DNA of 64,000 nt from a virus. The number at the start of each line of letters is the position of its first letter. Position 1 is the stretch's first letter. Location: IMG/VR virus record IMGVR_UViG_3300020190_000032, positions 1 to 64,000 of that record; one strand, given 5' to 3'. Under the pieces are notes generated by a model that was not told the DNA's origin, made no database searches, and worked only from the letters and a program-made list of their open reading frames with translations. Positions 1-64,000 of the stretch are shown in pieces. The position numbers were made by a program, and so were the translations under genes.

Positions 1-49
1 CCAATCAGGATTGCTTATCGTTACAAAAGTTCACAAAAAAATAAACACT

Positions 50-80
50 AAAAAGCCCCTGGTACGGATGTACTAGGGGC
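50..80 (-). terminator. Rho-independent terminator of the leftmost minus-strand operon
   Basis: An 11-bp stem (55-65 with 70-80, one G-U pair, loop GGAT) is followed on the minus strand by five T residues (complement of 50-54). It lies 12 bases past the stop codon of the 92-343 gene. Confidence 0.85.
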
Positions 81-91
81 AGTTGGTTATA

Positions 92-343
92 TCAATCTAG
101 GTAGATTCTCGCCTCGTTGTTCAACTCCTGCAAAGTGTAAAGTATACCATAGCGTGTGAACATCTCAAGGATCGATGACTCCTTGTGCTTGTAAAGCACA
201 GTATCAGCAAAGTCGGGAAGATCTTTGAGGGGTGACACTAGCAGCCAGGGAAGACCCCAGTTTATACAATGATAATAATGGAAGTTGTCGCGGGCTTCCT
301 GTAAGGAATCAAGGAAGTTAAGGATCTGGGTTTGGGTTTTCAT
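92..343 (-). CDS. Hypothetical protein, 83 aa
   Basis: Unrecognised 83-residue acidic protein beginning MKTQTQILNFLDSL, with no clear motif or membrane segment. It is the last gene of a two-gene minus-strand unit (upstream partner 386-655) and ends just before a good terminator. Its leader (CAACACAGACAAACCCATG) resembles the leaders of the 655 and 804 genes, which supports this start. Function unknown; the reading frame is supported by context, not homology. Confidence 0.6.
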   Translation of the reverse strand: MKTQTQILNFLDSLQEARDNFHYYHCINWGLPWLLVSPLKDLPDFADTVLYKHKESSILEMFTRYGILYTLQELNNEARIYLD

Positions 344-385
344 GGGTTTGTCTGTGTTGAGTTGTTTAGTGTTAGTGGCGTGTGG

Positions 386-655
386 TTACTGTTGCTTAGG
401 CAGGTGCTTGTTAAGTGTAAACAACTGTTTGTGCCAGTCACCGATAGCGTCAATGCAAGATGCAACCGAGTTAATATCAAGATCCTCGCAGGGAATCATG
501 TCGTTGATTAACATGTTGCATACGTCAAGTAGGGCCATGCGATACCAGAATCGCTGATCTTCGTTGAGGTTGGTGTAGTGGGGGTTTGCTTCAGCCAGTG
601 CTGCCAGGTCATCGGCCTGCGTGATGATGGCTTCGGTGGTGCGGTGGGTCATGGG
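386..655 (-). CDS. Hypothetical protein, 89 aa
   Basis: Unrecognised small protein starting MTHRTTEAIITQ. The open frame extends further upstream, to 718, but the ATG at 655 is preferred. A TATAAT box (complement of 678-683) lies 23 bases before it, and its leader GGGCAAGACCC is identical to that of the divergent 804 gene. The sequence is rich in Asp, Asn and Trp (NEDQRFWYRMALLDVCNML) and looks like a soluble helical protein. First gene of the leftmost minus-strand operon. Confidence 0.55.
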   Translation of the reverse strand, partial: PMTHRTTEAIITQADDLAALAEANPHYTNLNEDQRFWYRMALLDVCNMLINDMIPCEDLDINSVASCIDAIGDWHKQLFTLNKHLPKQQ

Positions 656-677
656 TCTTGCCCGTGTTGACTTCTTT

Positions 678-683
678 ATTATA
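678..683 (-). promoter_or_regulatory. -10 box for the minus-strand operon 655-92
   Basis: TATAAT on the minus strand, 23 bases before the ATG at 655. No convincing -35 hexamer is seen 16-18 bases upstream. Together with a TATGAT at 773-778 on the plus strand it makes a divergent promoter region. Confidence 0.55.
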
Positions 684-803
684 AGGAGTTTATGGCCACC
701 ACTGCGGGCCTGTCGCATCTCGTTACATTAAAGAATGTTACAGCATCACTGGCCACCAATCCGCCTGGGGTGTATGATACAGGGGTAATCAAGGGCAAGA
801 CCC

Positions 804-1037
804 ATGAAAGCATTCCTCCTGGCTTCTGCGTTCTCCTGTGGTGCCGCCTTCGCTGGCGTATGGTATGCGACCAGCCAGGCCACCCCTGCGATTCAAGAGG
901 CGCGGCTCGAGACCCTAGGCGCGTGGTGCGACGCTGGGGAGCCTGAGGCTTGCCGCTTGCTTGCAGCCGAGACCCGTGGTCAGTGCGCCGGCCCCGAGGG
1001 CAGTGGCTGCCAGTACAGCAGTACTAGCATGAGATAA
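804..1037 (+). CDS. Small exported or membrane-anchored protein, 77 aa
   Basis: N-terminus MKAFLLASAFSCGAAFAGVWYATS is a signal-peptide or membrane-anchor type segment (about residues 2-20), followed by a Cys-containing acidic part with four further cysteines. Function unknown. The leader GGGCAAGACCCATGA is identical to that of the divergent gene at 655, and TATGAT at 773-778 is a plausible -10 box. It is more GC-rich than the next 1.5 kb. An alternative frame over 692-946 is judged a shadow. Confidence 0.5.
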   Translation: MKAFLLASAFSCGAAFAGVWYATSQATPAIQEARLETLGAWCDAGEPEACRLLAAETRGQCAGPEGSGCQYSSTSMR

Positions 1038-1048
1038 GGTAATCTTTC

Positions 1049-1070
1049 GGGGAGTACATTTATACTCCCC
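1049..1070. terminator. Hairpin between convergent genes, possible bidirectional terminator
   Basis: Perfect 8-bp stem GGGGAGTA/TACTCCCC with loop CATTTA, lying between the end of the 804 gene and the ends of the minus-strand genes that stop at 1281. The U tract on the plus strand is displaced (ATTTTT at 1078), so termination is plausible rather than certain. Confidence 0.5.
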
Positions 1071-1280
1071 CACCCCGATTTTTCACACTCGACTCCTTGA
1101 CTGACCCCTCTAAAAATCTCGCAAAATTTCTGAAACCGAAGATGCCACTTTTAAGATTGACCACCCGATTTTTGATTATTGTATTTATGGTGATGATGTT
1201 TGATAGTGCGGTGGAGGCTGGACGGGAGAAGGGGGAGCAGAAGTGGAGGAGTTGTTGGGTGACGAGTGGAGTGAAGAGGG

Positions 1281-1490
1281 TTAGGGTGAGGTGTTAGAGA
1301 GGTGATGGAGGGTGATAAGGATATAGGAGAGGATTGGGAGGCCTACGAGAGCGGAGGAGATAGCGATACGGAGTTCATGATGACGAATACGGGTGTCAAT
1401 TTGTTGAATAATCCAGGAGTGAGAGGGAGTAGGCCAAGGGGATGAGGGGTAAGAAGGTTCTGTGCGACGGGATTGAGGGTTAGATGTCAT
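1281..1490 (-). CDS. Small single-pass membrane protein, 69 aa
   Basis: Unrecognised. The N-terminal half is Pro/Ser/Thr rich and the C-terminal half carries one hydrophobic segment (about residues 43-61, ISSALVGLPILSYILITL). Its ATG overlaps the stop of the upstream minus-strand gene (ATGA at 1487-1490), indicating translational coupling. The strand is unusually pyrimidine-rich, so some residue choices may reflect base composition. Function unknown. Confidence 0.5.
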   Translation of the reverse strand: MTSNPQSRRTEPSYPSSPWPTPSHSWIIQQIDTRIRHHELRIAISSALVGLPILSYILITLHHLSNTSP

Positions 1491-1684
1491 GATGAGGGGG
1501 AGATAGAGCGAAAGTAATCGCGTTGTTGAGGGGAGAGGAGGGGGAGGAGTTTAAGGAGTAATTTTTTAGAGGTATCAAAGCCGAGCGCATGATACATTTG
1601 TTGAAGTATTTGTGTTATAGCGATTGGTGATTTTGAGTGAATTGAGAGGATAAGGGATAAGGGGAGGAGGATATTAAGTGGCAT
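1487..1684 (-). CDS. Hypothetical protein, 65 aa
   Basis: Unrecognised, Leu/Ile-rich N-terminus (MPLNILLPLSLILSIHS, possible membrane segment) and basic C-terminal half. First gene of a two-gene minus-strand unit. On the minus strand the upstream region has TTGTTA and an AT-rich TATTAT/TATATT stretch (complement of about 1690-1720), a plausible promoter. It lies in a region where the plus strand is strongly C-poor. Function unknown. Confidence 0.5.
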   Translation of the reverse strand: MPLNILLPLSLILSIHSKSPIAITQILQQMYHALGFDTSKKLLLKLLPLLSPQQRDYFRSISPSS

Positions 1685-1766
1685 GGTGGATTAATATAAT
1701 AATGTACCATTTTAACAATATTTTTAGGAAAACTATAGGTTAACGAAGAGAGAAAGTAATAAACTG

Positions 1767-1776
1767 GGAATACTAG
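1767..1776 (+). promoter_or_regulatory. Phage promoter-motif copy (GGAATACTAG)
   Basis: Close match to the recurrent GG[TCA]A[TC][AC]CTAG motif. It begins 29 bases before the GTG start at 1796, the commonest spacing in this window. Confidence 0.6.
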
Positions 1777-1795
1777 GTGAGATTTAAGGTGTATT

Positions 1796-2200
1796 GTGGC
1801 TGTATTAGATGTAAGTAAGGGGTGGGTTGCGGGAGATGTTGAGAGAATTTTAATTGCGATTGGTGTATGGGTGAGTCCTTATACGATTACTGAGGCGACT
1901 GTTTGTTGTAATCAATTAGGTGCTAATAGTCCGACGTTAGTTGCGAAGGTAAGGGGATTATTAGGGGAGTTTGATGTTGCTGTTGCGAAGCAGAAGGAGG
2001 CGAATGTTGGGCAGGATACGGGTCGTGTACTTCGTAAAGCGGATGTTTTGGAGTGGGATACGGAGAATAGTGGGACACCATATGATGGTGCATTAAGAGA
2101 GAGGGCAAGAATTGTGAATGATTTAACGACAATTTTTGGATCCTGCCCTATTTTAATGCAGAAGGGTACGGATTCAGTTGTTGCTCTTTATCGATCATGA
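1796..2200 (+). CDS. Hypothetical protein, 134 aa
   Basis: Unrecognised soluble protein, starting with GTG. The start is chosen from its 29-base spacing to the motif at 1767. Asp/Glu-rich with no membrane segment. The stop overlaps the next start (ATGA at 2197-2200), so it heads a three-gene translationally coupled unit (1796, 2197, 2372). Codons are markedly G-rich and C-poor, like the whole 1.2-2.5 kb stretch. It could be a small virion or adaptor protein, but nothing in the sequence decides this. Confidence 0.6.
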   Translation: MAVLDVSKGWVAGDVERILIAIGVWVSPYTITEATVCCNQLGANSPTLVAKVRGLLGEFDVAVAKQKEANVGQDTGRVLRKADVLEWDTENSGTPYDGALRERARIVNDLTTIFGSCPILMQKGTDSVVALYRS

Positions 2201-2379
2201 CTAAACACCCTGAAGTTAATGGATCTCTAGGCGAATTGATTGAATTTGTTGAACGTCAGGAGACAGTTGACGTTTGGTGTAAGGGATGCGAGATGTTTCG
2301 TAAGGCAAATAGTGCTTATGCGAAATATTTAAAGGGTGAGATCAGCGAATGTAGATTTTGCAGGGAAGACAATGTGTGA
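2197..2379 (+). CDS. Zinc-ribbon-like small protein, 60 aa
   Basis: Contains two Cys-x2-Cys pairs (WCKGC near residue 29 and CRFC near residue 54), the layout of a small treble-clef or zinc-ribbon fold. The first pair is followed by a basic helix (MFRKANSAYAKYLKG). It overlaps the upstream gene by ATGA and the next small gene by 8 bases. Probably nucleic-acid or protein binding; no specific function can be assigned. Confidence 0.65.
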   Translation: MTKHPEVNGSLGELIEFVERQETVDVWCKGCEMFRKANSAYAKYLKGEISECRFCREDNV

Positions 2380-2491
2380 AATGTTGACTGAGGAGGACTT
2401 AAGGGGATTGATGGAGAGGGTTGAGGATCTTAAGATGAGTGAATTATTTGAGGAGCCTTGTCGTTTTATGGATGACGAGAAAGAAGAATGA
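2372..2491 (+). CDS. Acidic microprotein, 39 aa
   Basis: A 39-codon frame starting MCEMLTEEDLRGLMERVEDL and ending EKEE, predicted helical and very acidic (about 14 Asp/Glu). It overlaps the upstream zinc-ribbon gene by 8 bases, which favours it being translated by coupling. Function unknown; acidic phage microproteins often act on host proteins, but that is only inference. Confidence 0.5.
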   Translation: MCEMLTEEDLRGLMERVEDLKMSELFEEPCRFMDDEKEE

Positions 2492-2523
2492 CGTAAATAA
2501 GTTAATAGTTCTTTAAGAATTGA

Positions 2524-2533
2524 GGTAAACTGT
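2524..2533 (+). promoter_or_regulatory. psbA promoter-motif copy (GGTAAACTGT)
   Basis: Variant of the phage promoter motif. It shares GGTARACTGTAT with the sequence in front of the ribonucleotide reductase gene (61862). It lies 53 bases before the psbA ATG, leaving room for the hairpin leader at 2532-2560. Confidence 0.5.
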
Positions 2534-2560
2534 ATGAGTCCGAAAGGACTTGTACTTTTT
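2532..2560 (+). promoter_or_regulatory. psbA 5' leader stem-loop with GAAA tetraloop
   Basis: 10-bp stem (2532-2541 with 2546-2555, two G-U pairs) closed by a GAAA tetraloop and followed by five U residues, starting 45 bases upstream of the psbA start. It looks like an attenuator or an mRNA-stabilising 5' hairpin. PhotoRC motifs are known upstream of cyanobacterial and cyanophage photosystem genes, but I cannot assign this hairpin to them. Confidence 0.6.
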
Positions 2561-2576
2561 GGTTTTTGTTTATCTC

Positions 2577-3656
2577 ATGACTGCTACTATTGCTCGTCAG
2601 CAACCAGTAAGTCAATGGGAGTCATTTTGTAACTGGGTTACGAGTACTTCAAATCGTCTTTATGTGGGATGGTTTGGGGCTTTAATGATTCCTTGCTTGT
2701 TGGCTGCGACCACTTGCTTTATCCTTGCGTTCGTTGCTGCCCCTCCGGTAGACATCGATGGCATTCGTGAGCCCGTTGCTGGTTCGTTGCTTTATGGCAA
2801 CAATATTATCAGTGGTGCTATTGTACCCAGTAGCAATGCTATTGGTTTACATTTTTATCCAATTTGGGAAGCCTCGACGTTAGAAGAGTGGCTTTATAAT
2901 GGTGGTCCATATCAATTGGTTGTATTTCATTTTCTGATTGGTGTTTTTGCGTATGCTGGTCGGGAATGGGAGCTTAGTTACCGATTGGGTATGCGTCCTT
3001 GGATTTTTGTTGCCTATCTCGCACCCGTTGCTGCTGCTGCTGCAGTGTTCCTTGTGTATCCATTTGGGCAGGGTTCCTTCTCTGATGGTATGCCTCTTGG
3101 CATTTCAGGAACATTTAATTTCATGCTTGTTTTCCAGGCGGAACATAATATCCTCATGCACCCCTTCCATATGCTTGGGGTGGCTGGTGTATTTGGGGGT
3201 TCTTTGTTCTCTGCTATGCATGGATCTTTGGTCACAAGTAGTCTTGTTCGGGAAACGAGTGAGGAAGTAAGTCAAAATTATGGTTATAAGTTTGGCCAAG
3301 AGGAAGAAACCTACAACATTGTTGCAGCACATGGCTACTTCGGACGACTTATTTTCCAGTACGCATCCTTTAACAATAGCCGTAGCCTTCATTTTTTTCT
3401 GGCTGCTTGGCCTGTTATTGGTATTTGGTTCACTAGTCTTGGCGTTGCTACGATGGCCTTTAATCTTAATGGGTTTAATTTTAATCAATCTATTATTGAT
3501 GATCAAGGCCGTGTTATCAACACTTGGGCTGATGTCCTCAACAGAGCAAACTTGGGATTTGAAGTCATGCATGAACGCAATGCACATAACTTCCCCCTCG
3601 ACCTCGCTGCCGTTGATGCAACGAATATTGCTCTTATAGCGCCGAGCGTTGGCTGA
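2577..3656 (+). CDS. psbA: Photosystem II reaction centre protein D1
   Basis: Full-length 359-residue D1, starting [20 protein letters not shown]. It has the five-helix core of the family with [19 protein letters not shown], the Q130 region as GREWELSYR, and the C-terminus [16 protein letters not shown] carrying the Mn-cluster ligands His332, Glu333, His337, Asp342 and the CtpA processing site after Ala344. Residue 130 is Glu, as in high-light D1 forms. In cyanophages D1 replaces the host's rapidly turned-over protein, so photosynthesis keeps supplying energy during infection. The start 27 bases upstream (MYFLVFVYL...) is rejected by alignment to the family. No intron is present. Own leader hairpin and own terminator. 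Confidence 0.98.
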
Positions 3657-3687
3657 TTGACTTTAGGATAACAGCAAGCTTATGATG

Positions 3688-3712
3688 GAGGGGTCCTCAC
3701 CCCTCTTTTTTT
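3688..3712 (+). terminator. psbA terminator
   Basis: Perfect 7-bp stem GAGGGGT/ACCCCTC, loop CCTC, seven T residues. The T run ends directly against the ATG at 3713. Confidence 0.9.
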
Positions 3713-4048
3713 ATGGCTTCAATTGAGAGCAGTGTACTTGATCTCGCTTGGGACACAGTACTAGACAGCATTGAATTGCCTTCAACGCAGATGCTTTTGC
3801 GTCAGCAAGGCAAAATTGAGTCAATCAAGGGCAACAGTGTGACAATTTCTGTTACTTCAGAATGGATTACCTTTTTAGAAAGCGGGAAAGAGATATTAGA
3901 ATCAGCGTTTAAAGAAGTATTTTCTTTTAAGGCTGAAATAACTGTTGTCAGGGCTGAGATGGAGCCTTTTAGGCGAGCAAAAGGCCGCATTTCTCGGATT
4001 TTATTAAATAAAAAGTCTAATTATTTACAAAGGTCTGGTCGGGATTGA
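3713..4048 (+). CDS. DnaX (tau) C-terminal-domain-like protein, 111 aa
   Basis: The stretch WDTVLDSIELPSTQMLLRQ and the following SVTISVTSEWI resemble the C-terminal domain of cyanobacterial DNA polymerase III gamma/tau subunits (pattern W..vL..lelPSTrmLLsQQ...v.v...W), recalled from family knowledge. The AAA+ ATPase part of DnaX is absent, so this is a free-standing tail domain. Tau's C-terminal region contacts the polymerase alpha subunit and DnaB. The phage protein might therefore dock on or redirect host replisome components. The ATG abuts the psbA terminator with no usual leader, so initiation after read-through is possible. Basic C-terminus. Confidence 0.55.
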   Translation: MASIESSVLDLAWDTVLDSIELPSTQMLLRQQGKIESIKGNSVTISVTSEWITFLESGKEILESAFKEVFSFKAEITVVRAEMEPFRRAKGRISRILLNKKSNYLQRSGRD

Positions 4049-4152
4049 CATCTTCTCAATCAACAATAAGTAGTCATTGATACTCATCGTTGAAGATTCA
4101 AGGAGGCGTGTGATGACGGTGCGTTTATCGTCATCGCATAGCTCTCCTGTTG

Positions 4153-4231
4153 ATGTCCATGCAAGGCATGCGGGATTGGGGTCTTCGGGCTGATGCATGA
4201 GTCCTTCGGTTGATGCCCCACGTTAGGACAT
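4153..4231 (+). ncRNA. Putative structured noncoding RNA downstream of psbA block
   Basis: Nested perfect or near-perfect helices: ATGTC(C)/(G)GACAT closing 4153-4231, hairpin CATGC-AAG-GCATG (4158-4170), TGGGG/CCCCA (4177-4181 with 4216-4220) and GGGCT/AGTCC (4187-4191 with 4200-4204). The 4049-4408 interval has no convincing gene but ends in a strong terminator (4344-4370), as expected for a transcribed RNA. A 26-codon frame with an AAGGAGG-type site (4113-4193, MTVRLSSSHSSPVDVHARHA) overlaps it and may be a leader peptide or chance. Family not recognised. Confidence 0.5.
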
Positions 4232-4343
4232 GACCACAGGCTCGCAAGGTTTCCTTTGGGATCATTTCCATTTTTGAAAGATTTAATATTTTAATGGGTT
4301 GCCAACGGTGATAAAGGAGATATTGTTGATGCGGGGACGAGGG

Positions 4344-4370
4344 ACCACCAGTGGGCGCTGGTGGTTTTTT
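4344..4370 (+). terminator. Terminator of the noncoding interval after the DnaX-like gene
   Basis: Perfect 8-bp stem ACCACCAG/CTGGTGGT, loop TGGGCG, six T residues. It lies almost 300 bases after the last convincing stop codon, so something between 4049 and 4343 is probably transcribed. Confidence 0.88.
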
Positions 4371-4408
4371 ATTAAAGCCCTATAAACTGATTTAGTTACA
4401 AAAAGCCA

Positions 4409-4609
4409 ATGGCGAGACCAGATTCCGACGGATCCTCTGGTGGACTTGATTTTTTGGGGTTATTAACAATTCTATTTATTGGCCTCAAACTTGGTAATGT
4501 GATTCACTGGCCATGGGTCTGGGTTTTGTCACCCATCTGGATCTCGATGAGTATTTGGCTGATTGCTCTTGTTGTTGTTTGTGTTATTGTTTGTTGGAGT
4601 GCCAAATGA
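4409..4609 (+). CDS. Small two-helix membrane protein, 66 aa
   Basis: Gly/Ser/Asp-rich N-terminus, then hydrophobic segments at about 13-29 (LDFLGLLTILFIGLKLGNVI) and 36-63, separated by a Trp-rich HWPWVWVLSPIWI turn. Short proteins with a LLTILFIGLKL..VI.W.W.WVLSPIW pattern are common in phages and are sometimes annotated as transmembrane Fragile-X-F-like. Function unknown. First gene of a long overlapping operon. CCTATAAACTGA at 4379-4390 is a candidate promoter 30 bases upstream. Confidence 0.75.
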   Translation: MARPDSDGSSGGLDFLGLLTILFIGLKLGNVIHWPWVWVLSPIWISMSIWLIALVVVCVIVCWSAK

Positions 4610-4785
4610 ACCAGCTTTCTGTTCCTGCTCAGCGTGTCCTAGAGGCAGCCATGCAATATGAGATCAACCCTGAGTGCTATTCGCGGGAAATCGCTGCGGT
4701 GACGCTACGGGCAATGGCTCTGCATTGCAGACGGGATACGCTTTTGTTGCTGTCTGTTGCTGATGAATTAGAGAGCAATGCCTGA
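4606..4785 (+). CDS. Hypothetical protein, 59 aa
   Basis: Unrecognised helical protein beginning MNQLSVPAQRVLEAAMQ. The frame is open upstream, but the ATG at 4606 overlaps the previous stop (ATGA), marking the coupled start. The end overlaps the next microgene by 8 bases. No motif or membrane segment. Confidence 0.65.
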   Translation: MNQLSVPAQRVLEAAMQYEINPECYSREIAAVTLRAMALHCRRDTLLLLSVADELESNA

Positions 4786-4843
4786 AGCGCTTGTTGCTAT
4801 TACTATTCTCATTTGCCTGACTTACATTCTTACGAAAGACTAA
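4778..4843 (+). CDS. Single-helix membrane microprotein, 21 aa
   Basis: 21 residues, MPEALVAITILICLTYILTKD: a two-charge N-terminus, one 15-residue hydrophobic helix and a charged KD end. It overlaps the preceding gene by 8 bases and its TAA shares an A with the next ATG (TAATG at 4841-4845), so both junctions look translationally coupled. The size recalls the tiny subunits of photosystem II and cytochrome b6f, but it does not match any that I know. Function unknown. Confidence 0.5.
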   Translation: MPEALVAITILICLTYILTKD

Positions 4844-5208
4844 TGAGTAACGACAAATTGGTGTTCATTTACACCACTCAAGACAACAAGATCAAAGAAA
4901 TCGAAGATTCTTTTTGTGATTTCAAGTTTGAATTAGAGCTTGATCCATCGGACATGTCAACCCATCAACTATTTGAAGCCTTTTCAAGGGTGCTTGCGGC
5001 GATGGATTATAATGAGTACTCAATCATGAAAGGCGCGTGTAATTTAGTATTCAATGAAATGCGTGACATGGAGCAAATGAATAAACTTATTGACGAATAT
5101 GATTTACTGGATATCCCAAAAGAGGCAGAGCAGCAACGGGAGCGTAGAAAAATGTATAAAGATGTAAACTATAGTAGTAAGGATAACGACGATTATGAAC
5201 CAAGTTGA
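4843..5208 (+). CDS. Hypothetical protein, 121 aa
   Basis: Acidic soluble protein starting MSNDKLVFIYTTQDNKIKEIED, with a charged tail (QQRERRKMYKDVNYSSKDNDDYEPS). The start is fixed by the TAATG overlap with the upstream microgene. The following gene overlaps its end by 14 bases. Not recognised. Confidence 0.7.
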   Translation: MSNDKLVFIYTTQDNKIKEIEDSFCDFKFELELDPSDMSTHQLFEAFSRVLAAMDYNEYSIMKGACNLVFNEMRDMEQMNKLIDEYDLLDIPKEAEQQRERRKMYKDVNYSSKDNDDYEPS

Positions 5209-5521
5209 TTATTTAGTTTATCATTGCATCCCTACAGGTTGGCAGACCATTGGGTCTGCTTTTCGTATGTGGAAAGATTTGATGATTGGTAATTACGCTG
5301 ATTATGCATTATTGAAGAATGATGATCCGTTTGAAGAGTGTAGAGATTGGTTTTGGGCGACACTTGGCGCTGATGAAGTGTTACCTAAAGCCTTTCTTGA
5401 GGATCTTCAGCAGATGATTGAACGAATCGAAAACGGTAGCGAGGTTTTAGTTGAGATGAATATTGATAGGATTGTAGAACTTGACAAAATCCTAGAGGAA
5501 TTCAACGATGGGGATGTTTGA
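5195..5521 (+). CDS. Hypothetical protein, 108 aa
   Basis: Unrecognised acidic protein starting MNQVDYLVYHCIPTGWQTIG, Trp-rich in the middle (DWFWATLGADEVLPK) and ending in a long acidic helix. Overlaps both neighbours (14 bases each side), part of the coupled accessory operon 4409-6141. Confidence 0.7.
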   Translation: MNQVDYLVYHCIPTGWQTIGSAFRMWKDLMIGNYADYALLKNDDPFEECRDWFWATLGADEVLPKAFLEDLQQMIERIENGSEVLVEMNIDRIVELDKILEEFNDGDV

Positions 5522-5912
5522 TTATTTTCGGTCTTCTTATGACCTTGGTGAGGGTTTTACTAATGTTTCCTGTCAGACCAAAGACATGGAGGCTTGTATC
5601 GGAGGGACGATGAGCCATTATTGGCTTTCACCGGCCGGCCATTTGTATTTAATGAGTTATAGAGGGACTCATAATTTTGAAATTATAGAGGAAGGGGATC
5701 CAGAGTATAACGATAGTCGTCAATTTTTAAATTATCGATGGGTTCCCACGGGGCAACATGGGAAAGTTGAGCCATATCATATAACTGCCTACGTTGAGAT
5801 TTATCCAGAAACTTGGGAGGGTGAGTGGGATGATTGGCCCAGGATGAAATTACACTTTAAAAGTGGTAAGCTGATTGAGTACAGTCGCTGCAAGCGTGGT
5901 GAAAATTTTTAA
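5508..5912 (+). CDS. MGMFDYF-type phage protein, 134 aa
   Basis: Begins MGMFDYFRSSYDLGEG, an opening shared by a widespread family of small phage proteins of unknown function. The body is rich in aromatic residues and Gly/Pro, likely a beta-rich soluble fold. It contains WVPTGQHGKVEPYHITAYVEIY. Overlaps both neighbours, so it is probably co-translated with them. Confidence 0.72.
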   Translation: MGMFDYFRSSYDLGEGFTNVSCQTKDMEACIGGTMSHYWLSPAGHLYLMSYRGTHNFEIIEEGDPEYNDSRQFLNYRWVPTGQHGKVEPYHITAYVEIYPETWEGEWDDWPRMKLHFKSGKLIEYSRCKRGENF

Positions 5913-6141
5913 GTATGATCACCTGAGAGACTTTGGTGATGATTATCATTTTAGGTTCATTACTGTAGGCAAATATACCTTATTTAATGTAATTTTAAGC
6001 TGGTCCGACTACGGCGGGTGGCCTTATTTTCAAGTTTCTGGTGGACTTGGGTATGGCTCTTTGCTGATGGCGCTGTTTTCTTTTGGAAAGGCAGCAATTG
6101 AAGTCAGACTTTTGGATGAAGATTACCGGGTTAAACATTAA
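5899..6141 (+). CDS. Hypothetical protein, about 80 aa
   Basis: Core sequence KIFKYDHLRDFGDDYHFRF then TVGKYTLFNVILSWSDY and a C-terminal hydrophobic turn YGSLLMALFSFG; likely a small beta-sheet protein. The start is uncertain. GTG at 5899 gives a 14-base overlap with the previous gene, like its neighbours, while GTG 5896 and TTG 5875 are also open. It closes the overlapping operon that began at 4409. Confidence 0.6.
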   Translation: MKIFKYDHLRDFGDDYHFRFITVGKYTLFNVILSWSDYGGWPYFQVSGGLGYGSLLMALFSFGKAAIEVRLLDEDYRVKH

Positions 6142-6212
6142 GAAAATATAAAGCTGGTCTTAAGTGGACTGTCAGGGACTGCTGAGAAGCCCTTGGCTTG
6201 GCTGCCATGCAA

Positions 6213-6222
6213 GGTATATTAA
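6213..6222 (+). promoter_or_regulatory. Promoter-motif variant (GGTATATTAA)
   Basis: Weaker member of the recurrent motif, 32 bases before the GTG start at 6245. Confidence 0.4.
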
Positions 6223-6244
6223 GGTCTCATTCATCTTTGGATAG

Positions 6245-6640
6245 GTGCCAACTCCACGCGGTCCCCACAAACTGGCCAACACCAGGAGGCTGGTTGGTAA
6301 GGAGATTTTGCGTCACGTCCCATCATTTTACTTTGAAGGGGACGGAACAACGCCTGTTACTCAAGCGAGAGTAGAGGTTCGCCAGAATGAAATTACAGCT
6401 CCAGCCTTGATTTCGATAAGAAGAAACGAGTTAGCCGTGGATCATTTCTACCTGTCGAGCCAGGGAATGTTCGGCGTGGACTATGTTGAGTATAATTACC
6501 GCAGTTTTGCTGAATTAACCAGACTTCAGCGGCAATTATTTGAAAAGGGTGAGTTCAGGTGCGACCCTGACCAGCGTTTCCTGGTTTCTTTAGCGAATCA
6601 TGAGTATGAAGCTTACAAACCCGAGTATGCTTTTGTATAG
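6245..6640 (+). CDS. Hypothetical protein, 131 aa
   Basis: Unrecognised, GTG start (no ATG until residue 75). Basic N-terminus MPTPRGPHKLANTRRLVGKEIL, then a beta-rich part with DHFYLSSQGMFGVDYVEYNYR. A promoter-motif variant lies 32 bases upstream. A separate transcription unit converges on it from the minus strand (6642-6764), leaving a one-base gap. Confidence 0.6.
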   Translation: MPTPRGPHKLANTRRLVGKEILRHVPSFYFEGDGTTPVTQARVEVRQNEITAPALISIRRNELAVDHFYLSSQGMFGVDYVEYNYRSFAELTRLQRQLFEKGEFRCDPDQRFLVSLANHEYEAYKPEYAFV

Positions 6641-6641
6641 A

Positions 6642-6764
6642 TTAATACATATTTTCGTTTTTTCCGATAATATAACCCATGATCATGCCGCACATTAGGG
6701 CGATGGTCATATAGAGGCAGGTTGCTGCGAAGTCAATAAGCATCGAGAACTCTTCTTGTGACAT
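6642..6764 (-). CDS. Small membrane protein, 40 aa
   Basis: MSQEEFSMLIDFAATCLYMT followed by a hydrophobic helix (ALMCGMIMGYIIG) and a charged end KNENMY. It occupies the minus strand of the 6641-6833 gap between two plus-strand genes. A minus-strand TATAAT (complement of about 6784-6789) lies about 20 bases before the ATG, the same promoter-to-start spacing seen elsewhere. Function unknown. Confidence 0.55.
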   Translation of the reverse strand: MSQEEFSMLIDFAATCLYMTIALMCGMIMGYIIGKNENMY

Positions 6765-6833
6765 GATTTTGATCTTTTTACTATTATACAACTTAGATCA
6801 TAGGGCTAGAATGGCATATGTTATGGGTTCAAA

Positions 6834-7064
6834 ATGAAAATGAAAAAGCTTGATTATGGTCTTGGATTGCTTACAGGCTTTGCTCTTGGAAGTCTTTTCC
6901 TTCTGTTCCCATCCTTCTTGGAGGCTTTCAAACCACCCCAGAAAGGGGTGGAGTCGCCCCGTTTTGAAGTGGTTGATAATTACAAGGGATGCGATATCGT
7001 CCGTTGGGAACCTTCGGGTTATGCTGAGTATAAATTTTTTCTCGATTGCAGGAGTCTAAAATAA
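6834..7064 (+). CDS. Membrane-anchored protein, 76 aa
   Basis: N-terminal helix (about residues 6-26, LDYGLGLLTGFALGSLFLLF) then a short extracytoplasmic-looking domain with two cysteines (KGCDIVRWEP and FLDCRSLK). Two in-frame ATGs (6834, 6840) could serve. GGCATATGTTATGG at 6813 is a weak promoter match. Function unknown. Confidence 0.6.
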   Translation: MKMKKLDYGLGLLTGFALGSLFLLFPSFLEAFKPPQKGVESPRFEVVDNYKGCDIVRWEPSGYAEYKFFLDCRSLK

Positions 7065-7066
7065 CA

Positions 7067-7267
7067 ATGCAAGTAGTAGAAACTGAAGATGGGTTCGAAA
7101 TTTCTTGGGACCCAAACGACCCAGTTGAACGTGCCCTTAACGACTGGACTGAGCAAGATTTTTTGCAAATCATACTAAAAGAAGCTGAAAGAGTGCTGGC
7201 AAAACATGAAATTGCACAAAATGGTTCAGATGAGAACACTTTTGAGAAAGTCTTTATGGCAAAATAG
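7067..7267 (+). CDS. Small acidic protein, 66 aa, paralogue of the 57044 gene
   Basis: Starts MQVVETEDGFEISWDPNDPV with a GGAG site 12 bases upstream. It matches the 57044-57214 product along its N-terminal half: pattern V.E.EDG...I.WD..P......W.E.DF/W...I. The shared unit suggests a beta hairpin followed by a helix. Function unknown for both; the second copy sits directly in front of the large terminase. A longer TTG start at 7046 is less likely. Confidence 0.6.
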   Translation: MQVVETEDGFEISWDPNDPVERALNDWTEQDFLQIILKEAERVLAKHEIAQNGSDENTFEKVFMAK

Positions 7268-7270
7268 GAC

Positions 7271-7376
7271 ACGTTCATTCGCTGTTTTTGAATAGCGAAC
7301 GGAAGTAAGCCGACTTTTACTCGTATTCTTGATAAACGCTATTTATCAAGAATCCTGATAGCCGACTGAAGGAACG
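7271..7376 (+). promoter_or_regulatory. Glutamine riboswitch (downstream-peptide / glnA type)
   Basis: Conserved blocks of the family are visible: CGTTCATTCGC at 7272, P2 TTCGCT/AGCGAA (7278-7283 with 7294-7299), AACGGAAGTAAGCCGAC after it, and GCCGACTGAAGGAACGC at 7361-7377, with P1 pairing CGTTC (7272-7276) to GAACG (7372-7376). A long variable hairpin (about 7324-7352, 11-bp stem) is inserted. This class binds L-glutamine and is known in cyanobacteria and cyanophages in front of glnA or short peptide genes. Here it precedes the 62-residue gene at 7407. It would make that gene respond to host nitrogen status. Confidence 0.85.
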
Positions 7377-7406
7377 CTCTTTAACCCTCGTTAAGGAGAT
7401 TCTGTT

Positions 7407-7595
7407 ATGTCGATTGCGACATATCGCGGTGTCAAGTATGACACTGACGTGCCCAAAAAAGAGTATGAGCAATGGTGGAATAAGATTCACCATGATGCCT
7501 CGCGGCATCTCATGTATCGCGGACGGGATTACCGTCCGTGTCAAACCAGCAAAGTCGTAGCATCTGCTACAATTTCGTTGCTGGAGGAACCATGA
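7407..7595 (+). CDS. DUF4278-like YRG-motif peptide, 62 aa, under riboswitch control
   Basis: Has two YRG.xY-type motifs (TYRGVKYD near residue 6 and MYRGRDYRP near residue 36), characteristic of the short cyanobacterial DUF4278 proteins. It lies 30 bases after a glutamine riboswitch and has a good AAGGAGA ribosome site 7 bases before ATG. It is the expected product of a downstream-peptide locus, probably a nitrogen-responsive small regulator, but the target is unknown. The stop overlaps the next ATG (ATGA). Confidence 0.75.
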   Translation: MSIATYRGVKYDTDVPKKEYEQWWNKIHHDASRHLMYRGRDYRPCQTSKVVASATISLLEEP

Positions 7596-7732
7596 CTACA
7601 CTCGCTCTGATTCAAGCACAACTCAAAAAACAGCAAAAGATCGGAAATTTTCCGTACTTGCGCTGGAAGCTGGCACAGGAGAAGGCAAATGCCATTACTA
7701 AAGCGATGGGAGAGGCCATCAGAAGGGCCTAA
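7592..7732 (+). CDS. Hypothetical protein, 46 aa
   Basis: Short helical basic protein MTTLALIQAQLKKQQKIGNF ending EAIRRA. The start overlaps the preceding stop (ATGA) and has GGAGG 4 bases upstream. Second gene of the riboswitch operon, so probably also nitrogen regulated. Function unknown. Confidence 0.65.
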   Translation: MTTLALIQAQLKKQQKIGNFPYLRWKLAQEKANAITKAMGEAIRRA

Positions 7733-7838
7733 ACGCAACGATAAAAGCCGTCAGGCATCAGCGCGTCTAAGGCAAATCAAGAAGGCCACAAAGGCCCAAA
7801 TGAAGCGGCTCCGGGAACGGGGCCGTTTTTCTTTTTGA
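7689..7838 (+). CDS. Highly basic protein, 49 aa, overlapping gene
   Basis: Frame MPLLKRWERPSEGPKRNDKS through RLRERGRFSF, about one third Lys/Arg, with AGGAG 7 bases before the ATG. It overlaps the 7592 gene by 44 bases in another frame, and its last codons form the stem and U tract of the operon terminator. The composition suggests nucleic-acid binding. Not recognised. Confidence 0.5.
   Translation: MPLLKRWERPSEGPKRNDKSRQASARLRQIKKATKAQMKRLRERGRFSF
7806..7836 (+). terminator. Terminator of the riboswitch operon
   Basis: 7-bp stem CGGCTCC/GGGGCCG (one G-U), loop GGGAAC, then TTTTTCTTTTT. It overlaps the 3' end of the 7689 gene. Confidence 0.85.
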
Positions 7839-7839
7839 A

Positions 7840-7907
7840 GGGCACTTCCGGGAATCGAACCCAGCATTCTAGGCTGTCTGCCTAACGTGTTCCTACACCA
7901 AAGCGCC
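7840..7907 (-). tRNA. Atypical tRNA, anticodon GAC (Val) by position
   Basis: On the minus strand: acceptor GGCGCTT/AAGTGCC (7 bp, one G-U), T8, short D arm GTGT-AGGA-ACAC, anticodon arm TTAGG-CAGACAG-CCTAG, variable loop AATG, and a textbook T arm CTGGG-TTCGATT-CCCGG. Length 68 without CCA. Anticodon GAC is the complement of 7876-7878. Odd points are a four-base D loop and A instead of the near-universal U at position 33. It may therefore be a degenerate tRNA, a tRNA-like RNA, or be misaligned. The T arm and acceptor make chance unlikely. Confidence 0.55.
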
Positions 7908-8039
7908 AGAGGCCCCCATGTTTGAGCTTCGCACTGAGAGGCTTTGGGGGACTGCAGGAGGCGATCAACTCCCCTGGCCTACCGAAATAGGACTTCGTAC
8001 ACAAACCAAGTATTAGAGGACTTGATTTGGGATAGATGA

Positions 8040-8104
8040 CTGAGGCGTGGGTATGCACCGACAATCGGGCTGGCGAACCAGGCGTAACGACCCAGAAGCC
8101 TCAG
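8040..8104 (-). ncRNA. Compact branched RNA fold between phosphoesterase and tRNA
   Basis: 65-base element closed by a perfect 7-bp helix CTGAGGC/GCCTCAG. Inside are TGGGT/ACCCA (5 bp), a CTGG-TTCG-CCAG tetraloop hairpin and a CCGA-TTG-TCGG hairpin. The strand is inferred from its position 9 bases after the minus-strand phosphoesterase stop; the helices would also form on the plus strand. The rest of 7908-8113 has further hairpins (CGAA-ATAGGAC-TTCG near 7983) and no convincing gene. Function unknown. Confidence 0.45.
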
Positions 8105-8113
8105 CTCTATCGA

Positions 8114-8647
8114 TTACATTATACCAAGATCTTGTAGTCGCTTGCGTACAACGTTCCACGAAATTGGGGTGTAGTTAATGTTTTCTACGCAGACGTTGAA
8201 ATATCGGAGATCTGGTAATCCTGTTTTTTCATCAGGAACAAGGCGAAAATGCAAGTGCCCGTGAATATTGGCCGAATACCGTGTTAAGTTCACTGGGTGA
8301 ACTGGTATATGAGTCAGAATTGCTCTATCAAGATAATGACATCCTCTTACGTCTTTGAAGTAAGGGAGATAATCGCTCATTTTAAAAATATCATGATTAC
8401 CACGAATTAATACCTTTGTACCATAAAGATAATCAAGACACTTTAAGCCCCTGCGAGGTATTGCAACGTCACCAAGAACATAGACTTTATCGTTTGGTGT
8501 GACGACACTGTTCCAGTTGCGAATCAGGTCATGGTTCATCTCCTCAATATCATCCCATGGTCGCAGAGGCGTGCCGTCGTCACGCAAAAATTTACACACG
8601 TTCGTGTGCCCGAAGTGCATATCGGATATCAGGAAAGTTTCTGCCAT
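8114..8647 (-). CDS. Calcineurin-like metallophosphoesterase, 177 aa
   Basis: Carries all five metal-binding blocks of the family in order: SDMHFGH (residues 8-14), VLGDVA (about 58), RGNHD (about 82), LTHIPVH (about 111) and HGHLH (about 129). Such phage enzymes hydrolyse phosphomonoesters or diesters, possibly in nucleotide or RNA-end processing. The length is typical of stand-alone phage versions. It is a single minus-strand gene at the border between accessory and structural blocks, divergent from the neck gene at 8697. Confidence 0.9.
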   Translation of the reverse strand: MAETFLISDMHFGHTNVCKFLRDDGTPLRPWDDIEEMNHDLIRNWNSVVTPNDKVYVLGDVAIPRRGLKCLDYLYGTKVLIRGNHDIFKMSDYLPYFKDVRGCHYLDRAILTHIPVHPVNLTRYSANIHGHLHFRLVPDEKTGLPDLRYFNVCVENINYTPISWNVVRKRLQDLGIM

Positions 8648-8667
8648 AAGCCTATTTTACCGTTGTT

Positions 8668-8677
8668 GGCAATCTAG
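8668..8677 (+). promoter_or_regulatory. Promoter-motif copy (GGCAATCTAG)
   Basis: 29 bases before the ATG at 8697. The block AATCTAGCCT recurs in front of the tape measure gene (13151). Confidence 0.5.
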
Positions 8678-8696
8678 CCTAGGATTATTCTCTGGC

Positions 8697-9206
8697 ATGG
8701 CAAGTCCACTTTTAGAATTTGCAAATGCCAAGGTTAGAATTGTATCACCTGATACAGTTTCAAGGGATAATGATGGTCGTTTTGTAACAGCAGACAATAC
8801 TCATTATCTGCTCATATGTTACATGAAAAGAGTTCAATATACCGGTGTAACTTCGGGATCAAGGAAAATTCCACTAGCTTCAGAGCTTGACGGTCAGATG
8901 CTGCCAGGCGCAAGTGGGGATGAATTTTATTACAGAGGATATGCATTAGAGAAAGCTGTAATCGCAAGCGATGATCCCTGGATTCAAGATGAAGATGTTT
9001 CTACTTATGCATTCATGCCTCTTCTTGGGAACGAAGATTTCCTAAGGCCCCAGTCAGAAGTGTTGTTTACATTTGGCAGCCAGGAGCCTATGAGAGCTGT
9101 TATTCAACGCTGTAACGGTAAATTTGGCGGAACCGGTATTGATGAAATCATTTACCCTGCTATTGGCATTGAGTTTCAACTAACTGGAGCCGAAGTATTA
9201 AATTAA
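8697..9206 (+). CDS. Head-tail connector or minor virion protein, 169 aa
   Basis: Starts MASPLLEFANAKVRIVSPDT. It is predicted beta-rich with no membrane segment. The start is set by the 29-base spacing to the promoter motif; an upstream-extended frame is antisense to the phosphoesterase and rejected. Its stop shares an A with the next ATG (TAATG), and the next gene is gp10-like. In phages this position usually codes for a neck or head-closure protein. Specific role inferred from order only. Confidence 0.55.
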   Translation: MASPLLEFANAKVRIVSPDTVSRDNDGRFVTADNTHYLLICYMKRVQYTGVTSGSRKIPLASELDGQMLPGASGDEFYYRGYALEKAVIASDDPWIQDEDVSTYAFMPLLGNEDFLRPQSEVLFTFGSQEPMRAVIQRCNGKFGGTGIDEIIYPAIGIEFQLTGAEVLN

Positions 9207-9760
9207 TGGCAAAAAACAAAGGTTTCGGTAAAGCCATCAAAGGAATTGCTTCCCTTGAAAAAAGCATGCAAGCAATAGCAAAACTTAAAGGCTTTAATGG
9301 TACGGCTAAATTCAACACCAAATTAGATCTCAGTGGCGTTGAAGAATTAAAAGAATTTGCACGTTATATTGACGCGCTGCCTGGAAAGATTGAAGAGGCG
9401 CATCACAAAACAATGGAAGTTATAGCATTAAGATTAAAGGAAGCCCTTGACGAGGCAATGAATGCAAATGTTTGGCAGTGGATATCTGACACTAGAGATA
9501 TTATTGATACCGGTGCCCTAAGGGAATCGGGTCGTGTGTCTTACAACAGATCTAGTCAGAATATATCAATTATATATGGAGAAGAGTATGCAGCGATTGT
9601 TCATTATGGTGGATATGTAAAATCTGGCTATAACAGTGATGTGCAAATATACTATCCAGCAAGACCTTGGATTCAGGCCGTTTTAACAGGAACAAACGGC
9701 ATAGCGATGTTCCCGTTTGCGGCGATATATAAAACGGAGTTCTTTAAGTTTTTTAGTTAA
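9206..9760 (+). CDS. HK97 gp10-like tail completion / neck protein, 184 aa
   Basis: The C-terminal half shows the family layout DTGALRESGRVSYN, then YAAIVHYGGYV and ARPWIQAVL, as in HK97-gp10-like virion morphogenesis proteins. The N-terminus is basic and helical. These proteins sit at the head-tail interface and help join tails to heads. Coupled to the upstream gene by TAATG. Confidence 0.8.
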   Translation: MAKNKGFGKAIKGIASLEKSMQAIAKLKGFNGTAKFNTKLDLSGVEELKEFARYIDALPGKIEEAHHKTMEVIALRLKEALDEAMNANVWQWISDTRDIIDTGALRESGRVSYNRSSQNISIIYGEEYAAIVHYGGYVKSGYNSDVQIYYPARPWIQAVLTGTNGIAMFPFAAIYKTEFFKFFS

Positions 9761-9765
9761 GAGTT

Positions 9766-9775
9766 GGTATACTAT
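9766..9775 (+). promoter_or_regulatory. Promoter-motif copy (GGTATACTAT)
   Basis: 27 bases before the ATG at 9793. The spacing favours ATG 9793 over TTG 9781 as the chaperone start. Confidence 0.6.
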
Positions 9776-9792
9776 GGCGCTTGATTTCAGAT

Positions 9793-10386
9793 ATGAGAAC
9801 TCTTCCTTTTGTTGTAAAGCCTAAAAGGGTTTTTACCACTGTTAAGATCGGCAGGGAAGACATCGGCATCCTTGAAATCGAGAAGCGGGGTTACTTAACG
9901 GTAAGCGAAAAGGCATTTGTTGATGCCGTAATGCAAGGTGCCGATGCAGTAACCTCAGTCGTGGCCCTGGCAACACGAATTAGCAGTAAAACGGGTCATA
10001 CAACTGAAGAATGCTATACCGCAATTATGGGCGCAATCCAAGGTGATCTCACAAGTCGCTTTGCAATTAAAATTAAAGAACAGTATCCTGATGAACTGGG
10101 TACGATTCTGACGCAGATGTCAGAGTCTGTGCAGAAACGTGCCATTGCTGCAGCTACAGTTCTGATCAAATCAAGAATTGATTCTGAGTGGAGCGTGGAA
10201 GACACTCTGGAACAGGATCCTGAGCTAATTAATGCCTTTGCGGAATTTTACGGCCAAGAAGAAGCCGGCATTGCAGCAGCTTCAGAAGGGGAAGCAACTG
10301 AGCCCACAGCGGAAGAAATTGTGGGAAAGTCAACAGAGGAGAATGGGCAAGAGTCATCGAATTCGACTCAATCTTCTGGGAATTAA
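9793..10386 (+). CDS. Tail assembly chaperone, short form (gpG-like), 197 aa
   Basis: Helical protein starting MRTLPFVVKPKRVFTTVKIG, with an acidic Ser/Glu-rich tail after residue 160. It is identified by the frameshift arrangement: a lambda-type GGGAAAG heptamer in the correct phase (10323-10329), followed by a long open -1 frame (to 10958). In lambda, gpG and gpGT bind the tape measure and tail tube during tail assembly. Unusually, the pair lies upstream of the tail terminator and tail tube genes instead of directly before the tape measure. Confidence 0.75.
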   Translation: MRTLPFVVKPKRVFTTVKIGREDIGILEIEKRGYLTVSEKAFVDAVMQGADAVTSVVALATRISSKTGHTTEECYTAIMGAIQGDLTSRFAIKIKEQYPDELGTILTQMSESVQKRAIAAATVLIKSRIDSEWSVEDTLEQDPELINAFAEFYGQEEAGIAAASEGEATEPTAEEIVGKSTEENGQESSNSTQSSGN

Positions 10387-10958
10387 AAGTTTTATTTCCT
10401 GGTGACTCAGAATTTACTTTTAATCGATATTGGGATCTTCCTTATCGCTATGTTCTGGATGCGTATGATTTCGCAAAGAAAGAACAGGTAAGGAATTGGC
10501 ACGTTCAAGAGGCACCTACAGCTCTTCTTACCTCTGTCATTGCTAACTCCAATAGAGATCCCAAGAAAAAAAGAGAACCATACAAGATGGATGATTTCTT
10601 CTTGTATCAACCTCGCGATGCAAAAAATATCCCAACTAGCGTGTATGGCGCTGCTGCGATGGAGCTTGCAGCTAAAAATCTTCTGCCTCCTTGGGCATTA
10701 TTTGTGTTTAAGGACCTTAAGGAAGCTTCTGATGGCCCACCACCACAGTTGCTTGCTTACATTGGTGAAAATGCGATGATACTTGCGCCGTTACACTACG
10801 AAGATAGAGTTAAAGGTATGGTGATAGCAACCGAGTCAGCAAGTCAAAAACGCATGACAATGACATCACCATGCGGCAGAAAAATATATGTTGAACTGCC
10901 ATTTGTTAATGGCAAGTTCTACGCACAAGAAGATGTCGAACTGCCTTTAATTAGCTAG
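9793..10958 (+). CDS. Tail assembly chaperone, frameshifted form (gpGT-like), about 388 aa
   Basis: Joins 9793-10329 to 10329-10958 by a -1 slip. The T part begins VNRGEWARVIEFDSIFWELK and continues through DLPYRYVLDAYDFAKKEQVR and MDDFFLYQPRD to the end ELPLIS. A free-standing start at 10587 is possible but would drop about 85 well-conserved-looking residues. By analogy with lambda, a few percent of ribosomes would make the long form. The gene ends 8 bases into the convergent HNH gene. Confidence 0.75.
10323..10329 (+). promoter_or_regulatory. Programmed -1 ribosomal frameshift site GGGAAAG
   Basis: Read as GTG GGA AAG in the gpG frame, giving the X-XXY-YYZ heptamer G-GGA-AAG, the same sequence as the lambda G/GT slip site. 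Slipping back one base enters a frame free of stops to 10958. The -1 frame has a stop at about 10290, just upstream, so the overlap window is 10293-10386 and the heptamer lies inside it. Confidence 0.85.
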
Positions 10959-11337
10959 CCATCCACTGCTCATAGATGCAGCTTTGGACGATACCTGTTT
11001 GCAGCCAGTTCTTAATTCTCAGTTCTGAAGTAGCCGAATAAAACTCCTGCCTCCTGTACCATTGGGTCCATTCTTCACTACCCTTGGAATGATTGCATCT
11101 CTTGCAAGCCGGAACGCAATTACTGGTGCGATCTTCGCCTCCTTTACTCTTAGGTCTAACATGATCCAAAGTTAGGCTCTTTATGTCGATTGGCGGGCTG
11201 CCACAATAAGCACATTTGTTGTCCCATGCATCACGAATCGATTGCCTCCAAAGACGCTTTGCTTCTTTACCGCTCATGGCCTCAAGGTTGAAAAGGTACT
11301 CACAAGCCCTTTCTCGGGGCGTGTTCCAGAGGCTCAT
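10951..11337 (-). CDS. HNH endonuclease, 128 aa
   Basis: Zinc-type HNH domain in residues about 40-90: CAYC, then LDHVRPKSKGGEDRTSNCVP and CKRCNHSKG, giving the two CxxC pairs and the catalytic LDHV...N...H residues. Stand-alone HNH genes in phages are usually mobile homing endonucleases. This one is inserted antisense between two tail genes and overlaps the chaperone stop by 8 bases. It could instead help DNA packaging, as in HK97, but it is far from the terminase. Confidence 0.9.
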   Translation of the reverse strand: MSLWNTPRERACEYLFNLEAMSGKEAKRLWRQSIRDAWDNKCAYCGSPPIDIKSLTLDHVRPKSKGGEDRTSNCVPACKRCNHSKGSEEWTQWYRRQEFYSATSELRIKNWLQTGIVQSCIYEQWMAS

Positions 11338-11420
11338 CGTCTACGGGGCAGGAATGGTGTAGACGACGAAACGACCAATCGTCATAAGCATTCTTGCACC
11401 TGCTATATGGTTCCACCTAT

Positions 11421-11430
11421 GGCACCCTAG
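11421..11430 (+). promoter_or_regulatory. Promoter-motif copy (GGCACCCTAG)
   Basis: 32 bases before the ATG at 11453. It restarts transcription of the tail genes downstream of the antisense HNH gene. Confidence 0.6.
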
Positions 11431-11452
11431 TGAGCAGGAATTTAAGCAGAAA

Positions 11453-12355
11453 ATGAATCAAGTTTATCCAGATACTCCTGGTGTAATCTATAGGATTCTT
11501 GCTGCTGATCCTGAATTCAGTTCACATATTGGCAGTTACAAGTTTGCTAATAATCAAATAGAAGATGCAATTAGCATGTTAACACCAGGCAGCAGTGTTC
11601 CTTCTGTTCAAAGTGTTACTGGCGTTGAATGCATTATTCATGATATTTCTGATATCAAAAGAGTTGACTTCCTTACTGATAACAGTATTCTAGTTAATGA
11701 ATGGAAAGTCTTCCTTGTTGCATGGGATCCGGCGACTGGCGAAGATGTAAACAACGCTGCCCGCCGGATCATGGAACTATTTCGTGGGGCGACATCGACG
11801 CAGACCGTAAGAACGTCAGAGGGCTTGAATGCAAGAGTTCAGACGGTAGTGACAATCCCATCCAATCAACCACTTGACATTGATGGAATGGCCATCTATG
11901 GTCCGCAGCCTACTGTTACTTTAACGTCCAACAATAATTATATCTTGCCTGGTCAAGATGTAATTATCTCTTGGGTAACTACTAATGCACTGCGTGCAAC
12001 ACTGAGCGAAGGCATTGGGAATATTCCCTTGACAGGTAATCAGACTTTTACTGTTGATAGAACCACGACCTATAGTATTAGCGCAGAAAACGACTTTACA
12101 AGTGCGACAGCAGGAATTGAGATCGTAGTGTTAGATCCTGTCGTGGCAATGTTTGAAGTCAACCGAGTTGGATTGACCAATCAATATACATTTACTTGGG
12201 CGACATCTCATGCGCAAGAAGTCAGGTTCAATGGTCGTTATGACTGGCCCTTAAATGGTAGCACGACGCTAACCGTTACTTCTCCTACTGAATTCATTTT
12301 AGAGGCTTACAGTACACAAGGAACGGACGAGGCATCTGTAACAGTCACACCGTAA
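11453..12355 (+). CDS. Tail terminator-like protein with C-terminal Ig-like domains, 300 aa
   Basis: Residues 1-145 (VYPDTPGVIYRILAADPEF through VVTIPSNQPLDIDGMAIY) fit a tail terminator or tail completion protein from their length and their place before the tail tube. Residues about 150-225 and 228-300 look like two beta-sandwich Ig-like repeats (TLTSNNNYILPGQDVIISW; YTFTWATSHAQEVRFNG) with the Trp and Thr pattern of such modules. Tail terminators normally lack these, so this is a domain fusion that may decorate the upper tail or bind surface sugars. Confidence 0.6.
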   Translation: MNQVYPDTPGVIYRILAADPEFSSHIGSYKFANNQIEDAISMLTPGSSVPSVQSVTGVECIIHDISDIKRVDFLTDNSILVNEWKVFLVAWDPATGEDVNNAARRIMELFRGATSTQTVRTSEGLNARVQTVVTIPSNQPLDIDGMAIYGPQPTVTLTSNNNYILPGQDVIISWVTTNALRATLSEGIGNIPLTGNQTFTVDRTTTYSISAENDFTSATAGIEIVVLDPVVAMFEVNRVGLTNQYTFTWATSHAQEVRFNGRYDWPLNGSTTLTVTSPTEFILEAYSTQGTDEASVTVTP

Positions 12356-12383
12356 AAGTAAAAATTAAGTAGGGTTCCATTTT

Positions 12384-12455
12384 GGCAACCTACAGGAGAG
12401 GGGTGGGTCCCCCCGATTTTGTCGTTTCGGCCGGATTCATTCCGGATTTTTATCC
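12384..12455 (+). promoter_or_regulatory. Leader of the tail tube gene: promoter-motif copy and hairpins
   Basis: GGCAACCTAC at 12384 matches the phage promoter motif. The following 60 bases hold a GGGG/CCCC hairpin (about 12399-12415) and CCGGA-TTCAT-TCCGG followed by ATTTTT (12431-12451), then ATCC against the GTG start. The stem-loop plus U tract next to the start codon resembles the arrangement before 3713, 33894 and 36243. No gene is supported here. Confidence 0.5.
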
Positions 12456-13091
12456 GTGGCAAACTATTCCGCAGCCTTTGGCTACGACGTTTATATCTTA
12501 CCTCTGGCCTCCAATGAGGTTGATATTGCGTTTACTGGTGTTACAAAGGCAATTGGCACCTCTGCGACCACTGCATTCCTGAAGACTGACAGTGCTGCTT
12601 CTGGCGATGGTTTAAACATCGTTACGCCTAGCGCAACTATTGCCTTCAGCGGCTCTACTGGTAAGTTTACTGTTGAGAGCACTCTCTATGATATGGATGG
12701 TAAGGATCAACCTTTCCGTCTGTATGGTCTGACCAACGCAGCACTCGAAACCGATACTTCTTCTGAAGACATCGTTACCTATGACGATGAAACTAAAGGT
12801 TTCAACACCTCGATTGCAACTTCCAAGTCCTGGAGCGTGAGTCTTGAGGGTGTGGCTGACTTCCGTGACGCTGGTTATCAGGTGCTTCGCCTGGCTGAAC
12901 AGAACACTGTGTCGAACAGCCTCCGCGTGAAGTTCGTTCGCATTGGCCCCACCGGTACCGATGAGGCCGTGTATGGTTATGGTACGCTCCAGGGTTATAG
13001 CGAGTCGATTGAAGCAGGCTCGATTGTGTCCTGGTCTGCCACCCTGCAGGGCTATGGCCCGTACAAGCTGGATCTGGACGCCAACCCCTGA
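12456..13091 (+). CDS. Major tail (tube) protein, 211 aa
   Basis: Starts with GTG (MANYSAAFGYDVYILPLAS). The C-terminal half has the tail-tube style pattern SLEGVADFRDAGYQVLRLAE ... YGTLQGYSESIEAGSIVSWS ... LQGYGP. It lies directly before the tape measure and has its own strong terminator. The codons are GC-rich and biased (Leu CTG, Gly GGC, Asp GAC) like the capsid gene, as expected for an abundant protein. It polymerises into the tail tube. Confidence 0.88.
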   Translation: MANYSAAFGYDVYILPLASNEVDIAFTGVTKAIGTSATTAFLKTDSAASGDGLNIVTPSATIAFSGSTGKFTVESTLYDMDGKDQPFRLYGLTNAALETDTSSEDIVTYDDETKGFNTSIATSKSWSVSLEGVADFRDAGYQVLRLAEQNTVSNSLRVKFVRIGPTGTDEAVYGYGTLQGYSESIEAGSIVSWSATLQGYGPYKLDLDANP

Positions 13092-13114
13092 GATCACTTA
13101 TCTCAACTAGATTT

Positions 13115-13138
13115 GGGGGTCGAAAGACCCCCTTTTTT
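13115..13138 (+). terminator. Tail tube gene terminator
   Basis: Perfect 7-bp stem GGGGGTC/GACCCCC with GAAA tetraloop and six T residues. It limits read-through from the abundant tail tube message into the tape measure. Confidence 0.93.
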
Positions 13139-13141
13139 GTT

Positions 13142-13151
13142 GGCAGACTAA
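13142..13151 (+). promoter_or_regulatory. Promoter-motif copy (GGCAGACTAA)
   Basis: 31 bases before the GTG start at 13173, immediately after the tail tube terminator. Confidence 0.5.
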
Positions 13152-13172
13152 TCTAGCCTGTGCTTTGATCCT

Positions 13173-16100
13173 GTGGCTGACGGCGACCTGATAATTAGTT
13201 TTAGAACGAAAGGAGAAGCCGAAAGTTTTATCAGGGCCACAAAGGGTGCAAAATTATCGGTTGAAGAGCTTGCTGCTGCTGTCGTAAAAGCGGGTGGTGC
13301 TCTTGGTGATGTATTTGATGAAGTTTATAATCTCAATATTGGAGCTAGAGTTGCCGGTCTAAATGAGGTCAAGGGTTACAAAAAAGTTCTTAGCGATACA
13401 GAGCAACAAATCCTTGATCTGATCCGTGCGATTGAGAAGAAGAACAAAGCGGATCAAGGTAGTTTAACAAACTTAAGGCAATCCTTGAATCAGGCAAAGC
13501 AAAAGCTTGCCAGCATGAGTAAGGAGAATGCTGCTTATGACGCTCAAACGCAAAGAGTAAATAAACTAACGGAGGCATTGCGTCGTGCGCAAGGTATTGA
13601 AGTAGGCAGTCTTGCTGATATTAATCTTAACGTAAAAGATCTTGAAAAAAGACTTCAGATTGAAAATCTATCTGCCGATGCAAGGCAGCGCCTTACAAAT
13701 GAAATCAACGAATATAATGTTGCTGCGCAAAGAGCGAGAGGAATTGAAGCGGGGAGCATTGCGGATCTACGCCAACAACAACAAGAGCAAGAGCGCTTAG
13801 CGCAAAGTTTGCGCGTAGGTAGTGATGCCCAACTCCAGGCAGCCAAGAACGCAAAAGCCTTGGGTGATCAAATTGCCGCTGCAACGCCTAAGACATTTTC
13901 ATTGATTGGAGCTTTAAATAAAGTTGCAACTGTTCAGGCTGGTATTATAGCCATCACTGCAGCTATTGCTCAGGTTGCGGGATCTGTTGATCAAGTCGTA
14001 AAAAGATTGAAGGCCGTAGAGTCTTTTGATCTTGCCCTTAAAAATGTTGGAGTAAGTGCATCTGAAAGTGCCAGATTCTTCCAGCAAGCCGCTGATACAG
14101 CCAATAGTCTTGGGGCGCCTTTAGAACAGGTCGAAAAAGCATATAAAAGAATTGTTCCACCTTTGAAAAATATTGGTGCAACTACCGAGGACACTGATAA
14201 GTTTATTGAGAATCTGACCGCCAGAACACAGATTCTTGGTTTGTCAACTGAAGAATCTGGCCGATACCTTGAAGCGTTTGCTCAGGTATTGAGCAAGGGT
14301 AAGCTACAAGGTGAAGAATTAAACCAGCAGATCTCTGAACTTGATGGTGCGTTCAGGGGTCAATTAGCGGATGCTCTTGGTGTAACAACCCAAGAACTAA
14401 CCGTAATGGTTGAGAAAGGGGAAGTCACATCAGATGTGTTTTATAAAGCTTTCAACAGCATGCAAAATGGTGTTGAGCTTTTGACGGGTGGACTGGAGAG
14501 TGGAAACGCAACCATTCAACAGCTACAAAACTCAATTACTAATTTAAATACGAAGACACTAGAGGAAATTGGCAAGAATATTGAGCCAGGAATTAGAGCG
14601 TTTCTCGCCGCTGCCGCTGCCTTCAGCAAACTCGTTAATGAGATTGCTAAATCACCACTTGGTGAGCTTTTGGCAGAGGTATTTAATCAAGTAGCCTATG
14701 CAACTAGAGCACTTATTGATGGCCTGGCTTTATTGACGAAGACATTGCTATTGGTTATAAACCCAATAGCCAAATTGCTCCAGTTATTTACTCCGCTTAT
14801 ATCGGTTCTCGTACTGCTTAAGACTGCAACGCTAAGCGCTGCCTTGGCGAAAAAGGCATTTAAGGTTGTACTAGTTCAATCCAAGGCTGCTGCGCTGGCA
14901 AATGCCACGAGCCTTCAATTACTGACTGGCAGCGTTGTTAAGTTTGGCGCTGCAATTAAGTCTCTGTTAACTCTCAAGGTTGGTAAGTTTCTTTCCGATC
15001 TCGGTCTTTCGGCGACATATGCGCTTCGCGCATTGAACATCGATATCATCAATAGATTTATTGATGCACTTGGCCGCTTGCGAGCTGCGCAGGCCGCTGG
15101 CACAACAATGGATTTTGTGTCTGTCGCTGGGCAAAGGTTTAAAAACTCCATGAGTGGATTGGGAGATTTAATTAATGCTATTGTATTTAAATTGGGAGCG
15201 TTTACGGCTAAAGCAAAAGCAGCGGGTCAAACGATTGCTAAAAATGTTGGCGACTTCTTTAAATTCAAGAGGGCTGCAGATGGGACCAGAATCGCCTATG
15301 ACGGTGTGGGCCGCGCTGCGGCTAATGCGACTGTAGATATTTCTGCGAATGCGGCCACAGTTAGCAGGGAGGTTGTTCCCGCACTTGGGAAGGTTGGTAA
15401 GACGGCAGGCTTGGCAAATGGTCAACTTGCGCGTGCTGGTGTAGGCGCTGGCAACTTCCTTAAGACATTGCTTAACTTTGGAAAGGCCACTCTTGTCACG
15501 GCGGTTGTGACTGCAGCCTTACAAGGCTTGCTACAAGTGCTTGAAGGCTTTAGCCAGGGCGGTGATCAAGCCAAACAGCCATTAGGAGAGTTGGAAGGTA
15601 CACTACGGCAGCTTGGAATTCAAACTAAAACAACACACGGGGCATGGCTTGGATTCCTTGATGACCTGCGCAGGATTCCAGGTGTTGAAAAAGTAATTGA
15701 TTTTATTCAACAAATTGGAGATAAATTAAAAGCACTTGGACTTGCTGCTGGAGGAGATAGAGGTCTTAGTAATCTGTCTGATAAATTTGATGACATTGAA
15801 AAAGCGGCTAAGAAAGCTGGTGCCGGCGGGCTTAATGATTTTGCGAATGCATCAAAACTCAACAAAGAAGAAGCGACTCAACTGGTCGGCGGTCTTCGTG
15901 CTACAGAAAAGGCCTACGAGGAAACTGCCGCCAACATTGAAAGCCAGATCGCTGCACTGAAGTCATCCGGCGGTGCCACGCAGGATCAGATTGAAGTACT
16001 CGAAAGGCAGAAACAGGCGGCTGAGCAAGGTGCTGATAGAGCCAACTACTACGCCAGTGAATGGGAAAATGCAACCAAGACACAAAGGGAAAGCGTAAGT

Positions 16101-17909
16101 GCTATTGAAAAGACAGGCGATGCCCTTAAGGACGTAAAAATAGCTCAGCAACAATATTTTAATTCTATTGACGCTGATAAGCAAGCTCAAATCAACGCCC
16201 TGCAAGATCAATACAACAAGGGTCAAATCAGCAGTGCAAGTTTTGCAACGCAAAGTGCTAACTTACAAAAACAATCAACAGACCAAAAACTTGCTGCAAT
16301 TGCAAAAGAAAAAGCGGCTCTTGAGAACAGGGCTAAAACACAAACCACTGTTGATTATGCAGCCTATAGGCGGATTCAAGAATTAACCCAACAAGAGCAA
16401 GCATTGCGCTCTGGAGCCGCTGTTCAAACTCAGCAACTATCAGAAGAAGAAATAAAAGCCATTCAAGAAAGACAGAAAGCGGTCGAAAGCCTTGCAGGAA
16501 GCTATAAGGATCTTGGAAGCATTGCATCTACTGCTGTTAACGACCTTGGTTCAAGCGTGGAAGGCGCCCTTGAAAGCCTTGCCGATACTATTACTCAACA
16601 AGCCGTAATCAACTTTAGTATTACTGGTGATCAATCTTTCCTGCAACAAACACTTGACAATCAAGGTAAAATTCTTGATTTCCAATACACGATTGGCGCT
16701 TTAAAAATTAAACAACAGCAAGCAGAAAAGCAATTTGAACTTGAGCTTCAAAAGCTCAAGATTCAAACGGCTTTAATCGAGGCTCAATCTGCAGCCGCTG
16801 GTGGTGATCCAATTGCCAAGCAAATGGTAGAAGCATATGAACGTCAGCTTGCAATTATTCCTCAAATCCAGGCTGCAAACCAGATTACATCTGATGCAGC
16901 TCTTATTGGCCTTGAAGCTGAAACGCAGCAAAAGCAAACACAGTTAAACCTTGCACGCGAAGCCCAAGGCTTACCTCCTGTCAATATTGTGGATATCGAA
17001 TCTGCCGGCAGCCTCCAAAGTAAGTTTGATGGTATTTACAACAGCGCTAAAACTGCTGCCTCTCAAATTGGTAATGCTGCAACAACAAGTATTAACCAGG
17101 GTACACAAAAACTTGCTCAAGGTGTAACAGGTGTTAATACTGCTGTTGCTGGAACCGCTGGTACAGCGAAACAGGCTGGCACTGCATTTGAGCAAGCAGT
17201 AACAAACCTGGAGCAAGGAATTAAAAAGTTAAGCGCTGCGGAACTAACAAAAGGTTTACAGGAAGGCGGCAAGAAGGGTGGCGAGGCGTTTAACGCTGAG
17301 GTGAAGAAGTCTCCAGGCTTAATCAATCAGGCCGTTCAGGCTGCAAAGGGACTTGGCGACCAGTTCTTGGCGACTGTTAATCCTATCCAAAGAATGAGTA
17401 ACGAAGTAAGAACAGTTATAGGCCTGGTTCAACAATTGAGCGGAGCAGTGGGCAGGATACCTTCAGGTAGCAATGCCAGGGCAATGGGCGGTCCGGTCGC
17501 TGGGGGTCAGACTTACCTCGTTAATGACGGTGGCGGCAGAGAGGCATTTATGAATAAGACGGGTCAAATTAGCTTACTGCCTGCAGGTAGAAACATCAAA
17601 TGGAGAGCACCTGGCGATGGTTTTGTGCTTCCCGCTCCAATGACTGCATCGCTGGTACAAAACAGTCAGATCAACGCAAAGATTGCAGCCGTAAACAGTG
17701 CCTCCGCCACAAGACCCAATAATGCATATTCGTCTGGGCTGTCAAATTCCGGCAACCTAATTCAGCAAATGGGTGCAATGATGGGAGGCGCTACGACTCA
17801 GCGCATCACCAATAATGTCACCATTCAGAGTCAATCGCCTGTTATGGATGCATCCAAGATCATGGCGAATGTTGCAAGGCTTAAGGCGCGGAGAGGCATA
17901 AGAGGATGA
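13173..17909 (+). CDS. Tape measure protein, 1578 aa
   Basis: Starts with GTG (MADGDLIISFRTKGEAESFI). The N-terminal 240 residues are coiled coil (Gln/Ala/Arg-rich). The tape-measure core at about 265-440 contains KLQGEELNQQISELDGAFRG and VTTQELTVMVEKGEVTSDVF. Hydrophobic segments occupy about 475-620 and 745-800, and long coiled coils 890-1400. It sets tail length; at about 0.15 nm per residue the tail would be near 235 nm. The end overlaps the next gene by ATGA. Confidence 0.93.
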   Translation: MADGDLIISFRTKGEAESFIRATKGAKLSVEELAAAVVKAGGALGDVFDEVYNLNIGARVAGLNEVKGYKKVLSDTEQQILDLIRAIEKKNKADQGSLTNLRQSLNQAKQKLASMSKENAAYDAQTQRVNKLTEALRRAQGIEVGSLADINLNVKDLEKRLQIENLSADARQRLTNEINEYNVAAQRARGIEAGSIADLRQQQQEQERLAQSLRVGSDAQLQAAKNAKALGDQIAAATPKTFSLIGALNKVATVQAGIIAITAAIAQVAGSVDQVVKRLKAVESFDLALKNVGVSASESARFFQQAADTANSLGAPLEQVEKAYKRIVPPLKNIGATTEDTDKFIENLTARTQILGLSTEESGRYLEAFAQVLSKGKLQGEELNQQISELDGAFRGQLADALGVTTQELTVMVEKGEVTSDVFYKAFNSMQNGVELLTGGLESGNATIQQLQNSITNLNTKTLEEIGKNIEPGIRAFLAAAAAFSKLVNEIAKSPLGELLAEVFNQVAYATRALIDGLALLTKTLLLVINPIAKLLQLFTPLISVLVLLKTATLSAALAKKAFKVVLVQSKAAALANATSLQLLTGSVVKFGAAIKSLLTLKVGKFLSDLGLSATYALRALNIDIINRFIDALGRLRAAQAAGTTMDFVSVAGQRFKNSMSGLGDLINAIVFKLGAFTAKAKAAGQTIAKNVGDFFKFKRAADGTRIAYDGVGRAAANATVDISANAATVSREVVPALGKVGKTAGLANGQLARAGVGAGNFLKTLLNFGKATLVTAVVTAALQGLLQVLEGFSQGGDQAKQPLGELEGTLRQLGIQTKTTHGAWLGFLDDLRRIPGVEKVIDFIQQIGDKLKALGLAAGGDRGLSNLSDKFDDIEKAAKKAGAGGLNDFANASKLNKEEATQLVGGLRATEKAYEETAANIESQIAALKSSGGATQDQIEVLERQKQAAEQGADRANYYASEWENATKTQRESVSAIEKTGDALKDVKIAQQQYFNSIDADKQAQINALQDQYNKGQISSASFATQSANLQKQSTDQKLAAIAKEKAALENRAKTQTTVDYAAYRRIQELTQQEQALRSGAAVQTQQLSEEEIKAIQERQKAVESLAGSYKDLGSIASTAVNDLGSSVEGALESLADTITQQAVINFSITGDQSFLQQTLDNQGKILDFQYTIGALKIKQQQAEKQFELELQKLKIQTALIEAQSAAAGGDPIAKQMVEAYERQLAIIPQIQAANQITSDAALIGLEAETQQKQTQLNLAREAQGLPPVNIVDIESAGSLQSKFDGIYNSAKTAASQIGNAATTSINQGTQKLAQGVTGVNTAVAGTAGTAKQAGTAFEQAVTNLEQGIKKLSAAELTKGLQEGGKKGGEAFNAEVKKSPGLINQAVQAAKGLGDQFLATVNPIQRMSNEVRTVIGLVQQLSGAVGRIPSGSNARAMGGPVAGGQTYLVNDGGGREAFMNKTGQISLLPAGRNIKWRAPGDGFVLPAPMTASLVQNSQINAKIAAVNSASATRPNNAYSSGLSNSGNLIQQMGAMMGGATTQRITNNVTIQSQSPVMDASKIMANVARLKARRGIRG

Positions 17910-18307
17910 ACACGGGAATAAAGATTCAATACGGAACAAATATTGTAGGGTTTGAGAACTTTACTGATACTCAATTCCCTCGTTCTTATATGGCGCAAGC
18001 CAATCTTGAATTCTCTCAACTGGGAACTGCTTATGCTAGCGGCCCTGCTCGGAAGCAAAGAAAAATGTGGTCAATATCTTCAATCATAAAGAGAAGTGAA
18101 GTTTCCACATTGATGTCATTATACGAGGCTTGGGATGCAAAGCGGGCAGAGGGAGACAATCTTGCCACTGTAAAATTAACAGACTATCTTCTTTCTCCTA
18201 CTGGTGTTACCCATAAAGTTTTTATCACAGAACCACCTGCTATCACAAAATTAGGTGCTGGAAACAATAACTTTTTTGTGGCAACTATGGTTATGGTGGA
18301 GACTTAA
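17906..18307 (+). CDS. Distal or minor tail protein, 133 aa
   Basis: Starts MNTGIKIQYGTNIVGFENFT, predicted beta-rich, ATGA-coupled to the tape measure. In siphoviruses the genes directly after the tape measure encode distal tail and tail-tip proteins, and its size suits a small tip component. No family motif recognised. The next gene follows with no gap. Confidence 0.6.
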   Translation: MNTGIKIQYGTNIVGFENFTDTQFPRSYMAQANLEFSQLGTAYASGPARKQRKMWSISSIIKRSEVSTLMSLYEAWDAKRAEGDNLATVKLTDYLLSPTGVTHKVFITEPPAITKLGAGNNNFFVATMVMVET

Positions 18308-20917
18308 ATGTCATATATAAACACTACAACACCAACAAGAATTTGGGTTGGTGGCAGAGAGTATACAGAATTTTTGTTAAGCGGTTCGGTTAGTGATGAA
18401 TCGACGCTTTCAAGCAGTATCGTCAAGACCAGTGGTACTATCGTTTTAGGTGGTGTTCATAATTCTATCCTAACGAAAGAATTTCCTCTGCCAATTGGCA
18501 GCCCGATAATTATTCAATGCACTCTACCTAACAATCAAAGTGCCAGGCATCCCAGAGGCGCTTTATATCTTGTAAATACTACTATAAACTATGAGCAGCA
18601 GACTGTCACACTTGAAGTTGGTTGTTCTCTTTATCTAGCAAGTGTTTACGAAAGCTCTTTTACGACAAGAATTGAAAGTCTTTTTAATCTTATACCTGAG
18701 AGGTACGATGTTTTTGATGTTAAAAACTTTGATTTAAGTGAACTTGGAAATGTTCTCCAGTCCTTAGGGTACGTCATGTACCAGGACAAATACGGGAGTA
18801 TTCAGTGCGTTAAAGCATTTGGTGGTACAAATTTTGGATCTGCCAGTGGATCTTCTAAATTTACTTCATATGATGATTCAACAGCTATCTCAATTGAGTC
18901 TCTTTCCGATACATCTTCATTGATCGATCCTAGCGAATTGACTATAACAATGAGTTGGGATATTCCTATGTTTGAAGAAGAGGACCCCGAAGAAGAAGAT
19001 GATAATGATGGTACGCCCGATGAGGATGAGGCTGATCCATGCAAGGAAGAAGGCGGCCAAGGAAAAGGAGGTGCCATTGACGAAATTCAGTATTTAAATA
19101 CAAAGTATTTCCAACTGTTGTCGGAGGACGAGTGCTTAAAGGTCTACGATGGTAAAATTTATACAGAAAATCCAGAAAAGATATACGCCTGTGGTAAATT
19201 CATTAATCCTCAATATACAACCGATTTACTAGCTGCAGCAAATGATTTTTGCAAGAAACCTTTAACACTTGGGGAATGGATCAACGAAGACACCGAAGAT
19301 TGGGGATACTCGGTCAAGGGTTCACTGAAAACATTTGAAGACGCTTACTTCGGCGATTTTGTTAAAAAATACCAATACACTGAATACGAAGGTCCAGGGA
19401 AACAACTCTCATACGAAGAGAGCTGGGAAGAAATGAGTGTTTGGAGAGCGGGGGATGCTGCAATTTCTCAATGGTTTGAGAACTGTAGCAAAGAATACGA
19501 TCTGGCAGTCGAGGAAGCTAATGCGCTTTCAAATGAAATGAACGAATATGCGAGATTGAGAGATGAGAATGATATAAACCTAAAGGATGCTGCAGAGAGG
19601 GCTTGCCTAAAAGTTGATGAAATTGTCCAGATGGATACGACAAAAGGCTTCTATGATTGCCTGTTTTCCGATAGAGCGGAACTAAGAAAGCGTCGTGTAA
19701 TTTACGCGAGAGCTGTTAGGAGTTTAACCGAATTTCATTTGCAAGGTATATTTGGATGGAAAACAAGCACTAACAGAAACACAAAGAAAATATTCTTTGG
19801 GAATGGTGGCGAAATAGTAAGTGTAATTGAAAAACAATATGTCTATAGTGGTGGAGCCAAAGCGACAGTTGATTTAATCAAGAGGGCTGGTGAAATATTT
19901 GAAGAGGCTGAGTCAGATGGCACTGTAGTTGACAATAGAGGAGAAAGGAGAAGTGGAAAATTTTTCTTTTCTCCTCCTTTAGATAAAATTTTGCGCACTC
20001 AGACCGATTATGAAGAGCTACAGCAGGGCACTGATTTTTATGTGGGTGGTGTTTACTATCCATACTGGCCAGTGGAGTTTTTAAAGAGTGAAACTATTGA
20101 AGAATATCTTTACGGTGTAGACGGTGCTGGCACAGTAACGCAAAAGATAACAAAGATTGACTACGAAAATCCTGAAAACAATACTGTTGACATCAAGGTT
20201 TCCACTGATAATTCAACTGCTGCAACCGCGCAACCAAGAAATGCGGCTGACACGCCTGATAAGTGCAAAGACGCAGATGGTGATGGCATCCCTGACAGCC
20301 TTGACCAAGACATGGATGGCGACGGAATACCTGATTCCGACGATCCTGACCGAGATGGAGATGGAGATCCAAATTCATCCGATCCCGATCCAGATGACCC
20401 TACGGTTAATTCTTATACTGAATTGACGGGCTGTAATATCCCAACTGAACAAAGGGAAGTTATATACAGGATGACATTAGGAAACAGGACTCAGACTCTT
20501 CCTGGGTCATGGCTGGGCGGGTTCTCACCGAGTCCGGAGGAAATCTCAATGCCGATTAGCTTTAAACCCTTAATACCTGAAGAGCTTCAGGATAAAACAG
20601 ATGAAGACATGACAAAATTAAACTGTAATATTCTTACTAATAAATTCATCAGCACTGCTACATCCAATATGCGTAACTATGAAAAATATATAAACAAGTA
20701 TTTAGCTGTTGAGGTTGCAAAAAGAAGAATGGACAATCGCGGCGTTAGAGTTGTTGAAAAAATGCGTCCCGAGTTATTTGAATACTATCCATTTATGCCA
20801 ATCACAGTTGTTATTAATGCAAACAAGAAAAAACTTTTGACTAGAACAAGTGCGGCGACTTGGGCTTTTGACTCAACAAATGCCCTTTGTTCGCTTGATT
20901 GTTATGTACTAAATTAA
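18308..20917 (+). CDS. Tail tip / hub-type structural protein with calcium-binding repeats, 869 aa
   Basis: The N-terminal 215 residues (TRIWVGGREYTEFLLSGSVS, LEVGCSLYLASVYESSF) look like a hub or baseplate-like beta domain. An acidic linker follows at about 218-255 (Asp/Glu runs). A central helical region spans 260-600. Residues about 650-698 hold thrombospondin type-3-like Ca2+ repeats (DADGDGIPDS, DMDGDGIPDS, DRDGDGDPNS). Position after the distal tail gene supports a tail-tip role. The Ca2+ repeats could make adsorption calcium dependent. Confidence 0.68.
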   Translation: MSYINTTTPTRIWVGGREYTEFLLSGSVSDESTLSSSIVKTSGTIVLGGVHNSILTKEFPLPIGSPIIIQCTLPNNQSARHPRGALYLVNTTINYEQQTVTLEVGCSLYLASVYESSFTTRIESLFNLIPERYDVFDVKNFDLSELGNVLQSLGYVMYQDKYGSIQCVKAFGGTNFGSASGSSKFTSYDDSTAISIESLSDTSSLIDPSELTITMSWDIPMFEEEDPEEEDDNDGTPDEDEADPCKEEGGQGKGGAIDEIQYLNTKYFQLLSEDECLKVYDGKIYTENPEKIYACGKFINPQYTTDLLAAANDFCKKPLTLGEWINEDTEDWGYSVKGSLKTFEDAYFGDFVKKYQYTEYEGPGKQLSYEESWEEMSVWRAGDAAISQWFENCSKEYDLAVEEANALSNEMNEYARLRDENDINLKDAAERACLKVDEIVQMDTTKGFYDCLFSDRAELRKRRVIYARAVRSLTEFHLQGIFGWKTSTNRNTKKIFFGNGGEIVSVIEKQYVYSGGAKATVDLIKRAGEIFEEAESDGTVVDNRGERRSGKFFFSPPLDKILRTQTDYEELQQGTDFYVGGVYYPYWPVEFLKSETIEEYLYGVDGAGTVTQKITKIDYENPENNTVDIKVSTDNSTAATAQPRNAADTPDKCKDADGDGIPDSLDQDMDGDGIPDSDDPDRDGDGDPNSSDPDPDDPTVNSYTELTGCNIPTEQREVIYRMTLGNRTQTLPGSWLGGFSPSPEEISMPISFKPLIPEELQDKTDEDMTKLNCNILTNKFISTATSNMRNYEKYINKYLAVEVAKRRMDNRGVRVVEKMRPELFEYYPFMPITVVINANKKKLLTRTSAATWAFDSTNALCSLDCYVLN

Positions 20918-21784
20918 ATGACTACTGCAATCAGCCCAGATCTATTTAATATTTATGCACCAGTTGCGACTGGGTCAACTGGAGTTGTCTTGATTTCTCC
21001 TGCATTGCTGCATTTGCCAGCAAAAGCAACATATGTAGTTTTCAATGAGGTTCCTACCGCAGGGGTTATTAAGCTTGACGGTGTCAATATAGTGGCTGGT
21101 GTAACAGAGATCTCAAAAGCAGACGTACAGGCAAATAAGCTTCAATGGCATAGCAACCTTCCTAATACTACGCAATTCCTTGATGTATCGTATTTTGGAT
21201 TTGACGAGAATGATCAAATAGTTTCATTGCTTCAGGTATATTATCCGCCTGACATCGTTAGTGATATAACCATCAATGTAGTCAATGGTGGTAATTTTTT
21301 AACTGGTGAAGAAGGCTTTGGCATAGCTCCAGATGGCGGTGATTTTGACGCTGGAGGATTTGTTATTAATGGTTACTCATATGATGGTGGTGATTTTAAT
21401 ACTGGCGACAGAGTTGGCGTCGCTCCACCGCCATTAAGTAATTATAATTTCTATGCTGACGGAGAACTGGATCCCGAGGTCGAAAACATCGTAATGCTCT
21501 TGGATGAGGATTTGATGCCCATCCAAACATCTCAGTTGCCAAATACGCAATTTATTGATTCTGGTGTAATCATGCCGGATCTGCTGTTCAATCTGGATTA
21601 TACTATTGAGTTGCAGATTAGCTATGTAACCAAGTTCTTTGAAGGATTTAACTATGGATCAATCGTACCTAATGCTGGCTATGATATCGACTATGGTGCA
21701 ATTACGTCTGAGCCCGATGAAGGCTATGACTTCAATAGTATTGTGAATTATGAAGAGCCGGTGCCCGGCAACGTAGCAACCTAA
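20918..21784 (+). CDS. Tail tip structural protein, 288 aa
   Basis: Starts MTTAISPDLFNIYAPVATGS. Beta-rich and acidic, with Gly/Asp/Tyr repeats of the type DGGDFDAGGF, YDGGDFNTGD, YDIDYGAI and GYDFNSI in residues about 140-280, likely a repetitive fibrous region. It follows the hub-like gene without a gap, so it probably belongs to the tail tip. Family not recognised. Confidence 0.55.
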   Translation: MTTAISPDLFNIYAPVATGSTGVVLISPALLHLPAKATYVVFNEVPTAGVIKLDGVNIVAGVTEISKADVQANKLQWHSNLPNTTQFLDVSYFGFDENDQIVSLLQVYYPPDIVSDITINVVNGGNFLTGEEGFGIAPDGGDFDAGGFVINGYSYDGGDFNTGDRVGVAPPPLSNYNFYADGELDPEVENIVMLLDEDLMPIQTSQLPNTQFIDSGVIMPDLLFNLDYTIELQISYVTKFFEGFNYGSIVPNAGYDIDYGAITSEPDEGYDFNSIVNYEEPVPGNVAT

Positions 21785-21786
21785 TA

Positions 21787-21796
21787 GGCACACTAG
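21787..21796 (+). promoter_or_regulatory. Promoter-motif copy (GGCACACTAG)
   Basis: 29 bases before the ATG at 21816; one of the closest matches to the consensus. Confidence 0.65.
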
Positions 21797-21815
21797 TTGA
21801 GAAAAATCCGGTCGG

Positions 21816-22244
21816 ATGTCAATTATTAGTACGACCGAATTACAGAGGCAGGCTGTAACAGCGGTCACGGATAGAGACTTTGAGGCAATACTCTTAAACA
21901 GCACAAAGCCTTATAATTCAACAACGACATACGCATCTTATATCGAAGACGAGCTTGAAACTACTGCCGGTGGATACACTCGCATTCCCTTTACGTTTAA
22001 CACTTCAGATATAACAGTTACGGCAACTGGTGTTCATACTGTTAGCCGGTATTTGACATGGTTTCACAATGGCAATGCAGAAGCCATGAATTTCGATCAT
22101 ATTCTTGTTGTTGAAAAGGAGTTTGCGCAACCACTTAATTTTTATTATGTTGTTGGCGTCTACAATCTTGGTGTTGGTTATACTTTAAGGCTCTTTGGCG
22201 AAAGAGCAAGATTTTCACTACGTTTTAATGTTAAGAACAAATGA
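21816..22244 (+). CDS. Tail-region structural protein, 142 aa
   Basis: Starts MSIISTTELQRQAVTAVTDR. Beta-rich, Thr-rich middle, ends LRLFGERARFSLRFNVKNK. Not recognised. It heads a unit with 22241 (ATGA overlap) and 22516, placed between the tail tip genes and the large fibre, so a virion role is inferred from context. Confidence 0.55.
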   Translation: MSIISTTELQRQAVTAVTDRDFEAILLNSTKPYNSTTTYASYIEDELETTAGGYTRIPFTFNTSDITVTATGVHTVSRYLTWFHNGNAEAMNFDHILVVEKEFAQPLNFYYVVGVYNLGVGYTLRLFGERARFSLRFNVKNK

Positions 22245-22516
22245 GTAACACAAGTGGCAAGACTTTACTGGACCTAGTAAATGAGTCCGCTCAGGCCAAT
22301 CGTTTAAACACGGTTGAAAATGCTTTAGCCGGCGGCGGATTAGGGCAAAAGAATTTCAATGCAACCTGGCGCGGTTTTGAGCTTAACGGGCGCCCTACGG
22401 TCAAATACAAAGGATCCCTTTACAATGTAAACGGAGACGGCTTCACGGGGCTCCCAATGAATTCTAGCGTGACTTTAAGAGTCGGGAAGAATACGCTGTC
22501 TGCTTCCTGGCGATAA
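22241..22516 (+). CDS. Small tail-associated protein, 91 aa
   Basis: Residues 38-91 hold a module with W.G.....xPTVK..G.........LP.NS.V that recurs in residues about 36-85 of the next gene's product. Both starts are coupled to the preceding stops (ATGA at 22241; TAATG at 22514-22518). The N-terminus is helical (LLDLVNESAQANRLNTVENA). Probably a tail-tip or fibre-attachment component. Confidence 0.5.
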   Translation: MSNTSGKTLLDLVNESAQANRLNTVENALAGGGLGQKNFNATWRGFELNGRPTVKYKGSLYNVNGDGFTGLPMNSSVTLRVGKNTLSASWR

Positions 22517-25500
22517 TGGGTGCATTTGAAGAGCTTCAGAAAAAATTAGACGCTCTTGCCAAGGAAGCCAGAGCTATCCTTCAAGCCAAGAAGGTTAGCG
22601 AGATCAAGGGCATTCCAGGTGAAGCTGAATGGATGGGATACAATTCAGCAAATAAACCAACTGTAAAAAAGAATGGCGAAATACTTATCGTAAAAGCGAC
22701 ATCTTCGATTAATTTGCCTATTGGCTCTAAAGTTTATATTGATGAAACTTTTACCATACAATATAAAACTAAAAAGCCTCCCAAGAAAGATAAGGCAGAC
22801 GAAAGGAAACAGGCTAATTATGACCGCAGGCCATTCAAAAGAAGAAGAAAGGTTCCAATTCCCCCTAAAGTCATCAAGACTGTCAAAGGTTCAACTTGGT
22901 TGGTTTACCATGAATACCTTAAAGAATTAAATCTTACAACTGAAGCACAAATAGGTACAAACCCTCAGCTTTTTGGGTGGAGTCTTTTTCTGTCACTGGC
23001 CCCGCTAGCGATTCTTAGCGGAGGCTTACTACTTGGAGTTATCTACTGGACATTGTTTGAATTTAAAATTGAACCAGTTGATCCAATCATTGTAAACGAT
23101 TTATCTAAGCAAGAAAATCATCCTGATATTTTAACTAACACAAATTTAAATGCTGATGACTATAATTATTTTCTAATTCTCCAGGGTGTCGTCGATCAAC
23201 TATTTACAAGTAGCGGTTTACTGGCTTACCCCCCCAGCCAAGCAGATGGTTTTTGGTTAGGCAAGAATTTAGCAATATCTAATAACATTTTCTTTATTGG
23301 CCAAACCAATCAGACGAGTGTTGAAACATTTACACCTGGTGCAGGATTAACATTTAGCGACAAGATATTTATTAGGCCTTGGACCTACAATGCTGCTGAC
23401 AAGTTGGTTGGATTGTTGACTCATTTTGGTCCAGGCAAAGTTCAAGCTTGTCTATATCGTGTGGTTGGCGTTTTTCCTCCAAAGAGATTTAAGATCAATA
23501 TTCACGCTTGGCAGACACCTGATAGAGAACTGCCTGATTTAAATCCTGCAAGCGAGAATTATTATCAAACTCTGAACGAACTGCTTCCAATGAAGCATAA
23601 GCAATTTGTGATTCCGGATGACATAACAGAGTGGAATTCCTTGCTTGGGAGTGGTATAGTATCAGAAAATGAACAAGATGTTTCCGAGGTGATTCCATAT
23701 GAGATTATTCCTGCGCATGACTTCCAGACCTATGATAATCCAGAGGCAGCTTATGATTTGACAAAGTTTGCAGCTTATTCGCAGAATAATTTATATCTAA
23801 ATTATGTAGTAAAAGCTTATGCTCCTTGGACTGATTTAGGTGATACCTTTAGGATTAATTATTACGCTTTAAACATTAAAGCGACTAACCTTCCTGATGA
23901 TGGTGGGATTGAAGTAAGTTATTCATTCAAACCATGCACGCTTGATTTGCCGGAGGAATTTAAATTTGATGGGAAAATTTATCTTGAAGATCCAAAATTT
24001 CCATTGCAGGGTGGTGAGCGGAATGTAGCCAGAAGGCAGATAACTTATACAATTAAAGGAACTGATGACCCAACCGCAAATGTTAGCCAAGTTGTAATAT
24101 CAGCGATCAGGGGTGATACAGAAAAAAGAGGTCTTCTTTCTGGAAGCGATCCTGACGCAATCCCAGTTTCAATTGATCAGGAGACAGGAAAGTATAAGTA
24201 TGTCCCTGGACAGAATTTAAAGTTTGAGGTTTCAGGCGCACCACAGGGCTTTTTATTGGATACAAATACTGGTGAATATGTGTTTGATCAAAATATCTCA
24301 CCCTATGCTGTGTATAATAACGGCCAAGGAACACAGTTTGATTTTGAATACACGGTGGAGGATTCGGTTGGAACAAAATCGACAGGAATTATTACAATTT
24401 ATTTGATTGGCGGAAACACTGGATTTGTATCAAGTGGATCAGAATTGATAGGATCTATTGCGAGCAGTAGTACTGGCGATGGAGGCGCTCCACCATTAAA
24501 TGAATGGGACCCGGATCCTATTATTGAATCTACCGAAACAGGAGAAGAGCAAACCTTTGAAAAGATTACCACTACGATACCATTGCCGAATGAAGACACT
24601 CAAGGTAATGTTTGGGGTTACGCCGGAAGAAGGGCTCAAGTAAAAATAAAAGATACAGCCCCGCCAATTATTAAACTTAAAGTGGGAGGTCAGTATTTTG
24701 ATAACCCAGCAGGCTTTAGTGAAGAAGATTTTATCTTCTCTGTAAAGACTGATCAAGGGCGGATCGGCAGTGCAAACAATTTTATTGCTGATTTTACAGT
24801 CAAAAAAGCTAACTATGATCGTCTTGGCCCAGACCAAGAACTTACAATTACCTACACGATTGAAGGATTGCTGAACAATGCGCCGTTCGTAGGTAATTTT
24901 GAAAATTTGATTGATTACCAGAAGAGAAAAATTAGAAGTGATTTTATTAAGTTTGCTTTTGCTGGAGATTGGAGAAAGAATATATTCAATGAAAGACAAG
25001 AACAGCCCGCTAATAATATTTTTGCTGATGTGGTAGGCGATTCTCCGACTAGAGATACATTAAACTTACCGGAACTGAATATTGATATTACGGAAAGAGA
25101 TGTGACGGCAAATTGGATCAGAGAATTTACATGGTATAGCGAAGAAGAGGGCAAAGAAGATCCAAAGTATGCATTGAGATTTCAACAATCTGATGACAGT
25201 TCGACTACATATGAAGATGAGTACGTCAAGATTGTCCCCTTAGCCTGGGATTTTTCAAGCCAGTATAAAGAATTACTGTTTTATGCCGCAGATGATGTAA
25301 ACAAGATTGAAGCACTTGACGAGGAATCGGTCTTGGAGGCGATTGCAAACGCTAGTCAGGTACAAATAAAGAAGAAATGGCTATGGGACGCACTGCCTTT
25401 CGGGATGGATCGGAATGACCAAACTGGTAAGAAATGGAGGCTTGACAGAGAAAGAACACAACCTCTAAAAGGCTATATGATCTTTGGTTGGTCTAGTTAG
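22516..25500 (+). CDS. Large tail-tip protein with membrane segment and Ig/cadherin-like part, 994 aa
   Basis: N-terminal coiled coil (1-28), then the W.GY...KPTVK..G module shared with the 22241 product. A basic linker (KKPPKKDKADERKQANYDRR, about 88-107) precedes a hydrophobic segment (about 156-180, SLFLSLAPLAILSGGLLLGVIYW). The rest is beta-rich; FEYTVEDSVGTKSTGIITIY near 620 looks cadherin/VCBS-like. The hydrophobic segment could insert in the host membrane during DNA entry. Function inferred from position. Confidence 0.55.
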   Translation: MGAFEELQKKLDALAKEARAILQAKKVSEIKGIPGEAEWMGYNSANKPTVKKNGEILIVKATSSINLPIGSKVYIDETFTIQYKTKKPPKKDKADERKQANYDRRPFKRRRKVPIPPKVIKTVKGSTWLVYHEYLKELNLTTEAQIGTNPQLFGWSLFLSLAPLAILSGGLLLGVIYWTLFEFKIEPVDPIIVNDLSKQENHPDILTNTNLNADDYNYFLILQGVVDQLFTSSGLLAYPPSQADGFWLGKNLAISNNIFFIGQTNQTSVETFTPGAGLTFSDKIFIRPWTYNAADKLVGLLTHFGPGKVQACLYRVVGVFPPKRFKINIHAWQTPDRELPDLNPASENYYQTLNELLPMKHKQFVIPDDITEWNSLLGSGIVSENEQDVSEVIPYEIIPAHDFQTYDNPEAAYDLTKFAAYSQNNLYLNYVVKAYAPWTDLGDTFRINYYALNIKATNLPDDGGIEVSYSFKPCTLDLPEEFKFDGKIYLEDPKFPLQGGERNVARRQITYTIKGTDDPTANVSQVVISAIRGDTEKRGLLSGSDPDAIPVSIDQETGKYKYVPGQNLKFEVSGAPQGFLLDTNTGEYVFDQNISPYAVYNNGQGTQFDFEYTVEDSVGTKSTGIITIYLIGGNTGFVSSGSELIGSIASSSTGDGGAPPLNEWDPDPIIESTETGEEQTFEKITTTIPLPNEDTQGNVWGYAGRRAQVKIKDTAPPIIKLKVGGQYFDNPAGFSEEDFIFSVKTDQGRIGSANNFIADFTVKKANYDRLGPDQELTITYTIEGLLNNAPFVGNFENLIDYQKRKIRSDFIKFAFAGDWRKNIFNERQEQPANNIFADVVGDSPTRDTLNLPELNIDITERDVTANWIREFTWYSEEEGKEDPKYALRFQQSDDSSTTYEDEYVKIVPLAWDFSSQYKELLFYAADDVNKIEALDEESVLEAIANASQVQIKKKWLWDALPFGMDRNDQTGKKWRLDRERTQPLKGYMIFGWSS

Positions 25501-25506
25501 ACGAGC

Positions 25507-25516
25507 GGTATCCTAA
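25507..25516 (+). promoter_or_regulatory. Promoter-motif copy (GGTATCCTAA)
   Basis: 29 bases before the ATG of the giant fibre gene at 25536. Confidence 0.6.
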
Positions 25517-25535
25517 TGGCAGATTGGCTTTATGA

Positions 25536-28500
25536 ATGGCTCTGCAGATAAGGAGGGTAACAGAAGCGCAGCGCCCTTTGATTACACCTGTTATAGGAGA
25601 GCCGGTATATGCATACGATTCCAATAAGCTCTATGTTGGGGATGGTACTACACCAGGTGGGATTAATGTCATTGAGACTATCCTTGTGCAGGATTTTCTC
25701 GATGCCGAACTGGAAAATGAAGATTTAATTCATGGTACGTTTATATATTATTCAGACGCCGAGAATAAATGGAAAATTGGCAAGCCAATAATTACGACAA
25801 GCGACCTTGAAGATGTAACCGAAGCAGAGGATCTTGAGCCTGGCTTCATGATCGTTTATAATTCTACGACTGAAAAATGGGTTATTCGAGAACAATTGCC
25901 TAAGGCTATCACAGATATTGATGGCATCTCTATTGAAGAAAACCTAGCGGTTGATAGTCTTTTAGAGTATAACGAAGAGACCCAGAACTTTGAATCAAAA
26001 CCAATTCCGCCAGTACCTTCAATTGGCGATTTACTTGGTGTTGAAATTACGGATCCCGAGAAGAGGGGTCACATGCTTTTCTTGGATGAAACCACGAATA
26101 ACTTTTTTAACGAATATGTTTTAAGTACAACCAAGGCAAATTATCACGCAAATTTGTCTAATTTAAATAATCTTGATACCATCAAATATAACGGGACTAG
26201 TGGTCTTTTTGAAAAGAGCACACCGTTTCTTAAAGATGTAAACCTGGTGAGCCTTGATGGCCTTGAGGAACCGCCTCCGGATGATGTCACAATTGAGGTA
26301 ATCATTAATGACGGAAAATTTATCTTTGATGAAGTCAGGGTAGCGCCTATCCTCAAACTTTTTAATGATCGTGATTATATCTTTGACCTCTCAGATCCAT
26401 CTTTACTTGGTAAAACATTTAGGTTCTCTACGACACTTGACGGCACACATAGTATTGACCCTCCTGGGGTAATACTGGAAAGTAACAGATTTGTAATTAC
26501 GGGAACTCCTGGTGTTGATGGCGAGTTCAGAATAAACTTTACAGGATTTGGAGAAAATCCCCCGCCAAATGACTTTTTCTATTTTTGTGTAGAGGAGCCG
26601 GAATTCGGAAATGCAGTTCAGGTGACGCCACCGCCAGCTCCCAAGCCTTTTGTTATGCAATGGGATGATACGCTGGAAGCTTTTAATGCAAAAAGATTTA
26701 GCTATACACTTGGAGAGTTTGGCAATGTTTTAATCACTTCTGATGAAGAAGGTAATATAGCCAACTATCAAATGTTGAGCTGGGATGCTGGATTACAGAA
26801 GTGGACAACTCCTCTTGACAGAGTTGCTGGTGTTGGCATTGGCAATTCACTGCCTAGGACCAGGACGCAATTCTCAAATGCAATGTGGAGAGGTGGCGTA
26901 CAGGGCTTAGGGACTTTTGACTTAAATTTAGAAGACGGAGAAGAACTTAAAAGTATCAAGATTAATCTTGATGAGCTTGAAATTGAAGGACAAGAGGAAG
27001 AATTTGATGCATTCTTCTTTGATAGCGAAGAAGAGCGCGAAGAGTTCATGGAAGCTCTTGAGGAGGCCGAGCGAGCATTAGGTCCTGGTGGGATCTTATC
27101 GAGAGAGGCAATTGATGCAATTGCCAAAGAAAAAGGCGCAAAAGTAGCGCGAATGAAAACAAATAAAAAGGAATACACTCGTACTGGTAAATCAGCTTTA
27201 AATAGACCTGGATTAGAAGTCGTCGGCGGCGGCGGCGGCGGTTTTGGAGGCGGATTTGGTGGTCTCTCTGGATTAGCTCTCGCCACGGTCGCGGCGGGAG
27301 GCGGCGGCGGTGGAGGCGGCGGCGGGGGCGGTGGTGGAGGTGCTGGATCTGATGAGCCTGGCCTTGACGCACTAACTACGCCAGTTCCAAGTCCGGAAGA
27401 AGAGGCTGAGGCATTTAAAGATGCTTACAAAAATCTTGGTAATAATTTAAAAAAAGTCTTTGGCGCTTTAATGGCAAGGCGTCGTTTATTAAAGAAGTTA
27501 CTGCCTGATTCACTTGCTGGTGGTGGCAGTGGCGGTGGGCTTGAACTTGAATTTGAAACCGTAGATCCAACTGGTGCATCAAGTCAAGACAAGCCTCCAA
27601 TTATGATGGGCTGGAGAGCTAGTACCGATGTCTATGGTTACTATTATTTCACCTATACCCAGCGTGCATCTGCATTAACTTATAACAGTAGAAATCATTG
27701 GCTGCTGGCTCAATCTTACATGCGACGTTGTGCTTGCACGATAAGCAGGCTGAATACATTTAAAGTTGTTTATTATTATGACGCTGATGATTCCCGCTTT
27801 ATGGCGGGTGAATGGCTGCGAATTGTTGAGTGGCAAAATCCTTCATCTCTTTATACAGGACAATTAGACGAATTCACTTCTACAACTATTCGTGACACGC
27901 TTGAGGAGTGGGATCCAGGCACAACTTACAGAAAAGGATCAAGGGTAATTTATGATGATAAGGTTTGGGAATGTCTAATTGAAACCTCAACCGCATCAGC
28001 ACCTGCTCCAGGTACTAAGCCGGCACCGTTATCTGTTAGCGGTGAAACCGTACAAATGTTTGTTGAGATACCGGCATTCAGTGTAAAATCCCAATTGTTC
28101 GAAGGTGTTTATCAATTAAGATGTACGCCAGGAAAAAATACTTTTGGTGGAAAAACACACCCTGTCTTCAGATTTGGCGAACCTGGTGACGATGCCGACT
28201 TTGTTTACGTTGGCGTTAATTTGCAAACGCAAAGCGCCTTAAGTGTATTGCCAGAGGGTGCAGGCAATATCCAAATTCATGTTAACAATAAAGCTGCACA
28301 CCGTCAGAATCTAGCCAATCAGAATGCAGACATTGGAGTCTTCATGTATGACATCAATGTTCATTCTGCGCTTCAGCATTTAATGGTTGCAGAATTTCAA
28401 ACATTTAATATTGAGAAACGTCTTGGAGAATGCAATTTAGCCGCTAGTGTTTTACAGTATTCTAATGAACGTTCTTTTAGTCTTAGTCTTGGGAATAGCT

Positions 28501-31500
28501 CTGGGGCAACACCTCCCACGACCGGACAGAATTCCATGCCGGGCGGAATTGTCACCTATAGAGGTATCTTCAGACCATATGGCAACCAAGGTTATTTTAT
28601 TGATGGCTTGAATGTTAATGCGGCAGATGGTGCTGCTTGTTTCAACCTGGATGGTGGCCTTCATAATGATGGGGCTGTTCAACCTGCTGGTTATACCTTC
28701 TTAGAAAACCTGCCTAGACCCATTTTGGATGCGAATGGAACTGGAGCATCGTTTATATCTAATTTTTATACATGGCGTAGAACTGATTACAGCGACTTTG
28801 TATTCTATTTGCCCAAAACACTTGGCGGAGGAAGAGATGCTTTACTGGGAGATAGAATTAAATATAGAAATGTTCCAAATACTTCAACCCTAATTGTTCC
28901 CAGCACTGGGTCTCCATACGCCCCTCCCGTCAATCAAACATTGGGTGAGAATGGCCCATTTAATATGAATCTGCAACCTGCAGTTGGCTCGAATCATGTT
29001 TATGGCGTGAGATGGTGTGTCAAGAGACGTGGTGCTCCTTTGACCCCGAAGACCCAAAAGGTTGGAGAGAAAGACCTAGGTACAATTACAGATGCGAATG
29101 GTAACGTTATAGCTACGAATGTAGAACAGTCAGCCGCAGAGCCGGGGCAGACTTGGACTAAAGACAAAACAGTTGATGTTTTGGAGGTTGTTGCAGGCAA
29201 TGACATTAAGACTGGGGAAGCAGGCACTGCTACTGCAAGTCTTGGGCGAATCGTGGCAAGTAAGTCTGCGGTTTGTATTGGTCTCTGCGACGAAAGTTCA
29301 ATCTTCCAATATGGATCTTATCGCTATGATCGATGGCAAAGTTTTAGATCAGAGTTTCCCAATAGACCTCACTGGTTACTTGTGCCTAGTGAAGGTAATT
29401 CTATTTATACTGCACCATTTCCACATTCAACGCTTGATTATGGTGCCTTAACAAACATAATAAGTCCTACGCAATTTGGTGGATCGGCCGGCGTAGTTGT
29501 TGCCAAAATACCTCCACAAGGAAATGGTAGTGGCTTTGTAAATGCCAGTTGGGTTGGTGGTGGTTTTATTGGGAACACCTCCCAGCCAGTTCCAGATAAT
29601 AGGGAAATTTTAATCTTAAGATTCCCTATGGGTACTGGAACTGATCAATCTACTCAGTGGACGTACCATTGGTACTATTTTGTTGATGGAACCACGGTTA
29701 GCAATACTTTTGTCGCTGGTTTAGTCCAAACTAGTGTGTTTTCTGAGCAGGCTGACAATAAATGGACATCTGTTGCATGGTCTCCTGGCCTTTCCCGTTA
29801 TGTGGCTGTAGCTAATTTGTATGGTAGCAATGATGTCATGTACAGCGCCAACGGTAAGCGCTGGACAGGGATCTTTGGTTCTTTTGTAAATGCTGGATCA
29901 CATGGTACAGTCTTATGGGCATCTAATATCAATAAGTTTGTATCTTTCTCCGGTTCAGACTCATTACATGGCAATATTTCTACTTCATCAAAGATCGCAA
30001 CAAGTAGTGATGGTATAACTTGGGTTCAGCAAAGCGTCGCGTTATCGCCAAATGCTCCAACGTTGTCATGGTATAAAGCAATAACATGCGCAGCATACTC
30101 ACCTCAACTTGGATTAATTGTAGCCCTCTCTCCGCAGAGTGGTCAGCCCGGCGCATCTGTATTGAGAAGTACTAATGGTGTTGACTGGATTCATGGATCT
30201 TCTCCAAATAGTGAGTCATTGAACTGGTCTAGCATTTGCTGGTCGCCCGAAAAGAATTTATTTGTTGCTGTTCATGATACGAACAGTCCGAATTTCAACA
30301 CTCCAGTGATGACGAGTCCAGATGGTATCAACTGGACTGCCAGAAGCGTTCCAAATAGTGAAGCAAATAGGTTCAAATCAGTTGTATGGGCTAAAGAACT
30401 TGGATTGTTTGTTGCCATTGGTATTTATGGAACAGCTAACAACGATGTAATGACAAGTCCAGATGGGATTACCTGGACCCTGAGATCTACAAATAAATTT
30501 TTGCCATGGAAATCAATCGCCTACTCTTCAAAGTTGCAGTTATTAGTCGCAATTACAGATCAGCAAAATGTTAGTGGGGCAATTATTACCAGTCCTGATG
30601 GCATTGTTTGGACTACCAGGTTAAATCCAGCCCCGGCAAATTCTTGGTCTTCTGTTATTTGGAATCCAGACAGAGAGGAATTTTTGGCTGTGGCTAGTTA
30701 TGGTGTTGGTGATAGGGTTATGACAAGTATTGATGGTATCAACTGGTCGACTCAGACAAGCGTTTCTTGGCCGCCGTCAGGCACAATGGGTCAATACATA
30801 CGATGGGATCACATTGTTAACGGTGTTGGCACCCAGATTACAACAGGGAATCCACCGGAAATACAAAAGTTTAACCCGATCAGCAAAAATCAAAAGAGTT
30901 CTCTGCCTCTTACTTATACTTTATCTCCAGGATACAATCCAACCTGGACATCTGCCGGCAGTGAGTTCTTTAAAGCAAATATGGTTTGGATCGCCGATCC
31001 AGCCCTTGATGATGGAGGGGAAAGATCGCTCAAGAGCTTAGAGGACCAAGAGATTACAATTTCCTATCGGATGAGGATACCTTCTGGTATCAGCAGCTTG
31101 ACTCAGAGCTTGAAGATCAAAGGTGCTGCTGACAATCAGATGACCGTTCAAGTCTTAAATCCAGTCACAAATGTAACTTATACTTTGTTGCAGTCTACAA
31201 GTTTTGCAAATACGACAGAAGTAACCATCCCACTTATACAGGTTGAACAATACTTTAGTCCTCAGCAGGTACATACTCAAGGTAAGTGGCTTGTTTTGAT
31301 GGTAAAACTTAAAAACTTGCCGAGGCCAGGCTTACCACTTACCGAGTTATACAATGTAAATTCATCAGCCTTTGCGCTATCAATTAATGCCACAATTTAT
31401 GGAACTGAATATACATTATTCAACGCAAAGGAATGGGCAAGCATACAACACGCTATCTATGGTCAAGGACTCCATAATCAAATGGGTACGCCAACAAATA

Positions 31501-31790
31501 GAATGATTGAAGCGGCATTGGGGGCTCCAAGCTATGGTCCGTATGCAGTGGTTAGAGATAATGGTAATAATACTAATATTACGGACTGGTTTGCAATGTG
31601 CGGTTTAGAAGGAAGACCAGTTGGAACTGTGATTGGTCTCTTTGTTGATAGATCTGGTTCCATGACACAAAGTACAATTCAAGCATCTTATACTTATTTT
31701 TATGAAAGGTGTCAGCAAGCCGGATTAATTATCAATGAGGTTCAGAATTCAAATGAAGACTGGATAACTCCATTTATTACTGAAATTTAG
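25536..31790 (+). CDS. Giant tail fibre with propeller repeats and vWA-type motif, 2084 aa
   Basis: Begins with a tail-docking domain like the N-terminus of major tropism determinant/fibre proteins (MALQIRRVTEAQR ... GEPVYAYDSNKLYVGDGTTP). Repeats of the L.GV.I.dP type follow. A Gly-rich run lies at about 562-604. Seven repeats with the signature [TY]S.[DN]G..W occur near residues 1435, 1489, 1545, 1591, 1638, 1685 and 1729, as in a seven-bladed propeller. The C-terminus has GLFVDRSGSMTQS, a vWA MIDAS (DxSxS) motif, near 2037. Likely the main receptor-binding protein, with metal-dependent binding at the tip. Confidence 0.8.
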   Translation: MALQIRRVTEAQRPLITPVIGEPVYAYDSNKLYVGDGTTPGGINVIETILVQDFLDAELENEDLIHGTFIYYSDAENKWKIGKPIITTSDLEDVTEAEDLEPGFMIVYNSTTEKWVIREQLPKAITDIDGISIEENLAVDSLLEYNEETQNFESKPIPPVPSIGDLLGVEITDPEKRGHMLFLDETTNNFFNEYVLSTTKANYHANLSNLNNLDTIKYNGTSGLFEKSTPFLKDVNLVSLDGLEEPPPDDVTIEVIINDGKFIFDEVRVAPILKLFNDRDYIFDLSDPSLLGKTFRFSTTLDGTHSIDPPGVILESNRFVITGTPGVDGEFRINFTGFGENPPPNDFFYFCVEEPEFGNAVQVTPPPAPKPFVMQWDDTLEAFNAKRFSYTLGEFGNVLITSDEEGNIANYQMLSWDAGLQKWTTPLDRVAGVGIGNSLPRTRTQFSNAMWRGGVQGLGTFDLNLEDGEELKSIKINLDELEIEGQEEEFDAFFFDSEEEREEFMEALEEAERALGPGGILSREAIDAIAKEKGAKVARMKTNKKEYTRTGKSALNRPGLEVVGGGGGGFGGGFGGLSGLALATVAAGGGGGGGGGGGGGGGAGSDEPGLDALTTPVPSPEEEAEAFKDAYKNLGNNLKKVFGALMARRRLLKKLLPDSLAGGGSGGGLELEFETVDPTGASSQDKPPIMMGWRASTDVYGYYYFTYTQRASALTYNSRNHWLLAQSYMRRCACTISRLNTFKVVYYYDADDSRFMAGEWLRIVEWQNPSSLYTGQLDEFTSTTIRDTLEEWDPGTTYRKGSRVIYDDKVWECLIETSTASAPAPGTKPAPLSVSGETVQMFVEIPAFSVKSQLFEGVYQLRCTPGKNTFGGKTHPVFRFGEPGDDADFVYVGVNLQTQSALSVLPEGAGNIQIHVNNKAAHRQNLANQNADIGVFMYDINVHSALQHLMVAEFQTFNIEKRLGECNLAASVLQYSNERSFSLSLGNSSGATPPTTGQNSMPGGIVTYRGIFRPYGNQGYFIDGLNVNAADGAACFNLDGGLHNDGAVQPAGYTFLENLPRPILDANGTGASFISNFYTWRRTDYSDFVFYLPKTLGGGRDALLGDRIKYRNVPNTSTLIVPSTGSPYAPPVNQTLGENGPFNMNLQPAVGSNHVYGVRWCVKRRGAPLTPKTQKVGEKDLGTITDANGNVIATNVEQSAAEPGQTWTKDKTVDVLEVVAGNDIKTGEAGTATASLGRIVASKSAVCIGLCDESSIFQYGSYRYDRWQSFRSEFPNRPHWLLVPSEGNSIYTAPFPHSTLDYGALTNIISPTQFGGSAGVVVAKIPPQGNGSGFVNASWVGGGFIGNTSQPVPDNREILILRFPMGTGTDQSTQWTYHWYYFVDGTTVSNTFVAGLVQTSVFSEQADNKWTSVAWSPGLSRYVAVANLYGSNDVMYSANGKRWTGIFGSFVNAGSHGTVLWASNINKFVSFSGSDSLHGNISTSSKIATSSDGITWVQQSVALSPNAPTLSWYKAITCAAYSPQLGLIVALSPQSGQPGASVLRSTNGVDWIHGSSPNSESLNWSSICWSPEKNLFVAVHDTNSPNFNTPVMTSPDGINWTARSVPNSEANRFKSVVWAKELGLFVAIGIYGTANNDVMTSPDGITWTLRSTNKFLPWKSIAYSSKLQLLVAITDQQNVSGAIITSPDGIVWTTRLNPAPANSWSSVIWNPDREEFLAVASYGVGDRVMTSIDGINWSTQTSVSWPPSGTMGQYIRWDHIVNGVGTQITTGNPPEIQKFNPISKNQKSSLPLTYTLSPGYNPTWTSAGSEFFKANMVWIADPALDDGGERSLKSLEDQEITISYRMRIPSGISSLTQSLKIKGAADNQMTVQVLNPVTNVTYTLLQSTSFANTTEVTIPLIQVEQYFSPQQVHTQGKWLVLMVKLKNLPRPGLPLTELYNVNSSAFALSINATIYGTEYTLFNAKEWASIQHAIYGQGLHNQMGTPTNRMIEAALGAPSYGPYAVVRDNGNNTNITDWFAMCGLEGRPVGTVIGLFVDRSGSMTQSTIQASYTYFYERCQQAGLIINEVQNSNEDWITPFITEI

Positions 31791-31794
31791 GGAG

Positions 31795-31804
31795 GGAATA
31801 CTAT
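31795..31804 (+). promoter_or_regulatory. Promoter-motif copy (GGAATACTAT)
   Basis: 28 bases before the GTG start at 31823. Confidence 0.6.
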
Positions 31805-31822
31805 TTTGACTTAGGATTCGCC

Positions 31823-33832
31823 GTGGCACTTCAGTTTCGCAGGGGCACAGAAGAAGAACGGGAGCAAACTACTTTTGTCCCCCTGCTTGGGGAGCCGGTA
31901 TATACAACTGATACCAAACGTCTTTATGTCGGAGACGGTAGTACGGCTGGAGGGAATCCTGTTGGCTTTAATAATAAATTAAGTGATTTACAGGATGTAG
32001 AATTAATATCGGAAGTAAGCATTCCTATCTCCGCTATCGCCGCGACCGCTGGCGTTGTATCGATAGTTACTACCTTGCCGCACGGATTAGAGACTGGTCA
32101 ATTTCTGTATGTTTATTCAACGTCTCGCGCAGCAGTTAATGGCGTAAGACAGATAACGGTTACCGGAATCACCTCGTTAACATTTCAAGCTGCTACACCA
32201 GATTTTCCAAGTACAAATGACGCAGGCGCCGTAAAATACGAACCACAAGATAAAGCGATACTTGCTTGGGATCAAGCAACTGGAAAATGGGGTGAGCAGG
32301 TTTATGTTTATAAGCTTGAAGATTTGGGTGATGTTCGAATTACAAATCCCCAACAAAATCATATTATTCAATACACAGCAATTCCTGTTGGGAACATAAC
32401 AGACGAAGAAGATCAGATTGTTGAATCTGGTGTTGAAGAGCCGGATAATATTCCAGAAGGGTTGACATGGACTCAAACAGGAACAATCTCAAAATTCTTA
32501 AATAAGCAATTTGGTATTGGGATTGACAATTTAACTGATGTACTTATAAACCAATCTACTCTTTCGGATAACCAAATTCTTGCCTATGATTCTACGCTAA
32601 CAATATGGAAGAACCAAGATTATGTGAATGATATCAACGATCTTGCCGATGTAGATTTAACAGCGTTACCTGATCTAACACAAAATCTTGCAAGAATTTA
32701 CATTGGAGGATCTTTTGCTAAAAATGACAAAGTTAATGTTCAGATTACTGGAACCTTGTACACTTATACAGTTACTCAGCAAGATATAAACAATATTGAG
32801 GAAACCACCAGCACAGATGCGCAGTTTGATGCAGAGATGTTGCTGCTGATTGCTGGTCGGATTCGTGATCAAATAAATGCTGACGAAGATTGTCCTGTCG
32901 TTGCGACTAGGTCAAATGGTGTAATCACGTTAACTCCAAAAACAGCTCCAGTAAATCTAAATTTAACAGTAAGTATTGATGAAGCAGATCCAACGGATGC
33001 TTTTGTTCCCACAATAACCAAATTTGAACCAATAACTTCTCAAGTTTTATCATATGATGGAACAAAGTGGACTAACAAAGCTCTTGAAATAAATAATTTC
33101 AGTCTTAATGCTTTAAATGATGTTGATATTGATAATCCTGAGAATGGTCAGATCCTGCAATATAACTCTACTAGTTCTACATGGAAAAACGTAGCGAACT
33201 TTATCAGCTTAAGTCAATTTGCGGATGTAGAAATAATTGATCCGGAGAATGGTAATGCACTTATTTATAATGATACAAACGATAAGTTTGAAACAAGGTC
33301 TTTTATACTTGATGACCTAATAGATGTTAACGACCCAAGCTTTACAGAAATTATACCTGATGGCGCCATTCTGGCGTATGACGAAGCAGCGGAAGCCTGG
33401 ACACCTCAACAGTTTTCAAGTTTGTCTTCCAGGACTGAAGTAAGTTTTTATAGTGGCCCACTTGAAAACCTTGAAGTAACAACTGTAGATTTTGAAGCGT
33501 TTACTGGGTACGCTTTATTCAAGATGAAAGCTTCAGCCCCGTGTACCGTTACGTTCTATGTAAGTGACTATGAGCGCGAATTTGACCTTGATAGAGCTGA
33601 AGATGAACTGCCAAGAGTTGGGGCTGGAATTTTTGCTGAACTTACTCCAACTGACACATCTTGGAGGAGAGTAGCGCCTGTGATTTATGGTTTTAATGAT
33701 GATGTACCGATCACAAGGACTGCATATGCTAAGGTAAGAAATAGAAGTGGTTATTACCAGCAAAATATACAAATTTCATTGGTGATACTTCAAATTGAAG
33801 AAGATCCCGAGCAGGCTGGCGAGGGAGACTAG
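31823..33832 (+). CDS. Tail fibre, 669 aa
   Basis: GTG start. The N-terminus MALQFRRGTEEEREQ ... LGEPVYTTDTKRLYVGDGST is a paralogue of the docking domain of the 25536 fibre. It is followed by about seven loosely repeated units of the type L.DV.I.dPe.gq.L.Yn....W (for example LNDVDIDNPENGQILQYN and FADVEIIDPENGNALIYN), a common shaft repeat in cyanophage fibres. The last 140 residues are a distinct beta domain. Probably a secondary fibre or shaft. Confidence 0.78.
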   Translation: MALQFRRGTEEEREQTTFVPLLGEPVYTTDTKRLYVGDGSTAGGNPVGFNNKLSDLQDVELISEVSIPISAIAATAGVVSIVTTLPHGLETGQFLYVYSTSRAAVNGVRQITVTGITSLTFQAATPDFPSTNDAGAVKYEPQDKAILAWDQATGKWGEQVYVYKLEDLGDVRITNPQQNHIIQYTAIPVGNITDEEDQIVESGVEEPDNIPEGLTWTQTGTISKFLNKQFGIGIDNLTDVLINQSTLSDNQILAYDSTLTIWKNQDYVNDINDLADVDLTALPDLTQNLARIYIGGSFAKNDKVNVQITGTLYTYTVTQQDINNIEETTSTDAQFDAEMLLLIAGRIRDQINADEDCPVVATRSNGVITLTPKTAPVNLNLTVSIDEADPTDAFVPTITKFEPITSQVLSYDGTKWTNKALEINNFSLNALNDVDIDNPENGQILQYNSTSSTWKNVANFISLSQFADVEIIDPENGNALIYNDTNDKFETRSFILDDLIDVNDPSFTEIIPDGAILAYDEAAEAWTPQQFSSLSSRTEVSFYSGPLENLEVTTVDFEAFTGYALFKMKASAPCTVTFYVSDYEREFDLDRAEDELPRVGAGIFAELTPTDTSWRRVAPVIYGFNDDVPITRTAYAKVRNRSGYYQQNIQISLVILQIEEDPEQAGEGD

Positions 33833-33846
33833 ACGCCTTAACAATA

Positions 33847-33891
33847 GGTATCCTACGTCGCACTAAACAAGGAGCAGTGATTGCTCTTTTT
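33847..33891 (+). promoter_or_regulatory. Promoter-motif copy followed by hairpin attenuator before the scaffold gene
   Basis: GGTATCCTAC (33847-33856) is a promoter-motif match. The hairpin GAGCA-GTGAT-TGCTC with five T residues (33872-33891) ends 2 bases before the scaffold ATG and contains the only AAGGAG in the region (33869-33874). It could be a weak terminator for the fibre transcript or an attenuator that also masks the ribosome site. Confidence 0.5.
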
Positions 33892-33893
33892 AT

Positions 33894-34622
33894 ATGAACG
33901 AAGAACTGAATCAGGCGACCGAGATGGAAGCCACGCAGGTTCCGGAAACAACTGTTGAAGAGACAGGGGTTGAAGAAAAAGAGGATATTCAAAATCTTCT
34001 TAAGGCATTAAAATCCGAAAGAGAAGCTCGTAAGACTTATGAGCGTCAAATTAAAGAGAAGGAAAAACAGTTAGAAAAGTTTAAAGAGTTTAATCCGGAA
34101 GAGTATCGCAAACTTCAGGCCGATGCCGCTCGCGCTGCGGAAATTGAATCGCGTTATGGCGAATCAATCCGTGCCATTGAAGAAAAATACGGCCGCCAAG
34201 CGGCAGAAGCAGAGCAAAGAGCGAAAGAGCTTGAATCAAAGAACCGAGAGTTCATTAAACGGTATGCATTAGAGAAAGTATTTAATTCCGCTGGTGGTAG
34301 AACTGATTCCGCTGACGGTATTTCTTTCTTTGATATGTTTGCCAGTCAACTGAGCTCTCGTTTTCGGCAGGAACCTGACGGCAGTCTGACGCCACTTGAC
34401 TCACAGGGGGACCCAATCCTTGATACCGAGACAGGTAAGCGTTTGACGCCTGAAGAGTTTGTTGCGCAGTTTAAGTCTCATCCTGTTTATGGTACATTTT
34501 TTAAGGGTGTCAAAGGTTCTGGAGCTGGCTTGAATTATGGTGGCACTGATGCCAATGGTCAACCAATTGAGGATCTTTCGTCTTTATCTCGGGACGAATT
34601 ATTCTTGAAAGCCTTTGGCTGA
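33894..34622 (+). CDS. Capsid scaffolding protein, 242 aa
   Basis: Acidic N-terminus, then a long charged coiled coil (about residues 30-125, for example LKALKSEREARKTYERQIKE) and a short C-terminal domain ending SRDELFLKAFG. Composition, length and place directly before the major capsid gene are typical of phage scaffolds, which guide procapsid assembly and are then removed. No protease domain is seen in it. It has its own terminator. Confidence 0.85.
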   Translation: MNEELNQATEMEATQVPETTVEETGVEEKEDIQNLLKALKSEREARKTYERQIKEKEKQLEKFKEFNPEEYRKLQADAARAAEIESRYGESIRAIEEKYGRQAAEAEQRAKELESKNREFIKRYALEKVFNSAGGRTDSADGISFFDMFASQLSSRFRQEPDGSLTPLDSQGDPILDTETGKRLTPEEFVAQFKSHPVYGTFFKGVKGSGAGLNYGGTDANGQPIEDLSSLSRDELFLKAFG

Positions 34623-34627
34623 AGCGG

Positions 34628-34649
34628 AAGCCCCGAAAGGGGCTTTTTT
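34628..34649 (+). terminator. Scaffold gene terminator
   Basis: Perfect 7-bp stem AAGCCCC/GGGGCTT with GAAA tetraloop, then TTTTTT (partly shared with the stem). It separates scaffold from capsid expression. Confidence 0.9.
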
Positions 34650-34671
34650 ATTGGGAAGAATAAATATTTTT

Positions 34672-34803
34672 GGAACTATATGATAGAAAGCACCCGGTTT
34701 TGGCTGGCCGAGATGGTTGGGCAGGCAGGGTGTTCCGATGTTGGGGCGTGAGGCCCTAAGCAACGTTTCACCTTTCCTTGTTCACATCTAAAGGAGTCTT
34801 AAA
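34672..34803 (+). promoter_or_regulatory. Major capsid gene promoter and structured 5' leader
   Basis: GGAACTATATGATAG at 34672 holds a TATGAT -10-like box. The leader of about 110 bases has AGCACCC/GGGTGTT (34689-34695 with 34728-34734), and GTTG-GGGC/GCCC-CAAC (34740-34747 with 34753-34764, bulged). It ends in AAAGGAG 7 bases before the ATG, one of the best ribosome sites in the window. It probably stabilises a very abundant message. Confidence 0.55.
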
Positions 34804-35706
34804 ATGGGCCTTAGTTTATCTGAAGCCAAAAAGCATGCTTCTAATCCCCAGGAGCTTGCCGTTATTTCTGAACTCTCCGCTGGTCCCCTGCTGAGCGTTC
34901 TGCCTTTCCGTGAGATCCAGGGCAATGGCCTGTTCTGGAAGCGTGAAGAGTCCCTCGGTGACGTGGGTTTCCGTAACTATAATGCTAGCTACGGTGAAGC
35001 CTATGCTGAGGTGAGCCAGCAGTCTGAAAGCCTCCGTCTGTTCGGTGGCGACATCAAGATTGACCGTGCCATCCTGGACCTCGAGGGTTCTGAATCCCGC
35101 GCTTATCAGGTGCAGGCTAAGACCCGCGCAATGCGTCTTTCCTGGGAGTCGCTGTTCATCAACGGCGATTCGGATCAGTCCCCCAGCGAATTTGACGGCC
35201 TGGCTACTCGCCTGCCGGCTAGTGCCTATGCATCTAACAGCCAAGTGATCCGTAACGCAGCTTCCGCTGCTGCCCTGGACCTGAACGCTCTGGACGAAGC
35301 TATTGACGCTGTGGACGCACAAGGCGGCACCAAGTATCTGGTGATGTCCAAGTCTGCTCGTCGTCACCTGACCAAGCAGGCTCGCACTTCTTCCCAGATT
35401 GATATCGCTCGCAACGAGTTCGGCTACCAGCAAATGGTGTATGCCGGCCTGCCCGTGATTGAGCTGGATCGCGACCACCAGAATGCTCCCATCCTGGACG
35501 GCACCCCCGCTGATCAGTCGATCTATGTGGTGACCTTCGGCGGCGACCTGCTGACCGGTATCCAGAACGGTGGCATTCAGGTGCGTGACCTGGGTGAGTC
35601 CACTGCTTCTCCTCAGGTGGTGATCCGCGTTGAGTGGTACTGCGGTCTGGCCATGATCAATGGTCGCTCGGCTGCTCGCCTGTGCAACGTGAACGCTACT
35701 GCCTGA
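34804..35706 (+). CDS. Major capsid protein, 300 aa
   Basis: HK97-type major capsid protein of minimal length: MGLSLSEAKKHASNPQELAV, LSAGPLLSVLPFREIQGNGL, the E-loop/spine region LGDVGFRNYNASYGEAYAEV, P-domain KYLVMSKSARRHLTKQARTS and the end WYCGLAMINGRSAARLCNVN. It lies directly after the scaffold, with a strong ribosome site and terminator. Codon use is GC-rich and biased compared with neighbours, as for the tail tube gene. It forms the icosahedral shell. Confidence 0.93.
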   Translation: MGLSLSEAKKHASNPQELAVISELSAGPLLSVLPFREIQGNGLFWKREESLGDVGFRNYNASYGEAYAEVSQQSESLRLFGGDIKIDRAILDLEGSESRAYQVQAKTRAMRLSWESLFINGDSDQSPSEFDGLATRLPASAYASNSQVIRNAASAAALDLNALDEAIDAVDAQGGTKYLVMSKSARRHLTKQARTSSQIDIARNEFGYQQMVYAGLPVIELDRDHQNAPILDGTPADQSIYVVTFGGDLLTGIQNGGIQVRDLGESTASPQVVIRVEWYCGLAMINGRSAARLCNVNATA

Positions 35707-35734
35707 TCTTGATAGACTGGTAAGTGTGGGGAAT

Positions 35735-35758
35735 GAGGGGCTTCGGCCCCTCTTTTTT
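35735..35758 (+). terminator. Major capsid gene terminator
   Basis: Perfect 7-bp stem GAGGGGC/GCCCCTC with TTCG tetraloop and six T residues. Confidence 0.95.
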
Positions 35759-35838
35759 GCCTTTTAGGAAACATACTTTAGAACCACCAGCGCTTGTTCC
35801 TGATCTGCGCGTTGGTTTTTCCGTCGTTTTTATTAATT

Positions 35839-36189
35839 ATGGCACGTCGTTCTACTGGTATTTTCCCCCGCGAAAAATTTGATCTTGACGCAAATCTGGC
35901 TGTTACCACCAGCGATGCTAATCTGGGTGTGACCCTGAAGTACATCAAGACCATCCGCGTGATTCTCGTTAATAGCGCAATCACAGGCAACGCTACCGTC
36001 ACCTTCAACATTGGCGGCCGCGATGTTGTATTTGGTGCTAATGATCTGGATCTGAATGGTGTTGGTATTGCTCACGTCCGTGGCGCCCTGTGCGACGCTG
36101 ACAACCTGGTGAAGTACACCATTGCTGCTGGCACCGGCACCGCTACTGTTGGCGGCGCTTTCCTCGACGTGGTCGAGAACGTCGGCTGA
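35839..36189 (+). CDS. Head decoration / capsid-stabilising protein, 116 aa
   Basis: Starts MARRSTGIFPREKFDLDANL (an open frame 45 bases longer is rejected because it begins in the leader). Small beta-rich protein, Thr/Val/Gly rich, directly after the capsid gene, with the same GC-rich biased codons and its own terminator. That is the usual place and profile of a decoration protein. An alternative is a small head-fibre or glue protein. Confidence 0.62.
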   Translation: MARRSTGIFPREKFDLDANLAVTTSDANLGVTLKYIKTIRVILVNSAITGNATVTFNIGGRDVVFGANDLDLNGVGIAHVRGALCDADNLVKYTIAAGTGTATVGGAFLDVVENVG

Positions 36190-36212
36190 TTTTTCCTCAA
36201 ACGGAATAATAA

Positions 36213-36236
36213 GGGTGACTTTTGTCGCCCTTTTTT
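36213..36236 (+). terminator. Decoration gene terminator
   Basis: 7-bp stem GGGTGAC/GTCGCCC (one G-U), loop TTTT, six T residues. It ends 6 bases before the next ATG at 36243. Confidence 0.9.
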
Positions 36237-36242
36237 ATTGCC

Positions 36243-36482
36243 ATGCATTTACCCAAACTGCCTACCATCTTTACAAAAGACGGGGAACAACGTAAGGTTT
36301 ATCACACTGTTGAAGCCCGTGAATTATCTGCTGCTGGTTGGGTAGAGGTTGCCGCCCAGAAACCTGCTGACGCAGAAGTTACAAAACCATCAGAAGAGAA
36401 GGAGACAGTAGAGGAGAAGCCAAAAGCAGTCAAGCCTAAAACTGTGGCACTCAAAGAGACTGAAATCGAGGAGTTTAAGTGA
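36243..36482 (+). CDS. Small virion-region protein with Lys/Glu/Pro tail, 79 aa
   Basis: The first 40 residues (MHLPKLPTIFTKDGEQRKVY, VEARELSAAGWVEV) resemble short head-cassette proteins that follow decoration genes. Residues 42-79 are a low-complexity Lys/Glu/Pro/Val tail. The start lies 6 bases after a terminator U tract. The stop overlaps the next GTG by 4 bases. Function unknown. Confidence 0.6.
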   Translation: MHLPKLPTIFTKDGEQRKVYHTVEARELSAAGWVEVAAQKPADAEVTKPSEEKETVEEKPKAVKPKTVALKETEIEEFK

Positions 36483-36661
36483 ACGAGCCCGAATATTTAA
36501 CAGGCCCGAGATATATTGAAGGCGTTAATTTAGACGCCGATATTATTGCGTCTCAGCCTGTTATTCATAAAAGGCAAGTAACTGATCCCGTGAACGATGG
36601 CAGTCTTGGTAAGCCTGCATACGCTCCGGGATCCACGAACAAAGATGGATCACCTTTTTAG
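36479..36661 (+). CDS. Hypothetical protein, 60 aa
   Basis: GTG start overlapping the previous stop (GTGA). Begins MNEPEYLTGPRYIEGVNLDA, ends PGSTNKDGSPF; probably extended and unstructured. Part of a chain of five small coupled genes between the head cassette and the fibres. Confidence 0.6.
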   Translation: MNEPEYLTGPRYIEGVNLDADIIASQPVIHKRQVTDPVNDGSLGKPAYAPGSTNKDGSPF

Positions 36662-36663
36662 TC

Positions 36664-36792
36664 ATGCCATTTAAATCGGCAAAACAAAAAAGATTTTTAT
36701 ATGCTTTTGAGCCAGAAGTGGCTAAAAAGTTTCAACGTGAAGAAGATAAAGTAAAGGCAAAGCGGAAGACTAAGAAAAAGGGGAAGAAGTAA
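36664..36792 (+). CDS. Basic MPFKSxxQRRF-type protein, 42 aa
   Basis: MPFKSAKQKRFLYAFEPEVA then a Lys/Arg-rich tail ending KKKGKK. Short proteins opening MPFKS.aQrrfmya..P.vA..w are widespread in phages, with unknown role. The stop shares an A with the next ATG (TAATG). Confidence 0.65.
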   Translation: MPFKSAKQKRFLYAFEPEVAKKFQREEDKVKAKRKTKKKGKK

Positions 36793-36944
36793 TGGCTTTA
36801 CCGCTATCTACGGCCAAGCAAGTATCGCGGAAGAAGTCTTCCTGTAAGGTCATTAGTGAGTATTCGTCTAAAGCTTCACCTAAAAGGACTAAGCCTTTTA
36901 ATGGTGCTACTGATCGCTTTCGGCCTGCCAATAGGAAGAAGTAA
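36792..36944 (+). CDS. Basic protein, 50 aa
   Basis: MALPLSTAKQVSRKKSSCKV ... RFRPANRKK. Highly basic, Ser rich, bounded by TAATG junctions on both sides, so translation is coupled. Not recognised; possibly DNA-binding and packaged with the genome. Confidence 0.6.
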   Translation: MALPLSTAKQVSRKKSSCKVISEYSSKASPKRTKPFNGATDRFRPANRKK

Positions 36945-37243
36945 TGGCACAGAAGAAAAGATCTACCGCCGATTTTTACGCAAAAAATCCTGAGGCATAT
37001 AAAAAGAAACTCGCCTACGACAAAAAACGTAACTCGAGCCCAGATCGCAAGGAATACCGGGCTGAACTGGCTCGTGAGCGACGTGCTAGAGGGATCATGG
37101 GCAAGGGCGGAAAAGATGTCAGTCACGCTGCTGGAGGCGGGTTTAAACTTGAGGAACCGAGCAAAAACCGGGCTAGAAACGGACATGGCAACAATGGCAG
37201 ACTTGCGCCGGGCAAGGGTAGCAGGAAATCCACCAAGAAGTAA
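36944..37243 (+). CDS. Basic phage protein with KNPEAxKKKLAYDKK motif, 99 aa
   Basis: The N-terminal ADFYAKNPEAYKKKLAYDKK and the central GKGGKDVSHAAGGGFKLEEP and NRARNGHGNNGR match a family of basic proteins frequently found near structural genes of cyanophages and other aquatic phages. Function unknown; the charge suggests nucleic-acid contact. Coupled to the upstream gene by TAATG. Confidence 0.75.
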   Translation: MAQKKRSTADFYAKNPEAYKKKLAYDKKRNSSPDRKEYRAELARERRARGIMGKGGKDVSHAAGGGFKLEEPSKNRARNGHGNNGRLAPGKGSRKSTKK

Positions 37244-37249
37244 AGGGGC

Positions 37250-37259
37250 GGAATACTAG
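37250..37259 (+). promoter_or_regulatory. Promoter-motif copy (GGAATACTAG)
   Basis: 28 bases before the ATG at 37278; the same ten bases as the copy at 1767. Confidence 0.65.
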
Positions 37260-37277
37260 TTCAGCTCTTAAACGGAA

Positions 37278-38807
37278 ATGCCGATTCCGGCCAATCGTGC
37301 GAAGATACAGCTTGCGCGAGGCAATTACAACAATCTACTTGCCAATGTAGGTGAGTTTGCCGAAGGCGAGCTTTCTTATGCAAAAGATGAAAATCTTTTA
37401 TATATTAAAGAAGAAGGTCAATTAATCCGCCTCGAGTATGTTACTCGGGCCGATCTTGATCAGGCTGTAGAAGATTCTATTGATCTTGAGGTATATGGTG
37501 GCGATGGTCTTTTAACCGTTAATGGTGGCGAAGGATCTTCCCCTACCACTACGTTATCTGTTGATGAAGTCTGGTTAAGAGATAAGGTTGGGATTACTGA
37601 TTCAAAGGAACCTGCTGGATTTGTCGATAAGACAACGACGGTTATTGCCTATCGCCCTGTTGAGCAGCAATTTTGGCTTTATCCTACGGGAGCATCTGCG
37701 GCTGTATGGTGTCAAGGAGTAAAGCATACTTTTACGACATACAAGTCGGTTGCGGAACCAACGACAAGCGGTATTTATTATATTTATCTTGACAGTAGCG
37801 CTAATTTACAAATTAAATCAACTGAATTTAATTACAAACTAGACACTCCCGTTTGCCAGATTTACTGGAACGAGACGCTGGGTGCTCCACAATTGCTTGT
37901 TGATCACAGGCATGGAATTGCGATGAATTGGGCAACCCAGGAATTCCTGGAGTTAGCCACCAGTGCTGCTGTTAAGACAGGATTTACTATTTCTGGTATT
38001 ACCAATAATCCAAATGGTAATACCGACAGTCATGCAAAGTTTGCACTGACGGGTGGGACGGCACTGTTCCAAGACGTAAAGATTGAAGTTGATCATAGCG
38101 CAACACCTGCTCCGAATGTTGCGTCAAATTTATTTCAGCAGATATTAAATCCAGTAGCAAAGTTACCTGTTTTTCATCAAGATGGATCGGAATGGAAGTA
38201 TTCTACGCCTTCTGATTATGCGTTTGTTGTTGAAACGGGAGTTCCTGTTTACAATAACTTTAATGTAACTTGGCAGAAACAGCAAGTAGGAAATGGTAAA
38301 TACTTTATTTCTTATATTGCAGCGACTGGCAATACTGAATATCCCGCTGTAGCATTTTCTGGCCAGCAGCAATATAACGATTTAAGCGCTGCGGAAGCTG
38401 CTGTCTTTGGTGATTTAGATTTAAATGGTCTTGAGGTAATACCGATCAGAATATTATATAAAATTATTTATAAATACAGCACAGCTTATACGAGTACAGT
38501 TAAAGTTACAATTGAAGGATATCAAGACCTTAGATCATCTGGCGTCAACGGAGCAACTGCTGGAGTTACGGATCACGGTAGATTAGGTGGTCTTTTAGAC
38601 GATGACCACAGCCAATATGTTCATGTATCTATTGATAGAGTCATTAGCGCTGATCATAGTCATTCTGGCACAATTGACATTACAAATGAAACTCAAAGTA
38701 CAAGTGCAGAGACTGGTGCCTTGCGGATTGCCGGTGGCGTAGGAATATCCGGTAATCTTAATGTTGCCGGTGATATTGGTGCTACTTTAGACGGCGGAAA
38801 TTTTTGA
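37278..38807 (+). CDS. Tail fibre protein, 509 aa
   Basis: The N-terminus MPIPANRAKIQLARGNYNNL ... GEFAEGELSYAKDENLLYIK is a variant of the docking domain in the other fibres (R....P..GE..y..d...lyv). The rest is beta-rich, with a C-terminal GALRIAGGVGISGNLNVAGD shaft repeat, common in fibres that trimerise. It starts a run of five adhesion-type genes. Confidence 0.75.
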   Translation: MPIPANRAKIQLARGNYNNLLANVGEFAEGELSYAKDENLLYIKEEGQLIRLEYVTRADLDQAVEDSIDLEVYGGDGLLTVNGGEGSSPTTTLSVDEVWLRDKVGITDSKEPAGFVDKTTTVIAYRPVEQQFWLYPTGASAAVWCQGVKHTFTTYKSVAEPTTSGIYYIYLDSSANLQIKSTEFNYKLDTPVCQIYWNETLGAPQLLVDHRHGIAMNWATQEFLELATSAAVKTGFTISGITNNPNGNTDSHAKFALTGGTALFQDVKIEVDHSATPAPNVASNLFQQILNPVAKLPVFHQDGSEWKYSTPSDYAFVVETGVPVYNNFNVTWQKQQVGNGKYFISYIAATGNTEYPAVAFSGQQQYNDLSAAEAAVFGDLDLNGLEVIPIRILYKIIYKYSTAYTSTVKVTIEGYQDLRSSGVNGATAGVTDHGRLGGLLDDDHSQYVHVSIDRVISADHSHSGTIDITNETQSTSAETGALRIAGGVGISGNLNVAGDIGATLDGGNF

Positions 38808-38819
38808 TAGTAGGAATGA

Positions 38820-38825
38820 TATAAT
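38820..38825 (+). promoter_or_regulatory. TATAAT box before the 38845 fibre gene
   Basis: TATAAT ends 20 bases before the ATG, the same place as the -10-like core of the recurrent motif. Confidence 0.5.
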
Positions 38826-38844
38826 GACTGCTTAAGTTTTTAAA

Positions 38845-39996
38845 ATGGCTAGTGCCATCAGGATCAAGCGGAGAGACGCCAGTGGTGCCGCTGGAGCACC
38901 CGCAAATCTGCTTCATGCCGAGTTGGCATTTAACGAAGCTGATAAAACACTTTATTATGGTTTTGGGTCTGGGGTCGGGAGCAACTCCAGTTCAATTATT
39001 TCAATAGCCGGCGAGGGTGCGTTTTTTTCCAAGAGTATTGTTCAGCAGGCTAATAAAGTTTTAGCAGGCCCTGCAAGTGGTGCAGATGCTGCGCCGACGT
39101 TTAGGACGCTTGTTGCTGATGATATCCCGTCGCTGACAGCATCAAAAATCAGCGATTTTGACACTCAGGTCAGAACAAATCGACTTGATCAGATGGCGGC
39201 TCCGACCGCCTCTGTTGCGTTTAACGCCCAAAAGATCACAGGTCTTGCGGATCCTACTGACGATCAAGATGCTGCAACAAAAGCATACGTTGATGCTGCC
39301 CGCAGTGGTCTTGACGTAAAAGCAAGTGTCCGTGCTGCTACTATTGGCAATATCACTCTGTCTGGCACGCAGACAATTGACGGCGTTGCATTAGTTGCTG
39401 GCAACCGAGTCCTCGTCAAAAACCAATCTATTGCTGCCGACAACGGCATTTACGTTGTCGCATCGGGTTCTTGGTCTCGTTCCGATGATGCTAACAGTGA
39501 TGTCGAGGTTACACCCGGCATGTTTACCTTCGTAGAAGAAGGTACTGCAAATGCTGATTCCGGCTGGGTTCTTACTAATAATGCGACCGTAAATCTTGGT
39601 CTTACCGGTCTAGCTTTTTCCCAGTTCTCCGGTGCTGGACAAATTACTGCTGGTGCCGGTCTTACCAAGACTGGCAATACTATTGATGTCGGCGGTACTA
39701 CCAACCGAATCACAGTAAATGCTGATTCGATCGATATTGCTTCGACTTACGTCGGCCAGAGTTCAATTACAACACTTGGCACCGTAACCAGTGGCACATG
39801 GAACGGTACTACTATTGGTGTTGCCTATGGTGGAACTGGTTTGACTTCCGCAACTAAAGGTTCTGTCCTGGTTGCAAATGCTGCTAATACCTTAAGCGCT
39901 TTGGATGGTGGTGGGGTCAATGATGGATTGCTTTTTTATACCGCAAGTTCAGACACAATCTCCTGGACTAACGAAATCGATGGCGGCACATACTAG
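38845..39996 (+). CDS. Tail fibre protein, 383 aa
   Basis: N-terminal docking-like domain (MASAIRIKRRDASGAAGAPA ... HAELAFNEADKTLYYGFGSG). It continues with fibre repeats seen across cyanophages: QKITGLADPTDDQDAATKAY, then a GTQTIDGVALVAGNRVLVKN module and GLTKTGNTIDVGG. Ends YGGTGLTSATKGSVLVANAA, typical of phage tail fibre shafts. Likely a shaft or adhesin of the tail. Confidence 0.8.
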   Translation: MASAIRIKRRDASGAAGAPANLLHAELAFNEADKTLYYGFGSGVGSNSSSIISIAGEGAFFSKSIVQQANKVLAGPASGADAAPTFRTLVADDIPSLTASKISDFDTQVRTNRLDQMAAPTASVAFNAQKITGLADPTDDQDAATKAYVDAARSGLDVKASVRAATIGNITLSGTQTIDGVALVAGNRVLVKNQSIAADNGIYVVASGSWSRSDDANSDVEVTPGMFTFVEEGTANADSGWVLTNNATVNLGLTGLAFSQFSGAGQITAGAGLTKTGNTIDVGGTTNRITVNADSIDIASTYVGQSSITTLGTVTSGTWNGTTIGVAYGGTGLTSATKGSVLVANAANTLSALDGGGVNDGLLFYTASSDTISWTNEIDGGTY

Positions 39997-39999
39997 GTA

Positions 40000-40009
40000 G
40001 GAACCCTAG
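40000..40009 (+). promoter_or_regulatory. Promoter-motif copy (GGAACCCTAG)
   Basis: 63 bases before the ATG at 40063, a longer spacing than usual. A second AT-rich box (CTATAG/TTATAG at about 40031-40045) may be the functional one. Confidence 0.4.
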
Positions 40010-40062
40010 GACGCCATTAGATAATGGCTCTATAGGGCTTTATAGCCGCCGGAGAATGCCAC

Positions 40063-40968
40063 ATGGCAGCGCCAGTTGTTAAGCTAAAGCGGTCTAGCGT
40101 ACCAGGAAAAATACCGCTTACTACGGACATTGATCTGGGCGAAATTGCCATAAATACGTTTGATGGTAAAGCATATTTTAAAAAGGATAACGGCACTGAG
40201 TCTATCGTTGAGATTGGTACTGGTGCCGGTGGTGGCGGTGGAGGCAGTTACACCGCTCCTGCAATTTTAACTTTATATAATAAGAATAATTCTGGAGGTC
40301 CGGCAACATTTGACGGAACAGAAACAAGATTTCAGTTAAGGGATTCTCCCGGAAATATTGTTACCGTCAGCAGTGCTCTTCTGGCTGCAATTAGTGTAGA
40401 TGGTGTTATCCAAAAACCGAATAGTGGTATTCCTGTTGGTAGCTTTGAGGGATTTTATGTTACCACAAACGCAACATTAGGATATGATATTGTTTTTGGC
40501 TCTGCTCCTTCTAGCACCTCTACATTTTTCGGTGTTTTAAGTGGTACGTTTGCTGCAACAAGCGGAACGACCGGGATAACAAAGCTTGATAGCCTTACCA
40601 GTCAATTCAACGGTACTGCAACATCATTCACTTTAAAAGTAAACAATGTTGCGTATGCACCAGAATATGCAAATGCAGTCTTAATTATTGTTGGTGGCGT
40701 TGTTCAGATTCCAACTTCTGCTTACACAATATCTGGTTCAACGATTGCGTTTACGTCAGCTCCACCAACTGGAACCAGTTTCTATGGAATCGATTTCAAA
40801 ATAGGTGATAGTGGTGGCAGTGCATCACTGATCACAGAAAATAAAATTGTAATCGATCAGAATGTAACAATTGGAGTTGGGTATAATGGGTTAAGCGCTG
40901 GCCCGATTGAGGTTGCGGCAACCTATAGCGTTGAAGTTCCCTCCGGTGGCACCTGGGTGATTCTCTGA
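40063..40968 (+). CDS. Tail fibre protein, 301 aa
   Basis: Docking-like N-terminus MAAPVVKLKRSSVPGKIPLT ... LGEIAINTFDGKAYFKKDNG, a Gly hinge (about 50-60), then two similar beta modules (residues about 62-145 and 160-260, each with ...FDGT.T.F.L... and sFyGi/tFFGv). The C-terminus GVGYNGLSAGPIEVAATYSV is a fibre-type cap. The next gene overlaps by TGATG. Confidence 0.72.
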   Translation: MAAPVVKLKRSSVPGKIPLTTDIDLGEIAINTFDGKAYFKKDNGTESIVEIGTGAGGGGGGSYTAPAILTLYNKNNSGGPATFDGTETRFQLRDSPGNIVTVSSALLAAISVDGVIQKPNSGIPVGSFEGFYVTTNATLGYDIVFGSAPSSTSTFFGVLSGTFAATSGTTGITKLDSLTSQFNGTATSFTLKVNNVAYAPEYANAVLIIVGGVVQIPTSAYTISGSTIAFTSAPPTGTSFYGIDFKIGDSGGSASLITENKIVIDQNVTIGVGYNGLSAGPIEVAATYSVEVPSGGTWVIL

Positions 40969-41630
40969 TGACTTACGGATCTGTCAAAATTGATTCTATT
41001 GTTACGAGCACTCAGACCGTAACGGTAGACACCCTGAAGAGCGTTATAGACGCGGCTTTAGCTAAGTCCGGTGGGACGATGACTGGGGCGATTGTATTTG
41101 CCGCCGGACAGACTACGCCTGCAGTTGCTGCAATTACAAGTGGCTCGATTAGTGGGATCAATGATCTTGCTATTGCCGATGGCGGAACTGGAGCTAGTTC
41201 CGCTTCTGCCGCAAGAACAAATTTAGGCTTGGTGATCAACACTGATGTTCAAGCATATGATGCTGATACAGCTAAAACAGATATTGTTCAGACGTTTACG
41301 GCTGGGCAACGCGGCGAAGTAACAACTGTGACGAGTTCTGCCGGTGCTTTGGCGATTAATTTTGATGACAGTAATAATTTTATTTGCACATTAAGTCAAA
41401 ATATTACTTCCGTGACATTTACGAATGCTACGGCCGGTCAGTCTGGTTCTATTTTTATCAAGCAGCCGGCGTCAGGTGGTCCTTACACGGTTGGCGGTTG
41501 GGGCAGTGGGTTTAAGTTTTCTGCCGGTACGGCGCCAACAATTACAGCTACAAGTTCGAAAACAGATAGAATTGATTATGTGGTGATTGGTGCATCCGAA
41601 GTGCAAGTTGTTTGGACGGGTAACTACTGA
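40968..41630 (+). CDS. Fibre-associated protein, 220 aa
   Basis: Starts MTYGSVKIDSIVTSTQTVTV, then LAKSGGTMTGAIVFAAGQT and GGTGASSASAARTNL, shaft motifs typical of tail fibres. Residues 110-220 form a beta domain ending VVIGASEVQVVWTGNY. Coupled at both ends (TGATG at 40967-40971 and 41628-41632). Lacks the docking domain, so it may bind another fibre subunit. Confidence 0.7.
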   Translation: MTYGSVKIDSIVTSTQTVTVDTLKSVIDAALAKSGGTMTGAIVFAAGQTTPAVAAITSGSISGINDLAIADGGTGASSASAARTNLGLVINTDVQAYDADTAKTDIVQTFTAGQRGEVTTVTSSAGALAINFDDSNNFICTLSQNITSVTFTNATAGQSGSIFIKQPASGGPYTVGGWGSGFKFSAGTAPTITATSSKTDRIDYVVIGASEVQVVWTGNY

Positions 41631-44413
41631 TGTCTATTGTTGGAAGCAACGTACTTGCTGGCGCAAGTGGTCAATCGAGAGGCATTAAAATCGAAAGAAG
41701 CCTTCGTTTCAATAGTATAGACAGTGCCTTCTTGTCCCGCCAACCATCAACGGCGGGCAATAGGAAGATCTTTACATTATCTTTTTGGTGGAAAAATACC
41801 GTCAGGTCAACAGGGCTTCAGCGACCTATTTTTGTCGCTCAGGAGGCTTCGCCGCGAAAGGAATATTGGACAAAGTTGGTAACAACCGACGGTAACATTC
41901 TTTCCTTTGCTTCACGATCTGGCGGAGCAGATATTTTTAGCCTAGTTACCACACAAGTCTTTCGTGACCCTTCAGCTTGGTATCATATTGTTTTACAAGC
42001 AGACACTACGCAGGCAACCGCATCAAACCGCCTACGGCTTTATGTCAACGGCACGCAGGTTACTACGTTCAGTACAGCAACCTATCCATCTCCAAGTCTT
42101 GATATTGCTTACATCAACGAGTCTGGGGCGTCGCATTTCCTAGGCAGGTATTTAGACAATACATACGAGTATCTTGATTCCTATCTCGCCGACATCTGGT
42201 TCGTCGACTCACAAGCGTTGACCCCATCAGCATTTGGGGAGTTCGACACCAACAACGTCTGGCAGCCCAAGGCATACTCCGGCAGCTACTCAGGCAACTC
42301 CTTTCACCTCGACTTTGCCGACAACAGTGCAGCAACCGCCGCCGCATTAGGGAAGGACACTTCTGGCAACGGGCATAACTGGACGCCGAACAACCTATCG
42401 GTCACGGCTGGTGCAGGAAACGACAGCCTCGTAGACTCCCCCACTAATTACGGCACCGATACAGGCGCTGGTGGGGAGGTGAGGGGAAATTATGCGACGT
42501 TGAATCCGTTGGCTAAGGGCACAACCCAAGTGCTTGCCAATGGAAATCTCGATGTACTAGCACCTTCTGGTCACGGAACGACAAATGCAACGATTGCGGT
42601 TACCGCTGGACTCAAGGCATACATGGAGTTCACCCGCACGGGCGGCACAGAGGGTGGAGGGTGGGGATTTACTAGCAACTTAACCCCTTACTCTGGCTAT
42701 CCAGGAAACGCGTCGAATCTCTGGTGGGTGTATGACAATGGCGGTAACTTTGTGTATGAAAACAATGGCACGACAACGCAATACGCATCAAAAACAACCA
42801 ATGGGCAAATTCTTCAGCTTGCTATTGACTACGATGCTGGTAAAGCATGGATTGGCATAAATAATACCTGGTTCACTGCAGCCAACGCCACTACTGGTAA
42901 TCCATCAACAGGCGCTAACCCTACCCTTACGTTTTCAACCACCCTGCCACTCTTCCCTTTGGTTGAAGCTGCGGGCTGGACAGTTGCTTGCAACTTCGGC
43001 CAACGCCCCTTCGCCTACACCGCCCCCAGCGGCTTCAAGGCACTCTGCACCGCCAACCTGCCGACGCCGACGATTGCCAAAGGCTCGGACTATATGGACG
43101 TAAAGCTCTACACCGGCAATGGCTCAACGCAGACCATTAGTGGGCTGAACTTCTCGCCTGACTTTGTTTGGTTGAAATCTAGAAGTTCTGGTTCCTATAG
43201 CCACAATATTTATGACATTGTGCGTGGAGCGACAAAAATTATTTATAGCGACAGCACTTCAGCAGAAAATACAGATGCTAGTGGCCTGACTGCTTTCAAC
43301 TCTGATGGTTTTAGCCTTGGAAGCACCGCTGCTACTAACGCAAGTAGTACAACTTATGTCGGCTGGTGCTGGGACGCCGGCGCCAACAGCAGCAAGACCT
43401 ACACCGTCACCGTTGTCAGCGATAAGTTTCACATCGACGGCAAACAGCAACCCACGCTGAACCTAGAAGAAGGCAGCACATACACCTTTGATCTATCTGC
43501 TGCGTCTAACTCTGGGCATCCATTCCGGCTATCAGAATCAGCCAATGGACCTACGCAATACACAACAGGGGTGACGACTAGCGGTACTGCCGGCAATGCT
43601 GGCGCTACTTTGACAATCGCCGTTGCATCAGGCGCACCCACGCTGTACTACTTCTGCACCAACCACAGTGGAATGGGCGGGCAGATCAATACGAACACCA
43701 CCGCAGGCGCGTCCAACTTCGCAGGCAGCATCACTTCTCAGGTGAGGGCTAATGCTAGTGCGGGGTTTTCGGTGGTTACTTATACGGGGACGGGTTCTGC
43801 TGGCACAGTGGGGCATGGGTTGGGTGTGTCCCCCGAGTTCATCATTGTCAAAAGTAGAAGCAGTACAGCGGACTGGCACATTTGGCATCGCAGCTTGAAC
43901 AATGGAGTCAGCGCTGGGCAGTATGTACTCATCTTTACAACTGCATCCACTTTTGGCCCAAACGCTACTTGGTGGAATAACACGACGCCATCTTCTACTG
44001 TTTTTAGTGTCGGTGGTGGTAGCGGAACAAGTGGTAGCAGTTCCACCTACGTCGCCTACTGCTTCGCCCCAGTAGCCGGGTACTCTTCTTTTGGCAGCTA
44101 CACCGGCAACGGCAGCGCGAATGGTCCCTTTGTTTATACCGGGTTTAGGCCGAGGTGGATTCTGTTTAAAAACAGTTCCGTGGGCGTAGAAGATTGGTGG
44201 CTGCACGACACAGCGAGAAATACTTACAACGTCATGACAAGCCTATTGGTTCCAAACTCTAGTAACGCAGAAGCCACAAGCGCTGGCCACAGTGTTGATG
44301 CGTTATCCAATGGCTTCAAGATCAGGACTACGGCGCAAGGCGTTAATGGTTTGCACACCATTGTGTACGCCGCCTTCGCCGAGCACCCCTTCGCCTACGC
44401 TCGCGCTAGGTGA
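41630..44413 (+). CDS. Large adhesin/fibre with lectin-like and cupredoxin-like domains, 927 aa
   Basis: Residues about 20-215 match a concanavalin/LamG-like sandwich (SFWWKNTVRSTGLQ, RLRLYVNGTQVTTF, YLADIWFVDSQALTPSAFGE). About 310-480 look SPRY-like (AIDYDAGKAWIGINNTWF). About 590-690 resemble a cupredoxin: YTFDLSAASNSGHPFRLSES and YYFCTNHSGMGG supply His, Cys, His and Met as in type 1 copper sites. The C-terminus has repeated SPEFIIVKSRSSTADWHIWH modules like those at about 510. Probably binds cell-surface glycans. Confidence 0.78.
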   Translation: MSIVGSNVLAGASGQSRGIKIERSLRFNSIDSAFLSRQPSTAGNRKIFTLSFWWKNTVRSTGLQRPIFVAQEASPRKEYWTKLVTTDGNILSFASRSGGADIFSLVTTQVFRDPSAWYHIVLQADTTQATASNRLRLYVNGTQVTTFSTATYPSPSLDIAYINESGASHFLGRYLDNTYEYLDSYLADIWFVDSQALTPSAFGEFDTNNVWQPKAYSGSYSGNSFHLDFADNSAATAAALGKDTSGNGHNWTPNNLSVTAGAGNDSLVDSPTNYGTDTGAGGEVRGNYATLNPLAKGTTQVLANGNLDVLAPSGHGTTNATIAVTAGLKAYMEFTRTGGTEGGGWGFTSNLTPYSGYPGNASNLWWVYDNGGNFVYENNGTTTQYASKTTNGQILQLAIDYDAGKAWIGINNTWFTAANATTGNPSTGANPTLTFSTTLPLFPLVEAAGWTVACNFGQRPFAYTAPSGFKALCTANLPTPTIAKGSDYMDVKLYTGNGSTQTISGLNFSPDFVWLKSRSSGSYSHNIYDIVRGATKIIYSDSTSAENTDASGLTAFNSDGFSLGSTAATNASSTTYVGWCWDAGANSSKTYTVTVVSDKFHIDGKQQPTLNLEEGSTYTFDLSAASNSGHPFRLSESANGPTQYTTGVTTSGTAGNAGATLTIAVASGAPTLYYFCTNHSGMGGQINTNTTAGASNFAGSITSQVRANASAGFSVVTYTGTGSAGTVGHGLGVSPEFIIVKSRSSTADWHIWHRSLNNGVSAGQYVLIFTTASTFGPNATWWNNTTPSSTVFSVGGGSGTSGSSSTYVAYCFAPVAGYSSFGSYTGNGSANGPFVYTGFRPRWILFKNSSVGVEDWWLHDTARNTYNVMTSLLVPNSSNAEATSAGHSVDALSNGFKIRTTAQGVNGLHTIVYAAFAEHPFAYARAR

Positions 44414-44437
44414 CGTAAATACATTAAACTTTTACTT

Positions 44438-44447
44438 GGCACCCTAA
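44438..44447 (+). promoter_or_regulatory. Promoter-motif copy (GGCACCCTAA)
   Basis: 29 bases before the ATG at 44467. Confidence 0.6.
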
Positions 44448-44466
44448 ATCGACTACCATTTCAATC

Positions 44467-45018
44467 ATGTTTTTACTGGACGGCAAACCTATTTCCTTGG
44501 ATGCTCCATTCCAAACAGAAGATGGTCGTCAGTTTCCTGCAAACTTCCTCCGTCTTGCAACACAAGAAGAACGTGAAGCTATTGGTATCACAGAAGGAAG
44601 TGATCCTCCGGTTTTTGATCAGAGGTATTACTGGGGTTACGATTCTGAGAATAATTTAATTCCAAAACAACTTGAAGACGAATCTATCTTGGACGAAGAT
44701 GGTAATGATACTGGCAGTATTCAAACAGGATTAAAGACGCAACTAATCCGCCAACAGAAAGAAATCGCCGGTTCATTGCTCGCCTCAACCGACTGGTATG
44801 TAACCCGTAAAACTGAAACGGGGGCCGACATTCCTCAAGATGTGTTGGCTTACAGACAACAAGTAAGAGAAGTCAGCAACTTAAGAGAGCTTGAAATTTC
44901 TGAAGTTACAACTGTTGAAGAATTAGTGGTATTACTAAATAGCCAGCCAACTATTTTTGATCCGGAAACGGGAGAAACTGTTCCCAACACTGATTCGTTT
45001 ATTACTCCTTGGCCGTAA
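44467..45018 (+). CDS. Tail fibre assembly-type protein, 183 aa
   Basis: The segment LLASTDWYVTRKTETGADIP and DVLAYRQQVREVSN (about residues 105-140) matches the C-terminal signature of phage tail fibre assembly proteins (tDW...R..e.g..iP..v..yR..lR). It follows the last fibre gene, the usual position for a fibre chaperone. The N-terminus resembles fibre N-termini, so it could be structural instead. Confidence 0.7.
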   Translation: MFLLDGKPISLDAPFQTEDGRQFPANFLRLATQEEREAIGITEGSDPPVFDQRYYWGYDSENNLIPKQLEDESILDEDGNDTGSIQTGLKTQLIRQQKEIAGSLLASTDWYVTRKTETGADIPQDVLAYRQQVREVSNLRELEISEVTTVEELVVLLNSQPTIFDPETGETVPNTDSFITPWP

Positions 45019-45032
45019 ACCAATGGAAGCCT

Positions 45033-45158
45033 ATGCCTGTAGACTCACCAGGGTCCATGGCTGAAAAGTGGATTCAAAAAGCAATTAAGAAAAAAGGCGT
45101 GACTGGTCGCCGAGCACACCTTGCTGAGACTCTCGGCAAGCCTCGCAAAGGTAAGTAA
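45033..45158 (+). CDS. Basic microprotein, 41 aa
   Basis: MPVDSPGSMAEKWIQKAIKK ... HLAETLGKPRKGK, positively charged and helical. Short proteins with a WIQKAI.KKG..r..a pattern recur in phages near lysis or structural genes. Role unknown. The next gene starts 2 bases after the stop. Confidence 0.55.
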   Translation: MPVDSPGSMAEKWIQKAIKKKGVTGRRAHLAETLGKPRKGK

Positions 45159-45160
45159 AA

Positions 45161-45403
45161 ATGCTTGAATTAATGGCTGCAATTACTGGTGGCTTAATTG
45201 GACTGAGTGGGATTGCCGCCGGGTCGATAATCAAAAGATCAGGTGATGGTAGGGACGCTATTGTCAAATTAAGCATGGGCATTGAACATATTGGCTCAGA
45301 GCTGCAGGCGTTAAGGCAAGACATGAAAGAAGATCGCCGCGAGATCTATGGTCGCCTTGGTACTGCCGAGCAAAGAATTTCTGCATTAGAAGCAAAGCAA
45401 TAA
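45161..45403 (+). CDS. Membrane protein with coiled coil, 80 aa (possible lysis accessory)
   Basis: N-terminal hydrophobic segment (about 3-24, AAITGGLIGLSGIAAGSII), then a charged helix with heptads (IGSELQALRQDMKEDRREIY). This one-anchor plus coiled-coil topology resembles phage XhlA-type or spanin-like lysis accessories. Location just before the endolysin block supports a lysis link, but there is no specific family match. Confidence 0.55.
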   Translation: MLELMAAITGGLIGLSGIAAGSIIKRSGDGRDAIVKLSMGIEHIGSELQALRQDMKEDRREIYGRLGTAEQRISALEAKQ

Positions 45404-45418
45404 TTCGATAAATTTGTT

Positions 45419-45428
45419 GGCACACTAG
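45419..45428 (+). promoter_or_regulatory. Promoter-motif copy (GGCACACTAG)
   Basis: 29 bases before the ATG at 45448; identical ten bases to the copy at 21787. Confidence 0.65.
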
Positions 45429-45447
45429 GGCAACCGATAGATTTATC

Positions 45448-45636
45448 ATGTTGGGAATTACTGCTTGGTTCCTGGCTCATGGAACCGAAGTATTTGCTGC
45501 TTTATTTGCCGTTCATGCAGCGGCTGTTGCTGTGGTGAACTTAACCCCAACACCAAAGGACGACGAAGCAGTCGCAAAGTATTATAGAATTATTGAATTT
45601 GCCGCTGGCCTTTTCACCCGTCTAGCCAAGAAATGA
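45448..45636 (+). CDS. Holin-like small membrane protein, 62 aa
   Basis: Hydrophobic residues 3-32 (ITAWFLAHGTEVFAALFAVH AAAVAVV region), then the motif VNLTPTPKDDEAVAKYYRII and a basic end LAKK. The TPTPKDD.ava..Y..ie pattern is found in small phage proteins of the lysis region. A holin role is inferred from size, topology and its place upstream of the endolysin. The next gene overlaps by ATGA. Confidence 0.6.
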   Translation: MLGITAWFLAHGTEVFAALFAVHAAAVAVVNLTPTPKDDEAVAKYYRIIEFAAGLFTRLAKK

Positions 45637-45797
45637 TTGATAAAAACAAAAAAGATTTAACGCCATCCGAAAGGATGGCTATTTGTCGTAGCTGCATATA
45701 TTTTGAAAGAAAGTTTGCTCGTTGCTCACAATGCAACTGCTGGATGAACGTCAAGACTCAAAAGCCAGATGAATCTTGTCCGCTTGAAAAATGGTAG
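45633..45797 (+). CDS. Zinc-ribbon protein, 54 aa (first of twin copies)
   Basis: Pattern ERMAICRSCIYFERKFARCS then QCNCW and ESCPLEKW: Cys pairs CxxC, CxxCxC and a final Cys-Pro, enough for one or two zinc sites. It is a tandem paralogue of the 45807 gene, same length (54) and same layout. Starts within the previous stop (ATGA). Small Cys-rich proteins like this are widespread in phages; function unknown. Confidence 0.68.
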   Translation: MIDKNKKDLTPSERMAICRSCIYFERKFARCSQCNCWMNVKTQKPDESCPLEKW

Positions 45798-45806
45798 GAT
45801 TTAAAA

Positions 45807-45971
45807 ATGGATAATGAAAAGAAAAGAATTACTGACCCTGCTGAGCGGATGAAGATCTGCAAGCAATGTGAATACCTTACTAGTCAGTTTGCACGGTGTA
45901 AGATATGTGGATGTTTTATGGCAATCAAAACCAAGATTCCCATGACAAAATGCCCAGATGGGCGCTGGTGA
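45807..45971 (+). CDS. Zinc-ribbon protein, 54 aa (second of twin copies)
   Basis: Pattern ERMKICKQCEYLTSQFARCK, ICGCF, then TKCPDGRW, aligned end to end with the 45633 product (both ERM.IC..C.Y...FARC..C.C...K....CP...W). A local tandem duplication that has diverged. Ends just before the endolysin promoter motif. Confidence 0.68.
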   Translation: MDNEKKRITDPAERMKICKQCEYLTSQFARCKICGCFMAIKTKIPMTKCPDGRW

Positions 45972-45972
45972 T

Positions 45973-45982
45973 GGTACACTAG
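45973..45982 (+). promoter_or_regulatory. Promoter-motif copy (GGTACACTAG) for the endolysin
   Basis: 28 bases before the ATG at 46001. Full match to the consensus. Confidence 0.68.
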
Positions 45983-46000
45983 TTCGCATTATTTTTACCA

Positions 46001-47149
46001 ATGTCGGTAACATCTTGGCATCTAATTGCCGAGCTAGCTGTTAAAGCTGGCTGCAAATTTCCTGAGCTAGTTGCCGCACAATGGGCATGCGAATCAGGCT
46101 GGGGCCAGTATCAGTCTGGTAAAAATAATTTTTTTGGTATTAAAGGTCCTGGAACTAAGAAAGAAACTAAGGAGTGGGATGGTGCTAAATTTGTTACCAT
46201 TGTGGATGAATTCAAGGACTATTCGTCTCCAGAAGAATGTGTCAATGACCTTGTCGAAAAATGGTATAAGGATTACAAGGGATATTCCGGCATCAATAAC
46301 GCTCCAAACAGAGAAGAAGCTGCAAGGCAATTAGTGAAGCAGGGGTACGCCACGGATCCTGCGTATAGTTCAAAATTAATAGATATCATGAGTCGTAATG
46401 CTCCTCCCGATCCGAACATGCGGAAACCGACTGAGGAGTATGTAAGGCTTGTTGACGCCGCTAAATATTTCCGTGGTGAAAAGCATCAGATTGAGGCTCT
46501 AGAGGCGCTAGAAGACACATTAACTGAACAACAGAGGGAAGACTTCACAAAGAGCTTCAGAGGCCCTCAGAAGCCTCCTAGGGCGCCCCTACCGGCAAAG
46601 CCTAAATTCCCTTTGGATGTTGTTTATTTTTATCAAAGAGACAGTAAGACGGGTCACGGAGAAAGATCCTGTCAGTCGTCAGCTATTGCCATGGCGATTG
46701 AATACATTGACCCTGAAATCATCTTTGATGATGATGAATACTTAAGAAAAGTCTTCAAGTACGGTGATACCATCTCTCAGCTTGCTCAGAAAAAAGCGCT
46801 TGACAGTCTTGGTATCAAAAACCAATTCAAAATGAATGGCTCTGAGCAAGATTTGATCAATTTATTGAACAAAGGTTATCCTGTTCCCATCGGGATTCTT
46901 CATAAAGGCAGTATTTTTGCCCCGACAGGTGGCGGACATTGGATAACCTTGATTGGCTTTGATGAAAAGCATTTTTATGTTCATGATCCGTTCGGCGAAC
47001 TTGACTTAATTAATGGTGGATATCCAAAGACAGGTCCCACAGATGGTAAGTGCAAAAAATATACACGCACAAACCTGATGAAGCGTTGGCTGATTACCAG
47101 TAAGTCAGATGGCTGGCTTTGGGATTTTTCCGCTAATACAATTAAATGA
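46001..47149 (+). CDS. Bifunctional endolysin: glucosaminidase plus C39-like peptidase, 382 aa
   Basis: Residues about 5-140 are a mannosyl-glycoprotein endo-beta-N-acetylglucosaminidase (FlgJ-like) domain: VAAQWACESGWGQYQSGKNN with catalytic Glu31, and NFFGIKG. After a Pro-rich linker (about 190-203), residues 205-370 resemble a papain-fold C39 peptidase, with Cys near 224 (RSCQSSAIAMAIEYI) and His near 313 (GGGHWITLIGF) then VHDPFG. It would cut both glycan and peptide of the cell wall at lysis. The end overlaps the next gene by ATGA. Confidence 0.85.
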   Translation: MSVTSWHLIAELAVKAGCKFPELVAAQWACESGWGQYQSGKNNFFGIKGPGTKKETKEWDGAKFVTIVDEFKDYSSPEECVNDLVEKWYKDYKGYSGINNAPNREEAARQLVKQGYATDPAYSSKLIDIMSRNAPPDPNMRKPTEEYVRLVDAAKYFRGEKHQIEALEALEDTLTEQQREDFTKSFRGPQKPPRAPLPAKPKFPLDVVYFYQRDSKTGHGERSCQSSAIAMAIEYIDPEIIFDDDEYLRKVFKYGDTISQLAQKKALDSLGIKNQFKMNGSEQDLINLLNKGYPVPIGILHKGSIFAPTGGGHWITLIGFDEKHFYVHDPFGELDLINGGYPKTGPTDGKCKKYTRTNLMKRWLITSKSDGWLWDFSANTIK

Positions 47150-47352
47150 CACAAGTAGTACTACCATTTTTGCCAGGATATTACTGGGATGGGAGAACGC
47201 TACGCAGTACAGGCGTAGCGATATATCCCAGTCAACATGTAAGTTTAAAGAATGGTGAGATTATGTATTATGTACGACCTATAGGCTGGGGGTGTTCTTG
47301 TTATATTCGACATCAGGGCATTCTTGATTACATTGCTGGACTGGATTTGTAA
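47146..47352 (+). CDS. Hypothetical protein, 68 aa
   Basis: Starts in the endolysin stop (ATGA). Aromatic-rich (FLPGYYWDGRTLRSTGVAIY, GWGCSCYIRHQ). Unrecognised; co-expression with the endolysin suggests a lysis or late role. Its last 74 bases overlap a convergent minus-strand frame. Confidence 0.55.
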   Translation: MTQVVLPFLPGYYWDGRTLRSTGVAIYPSQHVSLKNGEIMYYVRPIGWGCSCYIRHQGILDYIAGLDL

Positions 47353-47470
47353 TCCAGCAAACAGCGCCATTCTGAGCCCATTCGGCTCTTAGTCTATCAA
47401 TCTCAGAAACTAAGACTTCTTCGCTTCTTGTTATCCCGCAGGAATACCGATTTAAGATAGCAGTTTGCAT
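47279..47470 (-). CDS. Hypothetical protein, 63 aa
   Basis: Starts MQTAILNRYSCGITRSEEVL; a TTG three codons upstream (47479) is also possible. It contains four cysteines (SCG, VCW, QQCNQEC), maybe a metal site. It is the last frame of the minus-strand replication operon and overlaps the convergent 47146 gene by 74 bases. Real status moderate. Confidence 0.45.
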   Translation of the reverse strand: MQTAILNRYSCGITRSEEVLVSEIDRLRAEWAQNGAVCWITNPVQQCNQECPDVEYNKNTPSL

Positions 47471-47488
47471 GATCTCCAAGCAACCCTA

Positions 47489-47869
47489 TCATTCTTCCTG
47501 ATTTATTGCCGGGCCAGTAGCAATTACTTCGTGAAGGTATCGCTCAACATTTTCGACTTCCCAGTCATGTTCGTTGGCGAGAACATTGCCAAGAAGGTTT
47601 AAACTATCTTCATGATCTTCGTTCCATTTGCCTGACTTAAGTGCATCATTTCTGATTTCATTGATACCTAACAGAACATTAAGTTCAGAGATTTCTTCTT
47701 CTTGCTCGCTTATGACCTGCGCATGGCGCATTCTTTCTTTATCAATTAAAGTAAGCACTATCCAGCCAATTTTGCCATTTATAATAATTAAACCTTCTGC
47801 TATACCTTTGATTATTTTAAGTATGAGCAGGTTAGTATGGCTAACAAGGCTGAATAGTGCGTTTTTCAC
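47489..47869 (-). CDS. Hypothetical protein, 126 aa
   Basis: N-terminal hydrophobic stretches (residues 10-42, LILKIIKGIAEGLIIINGKI GWIVLTL) followed by a soluble acidic helical domain (HAQVISEQEEEISELNVLLG; NEDHEDSLNLLGNVL). Its ATG overlaps the DnaB stop by 4 bases, so it belongs to the replication operon. Perhaps a membrane-bound helper; not recognised. Confidence 0.6.
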   Translation of the reverse strand: MKNALFSLVSHTNLLILKIIKGIAEGLIIINGKIGWIVLTLIDKERMRHAQVISEQEEEISELNVLLGINEIRNDALKSGKWNEDHEDSLNLLGNVLANEHDWEVENVERYLHEVIATGPAINQEE

Positions 47870-49617
47870 ATCAATAATCCCATAGATCGTTTTCGTTGTT
47901 CGATATCACTAATCGTAGTATCTGATTCGATCGAGGTAGTTTCGTAATCGATCCTGATAATGCTTTTTTCATGGAAGCCTTTTATACTTTCAAGGATGTC
48001 CTCACCTTGCTTCCATAGGGCTTGTCTGCCTCTTACTTTAGAGTGCCATACCTCAAGGTCTCTATTTATTTTATCGCCATCAGCTTTAACACGTCTGATT
48101 AGCCATGTTGCATGAGAGACATGCGCCAAAGCGTCAGTTCCGCGAATCTCATTAAGTTGGGGTTCGGCACTGGAAGTTGCATCCATTCCAACACGATTAA
48201 GCTGAGCAAGTACGAATAAATCAATATCCAATTCTTTGGCAGCCGTCATAAGTTTATAGGCTCTGTCTTCAAGCATTGCACTAGGATTACTGGCTGAACC
48301 GCCTTTGTGCCTGGCCAGTGCGTGGAAGTGATCAAGAACAACGGCCCTAAGTTCAGGGTTCTTAGCTTTCATGCTTCTCATCGTGTTTATACATGTGTCT
48401 ACACATGCGCCCCAAGGAGCCTCAATAAGCATTTTGCCACCAACCTCGTCGAGCCTCATTGAGACTTCGGCGACGATTCGTGCAATACGTTCTTGTGCTT
48501 GGGTCGCTCCCGGCAGTTCTAGTTCGCCAACCGTAACATGACCTATTTTGTCTGGGGTTGTTTTTCTCCAGTGGTAAGGAGAAATCAAACTTTTACTGAG
48601 ATTTGCAATCAGACGTGCTTCGATTGCCCGATTTTCAAGTTCAGCAGAAATGAATCCAACCGTCAGACCACCTTTTGCAAGGGATGCGGCCACATGAACG
48701 CCAAGAGCAGTCTTGCCAACGCCAGTCCTTGCTCCGACAACCATTAATCTGCCTGCGCGAGGTGTGTGAGGTCTTGGCGGGGCAACGCCACCTTCAATAT
48801 CAAGGTCAAAAGCGGGAACACCGGTAGAAACTGGTTGATCTTGGATCTTGGCATTCAGAATGTAATCAGCCCAATTGAGACGCCCCGTGCCGGGATCGCC
48901 AATGATTGATTGAACCAAGTCAACAACCTGTCCTTGATTACCAATAGAACCGCTCAGCATTCCAATACCTTCAAGCGTTCTTTCGTGCAAGAACTCCAAG
49001 GCCTTGGAAAGATTGGGGTCTGTTTTTAGGAATTGATTGGAAAGGTAAAGTGTTTCCTTGAATAAACTTGAAACACGTTTTTGCTTAAGAATGTCAAGGG
49101 CCGTATTCCATTCAGACGCAGCATCTCCATAAGCCTCTATCGTTTCCGAGTCTGCAAGTTCAGAAATAGTCTCACAAAAATCAGAAAAAGAAACATTATT
49201 ATTATTTTTTATGATAGATTCATAGCCAGTTATGATGCTATCTTTTGATATTGTTTTACCCGTTCTTTCGCCGATGAAAGTTAAGTCAATCTCTTTTGCA
49301 ATTGCCCTGAAGACCATTGACGACCATAGATTTTCAGGAAGTTCCTGCCCATGGCCAACACCAAAAGCGGTTCTGAGTTGAGACCATAGTTCCCTAGCTA
49401 CACCAGAAACACTGCTGAGAACGCGACTTAAAACAATTGCTTCTTGATTTAATGTGTCTTCACGTTCTGCAATAGTTGTTGGCTGAAGCTTTTCAACCAA
49501 TCTTGCAGATGCCATGACGGTCTCAATAGCAGCTTGATTTGTTCCGCAAATTTTGTCATCTTGTACTTCAAGCAGCCCGAGATCAACTGCTTTCTGGATG
49601 TAAAAGGGAAGTGTCAT
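47866..49617 (-). CDS. DnaB-like replicative helicase, 583 aa
   Basis: The C-terminal half is a RecA-type ATPase: Walker A GARTGVGKT (near residue 295), FISAELENRAIEARLIANLS (DnaB H1a/H2 region), Walker B AVVLDHFHAL, then DLFVLAQLNR and IRGTDALAHVSHATW, the DnaB H3/H4 pattern. The N-terminal 270 residues are divergent and helical, longer than the usual DnaB N-domain, perhaps adapted to the adjacent initiator-like protein and the phage primase. It unwinds DNA at the fork. Overlaps both operon neighbours by 4 bases. Confidence 0.9.
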   Translation of the reverse strand: MTLPFYIQKAVDLGLLEVQDDKICGTNQAAIETVMASARLVEKLQPTTIAEREDTLNQEAIVLSRVLSSVSGVARELWSQLRTAFGVGHGQELPENLWSSMVFRAIAKEIDLTFIGERTGKTISKDSIITGYESIIKNNNNVSFSDFCETISELADSETIEAYGDAASEWNTALDILKQKRVSSLFKETLYLSNQFLKTDPNLSKALEFLHERTLEGIGMLSGSIGNQGQVVDLVQSIIGDPGTGRLNWADYILNAKIQDQPVSTGVPAFDLDIEGGVAPPRPHTPRAGRLMVVGARTGVGKTALGVHVAASLAKGGLTVGFISAELENRAIEARLIANLSKSLISPYHWRKTTPDKIGHVTVGELELPGATQAQERIARIVAEVSMRLDEVGGKMLIEAPWGACVDTCINTMRSMKAKNPELRAVVLDHFHALARHKGGSASNPSAMLEDRAYKLMTAAKELDIDLFVLAQLNRVGMDATSSAEPQLNEIRGTDALAHVSHATWLIRRVKADGDKINRDLEVWHSKVRGRQALWKQGEDILESIKGFHEKSIIRIDYETTSIESDTTISDIEQRKRSMGLLM

Positions 49618-50624
49618 TGTTGAGACTCGATGAAGACGTTGTTCGATTGCAGTTGCTGATTTATAGTGTCAAGTTCTTCTTGCCAACGTTTAATATCTGC
49701 TTCGTTATTTCGATTGCGGGCTTTTTCATATTCAAACGAAATATATTTATAAGTTCTAATAAGATCCTTCTGCTCTTGGTTTAGTGTGTCGCTCTTATTT
49801 GTAGCCTCGGAATCATCTTGTCCAAGTATAAAAAGATTCTCAACATTTTTTAATTTAGTATCATGCGGATTACCATAACCAAAGACCGCGCTAAAATTTC
49901 TACCACTTTGATCAATTTTGTTTGACCAAAAATCGCTTCTTTCTATACCTTTGCACACATATTCTATTAAGTAACAAACATCTGATTGTTTTTGGCCAAG
50001 ATTTTTAAGATGCTTGTTAATAGCTTCAAGTTGCTTCGACGAAAGTGTACGAATTTTAGAATAACTTTCTGGCTTATGAGAATTCCAGCATTGAATAATG
50101 CTTGCAACTGTTTGCGGCCTTACAGGTTCTTCTTTCTTTAACATTTCTTTTTTGCTACTCGAAGCAGGTTGATCTAATTTCTGTTCTACAGGAAGTGCAA
50201 CAACATTAACCGGCAGTTCATCTTGGTCTGTATAACCGAATTCGAACTTCACGGTAGGTATGAATTCGTCAATAATATTTTTATAGGCCGCATAAGGATC
50301 ATGCATTGTCACGGTGCCATTATCTTCAACGGTGACAAAACCTTCTTCAACAAGTTGCGCTAGGCAACTCCTTCGTGCTTTTGTTGCACATCTCATCATC
50401 TTTTCGCAGTCAGCCCAGGAAATATTTTGAGCAGCGGGGTGAACCGCCGCCAGCCAGAGCCAGAGAAGTCGGGCCTGCTTTGTAAGCCGATTATTAAAAA
50501 CTATTTCATTTAAAGGCGCTCTGACGAAACCACCCTGGTAGTCCCAGGGCCTTGCAACTTTGTTCAGGCGGCCAACAGGCAAGGCGTCGACTTCAGGCAT
50601 TGGTTCGACAGGGATCGCAAGCAC
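49614..50624 (-). CDS. Replication initiator-like winged-helix protein, 336 aa
   Basis: GTG start (MLAIPVEPMPEVDALPVGRL; an ATG eight codons later is possible). Residues about 32-110 form a winged-helix layout (LTKQARLLWLWLAAVHPAAQ, CLAQLVEEGFVTVEDNGTVT), similar to phage and plasmid initiators or DnaB loaders. The C-terminal part is helical and charged. It is the first gene of the helicase operon, starting 44 bases from three iteron-like repeats, which it may bind. Role inferred. Confidence 0.65.
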   Translation of the reverse strand: MLAIPVEPMPEVDALPVGRLNKVARPWDYQGGFVRAPLNEIVFNNRLTKQARLLWLWLAAVHPAAQNISWADCEKMMRCATKARRSCLAQLVEEGFVTVEDNGTVTMHDPYAAYKNIIDEFIPTVKFEFGYTDQDELPVNVVALPVEQKLDQPASSSKKEMLKKEEPVRPQTVASIIQCWNSHKPESYSKIRTLSSKQLEAINKHLKNLGQKQSDVCYLIEYVCKGIERSDFWSNKIDQSGRNFSAVFGYGNPHDTKLKNVENLFILGQDDSEATNKSDTLNQEQKDLIRTYKYISFEYEKARNRNNEADIKRWQEELDTINQQLQSNNVFIESQQ

Positions 50625-50667
50625 CTTAAGGGGGTAGTCAAGGGGGGTTGTTTAAATACAGGTTGTC

Positions 50668-50734
50668 TTAAGCAACCTTTGGGGTTTCCTCAGGCTAGGT
50701 TTGGGGTATCCTTAGGCAACCTTTAGGGGTTTCC
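50668..50734. repeat. Three head-to-tail iterons, candidate replication origin
   Basis: Three adjacent units of 22, 22 and 23 bases (50668-50689, 50690-50711, 50712-50734), pattern T.A.GC(A)A..TTT(A)GGGGT.TCC. Units 1 and 3 are nearly identical; unit 2 matches unit 1 at 16 of 22 positions. An inverted repeat GGTTG...CAACC (50661-50677) leads in. They sit in the divergent gap between the initiator-like gene and the 50789 gene. Confidence 0.7.
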
Positions 50735-50750
50735 AAAGACCACCCTACCT

Positions 50751-50788
50751 TTAATATATATATATAAGATTATTTTAGATTTTTTAAT
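50751..50788. other. AT-rich tract next to the iterons (possible unwinding element)
   Basis: 38 bases of almost only A and T (alternating TATATATATATA then TTATTTTAGATTTTTTAAT), directly after the iterons and before the ATG at 50789. It could be the DNA unwinding element and/or the promoter of the rightward genes. Confidence 0.5.
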
Positions 50789-51067
50789 ATGGGAAAACGG
50801 GGAAGACCAAAAAGGGAAAAACCGCTGACGGACGAGGAACTGGCACAAAGGAGAGCCCGTTACAACTCAACCCGGAAGCAAGCCCGTAGGCTGGCCTCAC
50901 AGCAGCTCAAGGAGGAGCGACGGGAGTGGGAGGAAGTCGGCTGGATTGTCAGAAAAATGAATCGGGAAGCTGGGTTGAGTCAGGAAAGAATTTGGGAGCT
51001 GCTTGGTGGACTGGTAATTCGAAAGAAAATAAAAAAATGGTGCTCTGATGACTTCTCACCTCGTTAG
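50789..51067 (+). CDS. Basic AT-hook-like DNA-binding protein, 92 aa
   Basis: N-terminus MGKRGRPKREKP contains an AT-hook-type RGRP core. A long basic helix (RRARYNSTRKQARRLASQQL) and a C-terminal helix-turn-helix-like part (REAGLSQERIWELLGGLVIR) follow. It is encoded directly beside an AT tract and iterons, so it may bind the origin or regulate the divergent operons. No ribosome site is seen in the AT-rich leader. Confidence 0.6.
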   Translation: MGKRGRPKREKPLTDEELAQRRARYNSTRKQARRLASQQLKEERREWEEVGWIVRKMNREAGLSQERIWELLGGLVIRKKIKKWCSDDFSPR

Positions 51068-51091
51068 CCTGTTTTCACTCACCTGATACCC

Positions 51092-51793
51092 ATGCCTCAG
51101 GAACTCCCTCAACTGGGTGGCATTGCCACCAAAGATCTGGTCGAACATATTGGTAGTGGCAGCTTTAAAGCTTCATATATCAACTGGAGCCGTACTATGG
51201 AATTGCTCCGTAAACATGCTCCAGGTTGGATGGTGGAGCAAATTTTTATGGAAGATGGCAATTCTTTGCATGCCTCTCCGGTCGGCGCAAAAATTTACTT
51301 AAGGTTTCGCCATCTAGACGGAACAGTTACGACCGCTGTTCCTCAGGCCGTGATGGACCATCGAAATAATTCGATCCCTTACGACAAAATTACTTCTCGT
51401 GACGAGACTGATACGCACAGAAGAGGTTCTTGCCTGTTAGCTGCCTACCAGTTCGGATTGGCTTATGAGCTTTGGGCCAAGATGCCCTTGGAGAATGGCT
51501 ATCAAGTTGCTGATGAGCAGACGATTGAAAAAGCTCGTCAGGGAACTGGTGCCACTTCAGACCCCAAGCCAACTGCTGCTAAGCTTGCGGCTACTCCTGC
51601 GGCAGAGGCAACAGAAGCTGACTTCATTAAGGCTTGTATCGCCAAAGGGCTAAATGAAGAGGCAGCAAAGAGTCTTGTTTCCAAGCTTAAAGGTGACTTC
51701 GGCAACGGAATCAAAACCATTGCAGACAAAGATGAAGTATTTGTATCAAAACTTAATGCCAAATTTCAGGCTAGTCCAGGAGAGGATTATTGA
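51092..51793 (+). CDS. Putative single-strand annealing protein (DUF1071/Sak3-like), 233 aa
   Basis: The central part YINWSRTMELLRKHAPGWMV, PQAVMDHRNNSIPYDKI and HRRGSCLLAAYQFGLAYELW follows the layout of DUF1071-type Rad52-like annealing proteins (Y.sW...w..l...P, pvMD..n..i, ...R......a..GLg...). The tail (Ala-rich, about 150-175) links to a small C-terminal helical module. An exonuclease that would supply single strands is encoded at 54712. Assignment tentative. Confidence 0.5.
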   Translation: MPQELPQLGGIATKDLVEHIGSGSFKASYINWSRTMELLRKHAPGWMVEQIFMEDGNSLHASPVGAKIYLRFRHLDGTVTTAVPQAVMDHRNNSIPYDKITSRDETDTHRRGSCLLAAYQFGLAYELWAKMPLENGYQVADEQTIEKARQGTGATSDPKPTAAKLAATPAAEATEADFIKACIAKGLNEEAAKSLVSKLKGDFGNGIKTIADKDEVFVSKLNAKFQASPGEDY

Positions 51794-51866
51794 TATTGAC
51801 GACATAGCCAAAGAGCTTGCGCTGTTTTTTAATGGCGTTATCGTCAAAACTGAAGAAATCTTTTAG
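51789..51866 (+). CDS. Microprotein with probable ATT start, 25 aa
   Basis: The frame reads (M)DIDDIAKELALFFNGVIVKT then EEIF. The only sensible initiation is ATT at 51789, 6 bases after an AGGAG site, overlapping the previous stop as ATTGA in the way ATGA does elsewhere here. The D...iA.ELA.FFNG.vv pattern is familiar from short cyanophage proteins of unknown function. It is directly followed by a terminator. Moderate support. Confidence 0.45.
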   Translation: MDIDDIAKELALFFNGVIVKTEEIF

Positions 51867-51888
51867 GGGGCTTGACTGCCCCCTTTCT
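51865..51888 (+). terminator. Hairpin terminator after the annealing-protein unit
   Basis: Perfect 7-bp stem AGGGGGC/GCCCCCT, loop TTGACT, short U tract (TTCT). The weak U run may allow read-through to the sigma factor gene. Confidence 0.65.
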
Positions 51889-51894
51889 ATTGAT

Positions 51895-51900
51895 TATCCT
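51895..51900 (+). promoter_or_regulatory. -10-like box TATCCT before the sigma factor gene
   Basis: TATCCT sits 22 bases before the ATG at 51923, matching the core of the recurrent motif (compare GGTATCCTA at 25507 and 33847) without the GG. Confidence 0.4.
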
Positions 51901-51922
51901 CTACCTGAATCTTTTTCTTTCC

Positions 51923-52717
51923 ATGGCCGCCGACTGCGACACCGTCAAATTTTGGCTTGATGCTGCGGGTCGCTATCCAGTTCTAAAAACCGATCAAGTT
52001 TTATTGCTTGCTAAGCAGATCCAATCAAATTCTCCCGAGAGTCTTGCGTACAAAAAGGCATTACAAAAACTTGTACGACATAATCTTAAATTGATCCCAA
52101 CGGTTGCTCGTCGGGCAATGAGAAATAAATATGGCAAAAACTTTGGTGGCAGTTACACGGAAGATGTATTTCAGTGTGGCGTTGTTGGATTAATGCGAGC
52201 TGCTCAAAAATTCGATCCAACTCGTGGTTATGCTTTTAGCACTTACGCGGTTGGATGGATTTACCAAGCCATGCAACGTGATCTTTATAACAATATGTCC
52301 CCAATCCGTGTCCCTGAAAATACAATTAGAGAATATTACACAATATTTGTTAAGTCAAATGACAACCTTGCCCTTTCTGACGTAGACCCTAAAAAGATGA
52401 TTCGATACATGGATACGGCAAGTGCAATTCGCTGCAGATCATTGGATACCTATAGGCCCTCAGGGCACGCTGAAGATGGGCTTACAGAAGGCATTGAAGT
52501 CGCGTCCGATGACAGTCCTAAGGGTATTGAGCCTATTGACAAAATCATCGACATGTCTGACTGTTCAGACCTAGCCAAGCAAATGGTCTTGGATTACTAC
52601 CAGGATAATTTGACGATGCTTGAAATTGGTGAAAAAAATGGAGTTTCAAGGGGTCGGGTTTCCAAAATGATTCAAGCATGCCTCAAGGATCTCCGCGAGA
52701 AGTTATCGGCGGTATAA
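51923..52717 (+). CDS. Sigma-70 family RNA polymerase sigma factor, 264 aa
   Basis: Region 2 at about 47-120: LVRHNLKLIPTVARRAMRNK, EDVFQCGVVGLMRAAQKFDP, GYAFSTYAVGWIYQAMQRDL (core binding and -10 recognition). Region 4 at about 220-262: MVLDYYQDNLTMLEIGEKNG, VSRGRVSKMIQACLKDLREK (helix-turn-helix). The open frame begins 17 codons earlier with a hydrophobic stretch that is not sigma-like, so ATG 51923 is preferred. It would redirect host RNA polymerase to phage promoters, possibly the recurrent GGnAnnCTA motif. Confidence 0.9.
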   Translation: MAADCDTVKFWLDAAGRYPVLKTDQVLLLAKQIQSNSPESLAYKKALQKLVRHNLKLIPTVARRAMRNKYGKNFGGSYTEDVFQCGVVGLMRAAQKFDPTRGYAFSTYAVGWIYQAMQRDLYNNMSPIRVPENTIREYYTIFVKSNDNLALSDVDPKKMIRYMDTASAIRCRSLDTYRPSGHAEDGLTEGIEVASDDSPKGIEPIDKIIDMSDCSDLAKQMVLDYYQDNLTMLEIGEKNGVSRGRVSKMIQACLKDLREKLSAV

Positions 52718-52747
52718 TTTAAGGTACTCGCCCTTTTGGGTAACGCA

Positions 52748-53104
52748 ATGGCATCTATCGCCCTCGCCGGCAAAGTGGTCGGCAAAAACGGTGAATCCCC
52801 TGTCTCTCTTAAAGAAGGCAAGGATTATACAATTGCTTCCTTTTCCATCAAGGACAGCACTTATTGCTACTTCAAGAATAAGGATGACAATCCCGGTCAG
52901 TTTTATCGCTGTGAGGTTCTCGGCAAGCAGGCAGCCCTGGCTGCAGAGCGCCTGAAGCGTGGAGACCGAGTTGCTGTGTCTGGTCAGCCTGTCTGGCGTG
53001 AATACAATGGCAACAAGTATCTTGATGTAAAGAATTGCCAGATCACCTTCCTGGAGGATCTTGCAAAAACTGGTACAAGCAGTTCTGGTGAAGACTTGTT
53101 CTGA
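52748..53104 (+). CDS. ssb: Single-stranded DNA-binding protein, 118 aa
   Basis: OB-fold pattern: IALAGKVVGKNGESPVSLKE, IASFSIKDSTYCYFKNKDDN, FYRCEVLGKQAALAAERLKR GDRVAVSGQPVWREY, and an acidic C-terminal tip GEDLF like the DDxIPF tail of bacterial SSB. Protects single strands in replication and recombination. GGTATAATTT at 52711 gives a TATAAT box 30 bases upstream. A hairpin and a strong terminator follow. Confidence 0.88.
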   Translation: MASIALAGKVVGKNGESPVSLKEGKDYTIASFSIKDSTYCYFKNKDDNPGQFYRCEVLGKQAALAAERLKRGDRVAVSGQPVWREYNGNKYLDVKNCQITFLEDLAKTGTSSSGEDLF

Positions 53105-53107
53105 CTG

Positions 53108-53183
53108 AGGAATTCTGTAAAATTCCTTTGAAGAACTGGTAAACCACATGGTGGGAGCAGCGATTGCTGTTCTCACCATTTTT
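53108..53183 (+). terminator. Hairpin plus strong terminator after ssb
   Basis: First hairpin AGGAATT-CTGTAA-AATTCCT (53108-53127), then a 13-bp stem at 53149-53161 with 53166-53178 (two G-U pairs), loop GATT and five T residues (53179-53183). Confidence 0.9.
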
Positions 53184-53221
53184 ATTCCATTATCAGTTGT
53201 CTTGTTAGACAGCAAAGGGCC

Positions 53222-53641
53222 ATGCTCACAGCAAAACAACGGTCAATGTTACCTGGTGGACTAGGTCCATTGGTTGATGAAAATCCGTTGTTAACCCATG
53301 CCCATATTAGACCTTACATTATTGCGATTTTATTACATCGTGGTGGTGTTCGTTTCGATGAAATTCTTTCAGCGCTTACTCCGCATGCCGCTCAAATTGA
53401 CTTGAAGGTTGGAGCTTACGGAGAGCTTGATGATTGCGATCCCGATAAATCAAGGCTTGAACTGCTCACTGAAGAAGTGCTTGCGGAAATGCTAATAGAA
53501 CGGCTGATTAGATATAATGACGAAAAAGATCTCTGGGTCCTTTCCAACGGGAAAAAACAAAATAATTTGACAACCATTATTGCATGGGCTTCTGTTACTG
53601 GCGGACAAATTCCACACCATCTTTTAATTGATGTCGATTAA
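53222..53641 (+). CDS. Hypothetical winged-helix-like protein, 139 aa
   Basis: Helical with PYIIAILLHRGGVRFDEILS, ALTPHAAQ and LLTEEVLAEMLIERLIRYND then DLWVLSNGKK, a helix-helix-wing order that suggests a DNA-binding winged helix. Not recognised. It starts a run of closely packed DNA metabolism genes after the ssb terminator. Confidence 0.6.
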   Translation: MLTAKQRSMLPGGLGPLVDENPLLTHAHIRPYIIAILLHRGGVRFDEILSALTPHAAQIDLKVGAYGELDDCDPDKSRLELLTEEVLAEMLIERLIRYNDEKDLWVLSNGKKQNNLTTIIAWASVTGGQIPHHLLIDVD

Positions 53642-53642
53642 A

Positions 53643-53894
53643 ATGAAAAAACTTGAAGCTAAAATTAAGCAGAAAAAATTACACCTTGAAACTGCAGCAT
53701 GGATGAACAAGCATCCATACCCACTTCCTTTGTTTAGCAAGGGTCAAGAGGTTGAGGTTTACCGAGGAGCAGTTTGGAACCTTGGAACTGTGATTGAAAG
53801 CACAAGTAGGGGCTGTATTGTTAAAATGGAAGAACCTCTAGGCGATATTCGGGTTTACGACGCTCGTTGTATTCGACCGACTGCCAAGCTCTGA
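53643..53894 (+). CDS. Hypothetical protein with SH3-like beta part, 83 aa
   Basis: Starts MKKLEAKIKQKKLHLETAAW; upstream ATG 53631 and TTG 53628 are alternatives. The basic helix is followed by FSKGQEVEVYRGAVWNLGTV and IVKMEEPLGDIRVYDARCIR, a short beta-barrel pattern like Tudor/SH3-type folds. Function unknown. The next gene starts directly after its stop. Confidence 0.6.
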   Translation: MKKLEAKIKQKKLHLETAAWMNKHPYPLPLFSKGQEVEVYRGAVWNLGTVIESTSRGCIVKMEEPLGDIRVYDARCIRPTAKL

Positions 53895-54335
53895 ATGAAA
53901 CGTCAACTGCAAATTGCGTCGGCATGCGACGAGATCAAAACCTTACTGATTGATAAAAATCTTCGCTACGGAGATAGCGCTTTAAATCCAGTTCGAATTT
54001 TTAGCAAATCGGACGCAGTCGAACAAATTCTAGTTCGTATCGACGACAAACTCAGCAGGATTCAACGTGGTGCGGGGCTGATAGCAAGTGATGAAGATGT
54101 TGTCAATGATCTCATTGGCTATCTTATTCTTTTGAAAATTGCTCTTAAGGAAAATATTCAGCCGGAACATGATTCAATCACTGGCAGTTTTTTTACCTCA
54201 AGAAGCGAGTACGATAATATTTTATTACGCAATAACTCTGATTCCATAAATCGTAATGACGTGTGGGACGGAGCTGATATTGACTCTCCATTTGATTTTT
54301 ATATTGATACTATTAATTCACGCAGTCCCGATTAA
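53895..54335 (+). CDS. Nucleotide modification-associated domain 1 (DUF1599) protein, 146 aa
   Basis: Contains LLIDKNLRYGDSALNPVRIF, QILVRIDDKLSRIQRG and DEDVVNDLIGYLILLKIAL, the ordered blocks of the Nmad1/DUF1599 family (related to MazG-type all-helical pyrophosphatases). Such proteins act on modified or canonical nucleotides in phages. The C-terminal 50 residues are extra and low in conservation signals. The next gene is coupled by TAATG. Confidence 0.85.
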   Translation: MKRQLQIASACDEIKTLLIDKNLRYGDSALNPVRIFSKSDAVEQILVRIDDKLSRIQRGAGLIASDEDVVNDLIGYLILLKIALKENIQPEHDSITGSFFTSRSEYDNILLRNNSDSINRNDVWDGADIDSPFDFYIDTINSRSPD

Positions 54336-54694
54336 TGGACTACCCGGAAATCATACTGCCTTTGCGTTTAATGTCAAAGGCCAGGCCGAGAGTAACCAGC
54401 ATGGGCACTTATATGCCAAAGCCTTATCAACTTTGGCGTAAAGAATGTGCTGATTTACTAAAAGAAGCTTGGCAAAGGCCTCCATTAGATCATCCTATAG
54501 CGGTAGAGATTGACTGTTATGGGACTGCTCGCGGTGATATTGATAATTATATGGGCGCTCTTTTTGATACTGCGAACGGAATAGTTTGGACAGACGACAG
54601 AGCTTCAATTATTCAACGGGCGACAATCAGTTATTACAAGCGACCGATACTTGAGAGCTGCTGGAAGCTTAGGGTCTCAGACCTGCTAGAATAG
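54335..54694 (+). CDS. RusA-like Holliday junction resolvase, 119 aa
   Basis: Starts MDYPEIILPLRLMSKARPRV, with the RusA core VEIDCYGTARGDIDNYMGAL FDTANGIVWTDDRASI: acidic residues D (GDIDN) and D (WTDD) at the spacing of the RusA metal site. It cuts branched DNA formed in recombination and before packaging. Length and fold order match the family. Confidence 0.85.
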   Translation: MDYPEIILPLRLMSKARPRVTSMGTYMPKPYQLWRKECADLLKEAWQRPPLDHPIAVEIDCYGTARGDIDNYMGALFDTANGIVWTDDRASIIQRATISYYKRPILESCWKLRVSDLLE

Positions 54695-54711
54695 TCAGAG
54701 TTATCAAATTT

Positions 54712-55596
54712 ATGACAGACTTCAAGGCGGAGGTTTGTTATTTTCAGCAAGACGGTGAATATCGTCGCCAAGCCGGTGAAAGCCAGTCGCACCTGAAATC
54801 AATACTGCTTAGTCCAGCCCATTACCAAGCCAACAGGAAACGTCGCTTTAGGGCGTCTTCTGTCATGACCATTGGCACTGCTACACATTGCAGGGCCTTA
54901 GAGGGCGACCAAACATTTGAAAACAGTTTTGTCCTGAAGCCTGAAAATGTAAAATATACTACAAAAGAAGGCCGAGAGTGGCGTGACTCACAAGGGAATA
55001 AAACCATTCTCGTAAATGACGGGATTGACCATCAATGGGATTGTGTAATGGGTATGACCGAGGCCCTGAGAAAGATGTCTTGGTTCGATCCGTCTCAGAA
55101 AGATTACAGAAAATACAACGAAGTATCTTTCTACTGGGAAGAGATGGGCATTCCTTGTAAGGCAAGGCTTGATAGGATTCTTGTGACTGATGACGAAGTT
55201 CATGTTATCGACTTAAAGACCACGGATTCAATTTCTGTGGAAAAGTTTCAGAGTAAAGCAGTTGACCTTGGCTACGATTTTCAGGCGGGCTGGTATTCAC
55301 ATGCCGCTGAATTGGTGTACGAAAAGCCGGTCAGATTTACTTTTGTTGCAATTGAACGCAATGAGCCATGGTCTGTTGGCATTTTTGAGGTGCCACAAGA
55401 CATGATGCAAGAAGCTAGGCGTAAAAACGAAAAAGCACTCAAGACCTTAAGGAAATGTTTGGATACTGGGGAGTGGCCAGGCATCCTTCCAGTCCCTAAA
55501 ATCCTTGAGTACCCGCGCTGGTACACACCAATTTCCGATACAGTTAACCTAGAACCTGCCAACAGCAATAGCAATGACTTCGTCCCACTTTTCTGA
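54712..55596 (+). CDS. PD-(D/E)XK exonuclease (RecE/Cas4-like), 294 aa
   Basis: The core motif is EVSFYWEEMGIPCKARLDRI (E...D) followed by VHVIDLKTTDS (the D-LKT motif) and GYDFQAGWYSHAAELVYEK (the QxxxY-like motif), as in exodeoxyribonuclease VIII-type enzymes. The N-terminal SHLKSILLSPAHYQANR is also typical. It probably makes 3' overhangs for the annealing protein at 51092. Its end overlaps thyX by 23 bases. Confidence 0.85.
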   Translation: MTDFKAEVCYFQQDGEYRRQAGESQSHLKSILLSPAHYQANRKRRFRASSVMTIGTATHCRALEGDQTFENSFVLKPENVKYTTKEGREWRDSQGNKTILVNDGIDHQWDCVMGMTEALRKMSWFDPSQKDYRKYNEVSFYWEEMGIPCKARLDRILVTDDEVHVIDLKTTDSISVEKFQSKAVDLGYDFQAGWYSHAAELVYEKPVRFTFVAIERNEPWSVGIFEVPQDMMQEARRKNEKALKTLRKCLDTGEWPGILPVPKILEYPRWYTPISDTVNLEPANSNSNDFVPLF

Positions 55597-56239
55597 TTGC
55601 AAGCTCGTTAGCATTACTCCCAATGCGGAAGAACAACTTGTGTTCTTTGCTCGGGTTAGTAATCCGAAGGGCCAAGACAACAAGGATACGGCTCCTAAAT
55701 TAATTAAATACTTAATCACTCATAAGCATTGGTCGCCATTTCAATTGGCAGACATGACCATTGAGATTAATACAACAAGAGCAATCTCTGCGCAGATTTT
55801 GCGACATAGGGCCTTTACATTCCAAGAATTTTCTCAGCGATATGCTGACGTTGGACTTCTTGGGGCACCAATTGTGCCGCACCTTAGAGCGCAAGATTTT
55901 AAAAACCGTCAAAACAGTACGGATGACTTAGCGGAAAGACTTGGAGCGGAAAAGCTCAGCTCTTTCTATAGAAGAATTTCTAACTTATTTGAGGAATCGG
56001 AGCATCTTTACGGTGAGATGGTTTCTGTCGGCGTGGCAAAAGAATGCGCAAGGAGTATTTTACCCTTGGCATCGCGAACTCGCTTGTATATGCATGGTTC
56101 AGTGCGTGATTGGATACATTATCTACAGGTTCGCAGTGGAGTTGAAACTCAACTTGAACATCGGGAGATTGCTTTAGCAATTCTTGAGATCTTTAAGCAG
56201 CAATTACCAAACACCTATGAGGCCGCATTCGGATCCTGA
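55574..56239 (+). CDS. thyX: Flavin-dependent thymidylate synthase, 221 aa
   Basis: Carries the ThyX signature RHR-x7-S-x-RY as RHRAFTFQEFSQRY (residues about 77-90), and ECARSILPLASRTRLYMHGS with VRDWIHYLQVRS at the substrate site. It methylates dUMP to dTMP with FAD, NADPH and methylene-tetrahydrofolate. With the B12 reductase at 61892 it supplies DNA precursors. Normal family length. Confidence 0.97.
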   Translation: MTSSHFSDCKLVSITPNAEEQLVFFARVSNPKGQDNKDTAPKLIKYLITHKHWSPFQLADMTIEINTTRAISAQILRHRAFTFQEFSQRYADVGLLGAPIVPHLRAQDFKNRQNSTDDLAERLGAEKLSSFYRRISNLFEESEHLYGEMVSVGVAKECARSILPLASRTRLYMHGSVRDWIHYLQVRSGVETQLEHREIALAILEIFKQQLPNTYEAAFGS

Positions 56240-56241
56240 AA

Positions 56242-56430
56242 ATGTTAAAACCCAAAGTTTATCCGGTTCTGCTGCAGGCAATTGAAGAAGGAGTTCTTTA
56301 TGGTTATAACAGGGCTCATAAGCATGTTGAAAAACCAGATGATATTCTTCTTGTAGATACCATTGTTAAATGCACCATGGAAGCGGTGCTGGAGTGGTTT
56401 GAGATTGAGGATAGCAATATGGCATCCTAA
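56242..56430 (+). CDS. Hypothetical protein, 62 aa
   Basis: Helical protein MLKPKVYPVLLQAIEEGVLY ... ILLVDTIVKCTMEAVLEWFE, no motif recognised. It starts 3 bases after the thyX stop, so it is probably co-expressed. Similar short genes with the pattern A.eeGv..G..rA.K.......... I...i......... W are frequent in cyanophages. Confidence 0.65.
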   Translation: MLKPKVYPVLLQAIEEGVLYGYNRAHKHVEKPDDILLVDTIVKCTMEAVLEWFEIEDSNMAS

Positions 56431-56450
56431 CGGGATTCATAAATTAACTA

Positions 56451-57038
56451 GTGGCAGGTCATTGCTACGATTTCCGCAGGGGATACGAGATTAGAACCAA
56501 ATATGGTAAGCATGAAAATGCTAACCAATTTAAAGCGTTCCAAGAATACTTAAGGATGGGCGCTAATCGCTCATTTGAACCTGTAGCAAAAACTGCAAGT
56601 GTAGATTCAAGTACAGTTCGTACTTGGGCTAAAAAGTTTGAATGGGAAAAAAGAGCAGCTCAATGGGATAAAGAGCAGGTTGCTATGACTTGGCGTGATG
56701 CAGATAAGATGCGCGAAAGGCGTCATAAGCAATCTATTATTGAATTTAGAGATGCATCTGAGCGGCAAGCTCGTATGATGATGGAAATCTCTGAAGACCT
56801 TCTTTGCGTTCTAACTAAAAGAGTTAAAGATGCTCAAGATCGAGGCGAGGAGGTCCCAATGGCTCTTGTTTCTGGTTTGCTTCGTGCAACGGCTAACATC
56901 ACAGAGCAATCGAGACAAGCCTGGGCATCTGCCTTAGGTGTGGAGGATATGCTACAGCTTGTGGAGCAGGAACTTGAACGAGTTACAGTCGAAGAGATTG
57001 ACGAAGTAGATGATGATATAATTGAGTTAGACGAATAA
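56451..57038 (+). CDS. terS: Terminase small subunit, 195 aa
   Basis: GTG start. Residues 20-75 form a helix-turn-helix (AFQEYLRMGANRSFEPVAKT, VDSSTVRTWAKKFEWEKRAA), followed by a long coiled coil and an acidic end (EEIDEVDDDIIELDE). The order and nearness to the large subunit fit TerS, which recognises viral DNA and stimulates the motor. ATTAACTAG just upstream is a weak promoter match. Confidence 0.8.
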   Translation: MAGHCYDFRRGYEIRTKYGKHENANQFKAFQEYLRMGANRSFEPVAKTASVDSSTVRTWAKKFEWEKRAAQWDKEQVAMTWRDADKMRERRHKQSIIEFRDASERQARMMMEISEDLLCVLTKRVKDAQDRGEEVPMALVSGLLRATANITEQSRQAWASALGVEDMLQLVEQELERVTVEEIDEVDDDIIELDE

Positions 57039-57043
57039 AACAA

Positions 57044-57214
57044 ATGGAAGATCAAAAATTAAGAGTCATTGAAAACGAAGACGGCAGTCTCACTATTGAA
57101 TGGGACGAAGATCATCCGTTTGCTTCCATTTTTGAAAGCTGGACTGAGGATGACTGGGTTGAATCTATTCGCCTTGGCAGTGAAAGAGCCAAGGAACTAG
57201 AAAATGGCCAATAA
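57044..57214 (+). CDS. Small acidic protein, 56 aa, paralogue of the 7067 gene
   Basis: MEDQKLRVIENEDGSLTIEW then DEDHPFASIFESWTEDDWVE. It shares the V.E.EDG...I.WD..P......W.E.D....I pattern of the 7067 product. It lies between terS and terL, and its end overlaps terL by 11 bases, so it is likely translated with them. Possible packaging accessory; function unknown. Confidence 0.6.
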   Translation: MEDQKLRVIENEDGSLTIEWDEDHPFASIFESWTEDDWVESIRLGSERAKELENGQ

Positions 57215-58724
57215 ACTCGGCAGGGATTACTTACAAAAATCAGCAAGATCTCAGGGGATGCTTAAAGCCCTGAGAGAAAAGAAGCTGCAATTAAAAGAGA
57301 AAGGGGAACGAATACTTCTTCATAAATTCATCAAAGAAGTTTATCCAAATTACAAGTTCTATAAATTTCACGCCGTATTAATTAAACAACTTCAACGGAT
57401 TATTGACGGAGAATGCACAAGGCTAATTTTGCAGGTTCCGCCAAGAACGGGGAAAAGTCTTCTCAGTTCTCAGTTACTTCCTGCTGCATACCTGTTGGCG
57501 CATCCAGATCGGTTTGTAGGTATATCTTCTTATTCGGCAGAACTTAGTCAAGGATTCTCCCGCAAGGCTAGGGACTTCTTTAAAGAAGCTGGAGGGCAGC
57601 TAGACCCCACCTCTCAGGCCGTGAATGCCTGGGGGACCCAGGGCGGTGGTGGTTTATGGGCGGCAGGTGTTGGGGGTGCCATTACGGGCCGTTCTGGCCA
57701 CCTCCTCATTATTGATGACCCCGTTAAAAACAGGGAAGAAGCCGAAAGTCCTCGTTTGATGGAAAAGCTTTGGGACTGGTATGCATCAACCCTGTATACA
57801 CGTTTGGAGCCTGAGGTTGGATCTATTGTTGTCATTCAGACTAGATGGTCTGAAACAGACATGATTGGACAACTTATTGAAAACGAGCTTAATGTAAGCG
57901 AACGAGGTAGAGAGAATTGGACTATTGTTGATTTACCTGCATTGTTTGAGGATGAAGGAAGTCGTCCACCCTTACCTGGGCATTGTGAAGTAGTGCCCGA
58001 TTGGCGAGAAGAAGAAGGTCAGGCATTATGTCCTCAAAGGTATGACGAGGAAGATTACGAAAGGATTAGGGAAGCAATTGGAGCGCGAGAATTTGCCTCG
58101 CTTTATCAACAAAGACCCGCCCCGGTTGGCGGTAACATGTTCAATCCTGATTGGTGGCAATATTATGAACATGATACAATTATGCCGGATTTTAGCAGAA
58201 TAATGCTTTCTGTTGACTGTACCTTTACGGACGCAAATACGAGTGACTTTGTTGTCGGCGCTGTTATTGGCCAAGCGGGTAATTCATTTTATGTTTTAGA
58301 TTTATTTAGGGAAAAAACTGACGTTATTGGCACTATGTCAATGATTTCAAGAATGTACAAACGACACGTCCTTGACGGAACAGTTATTGAACTTGCTGCA
58401 AGTGGTTATGCTGTTTATCAAATGGCCAAAAAGAAAATTCCAGGATTGATTGGATTCAAGCCAGAAAAGAGCAAAGAGGCTAGGGCTGCTGGCATTGTTC
58501 CTGTGGTTGAAGCTGGAAATGTCTATTTGCCCGCTAGCGCTCCTTGGCTTGATGCCTTTATATCAGAATTTAGTTTGTTCCCAGCGGCAAAAAATGACGA
58601 CCAGGTTGACGCTGTGACAATGGCGATCAACTATTGCCTTCAAAGAACCGCACCTCAGTTGACTCAGGTTACTTGGGGTAGGGGCACAAGATATATTGAT
58701 GAAGGCAGTATCTATAACTCATAG
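57204..58724 (+). CDS. terL: Terminase large subunit, 506 aa
   Basis: ATPase: Walker A PPRTGKS (about residue 80), Walker B LLIIDDP (about 169), coupling motif VIQTRWSETDM. Nuclease domain: SVDCTFTDANTSDFVVGAVI (first Asp, about 336), and KNDDQVDAVTMAINY near the C-terminus (about 475). Packages DNA into proheads and cuts it. The ATG lies within the end of the upstream small gene. Confidence 0.95.
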   Translation: MANKLGRDYLQKSARSQGMLKALREKKLQLKEKGERILLHKFIKEVYPNYKFYKFHAVLIKQLQRIIDGECTRLILQVPPRTGKSLLSSQLLPAAYLLAHPDRFVGISSYSAELSQGFSRKARDFFKEAGGQLDPTSQAVNAWGTQGGGGLWAAGVGGAITGRSGHLLIIDDPVKNREEAESPRLMEKLWDWYASTLYTRLEPEVGSIVVIQTRWSETDMIGQLIENELNVSERGRENWTIVDLPALFEDEGSRPPLPGHCEVVPDWREEEGQALCPQRYDEEDYERIREAIGAREFASLYQQRPAPVGGNMFNPDWWQYYEHDTIMPDFSRIMLSVDCTFTDANTSDFVVGAVIGQAGNSFYVLDLFREKTDVIGTMSMISRMYKRHVLDGTVIELAASGYAVYQMAKKKIPGLIGFKPEKSKEARAAGIVPVVEAGNVYLPASAPWLDAFISEFSLFPAAKNDDQVDAVTMAINYCLQRTAPQLTQVTWGRGTRYIDEGSIYNS

Positions 58725-58725
58725 T

Positions 58726-58735
58726 GATACACTGG
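58726..58735 (+). promoter_or_regulatory. Promoter-motif copy (GATACACTGG)
   Basis: 27 bases before the ATG of the second sigma-like gene at 58753; core TACACT as in the endolysin copy. Confidence 0.5.
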
Positions 58736-58752
58736 TATAAATAGTTATTTAA

Positions 58753-59379
58753 ATGGCACGCAAAGCCAGGCAGTTTCAATTATCAAAAGAGCAACAAAAG
58801 TTAGCCTCTGATAATATCAACTTAGCTCGCCGTGAAGCTTGGCGGCTACAAAGAACAACTGACATCGATTACGATACCCTTGAGGGCGCTGCGCTGGAAG
58901 GATTATGCAAGGCGGCGTACAGATATGATCCTTCTTCTGGTTATAAGTTCAGCAGCTTAGCGGTCCCCACAATTAGAGGAGAACTTCTTCACTGGATTAG
59001 AGATAAAACATATTCAATGCGTTTGACGCACAAGATGCGTGAGACATGGATCAGAGGCAGAAAGTTATTATATAAAGGATTCTTGGATGACGAGATTGCA
59101 AAGGCTCTGGAAATAACCTCTGAAGAATGGCAGGAAATTAAAGGCGTTTGCTCCGGCCCGCCACTTGAGTTGAACGATCAAGCCAATCCAACAGAGTCAC
59201 TTGAGCCAGAGGAAATTAATTTTGCAGAAAGGTTTCAGGTATTAACCAAAATGGGATGGAGTCAAATGACGGAGCAGGAGCAGCAAATGATTTCAAATTA
59301 TTTCAACAACCCTTCGACTCGCATACCGTACAATCAGGTAAAGGCTTTTACTGAAAACTCAATTCGATTTGATGTCTAA
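58753..59379 (+). CDS. Sigma factor-like protein (region 2 type), 208 aa
   Basis: LASDNINLARREAWRLQRTT, DTLEGAALEGLCKAAYRYDP, GYKFSSLAVPTIRGELLHWI and RDK match sigma-70 region 2 (about residues 15-85). The remainder (RLTHKMRETWIRGRKLLYKG, DDEIAKALEITSEEWQEIKG) may be a divergent region 3, as in SigF-type factors. A normal region 4 helix-turn-helix is not evident at the C-terminus. With the 51923 protein this makes two sigma-like proteins in one phage. Promoter motif 27 bases upstream. Confidence 0.78.
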   Translation: MARKARQFQLSKEQQKLASDNINLARREAWRLQRTTDIDYDTLEGAALEGLCKAAYRYDPSSGYKFSSLAVPTIRGELLHWIRDKTYSMRLTHKMRETWIRGRKLLYKGFLDDEIAKALEITSEEWQEIKGVCSGPPLELNDQANPTESLEPEEINFAERFQVLTKMGWSQMTEQEQQMISNYFNNPSTRIPYNQVKAFTENSIRFDV

Positions 59380-59424
59380 AATCTTTATTTAGTCTCACTT
59401 TGAGACGTTGCAGTCCGCGATGAC

Positions 59425-61032
59425 GTGGATACACTGCAAATATTAAAAGGACTCGGTTTGGCGCTTTCAGAGGAAACGATAGAAAAGATTAAGAGCCTGA
59501 CGGTTTCTGCCGTTCTTGAAAAAGAAGGTGTATTTCTTAAAAGAGTAGGAAGAGAATTCGTTACACATTGTATTTGGCATAAAGATAAAAATCCATCTCT
59601 TACGATCTCAGACGAAAAAGGTTTCACTTTTTGTCACGTCTGCAGAGAGGGTGGTGATGTAATCAGTTTCATTAAGAAGAAGTATGGCTTAAATTTCAGG
59701 GAGGCTTGTGAAAGGATTGCAGCATCAAATAATATACAGGTTATCTACAAGGACGAAGATCCCGGTGTAGCAATTGAGAAAAAGAAAAAAATCGATGCCG
59801 CATTGCATGAAGCTCATCAAAAACACGAGTATTTTAGGTCGACATTAAAGCAGAGTGAAACTGCTATTAATTTTATTAAACAGCGTGGTATTTTACCTGA
59901 AACTTCTAGGCAGTTCAGTCTCGGTTATGACCCAAAAGAAAATCGACTTGTAATACCTATTAAAGATTACATGGGTAGAGTTGTTGGCTTTAGCAGAAGA
60001 GCAATCGGAGATGATAGGCCAAAATATAAAAACACTGAAAATAATCTCATTTTCAATAAGTCAGAAATTGTTTTCAACGAATATGATGCAATGGAGTCGA
60101 TGCGCTCCGAAGGGCAATGTATTTTCGTAGAAGGTCATATTGATGTCATTTCGATGTGGCAAGCTGGCATTAAAAATGTTGTTGCTTTGCAGGGTACTGC
60201 TTCTCCATCTGACAATGTTATACAGCGAATGATGCGCAGAACAAATAGTTTTGTTCTTTGCATGGATGCTGATGAGGGCGGTGAAAAAGCTATAGGAATA
60301 TTTTTAAACGCAGTTAAGTCTTTGACGTTATCTGGAAAGCTTGACGTAAAAATAGCTTCAATATCCGGCGGCAAGGACCCAGATGAAGCAATAAAAAATG
60401 GTTTTAATATTCAGGATGCTATTGACAATGCTATTCCATGGCTTGATTGGATTCTTGATAAATGGCTTTTAAATTTAGACTTTACTAATACATCAAAAAT
60501 TCAAGAAGTTGAAAGTAAAGTCAAAGAACTTATTTCAAATATAACCAGTTCGGCTTTACGGGCTCATTATTTTGACAAGGCGGCAATTCGGCTTGCTCAG
60601 AACAAACAAAATGTCGCGGCGGAAATACTTAAAAATCTTCAGTCAGATACCTCTTGCACACCGGGACAAAGGGTTTGGAGAAGGCCGGATAAATATTGGA
60701 CTCGCTCCATTGTGGAAAAAAGATTACTTCGTCTTTATATCCATCAGCCATCTTTGCGGTTTATGCTTGGATCATTAATGGATAACTTGATTAATCCGGA
60801 TATGATCTGGCTTTGGAGTAGGATAAAAGAGCTTGAAGGGCAGTCTTTGGTTGACTGCACTCCTTATAGCGTTATGGCTATACTTGCAGTTGCTGAGCCT
60901 AGGTACTTACAAAAGTTAAGGCCACTTGCAAGGCCAACTGTGAAAGTTGACGATTCTGATCAAGTCTTGATTCATATTGAAGACGTAATGACAAAGTCGA
61001 TTACTGAAGAAATCGAAGGCACACTATCCTGA
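59425..61032 (+). CDS. DNA primase, DnaG-type, 535 aa
   Basis: GTG start. Zinc-binding CxxH...CxxC at about 48-76 (HCIWHKDKNPSLTISDEKGF, TFCHVCREGGDVISF). RNA polymerase/Toprim domain at about 150-320 with VIPIKDYMGRVVGFSRRAIG, FVEGHIDVISMWQAGI and CMDADEGGEKA (Toprim acidic residues). The C-terminal 200 residues probably contact the helicase. Synthesises primers for the DnaB-like helicase encoded at 47866. Confidence 0.93.
   Translation: MDTLQILKGLGLALSEETIEKIKSLTVSAVLEKEGVFLKRVGREFVTHCIWHKDKNPSLTISDEKGFTFCHVCREGGDVISFIKKKYGLNFREACERIAASNNIQVIYKDEDPGVAIEKKKKIDAALHEAHQKHEYFRSTLKQSETAINFIKQRGILPETSRQFSLGYDPKENRLVIPIKDYMGRVVGFSRRAIGDDRPKYKNTENNLIFNKSEIVFNEYDAMESMRSEGQCIFVEGHIDVISMWQAGIKNVVALQGTASPSDNVIQRMMRRTNSFVLCMDADEGGEKAIGIFLNAVKSLTLSGKLDVKIASISGGKDPDEAIKNGFNIQDAIDNAIPWLDWILDKWLLNLDFTNTSKIQEVESKVKELISNITSSALRAHYFDKAAIRLAQNKQNVAAEILKNLQSDTSCTPGQRVWRRPDKYWTRSIVEKRLLRLYIHQPSLRFMLGSLMDNLINPDMIWLWSRIKELEGQSLVDCTPYSVMAILAVAEPRYLQKLRPLARPTVKVDDSDQVLIHIEDVMTKSITEEIEGTLS
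61018..61027 (+). promoter_or_regulatory. Promoter-motif copy (GGCACACTAT)
   Basis: Overlaps the last codons of primase, 32 bases before the ATG at 61050. Confidence 0.45.
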
Positions 61033-61049
61033 CGGTAACACCATGAACA

Positions 61050-61277
61050 ATGGGGCTGTACTTTCTTTATCTGACGCTCATCTGTTTAGCCATTTTTTAT
61101 CCTGTCGATGCGGCCATTGCTGCTGAGACCATCTGGTTGAAGGTGAAAATCTTTTTTCTGGATGCCGTTTTGCTTATTCAGTCCTACATTATTTACCGTA
61201 AACTGAAAGCGGATTTTGAGAGGATGCAAATTCCTGTTCCTCCTTTCCGCTTTACCTCAATACAGGAACGACACTAA
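61050..61277 (+). CDS. Membrane protein, 75 aa
   Basis: Two hydrophobic segments (about 2-24 LYFLYLTLICLAIFYPVDAA and 31-48 VKIFFLDAVLLIQSYIIYR), then a basic/Pro tail (LKADFERMQIPVPPF). Unrecognised. Its TAA shares an A with the next ATG (TAATG). Confidence 0.6.
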   Translation: MGLYFLYLTLICLAIFYPVDAAIAAETIWLKVKIFFLDAVLLIQSYIIYRKLKADFERMQIPVPPFRFTSIQERH

Positions 61278-61426
61278 TGTCCAAGAAGACTGCCACCGTA
61301 TTTGAATCTGCGCCTCCTAAGCGAACAAGAATTGGTGACGGCCGAAGGGTCAGAACCCGTCTGGCACAAGGTCGTACAAAGCGCAGTCCTAAGCGTAAAT
61401 TCTACAGAGGACAAGGTAAGGGTTGA
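61277..61426 (+). CDS. Basic phage protein (KRTRxG ... YRGQGK type), 49 aa
   Basis: MSKKTATVFESAPPKRTRIG ... SPKRKFYRGQGKG. Short basic proteins with aP.KRTR.G and KkyRGQGk ends are frequent in cyanophages near ribonucleotide reductase or replication genes. Function unknown, perhaps nucleic-acid binding. Coupled by TAATG. Confidence 0.65.
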   Translation: MSKKTATVFESAPPKRTRIGDGRRVRTRLAQGRTKRSPKRKFYRGQGKG

Positions 61427-61429
61427 GTC

Positions 61430-61744
61430 ATGATTAGTAACGAGGGGCAGTACATCAAGAAAGTCTGTGACGAAGTTCATCTTCTGCTTTTAGAAGATCG
61501 AATTGCTGAGGCTGCCTCTCTGTTGTTTGAAATTAACAAAGAAGACAGCAGCTTTTGGTATAAAGCTAAAATTGCTTTATACAAATCTGCTGTAGGGCAT
61601 CGCGAGCTATTCGTGATAGCAAGCCTCATTGGCGTGGCAGAAAAGGACGAACTTGACCAGTCCTACCATTTAGTGCCAGGTCTATTTGCACTTCGCAAAC
61701 AAAATCATGATCACTCAAAAGGATTCATCCCACCAAAAGGATGA
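61430..61744 (+). CDS. Hypothetical protein, 104 aa
   Basis: Helical protein MISNEGQYIKKVCDEVHLLL with a hydrophobic/aromatic centre (FWYKAKIALYKSAVGHRELF) and KGFIPPKG end. Not recognised. Starts 3 bases after the upstream stop; its end overlaps the 61707 gene by 38 bases. Confidence 0.6.
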   Translation: MISNEGQYIKKVCDEVHLLLLEDRIAEAASLLFEINKEDSSFWYKAKIALYKSAVGHRELFVIASLIGVAEKDELDQSYHLVPGLFALRKQNHDHSKGFIPPKG

Positions 61745-61841
61745 GCCAGTTAAGGATTTAGACCAAGAACGTGCTGACTTTTGGCAGAAAAAGTGCCTTG
61801 AAGAGCCAGCTTGCATTGGTTGCAAAATTTATGATTTATAA
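61707..61841 (+). CDS. Small protein of the RADFWxxKCxEEP type, 44 aa
   Basis: MITQKDSSHQKDEPVKDLDQ then ERADFWQKKCLEEPACIGCK IYDL. The pattern ..R.(D/E)FW..kC.eeP...C.iYd is familiar from cyanophages next to ribonucleotide reductase genes. Three cysteines suggest a redox or metal role, but this is unproven. It overlaps the previous gene in another frame. Confidence 0.62.
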   Translation: MITQKDSSHQKDEPVKDLDQERADFWQKKCLEEPACIGCKIYDL

Positions 61842-61860
61842 GGAAATTTGTAGCCAACGC

Positions 61861-61879
61861 CGGTAGACTGTATCTACCG
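61861..61879 (+). promoter_or_regulatory. nrdJ upstream element: promoter-motif copy inside a perfect hairpin
   Basis: GGTAGACTGT (61862-61871) matches the psbA promoter-motif variant and starts 30 bases before the nrdJ ATG. The same bases form a perfect 7-bp inverted repeat CGGTAGA-CTGTA-TCTACCG with no U tract, so it may also be an operator or RNA hairpin. Confidence 0.5.
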
Positions 61880-61891
61880 ATCATCACACGG

Positions 61892-64000
61892 ATGGCAGAA
61901 TTTTCCAAGGCCGCTCCCAGTGCAGAGGCAGTTTTCTATCGCACTTACAGCCGCCGCAAGGCTGATGGGACAAGGGAGAATTTCAAGGAGGCTATGACCC
62001 GTTGTGTTAACTCAATTGCAATAATCGGTCAGTTTACAAATGAAGAAAAGCATCTCGTTATCAAGCAAGCTCTAAAGCAGGCATGCTTCCCGTCTGGCAG
62101 AGCTTTTTGGGTCGCCGGTACGGAATGGGCTAAAAAGAAACAAAACTATAGTGGTTGGTACAATTGTACTAGTACTAGGGTTGTAGACCTAGAGGCCTTT
62201 GAGCTAATCATGGAGCTTGCCATGATGGGCTCAGGCACTGGAGCGATGCTTGAGACGCATGTTATTGATGCATTGCCTTCGGTTGAAAATTTTATTGATA
62301 TTGTACTAACGACAGAAGTTGGCGGCATTGAACCTGCGCAGAGGCAGGATGAAACTTTTGTTGTTACTCCGGAAGAGAGTGGCGAGAATGAGTATGTATT
62401 GGTCGTTGGCGATAGCCGCCAAGGCTGGGTAAAAGCTTATCGGGCGATCCTCGATCTTGCTTGCAATCCTACTGGTAATGACGTTCAATTAATCATTGAT
62501 CTTGGAAATATTCGTTCTGCAGGCGAAAAGTTAAAAGGTTTTGGTGGAACTGCCAATCCAATCAAGCTGCGAGAGATGTTCGAAAGGGTTGCAAAAATCC
62601 TTAACAAAGCAGTTGGTCGCAAGTTGACTGCCATCGAATGCTGCCTTATCATTGACGAGGCTGCAGCCTGCGTTGTTGCCGGCAACATTCGTCGCAGCGC
62701 AGGAATGAGACAATTCTCTTGGGATGATACCCAAGCAGTTAACTCCAAATCCGGTCTTTATTCCCAAGATGAAAACGGCAACTGGCGGGTCGACTCCGAA
62801 AAAGAAGCCCTTCGGATGGCTAATCATACTTCCTGCTATCACTTTAAGCCTTCAAAAGATGAAGTAGAAGAGTCAATTCGCCAGCAGTTCTACAGCGGTG
62901 AAGGAGCTATTCAGTATGTCCCGCAGGCTCTTTTGAGAGCCAATGCTGACTTGCTTGATACGGAAGAATCAAAACAGCGCTTCCTAAGGGAGTATGCAAA
63001 GGGGCGTGAATTTGCAGAATCATTCTTAGTTTTATACGGCTACGAGAAGGGAATCAAATTGCAAAAGAGAGAGGCTGAGCATCGGATTAGCCGGTACGGC
63101 CTTAATCCTTGCGGTGAAATCATTGGCAGCGACTTCCACTGCAATCTTTCTGAAGTACATTTGAATACAATTGATCCTAACGATCGTCAGGCTCAAATTG
63201 ATGCTTTCAAGGCTGGGGCTTTACAAGTTGCTGCCTTACTGCACCATGAATTTAAAGATGAGCGCTATCAATACAGCCGTGAGATTGACCCCATTGTTGG
63301 CGTAAGTTTTACCGGTCTGTTTGATTTCTTTGTTCAAGCCTTTGGAGCCGAATGGCTTAGCTGGATGATGAAGGGTCGTCCTAATAATAACGCTGGCAGA
63401 AAGTATCAAGATTTAGAAATGAAATACTTGGCGCTTTGGCGTTCTATTGTTAGGGAAACGATTTCCGAATACTGCATTAAACACGGACTGCGCGTACCCA
63501 ACCGTACAACAACCGTACAACCTGCTGGCACGAAAAGTTTGCTTACAGGTGCTTCTTCTGGATGGCATCCTCCCAAAGCTCAACGTTTCATCCGTCGTAT
63601 TACTTTTGGCAAGACCGACCCGTTGGTGTCAGCTTTGAGAGATTGGGGTTACAATGTTATCCCTGCTCAGTCAGCAAAAGATGAAAATGGCAATCTTTTG
63701 GATGACATCCTTGACGATCGCGTTCAGGAAGTTTTGGTTGAAATTCCCACAGAGGTATCCTGGGCTAATCTTGAGGGATGTGATCAGTTTGAATTAAGCC
63801 AATTGCCTGCAGAATCTCAATGGGGTCTGTATATGCAGGTTCAAAAGTATTACACTGAACACAATACAAGCGCCACCATTGAATATAGAGAAAACGAAAT
63901 CCCAGTTCTGACTGAGTTAATTCACGACTCAATCAAGAATGATACTGGCTACATCTCTGCCGCCTTGCTAGCTCGGTTTGACGAAAATGAAACCTTCCCT
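61892..64000 (+). CDS. nrdJ: Adenosylcobalamin-dependent (class II) ribonucleotide reductase, partial (first 703 aa)
   Basis: Monomeric class II features: GWYNCTSTRVVD (first redox Cys), MELAMMGSGTGAML, IIDLGNIRSAGEKLKGFGGT, ACVVAGNIRRSAGMRQFSW, the active-site RYGLNPCGEIIGSDFHCNLSE, and TTTVQPAGTKSLLTGASSG. It converts ribonucleoside triphosphates to deoxy forms using B12, and does not need a second subunit. The frame stays open to the window edge, so the last part, including the C-terminal Cys pair, is outside. Cyanophages commonly carry it together with thyX. Confidence 0.95.
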   Translation, partial: MAEFSKAAPSAEAVFYRTYSRRKADGTRENFKEAMTRCVNSIAIIGQFTNEEKHLVIKQALKQACFPSGRAFWVAGTEWAKKKQNYSGWYNCTSTRVVDLEAFELIMELAMMGSGTGAMLETHVIDALPSVENFIDIVLTTEVGGIEPAQRQDETFVVTPEESGENEYVLVVGDSRQGWVKAYRAILDLACNPTGNDVQLIIDLGNIRSAGEKLKGFGGTANPIKLREMFERVAKILNKAVGRKLTAIECCLIIDEAAACVVAGNIRRSAGMRQFSWDDTQAVNSKSGLYSQDENGNWRVDSEKEALRMANHTSCYHFKPSKDEVEESIRQQFYSGEGAIQYVPQALLRANADLLDTEESKQRFLREYAKGREFAESFLVLYGYEKGIKLQKREAEHRISRYGLNPCGEIIGSDFHCNLSEVHLNTIDPNDRQAQIDAFKAGALQVAALLHHEFKDERYQYSREIDPIVGVSFTGLFDFFVQAFGAEWLSWMMKGRPNNNAGRKYQDLEMKYLALWRSIVRETISEYCIKHGLRVPNRTTTVQPAGTKSLLTGASSGWHPPKAQRFIRRITFGKTDPLVSALRDWGYNVIPAQSAKDENGNLLDDILDDRVQEVLVEIPTEVSWANLEGCDQFELSQLPAESQWGLYMQVQKYYTEHNTSATIEYRENEIPVLTELIHDSIKNDTGYISAALLARFDENETFP

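What the first reader, a model, noticed from the sequence alone, without database searches (positions are those of the whole stretch)
7271..7732. Glutamine riboswitch controlling a DUF4278-like peptide operon on a phage
All conserved blocks of the downstream-peptide/glnA RNA class are readable, with an inserted 11-bp hairpin. The downstream gene has two YRG.xY motifs and an excellent ribosome site, and two small basic genes follow before a terminator. The phage could sense host glutamine and tune host nitrogen or carbon metabolism through a peptide.
Basis: partly seen in the sequence, partly recalled or inferred. Interest (0 to 1): 0.74.

Follow-up and report, generated by a model that had tools for sequence, protein, structure and literature searches.

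The report
Phage glutamine riboswitch, simplified composite form
A virus of photosynthetic bacteria carries an RNA switch for the amino acid glutamine in front of a tiny-protein operon, and it is a trimmed version of a larger, apparently undescribed phage switch in which two glutamine-type sensors share one stem and sometimes enclose a whole gene.

Summary
Window 7270-7380 is the only Rfam hit above threshold in the window (type-1 glutamine riboswitch RF01739, 40.5 bits, threshold 35, E 2.4e-5). It precedes a 62-aa DUF4278-like gene (7407-7595), two small basic genes and a terminator. The phage has a tape-measure protein, terminase, psbA and its own sigma factor. The hairpin is 12 bp, not 11. 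The RNA is glnA type, not Downstream-peptide type.

The main result comes from relatives. In cyanophages the same operon is usually led by a composite RNA (220 unique sequences). An outer glutamine aptamer shares stem P3 with an inner, circularly permuted aptamer-like junction. P3 covaries. The ligand-dependent 'linchpin' pair of the solved riboswitch covaries in the outer junction (148 G-C, 72 C-G, 0 other) and in the inner one (205 Watson-Crick, 2 G-U, 13 mismatched). In 89 of 89 long forms the inner P2 loop holds a ~50-codon gene. No composite was found in the cellular genomes searched. The window copy lost the inner junction and kept only a hairpin.

Likely mechanism (inferred): glutamine forms G7302-C7377, taking C7377 out of a 9-bp hairpin that hides the ribosome site, so translation rises. 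Protein targets are unknown; a nitrogen-control role is plausible but untested.

The parts
7257..7265 (+). Promoter-like extended -10 (TGG CAAAAT), 6 nt before the aptamer, overlapping the stop codon of the upstream gene
   Evidence: Sequence. In relatives the best TATAAT match sits 7-8 nt before the aptamer in 147/220, and 114/220 are 6/6 matches against 13 in shuffles. In the window it is only 4/6, so this is inference. One search found no full sigma-70 site.
7272..7377 (+). Glutamine riboswitch aptamer (type 1, RF01739), including the linchpin base C7377
   Evidence: 40.5 bits, E 2.4e-5. R1 (composite model) scores it only 40.2 bits against 72-97 for full composites in named phages.
7272..7276 (+). 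P1 5' strand CGUUC; pairs with GAACG 7372-7376
   Evidence: Rfam alignment; invariant in 39 composites.
7278..7299 (+). P2 hairpin
   Evidence: Rfam alignment; all four P2 pairs counted in relatives have two-sided changes.
7300..7307 (+). J2/3 CGGAAGUA; G7301/G7302 correspond to G22/G23 of the solved aptamer
   Evidence: Rfam alignment; ligand and linchpin roles of G22/G23 from PMC11477058.
7308..7367 (+). P3 (7308-7315 with 7360-7367) closing the inserted arm
   Evidence: Same P3 sequence and same C.A mismatches as the composites; P3 supported by two-sided changes in relatives.
7316..7359 (+). Inserted arm: UUUACUCGU / 12-bp hairpin (7325-7336, 7342-7353, loop CGCUA) / CCUGAU; sits where relatives have the inner permuted junction
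   Evidence: L263 has the same arm with two compensatory pair changes. L003, L011 and L036 have a similar AUAAA-N5-UUUA(U) tip inside the inner P2 of a full composite.
7377..7398 (+). Ribosome-site hairpin CUCUUUAAC-CCUC-GUUAAGGAG (9 bp); C7377 is shared with the linchpin
   Evidence: -9.1 kcal/mol, -6.4 with C7377 kept single. In relatives with C at this base 77/80 leaders have the site paired and 70/80 have C60 paired.
7407..7595 (+). DUF4278-like protein, 62 aa, two YRG motifs
   Evidence: Near relatives end at 50-52 aa; the window ORF runs on through what is a promoter-like stretch in L004-L011.
7565..7573 (+). Second promoter-like site TGCTACAAT in the 3' end of the DUF4278-like ORF
   Evidence: Conserved in L004, L005, L006, L007, L011; inference.
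7592..7732 (+). Small basic helix-type protein, 46 aa; start overlaps the previous stop (ATGA)
   Evidence: the same -4 overlap is usual in the second gene of composite loci.
7689..7838 (+). Basic protein MPLLKRWERPSEGP..., 49 aa, overlapping the previous gene in another frame
   Evidence: Third-position bias against relatives (for example L009 3/1/13 differences by codon position).
7802..7837 (+). Intrinsic terminator
   Evidence: 12-pair stem followed by TCTTTTT.

Best explanation
A functional type-1 glutamine riboswitch of a tailed cyanophage, in a derived, slimmed-down form of a phage-specific composite glutamine riboswitch, controlling translation of a DUF4278-like mini-protein (and, by overlap, a small basic partner). 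Shown by sequence and comparison: the aptamer core, shared P3, the lost inner junction, the ribosome-site hairpin that begins with the linchpin base, and the conserved operon. Inferred: transcription starts at the aptamer; glutamine stabilises P1 and pairs G7302 with C7377; this removes the closing pair of the ribosome-site hairpin and raises translation (an ON switch). Most speculative: the proteins act on host glutamine/nitrogen control, by analogy with IF17, whose N-terminal part is DUF4278.
For: Rfam hit above cut-off. The contact positions of the solved aptamer that the held literature names (G22, G23, C60) are kept. Nearest relatives with 83-98% identical proteins have the full composite at the same place (L003, L004, L008). 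L263 keeps the window's simplified arm with compensatory changes. In relatives the first gene after the composite has YRG in 212/215. The base after P1 is in the ribosome-site hairpin in 70/80 leaders of this class, hairpin energy -4.8 v -1.6 kcal/mol for shuffles, and freeing that base costs 2.2 kcal/mol on average, 2.7 in the window. gifB and a type-2 element are both glutamine-activated (PMC6316151).
Against: No binding or expression data. The window hairpin is unusually stable (-9.1 kcal/mol), so losing one pair may not open it. The unconstrained minimum-energy fold does not form P1. The -10 box in the window is weak. The inner junction, conserved elsewhere, is missing here, so this copy could be decaying, although its core and hairpin are intact.
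Confidence: 0.72

Rival explanations
1. An ordinary single type-1 aptamer whose P3 loop happens to carry an unrelated hairpin; the composite phage RNAs are a separate matter.
For: R1 scores the window 40 bits, in the range of single aptamers such as L051 (36.7), far below full composites (72-97). Leptolyngbya aptamers also have long P3 arms.
Against: P3 is identical to that of the composites including the two C.A mismatches; the operon and proteins are the same; the closest relatives with full composites share the hairpin tip motif in inner P2.
Confidence: 0.15
2. In the relatives, the composite is simply two tandem aptamers, 5' and 3', as known for glnA RNAs, and not a nested structure.
For: Tandem glnA aptamers exist (PMC2864571) and are found in SAR86 here. 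S-PM2 gives sub-threshold RF01704 and RF01739 hits side by side.
Against: Neither half could form its own P3 hairpin. The closing P3 pair joins the two halves and varies as U-A 14, G-C 10, A-U 7 with no mismatch among 31. The halves have complementary defects (no GAAG in the first, no AAGUA in the second).
Confidence: 0.08
3. Glutamine turns the gene OFF: ligand-bound P1 stacks on the adjacent ribosome-site hairpin and stabilises it.
For: P1 and the hairpin are directly adjacent and can coexist in the constrained fold.
Against: The solved ligand-bound form uses the base (C60) that closes this hairpin (PMC11477058); the tested relatives are ON switches (PMC6316151).
Confidence: 0.2
4. A decaying or non-functional relic.
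For: The inner junction is lost and the DUF4278-like ORF has lost its usual stop.
Against: Aptamer core, linchpin pair, ribosome-site hairpin and reading frames are intact; the inserted stem is kept by compensatory changes in L263.
Confidence: 0.07

Closest known systems
Type-1 glutamine riboswitch (glnA RNA, Rfam RF01739)
   Same: P1, P2, P3, CGGAAGUA and GAAGGAACGC blocks, linchpin G23-C60, 5' of a DUF4278-type gene
   Different: On a phage; P3 carries a long arm with a 12-bp hairpin; relatives carry a second permuted junction on P3
gifB (IF17) leader of Synechocystis (PMC6316151)
   Same: Glutamine aptamer controlling a gene with a DUF4278 part
   Different: The phage protein is 62 aa and shows no second domain in Pfam; target unknown
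Type-2 glutamine riboswitch (Downstream-peptide, RF01704) of marine picocyanobacteria
   Same: Controls small DUF4278 proteins
   Different: No RF01704 hit in the window even at E 1
glnA RNA reported in cyanophage S-CREM1 (PMC9964418)
   Same: Its annotated riboswitch is one of the composites found here, upstream of a YRG protein
   Different: The paper reports it as a plain glnA element and does not describe the second junction
Glutamine riboswitch of methylophage Melnitz (PMC9004378)
   Same: Phage-borne glutamine riboswitch
   Different: Associated with tmRNA there, not with a DUF4278-like operon

Membership tests
Type-1 glutamine riboswitch RF01739 | Covariance-model score above the curated cut-off | tested here: met
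   40.5 v 35 bits
Type-1 glutamine riboswitch RF01739 | Three-helix core with CGGAAGUA and GAAG junction strands | tested here: met
   Alignment; sequence
Type-1 glutamine riboswitch RF01739 | Linchpin pair G23-C60 | tested here: met
   G7302 and C7377 present; in 220 relatives G-C 148, C-G 72, no exceptions
Type-1 glutamine riboswitch RF01739 | Selective L-glutamine binding and effect on expression | not testable with these tools
   No experiment possible
Type-2 glutamine riboswitch RF01704 | Covariance-model match | tested here: not met
   No match at E<=1 in 7000-8200
Phage composite glutamine riboswitch (model R1, this work) | Inner permuted junction (CGGAACG-loop-CGUUCAU-P2'-CGSAAA) on shared P3 | tested here: not met
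   P3 is kept but the inner junction is absent in the window and L263; R1 40.2 bits v 72-97. The window is filed as a derived relative, not a full member.
DUF4278 (PF14105) | Score above Pfam gathering cut-off | tested here: not met
   23.3 v 25.3 bits; called DUF4278-like. All 40 aligned sequences match at E<=0.01
Glutamine synthetase inactivating factor IF17 | C-terminal IF7-like, synthetase-binding part | tested here: inconclusive
   Pfam gives only DUF4278 and a sub-threshold DUF4371 match at E<=1; no direct comparison with an IF7 sequence was made

The most novel reading that the evidence does not exclude
Cyanophages have evolved their own two-site riboswitch: an outer glutamine aptamer and an inner, circularly permuted aptamer that share one helix, giving cooperative or two-input sensing. 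In a large subset a phage gene is nested inside the inner arm, starts in its P2 stem and stops in the aptamer core, so that translating it and folding the sensor exclude each other. The window shows the reduced one-site version.
Probability: 0.4. Interest if true: 0.87.

Novelty: new variant of a known kind. Interest (0 to 1): 0.7.

Why it matters
Glutamine is a nitrogen signal that these RNAs read in cyanobacteria. A phage-specific elaboration, present in many cyanophages including cultured ones (S-PM2, S-CREM1, Bellamy, P-TIM68, DSL-LC02, DSL-LC03, S-SRM01), suggests that phages tune a conserved mini-protein operon to the host's nitrogen state. The fused, permuted architecture and the gene nested in an aptamer arm offer a new model for cooperative ligand sensing and for competition between translation and RNA folding. 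It can be tested at once in laboratory phage-host pairs.

Tried and rejected
PirA, the PII-interacting protein: considered from memory as a candidate for the small protein; the PirA paper names neither DUF4278 nor YRG, and no sequence link was found. Downstream-peptide class: no RF01704 hit. Ribosome-site hairpin as a transcription terminator: listed by the scan, but its tail ATTCTGTT is not a U-run. Solved-structure search with the protein and its profile: nothing credible. AlphaFold2 of the 62-aa protein: mean pLDDT 69, pTM 0.37, a beta-hairpin at the YRG motif plus helices; too weak for a fold search. A first structure string for the pair count was wrong for inner P2 and was redone before counting. 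In the G-linchpin (mostly marine) class the leader shows no significant ribosome-site hairpin, so the proposed expression mechanism is not general.

Full report
CHECK. Rfam scanning of the whole window gives a single family above its cut-off, the type-1 glutamine riboswitch RF01739 at 7270-7380 (+), 40.5 bits, E 2.4e-5. The record is an 84,315-base virus sequence whose window holds a tape-measure protein, terminase, DnaB-type helicase, primase, endolysin, a sigma factor and psbA: a tailed cyanophage without a close named relative (run on the first 25 kb).

ANATOMY (sequence). P1 7272-7276/7372-7376; P2 7278-7299; J2/3 CGGAAGUA 7300-7307; P3 7308-7315/7360-7367 with two C.A mismatches; an arm UUUACUCGU, 12-bp hairpin, CCUGAU (7316-7359); GAAG 7368-7371; C7377. 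A review of the solved structure states that the ligand is wedged between G22 and G23 and that G23 forms a linchpin pair with C60 (PMC11477058); I map C60 to the base after P1, so here these are G7301, G7302 and C7377. C7377 also closes a 9-bp hairpin that contains the ribosome site AAGGAG (-9.1 kcal/mol; -6.4 with C7377 kept single).

GENES. The first ORF (7407-7595) is DUF4278-like; DUF4278 genes behind glutamine riboswitches are known in cyanobacteria, where DUF4278 is the N-terminal part of IF17 (PMC6316151). The second (7592-7732) overlaps by ATGA. The third (7689-7838) is a real basic protein by third-position bias. A terminator follows. In S-CREM1 the YRG part and a helix of the second-gene type are one protein, and in Bellamy they are joined in the opposite order, which suggests that the two proteins work together (inference).

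RELATIVES. This is a glutamine aptamer whose P3 arm, instead of ending in a loop, runs into a second junction. That junction has the same helices joined in the same order but opened at P3 and closed at P1, that is, circularly permuted. It lacks the AAGUA/GAAG strands of the outer junction.

SUPPORT FOR THE NESTED STRUCTURE. On 39 diverse sequences (A1) the named structure is 94.2% paired against 80.6% in shuffles, with 142 two-sided changes against 46, and a covariation score of 0.347 against at most 0.087 for slid versions. The closing P3 pair is U-A, G-C or A-U with no mismatch among 31. The outer linchpin is G-C in 148 and C-G in 72 of 220 with no exception; the inner one is C-G in 201, G-C in 4, G-U in 2 and mismatched in 13. 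Caveats: sequences are related, so counts are not events (the outer change largely follows two groups); both P1 helices are invariant and so say nothing.

NESTED GENE. In all 89 composites with a long inner P2, that arm holds an ORF of about 50 codons, related to phrog_504. It starts 4-6 nt into the arm, and in 86 of 89 its stop is the UGA of CUGAAGGAACG. Differences by codon position (5977/2575/12402, last eight codons excluded) show that it is a protein. It is annotated in DSL-LC02 and S-SRM01 but not in DSL-LC03.

DISTRIBUTION. The outer long pattern was searched in 84,980 species genomes: 43 hits, none with the inner module. The inner pattern was absent from 386 cyanobacterial genomes. Model R1 found matches in 15 of 292, all about 52-63 nt long, that is, single aptamers. 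Exact patterns can miss variants. Named phages with full composites score 72-97 bits.

WHERE THE WINDOW STANDS. R1 gives it 40.2 bits and L263 40.7, like single aptamers. Both lack the inner junction. L263's hairpin differs from the window's by two compensatory pairs. L003, L011 and L036, with related proteins, have full composites whose inner P2 tip resembles the window hairpin. So the window's inserted hairpin is best read as the remnant of the inner module.

MECHANISM. -10 boxes lie 7-8 nt before the aptamer in 147 of 220 relatives, so transcripts probably start at the aptamer. In leaders with C after P1, 77 of 80 have the ribosome site paired and 70 of 80 have that C paired; the hairpin is -4.8 v -1.6 kcal/mol for shuffles and loses 2.2 kcal/mol without it. 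The ON direction follows from this and from published type-1 and type-2 cases. In the G class the hairpin is not significant, so another platform must act there. For nested-gene forms, a ribosome ending at the UGA would lie next to P1 and the hairpin and could open it; this is a hypothesis.

NOVELTY. Glutamine riboswitches in phages and tandem glnA RNAs are known (PMC9964418, PMC9004378, PMC2864571). A fused, permuted pair on one P3, or a gene nested in an aptamer arm, was not found in the held literature, which lacks most subscription papers, including the 2018 and 2011 primary glutamine-riboswitch papers.

Noticed in passing
window 7912-7950 (-): abiF RNA (RF03085) just under its cut-off (36.1 v 37 bits; E 1.4e-4 in a 1.2-kb search), with no Abi_2 (PF07751) protein in the 84-kb record; a phage-borne abiF RNA without its protein could act against a host AbiF system.
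   Followed up: partly
window 7689-7838 (+): The third gene of the operon reads through its own terminator: its stop codon lies just after the U-run, so terminated transcripts may lack a stop; in relatives (L003, L008, L011) the frame runs on further.
   Followed up: partly
window 7840-7907 (-): Weak tRNA-Val (gac) called by ARAGORN only; a similar sequence follows the operon in L263.
   Followed up: no
window 7940-8100: Intergenic stretch conserved in L263; folds better than shuffles on the + strand (z -2.6); no Rfam family apart from the abiF match at its edge.
   Followed up: partly
L309 7201-7307 (OM182 clade bacterium): Long glutamine aptamer whose P3 arm contains CGTTCATTTGAACGCAAA next to a different hairpin; looks like a bacterial cousin of the inner phage module.
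   Followed up: no
L054-L173 (mostly marine phages): Single or tandem glutamine aptamers precede many other families of 30-65-aa basic proteins, not only DUF4278-like ones.
   Followed up: no
composites: One P2 arm is often long with the sequence TTCGCTATTTGCAAATAGCGAA and the other short; which one is long varies, as if arms were exchanged.
   Followed up: no
L018, L020, L263: Group I introns near the operon in several relatives.
   Followed up: no
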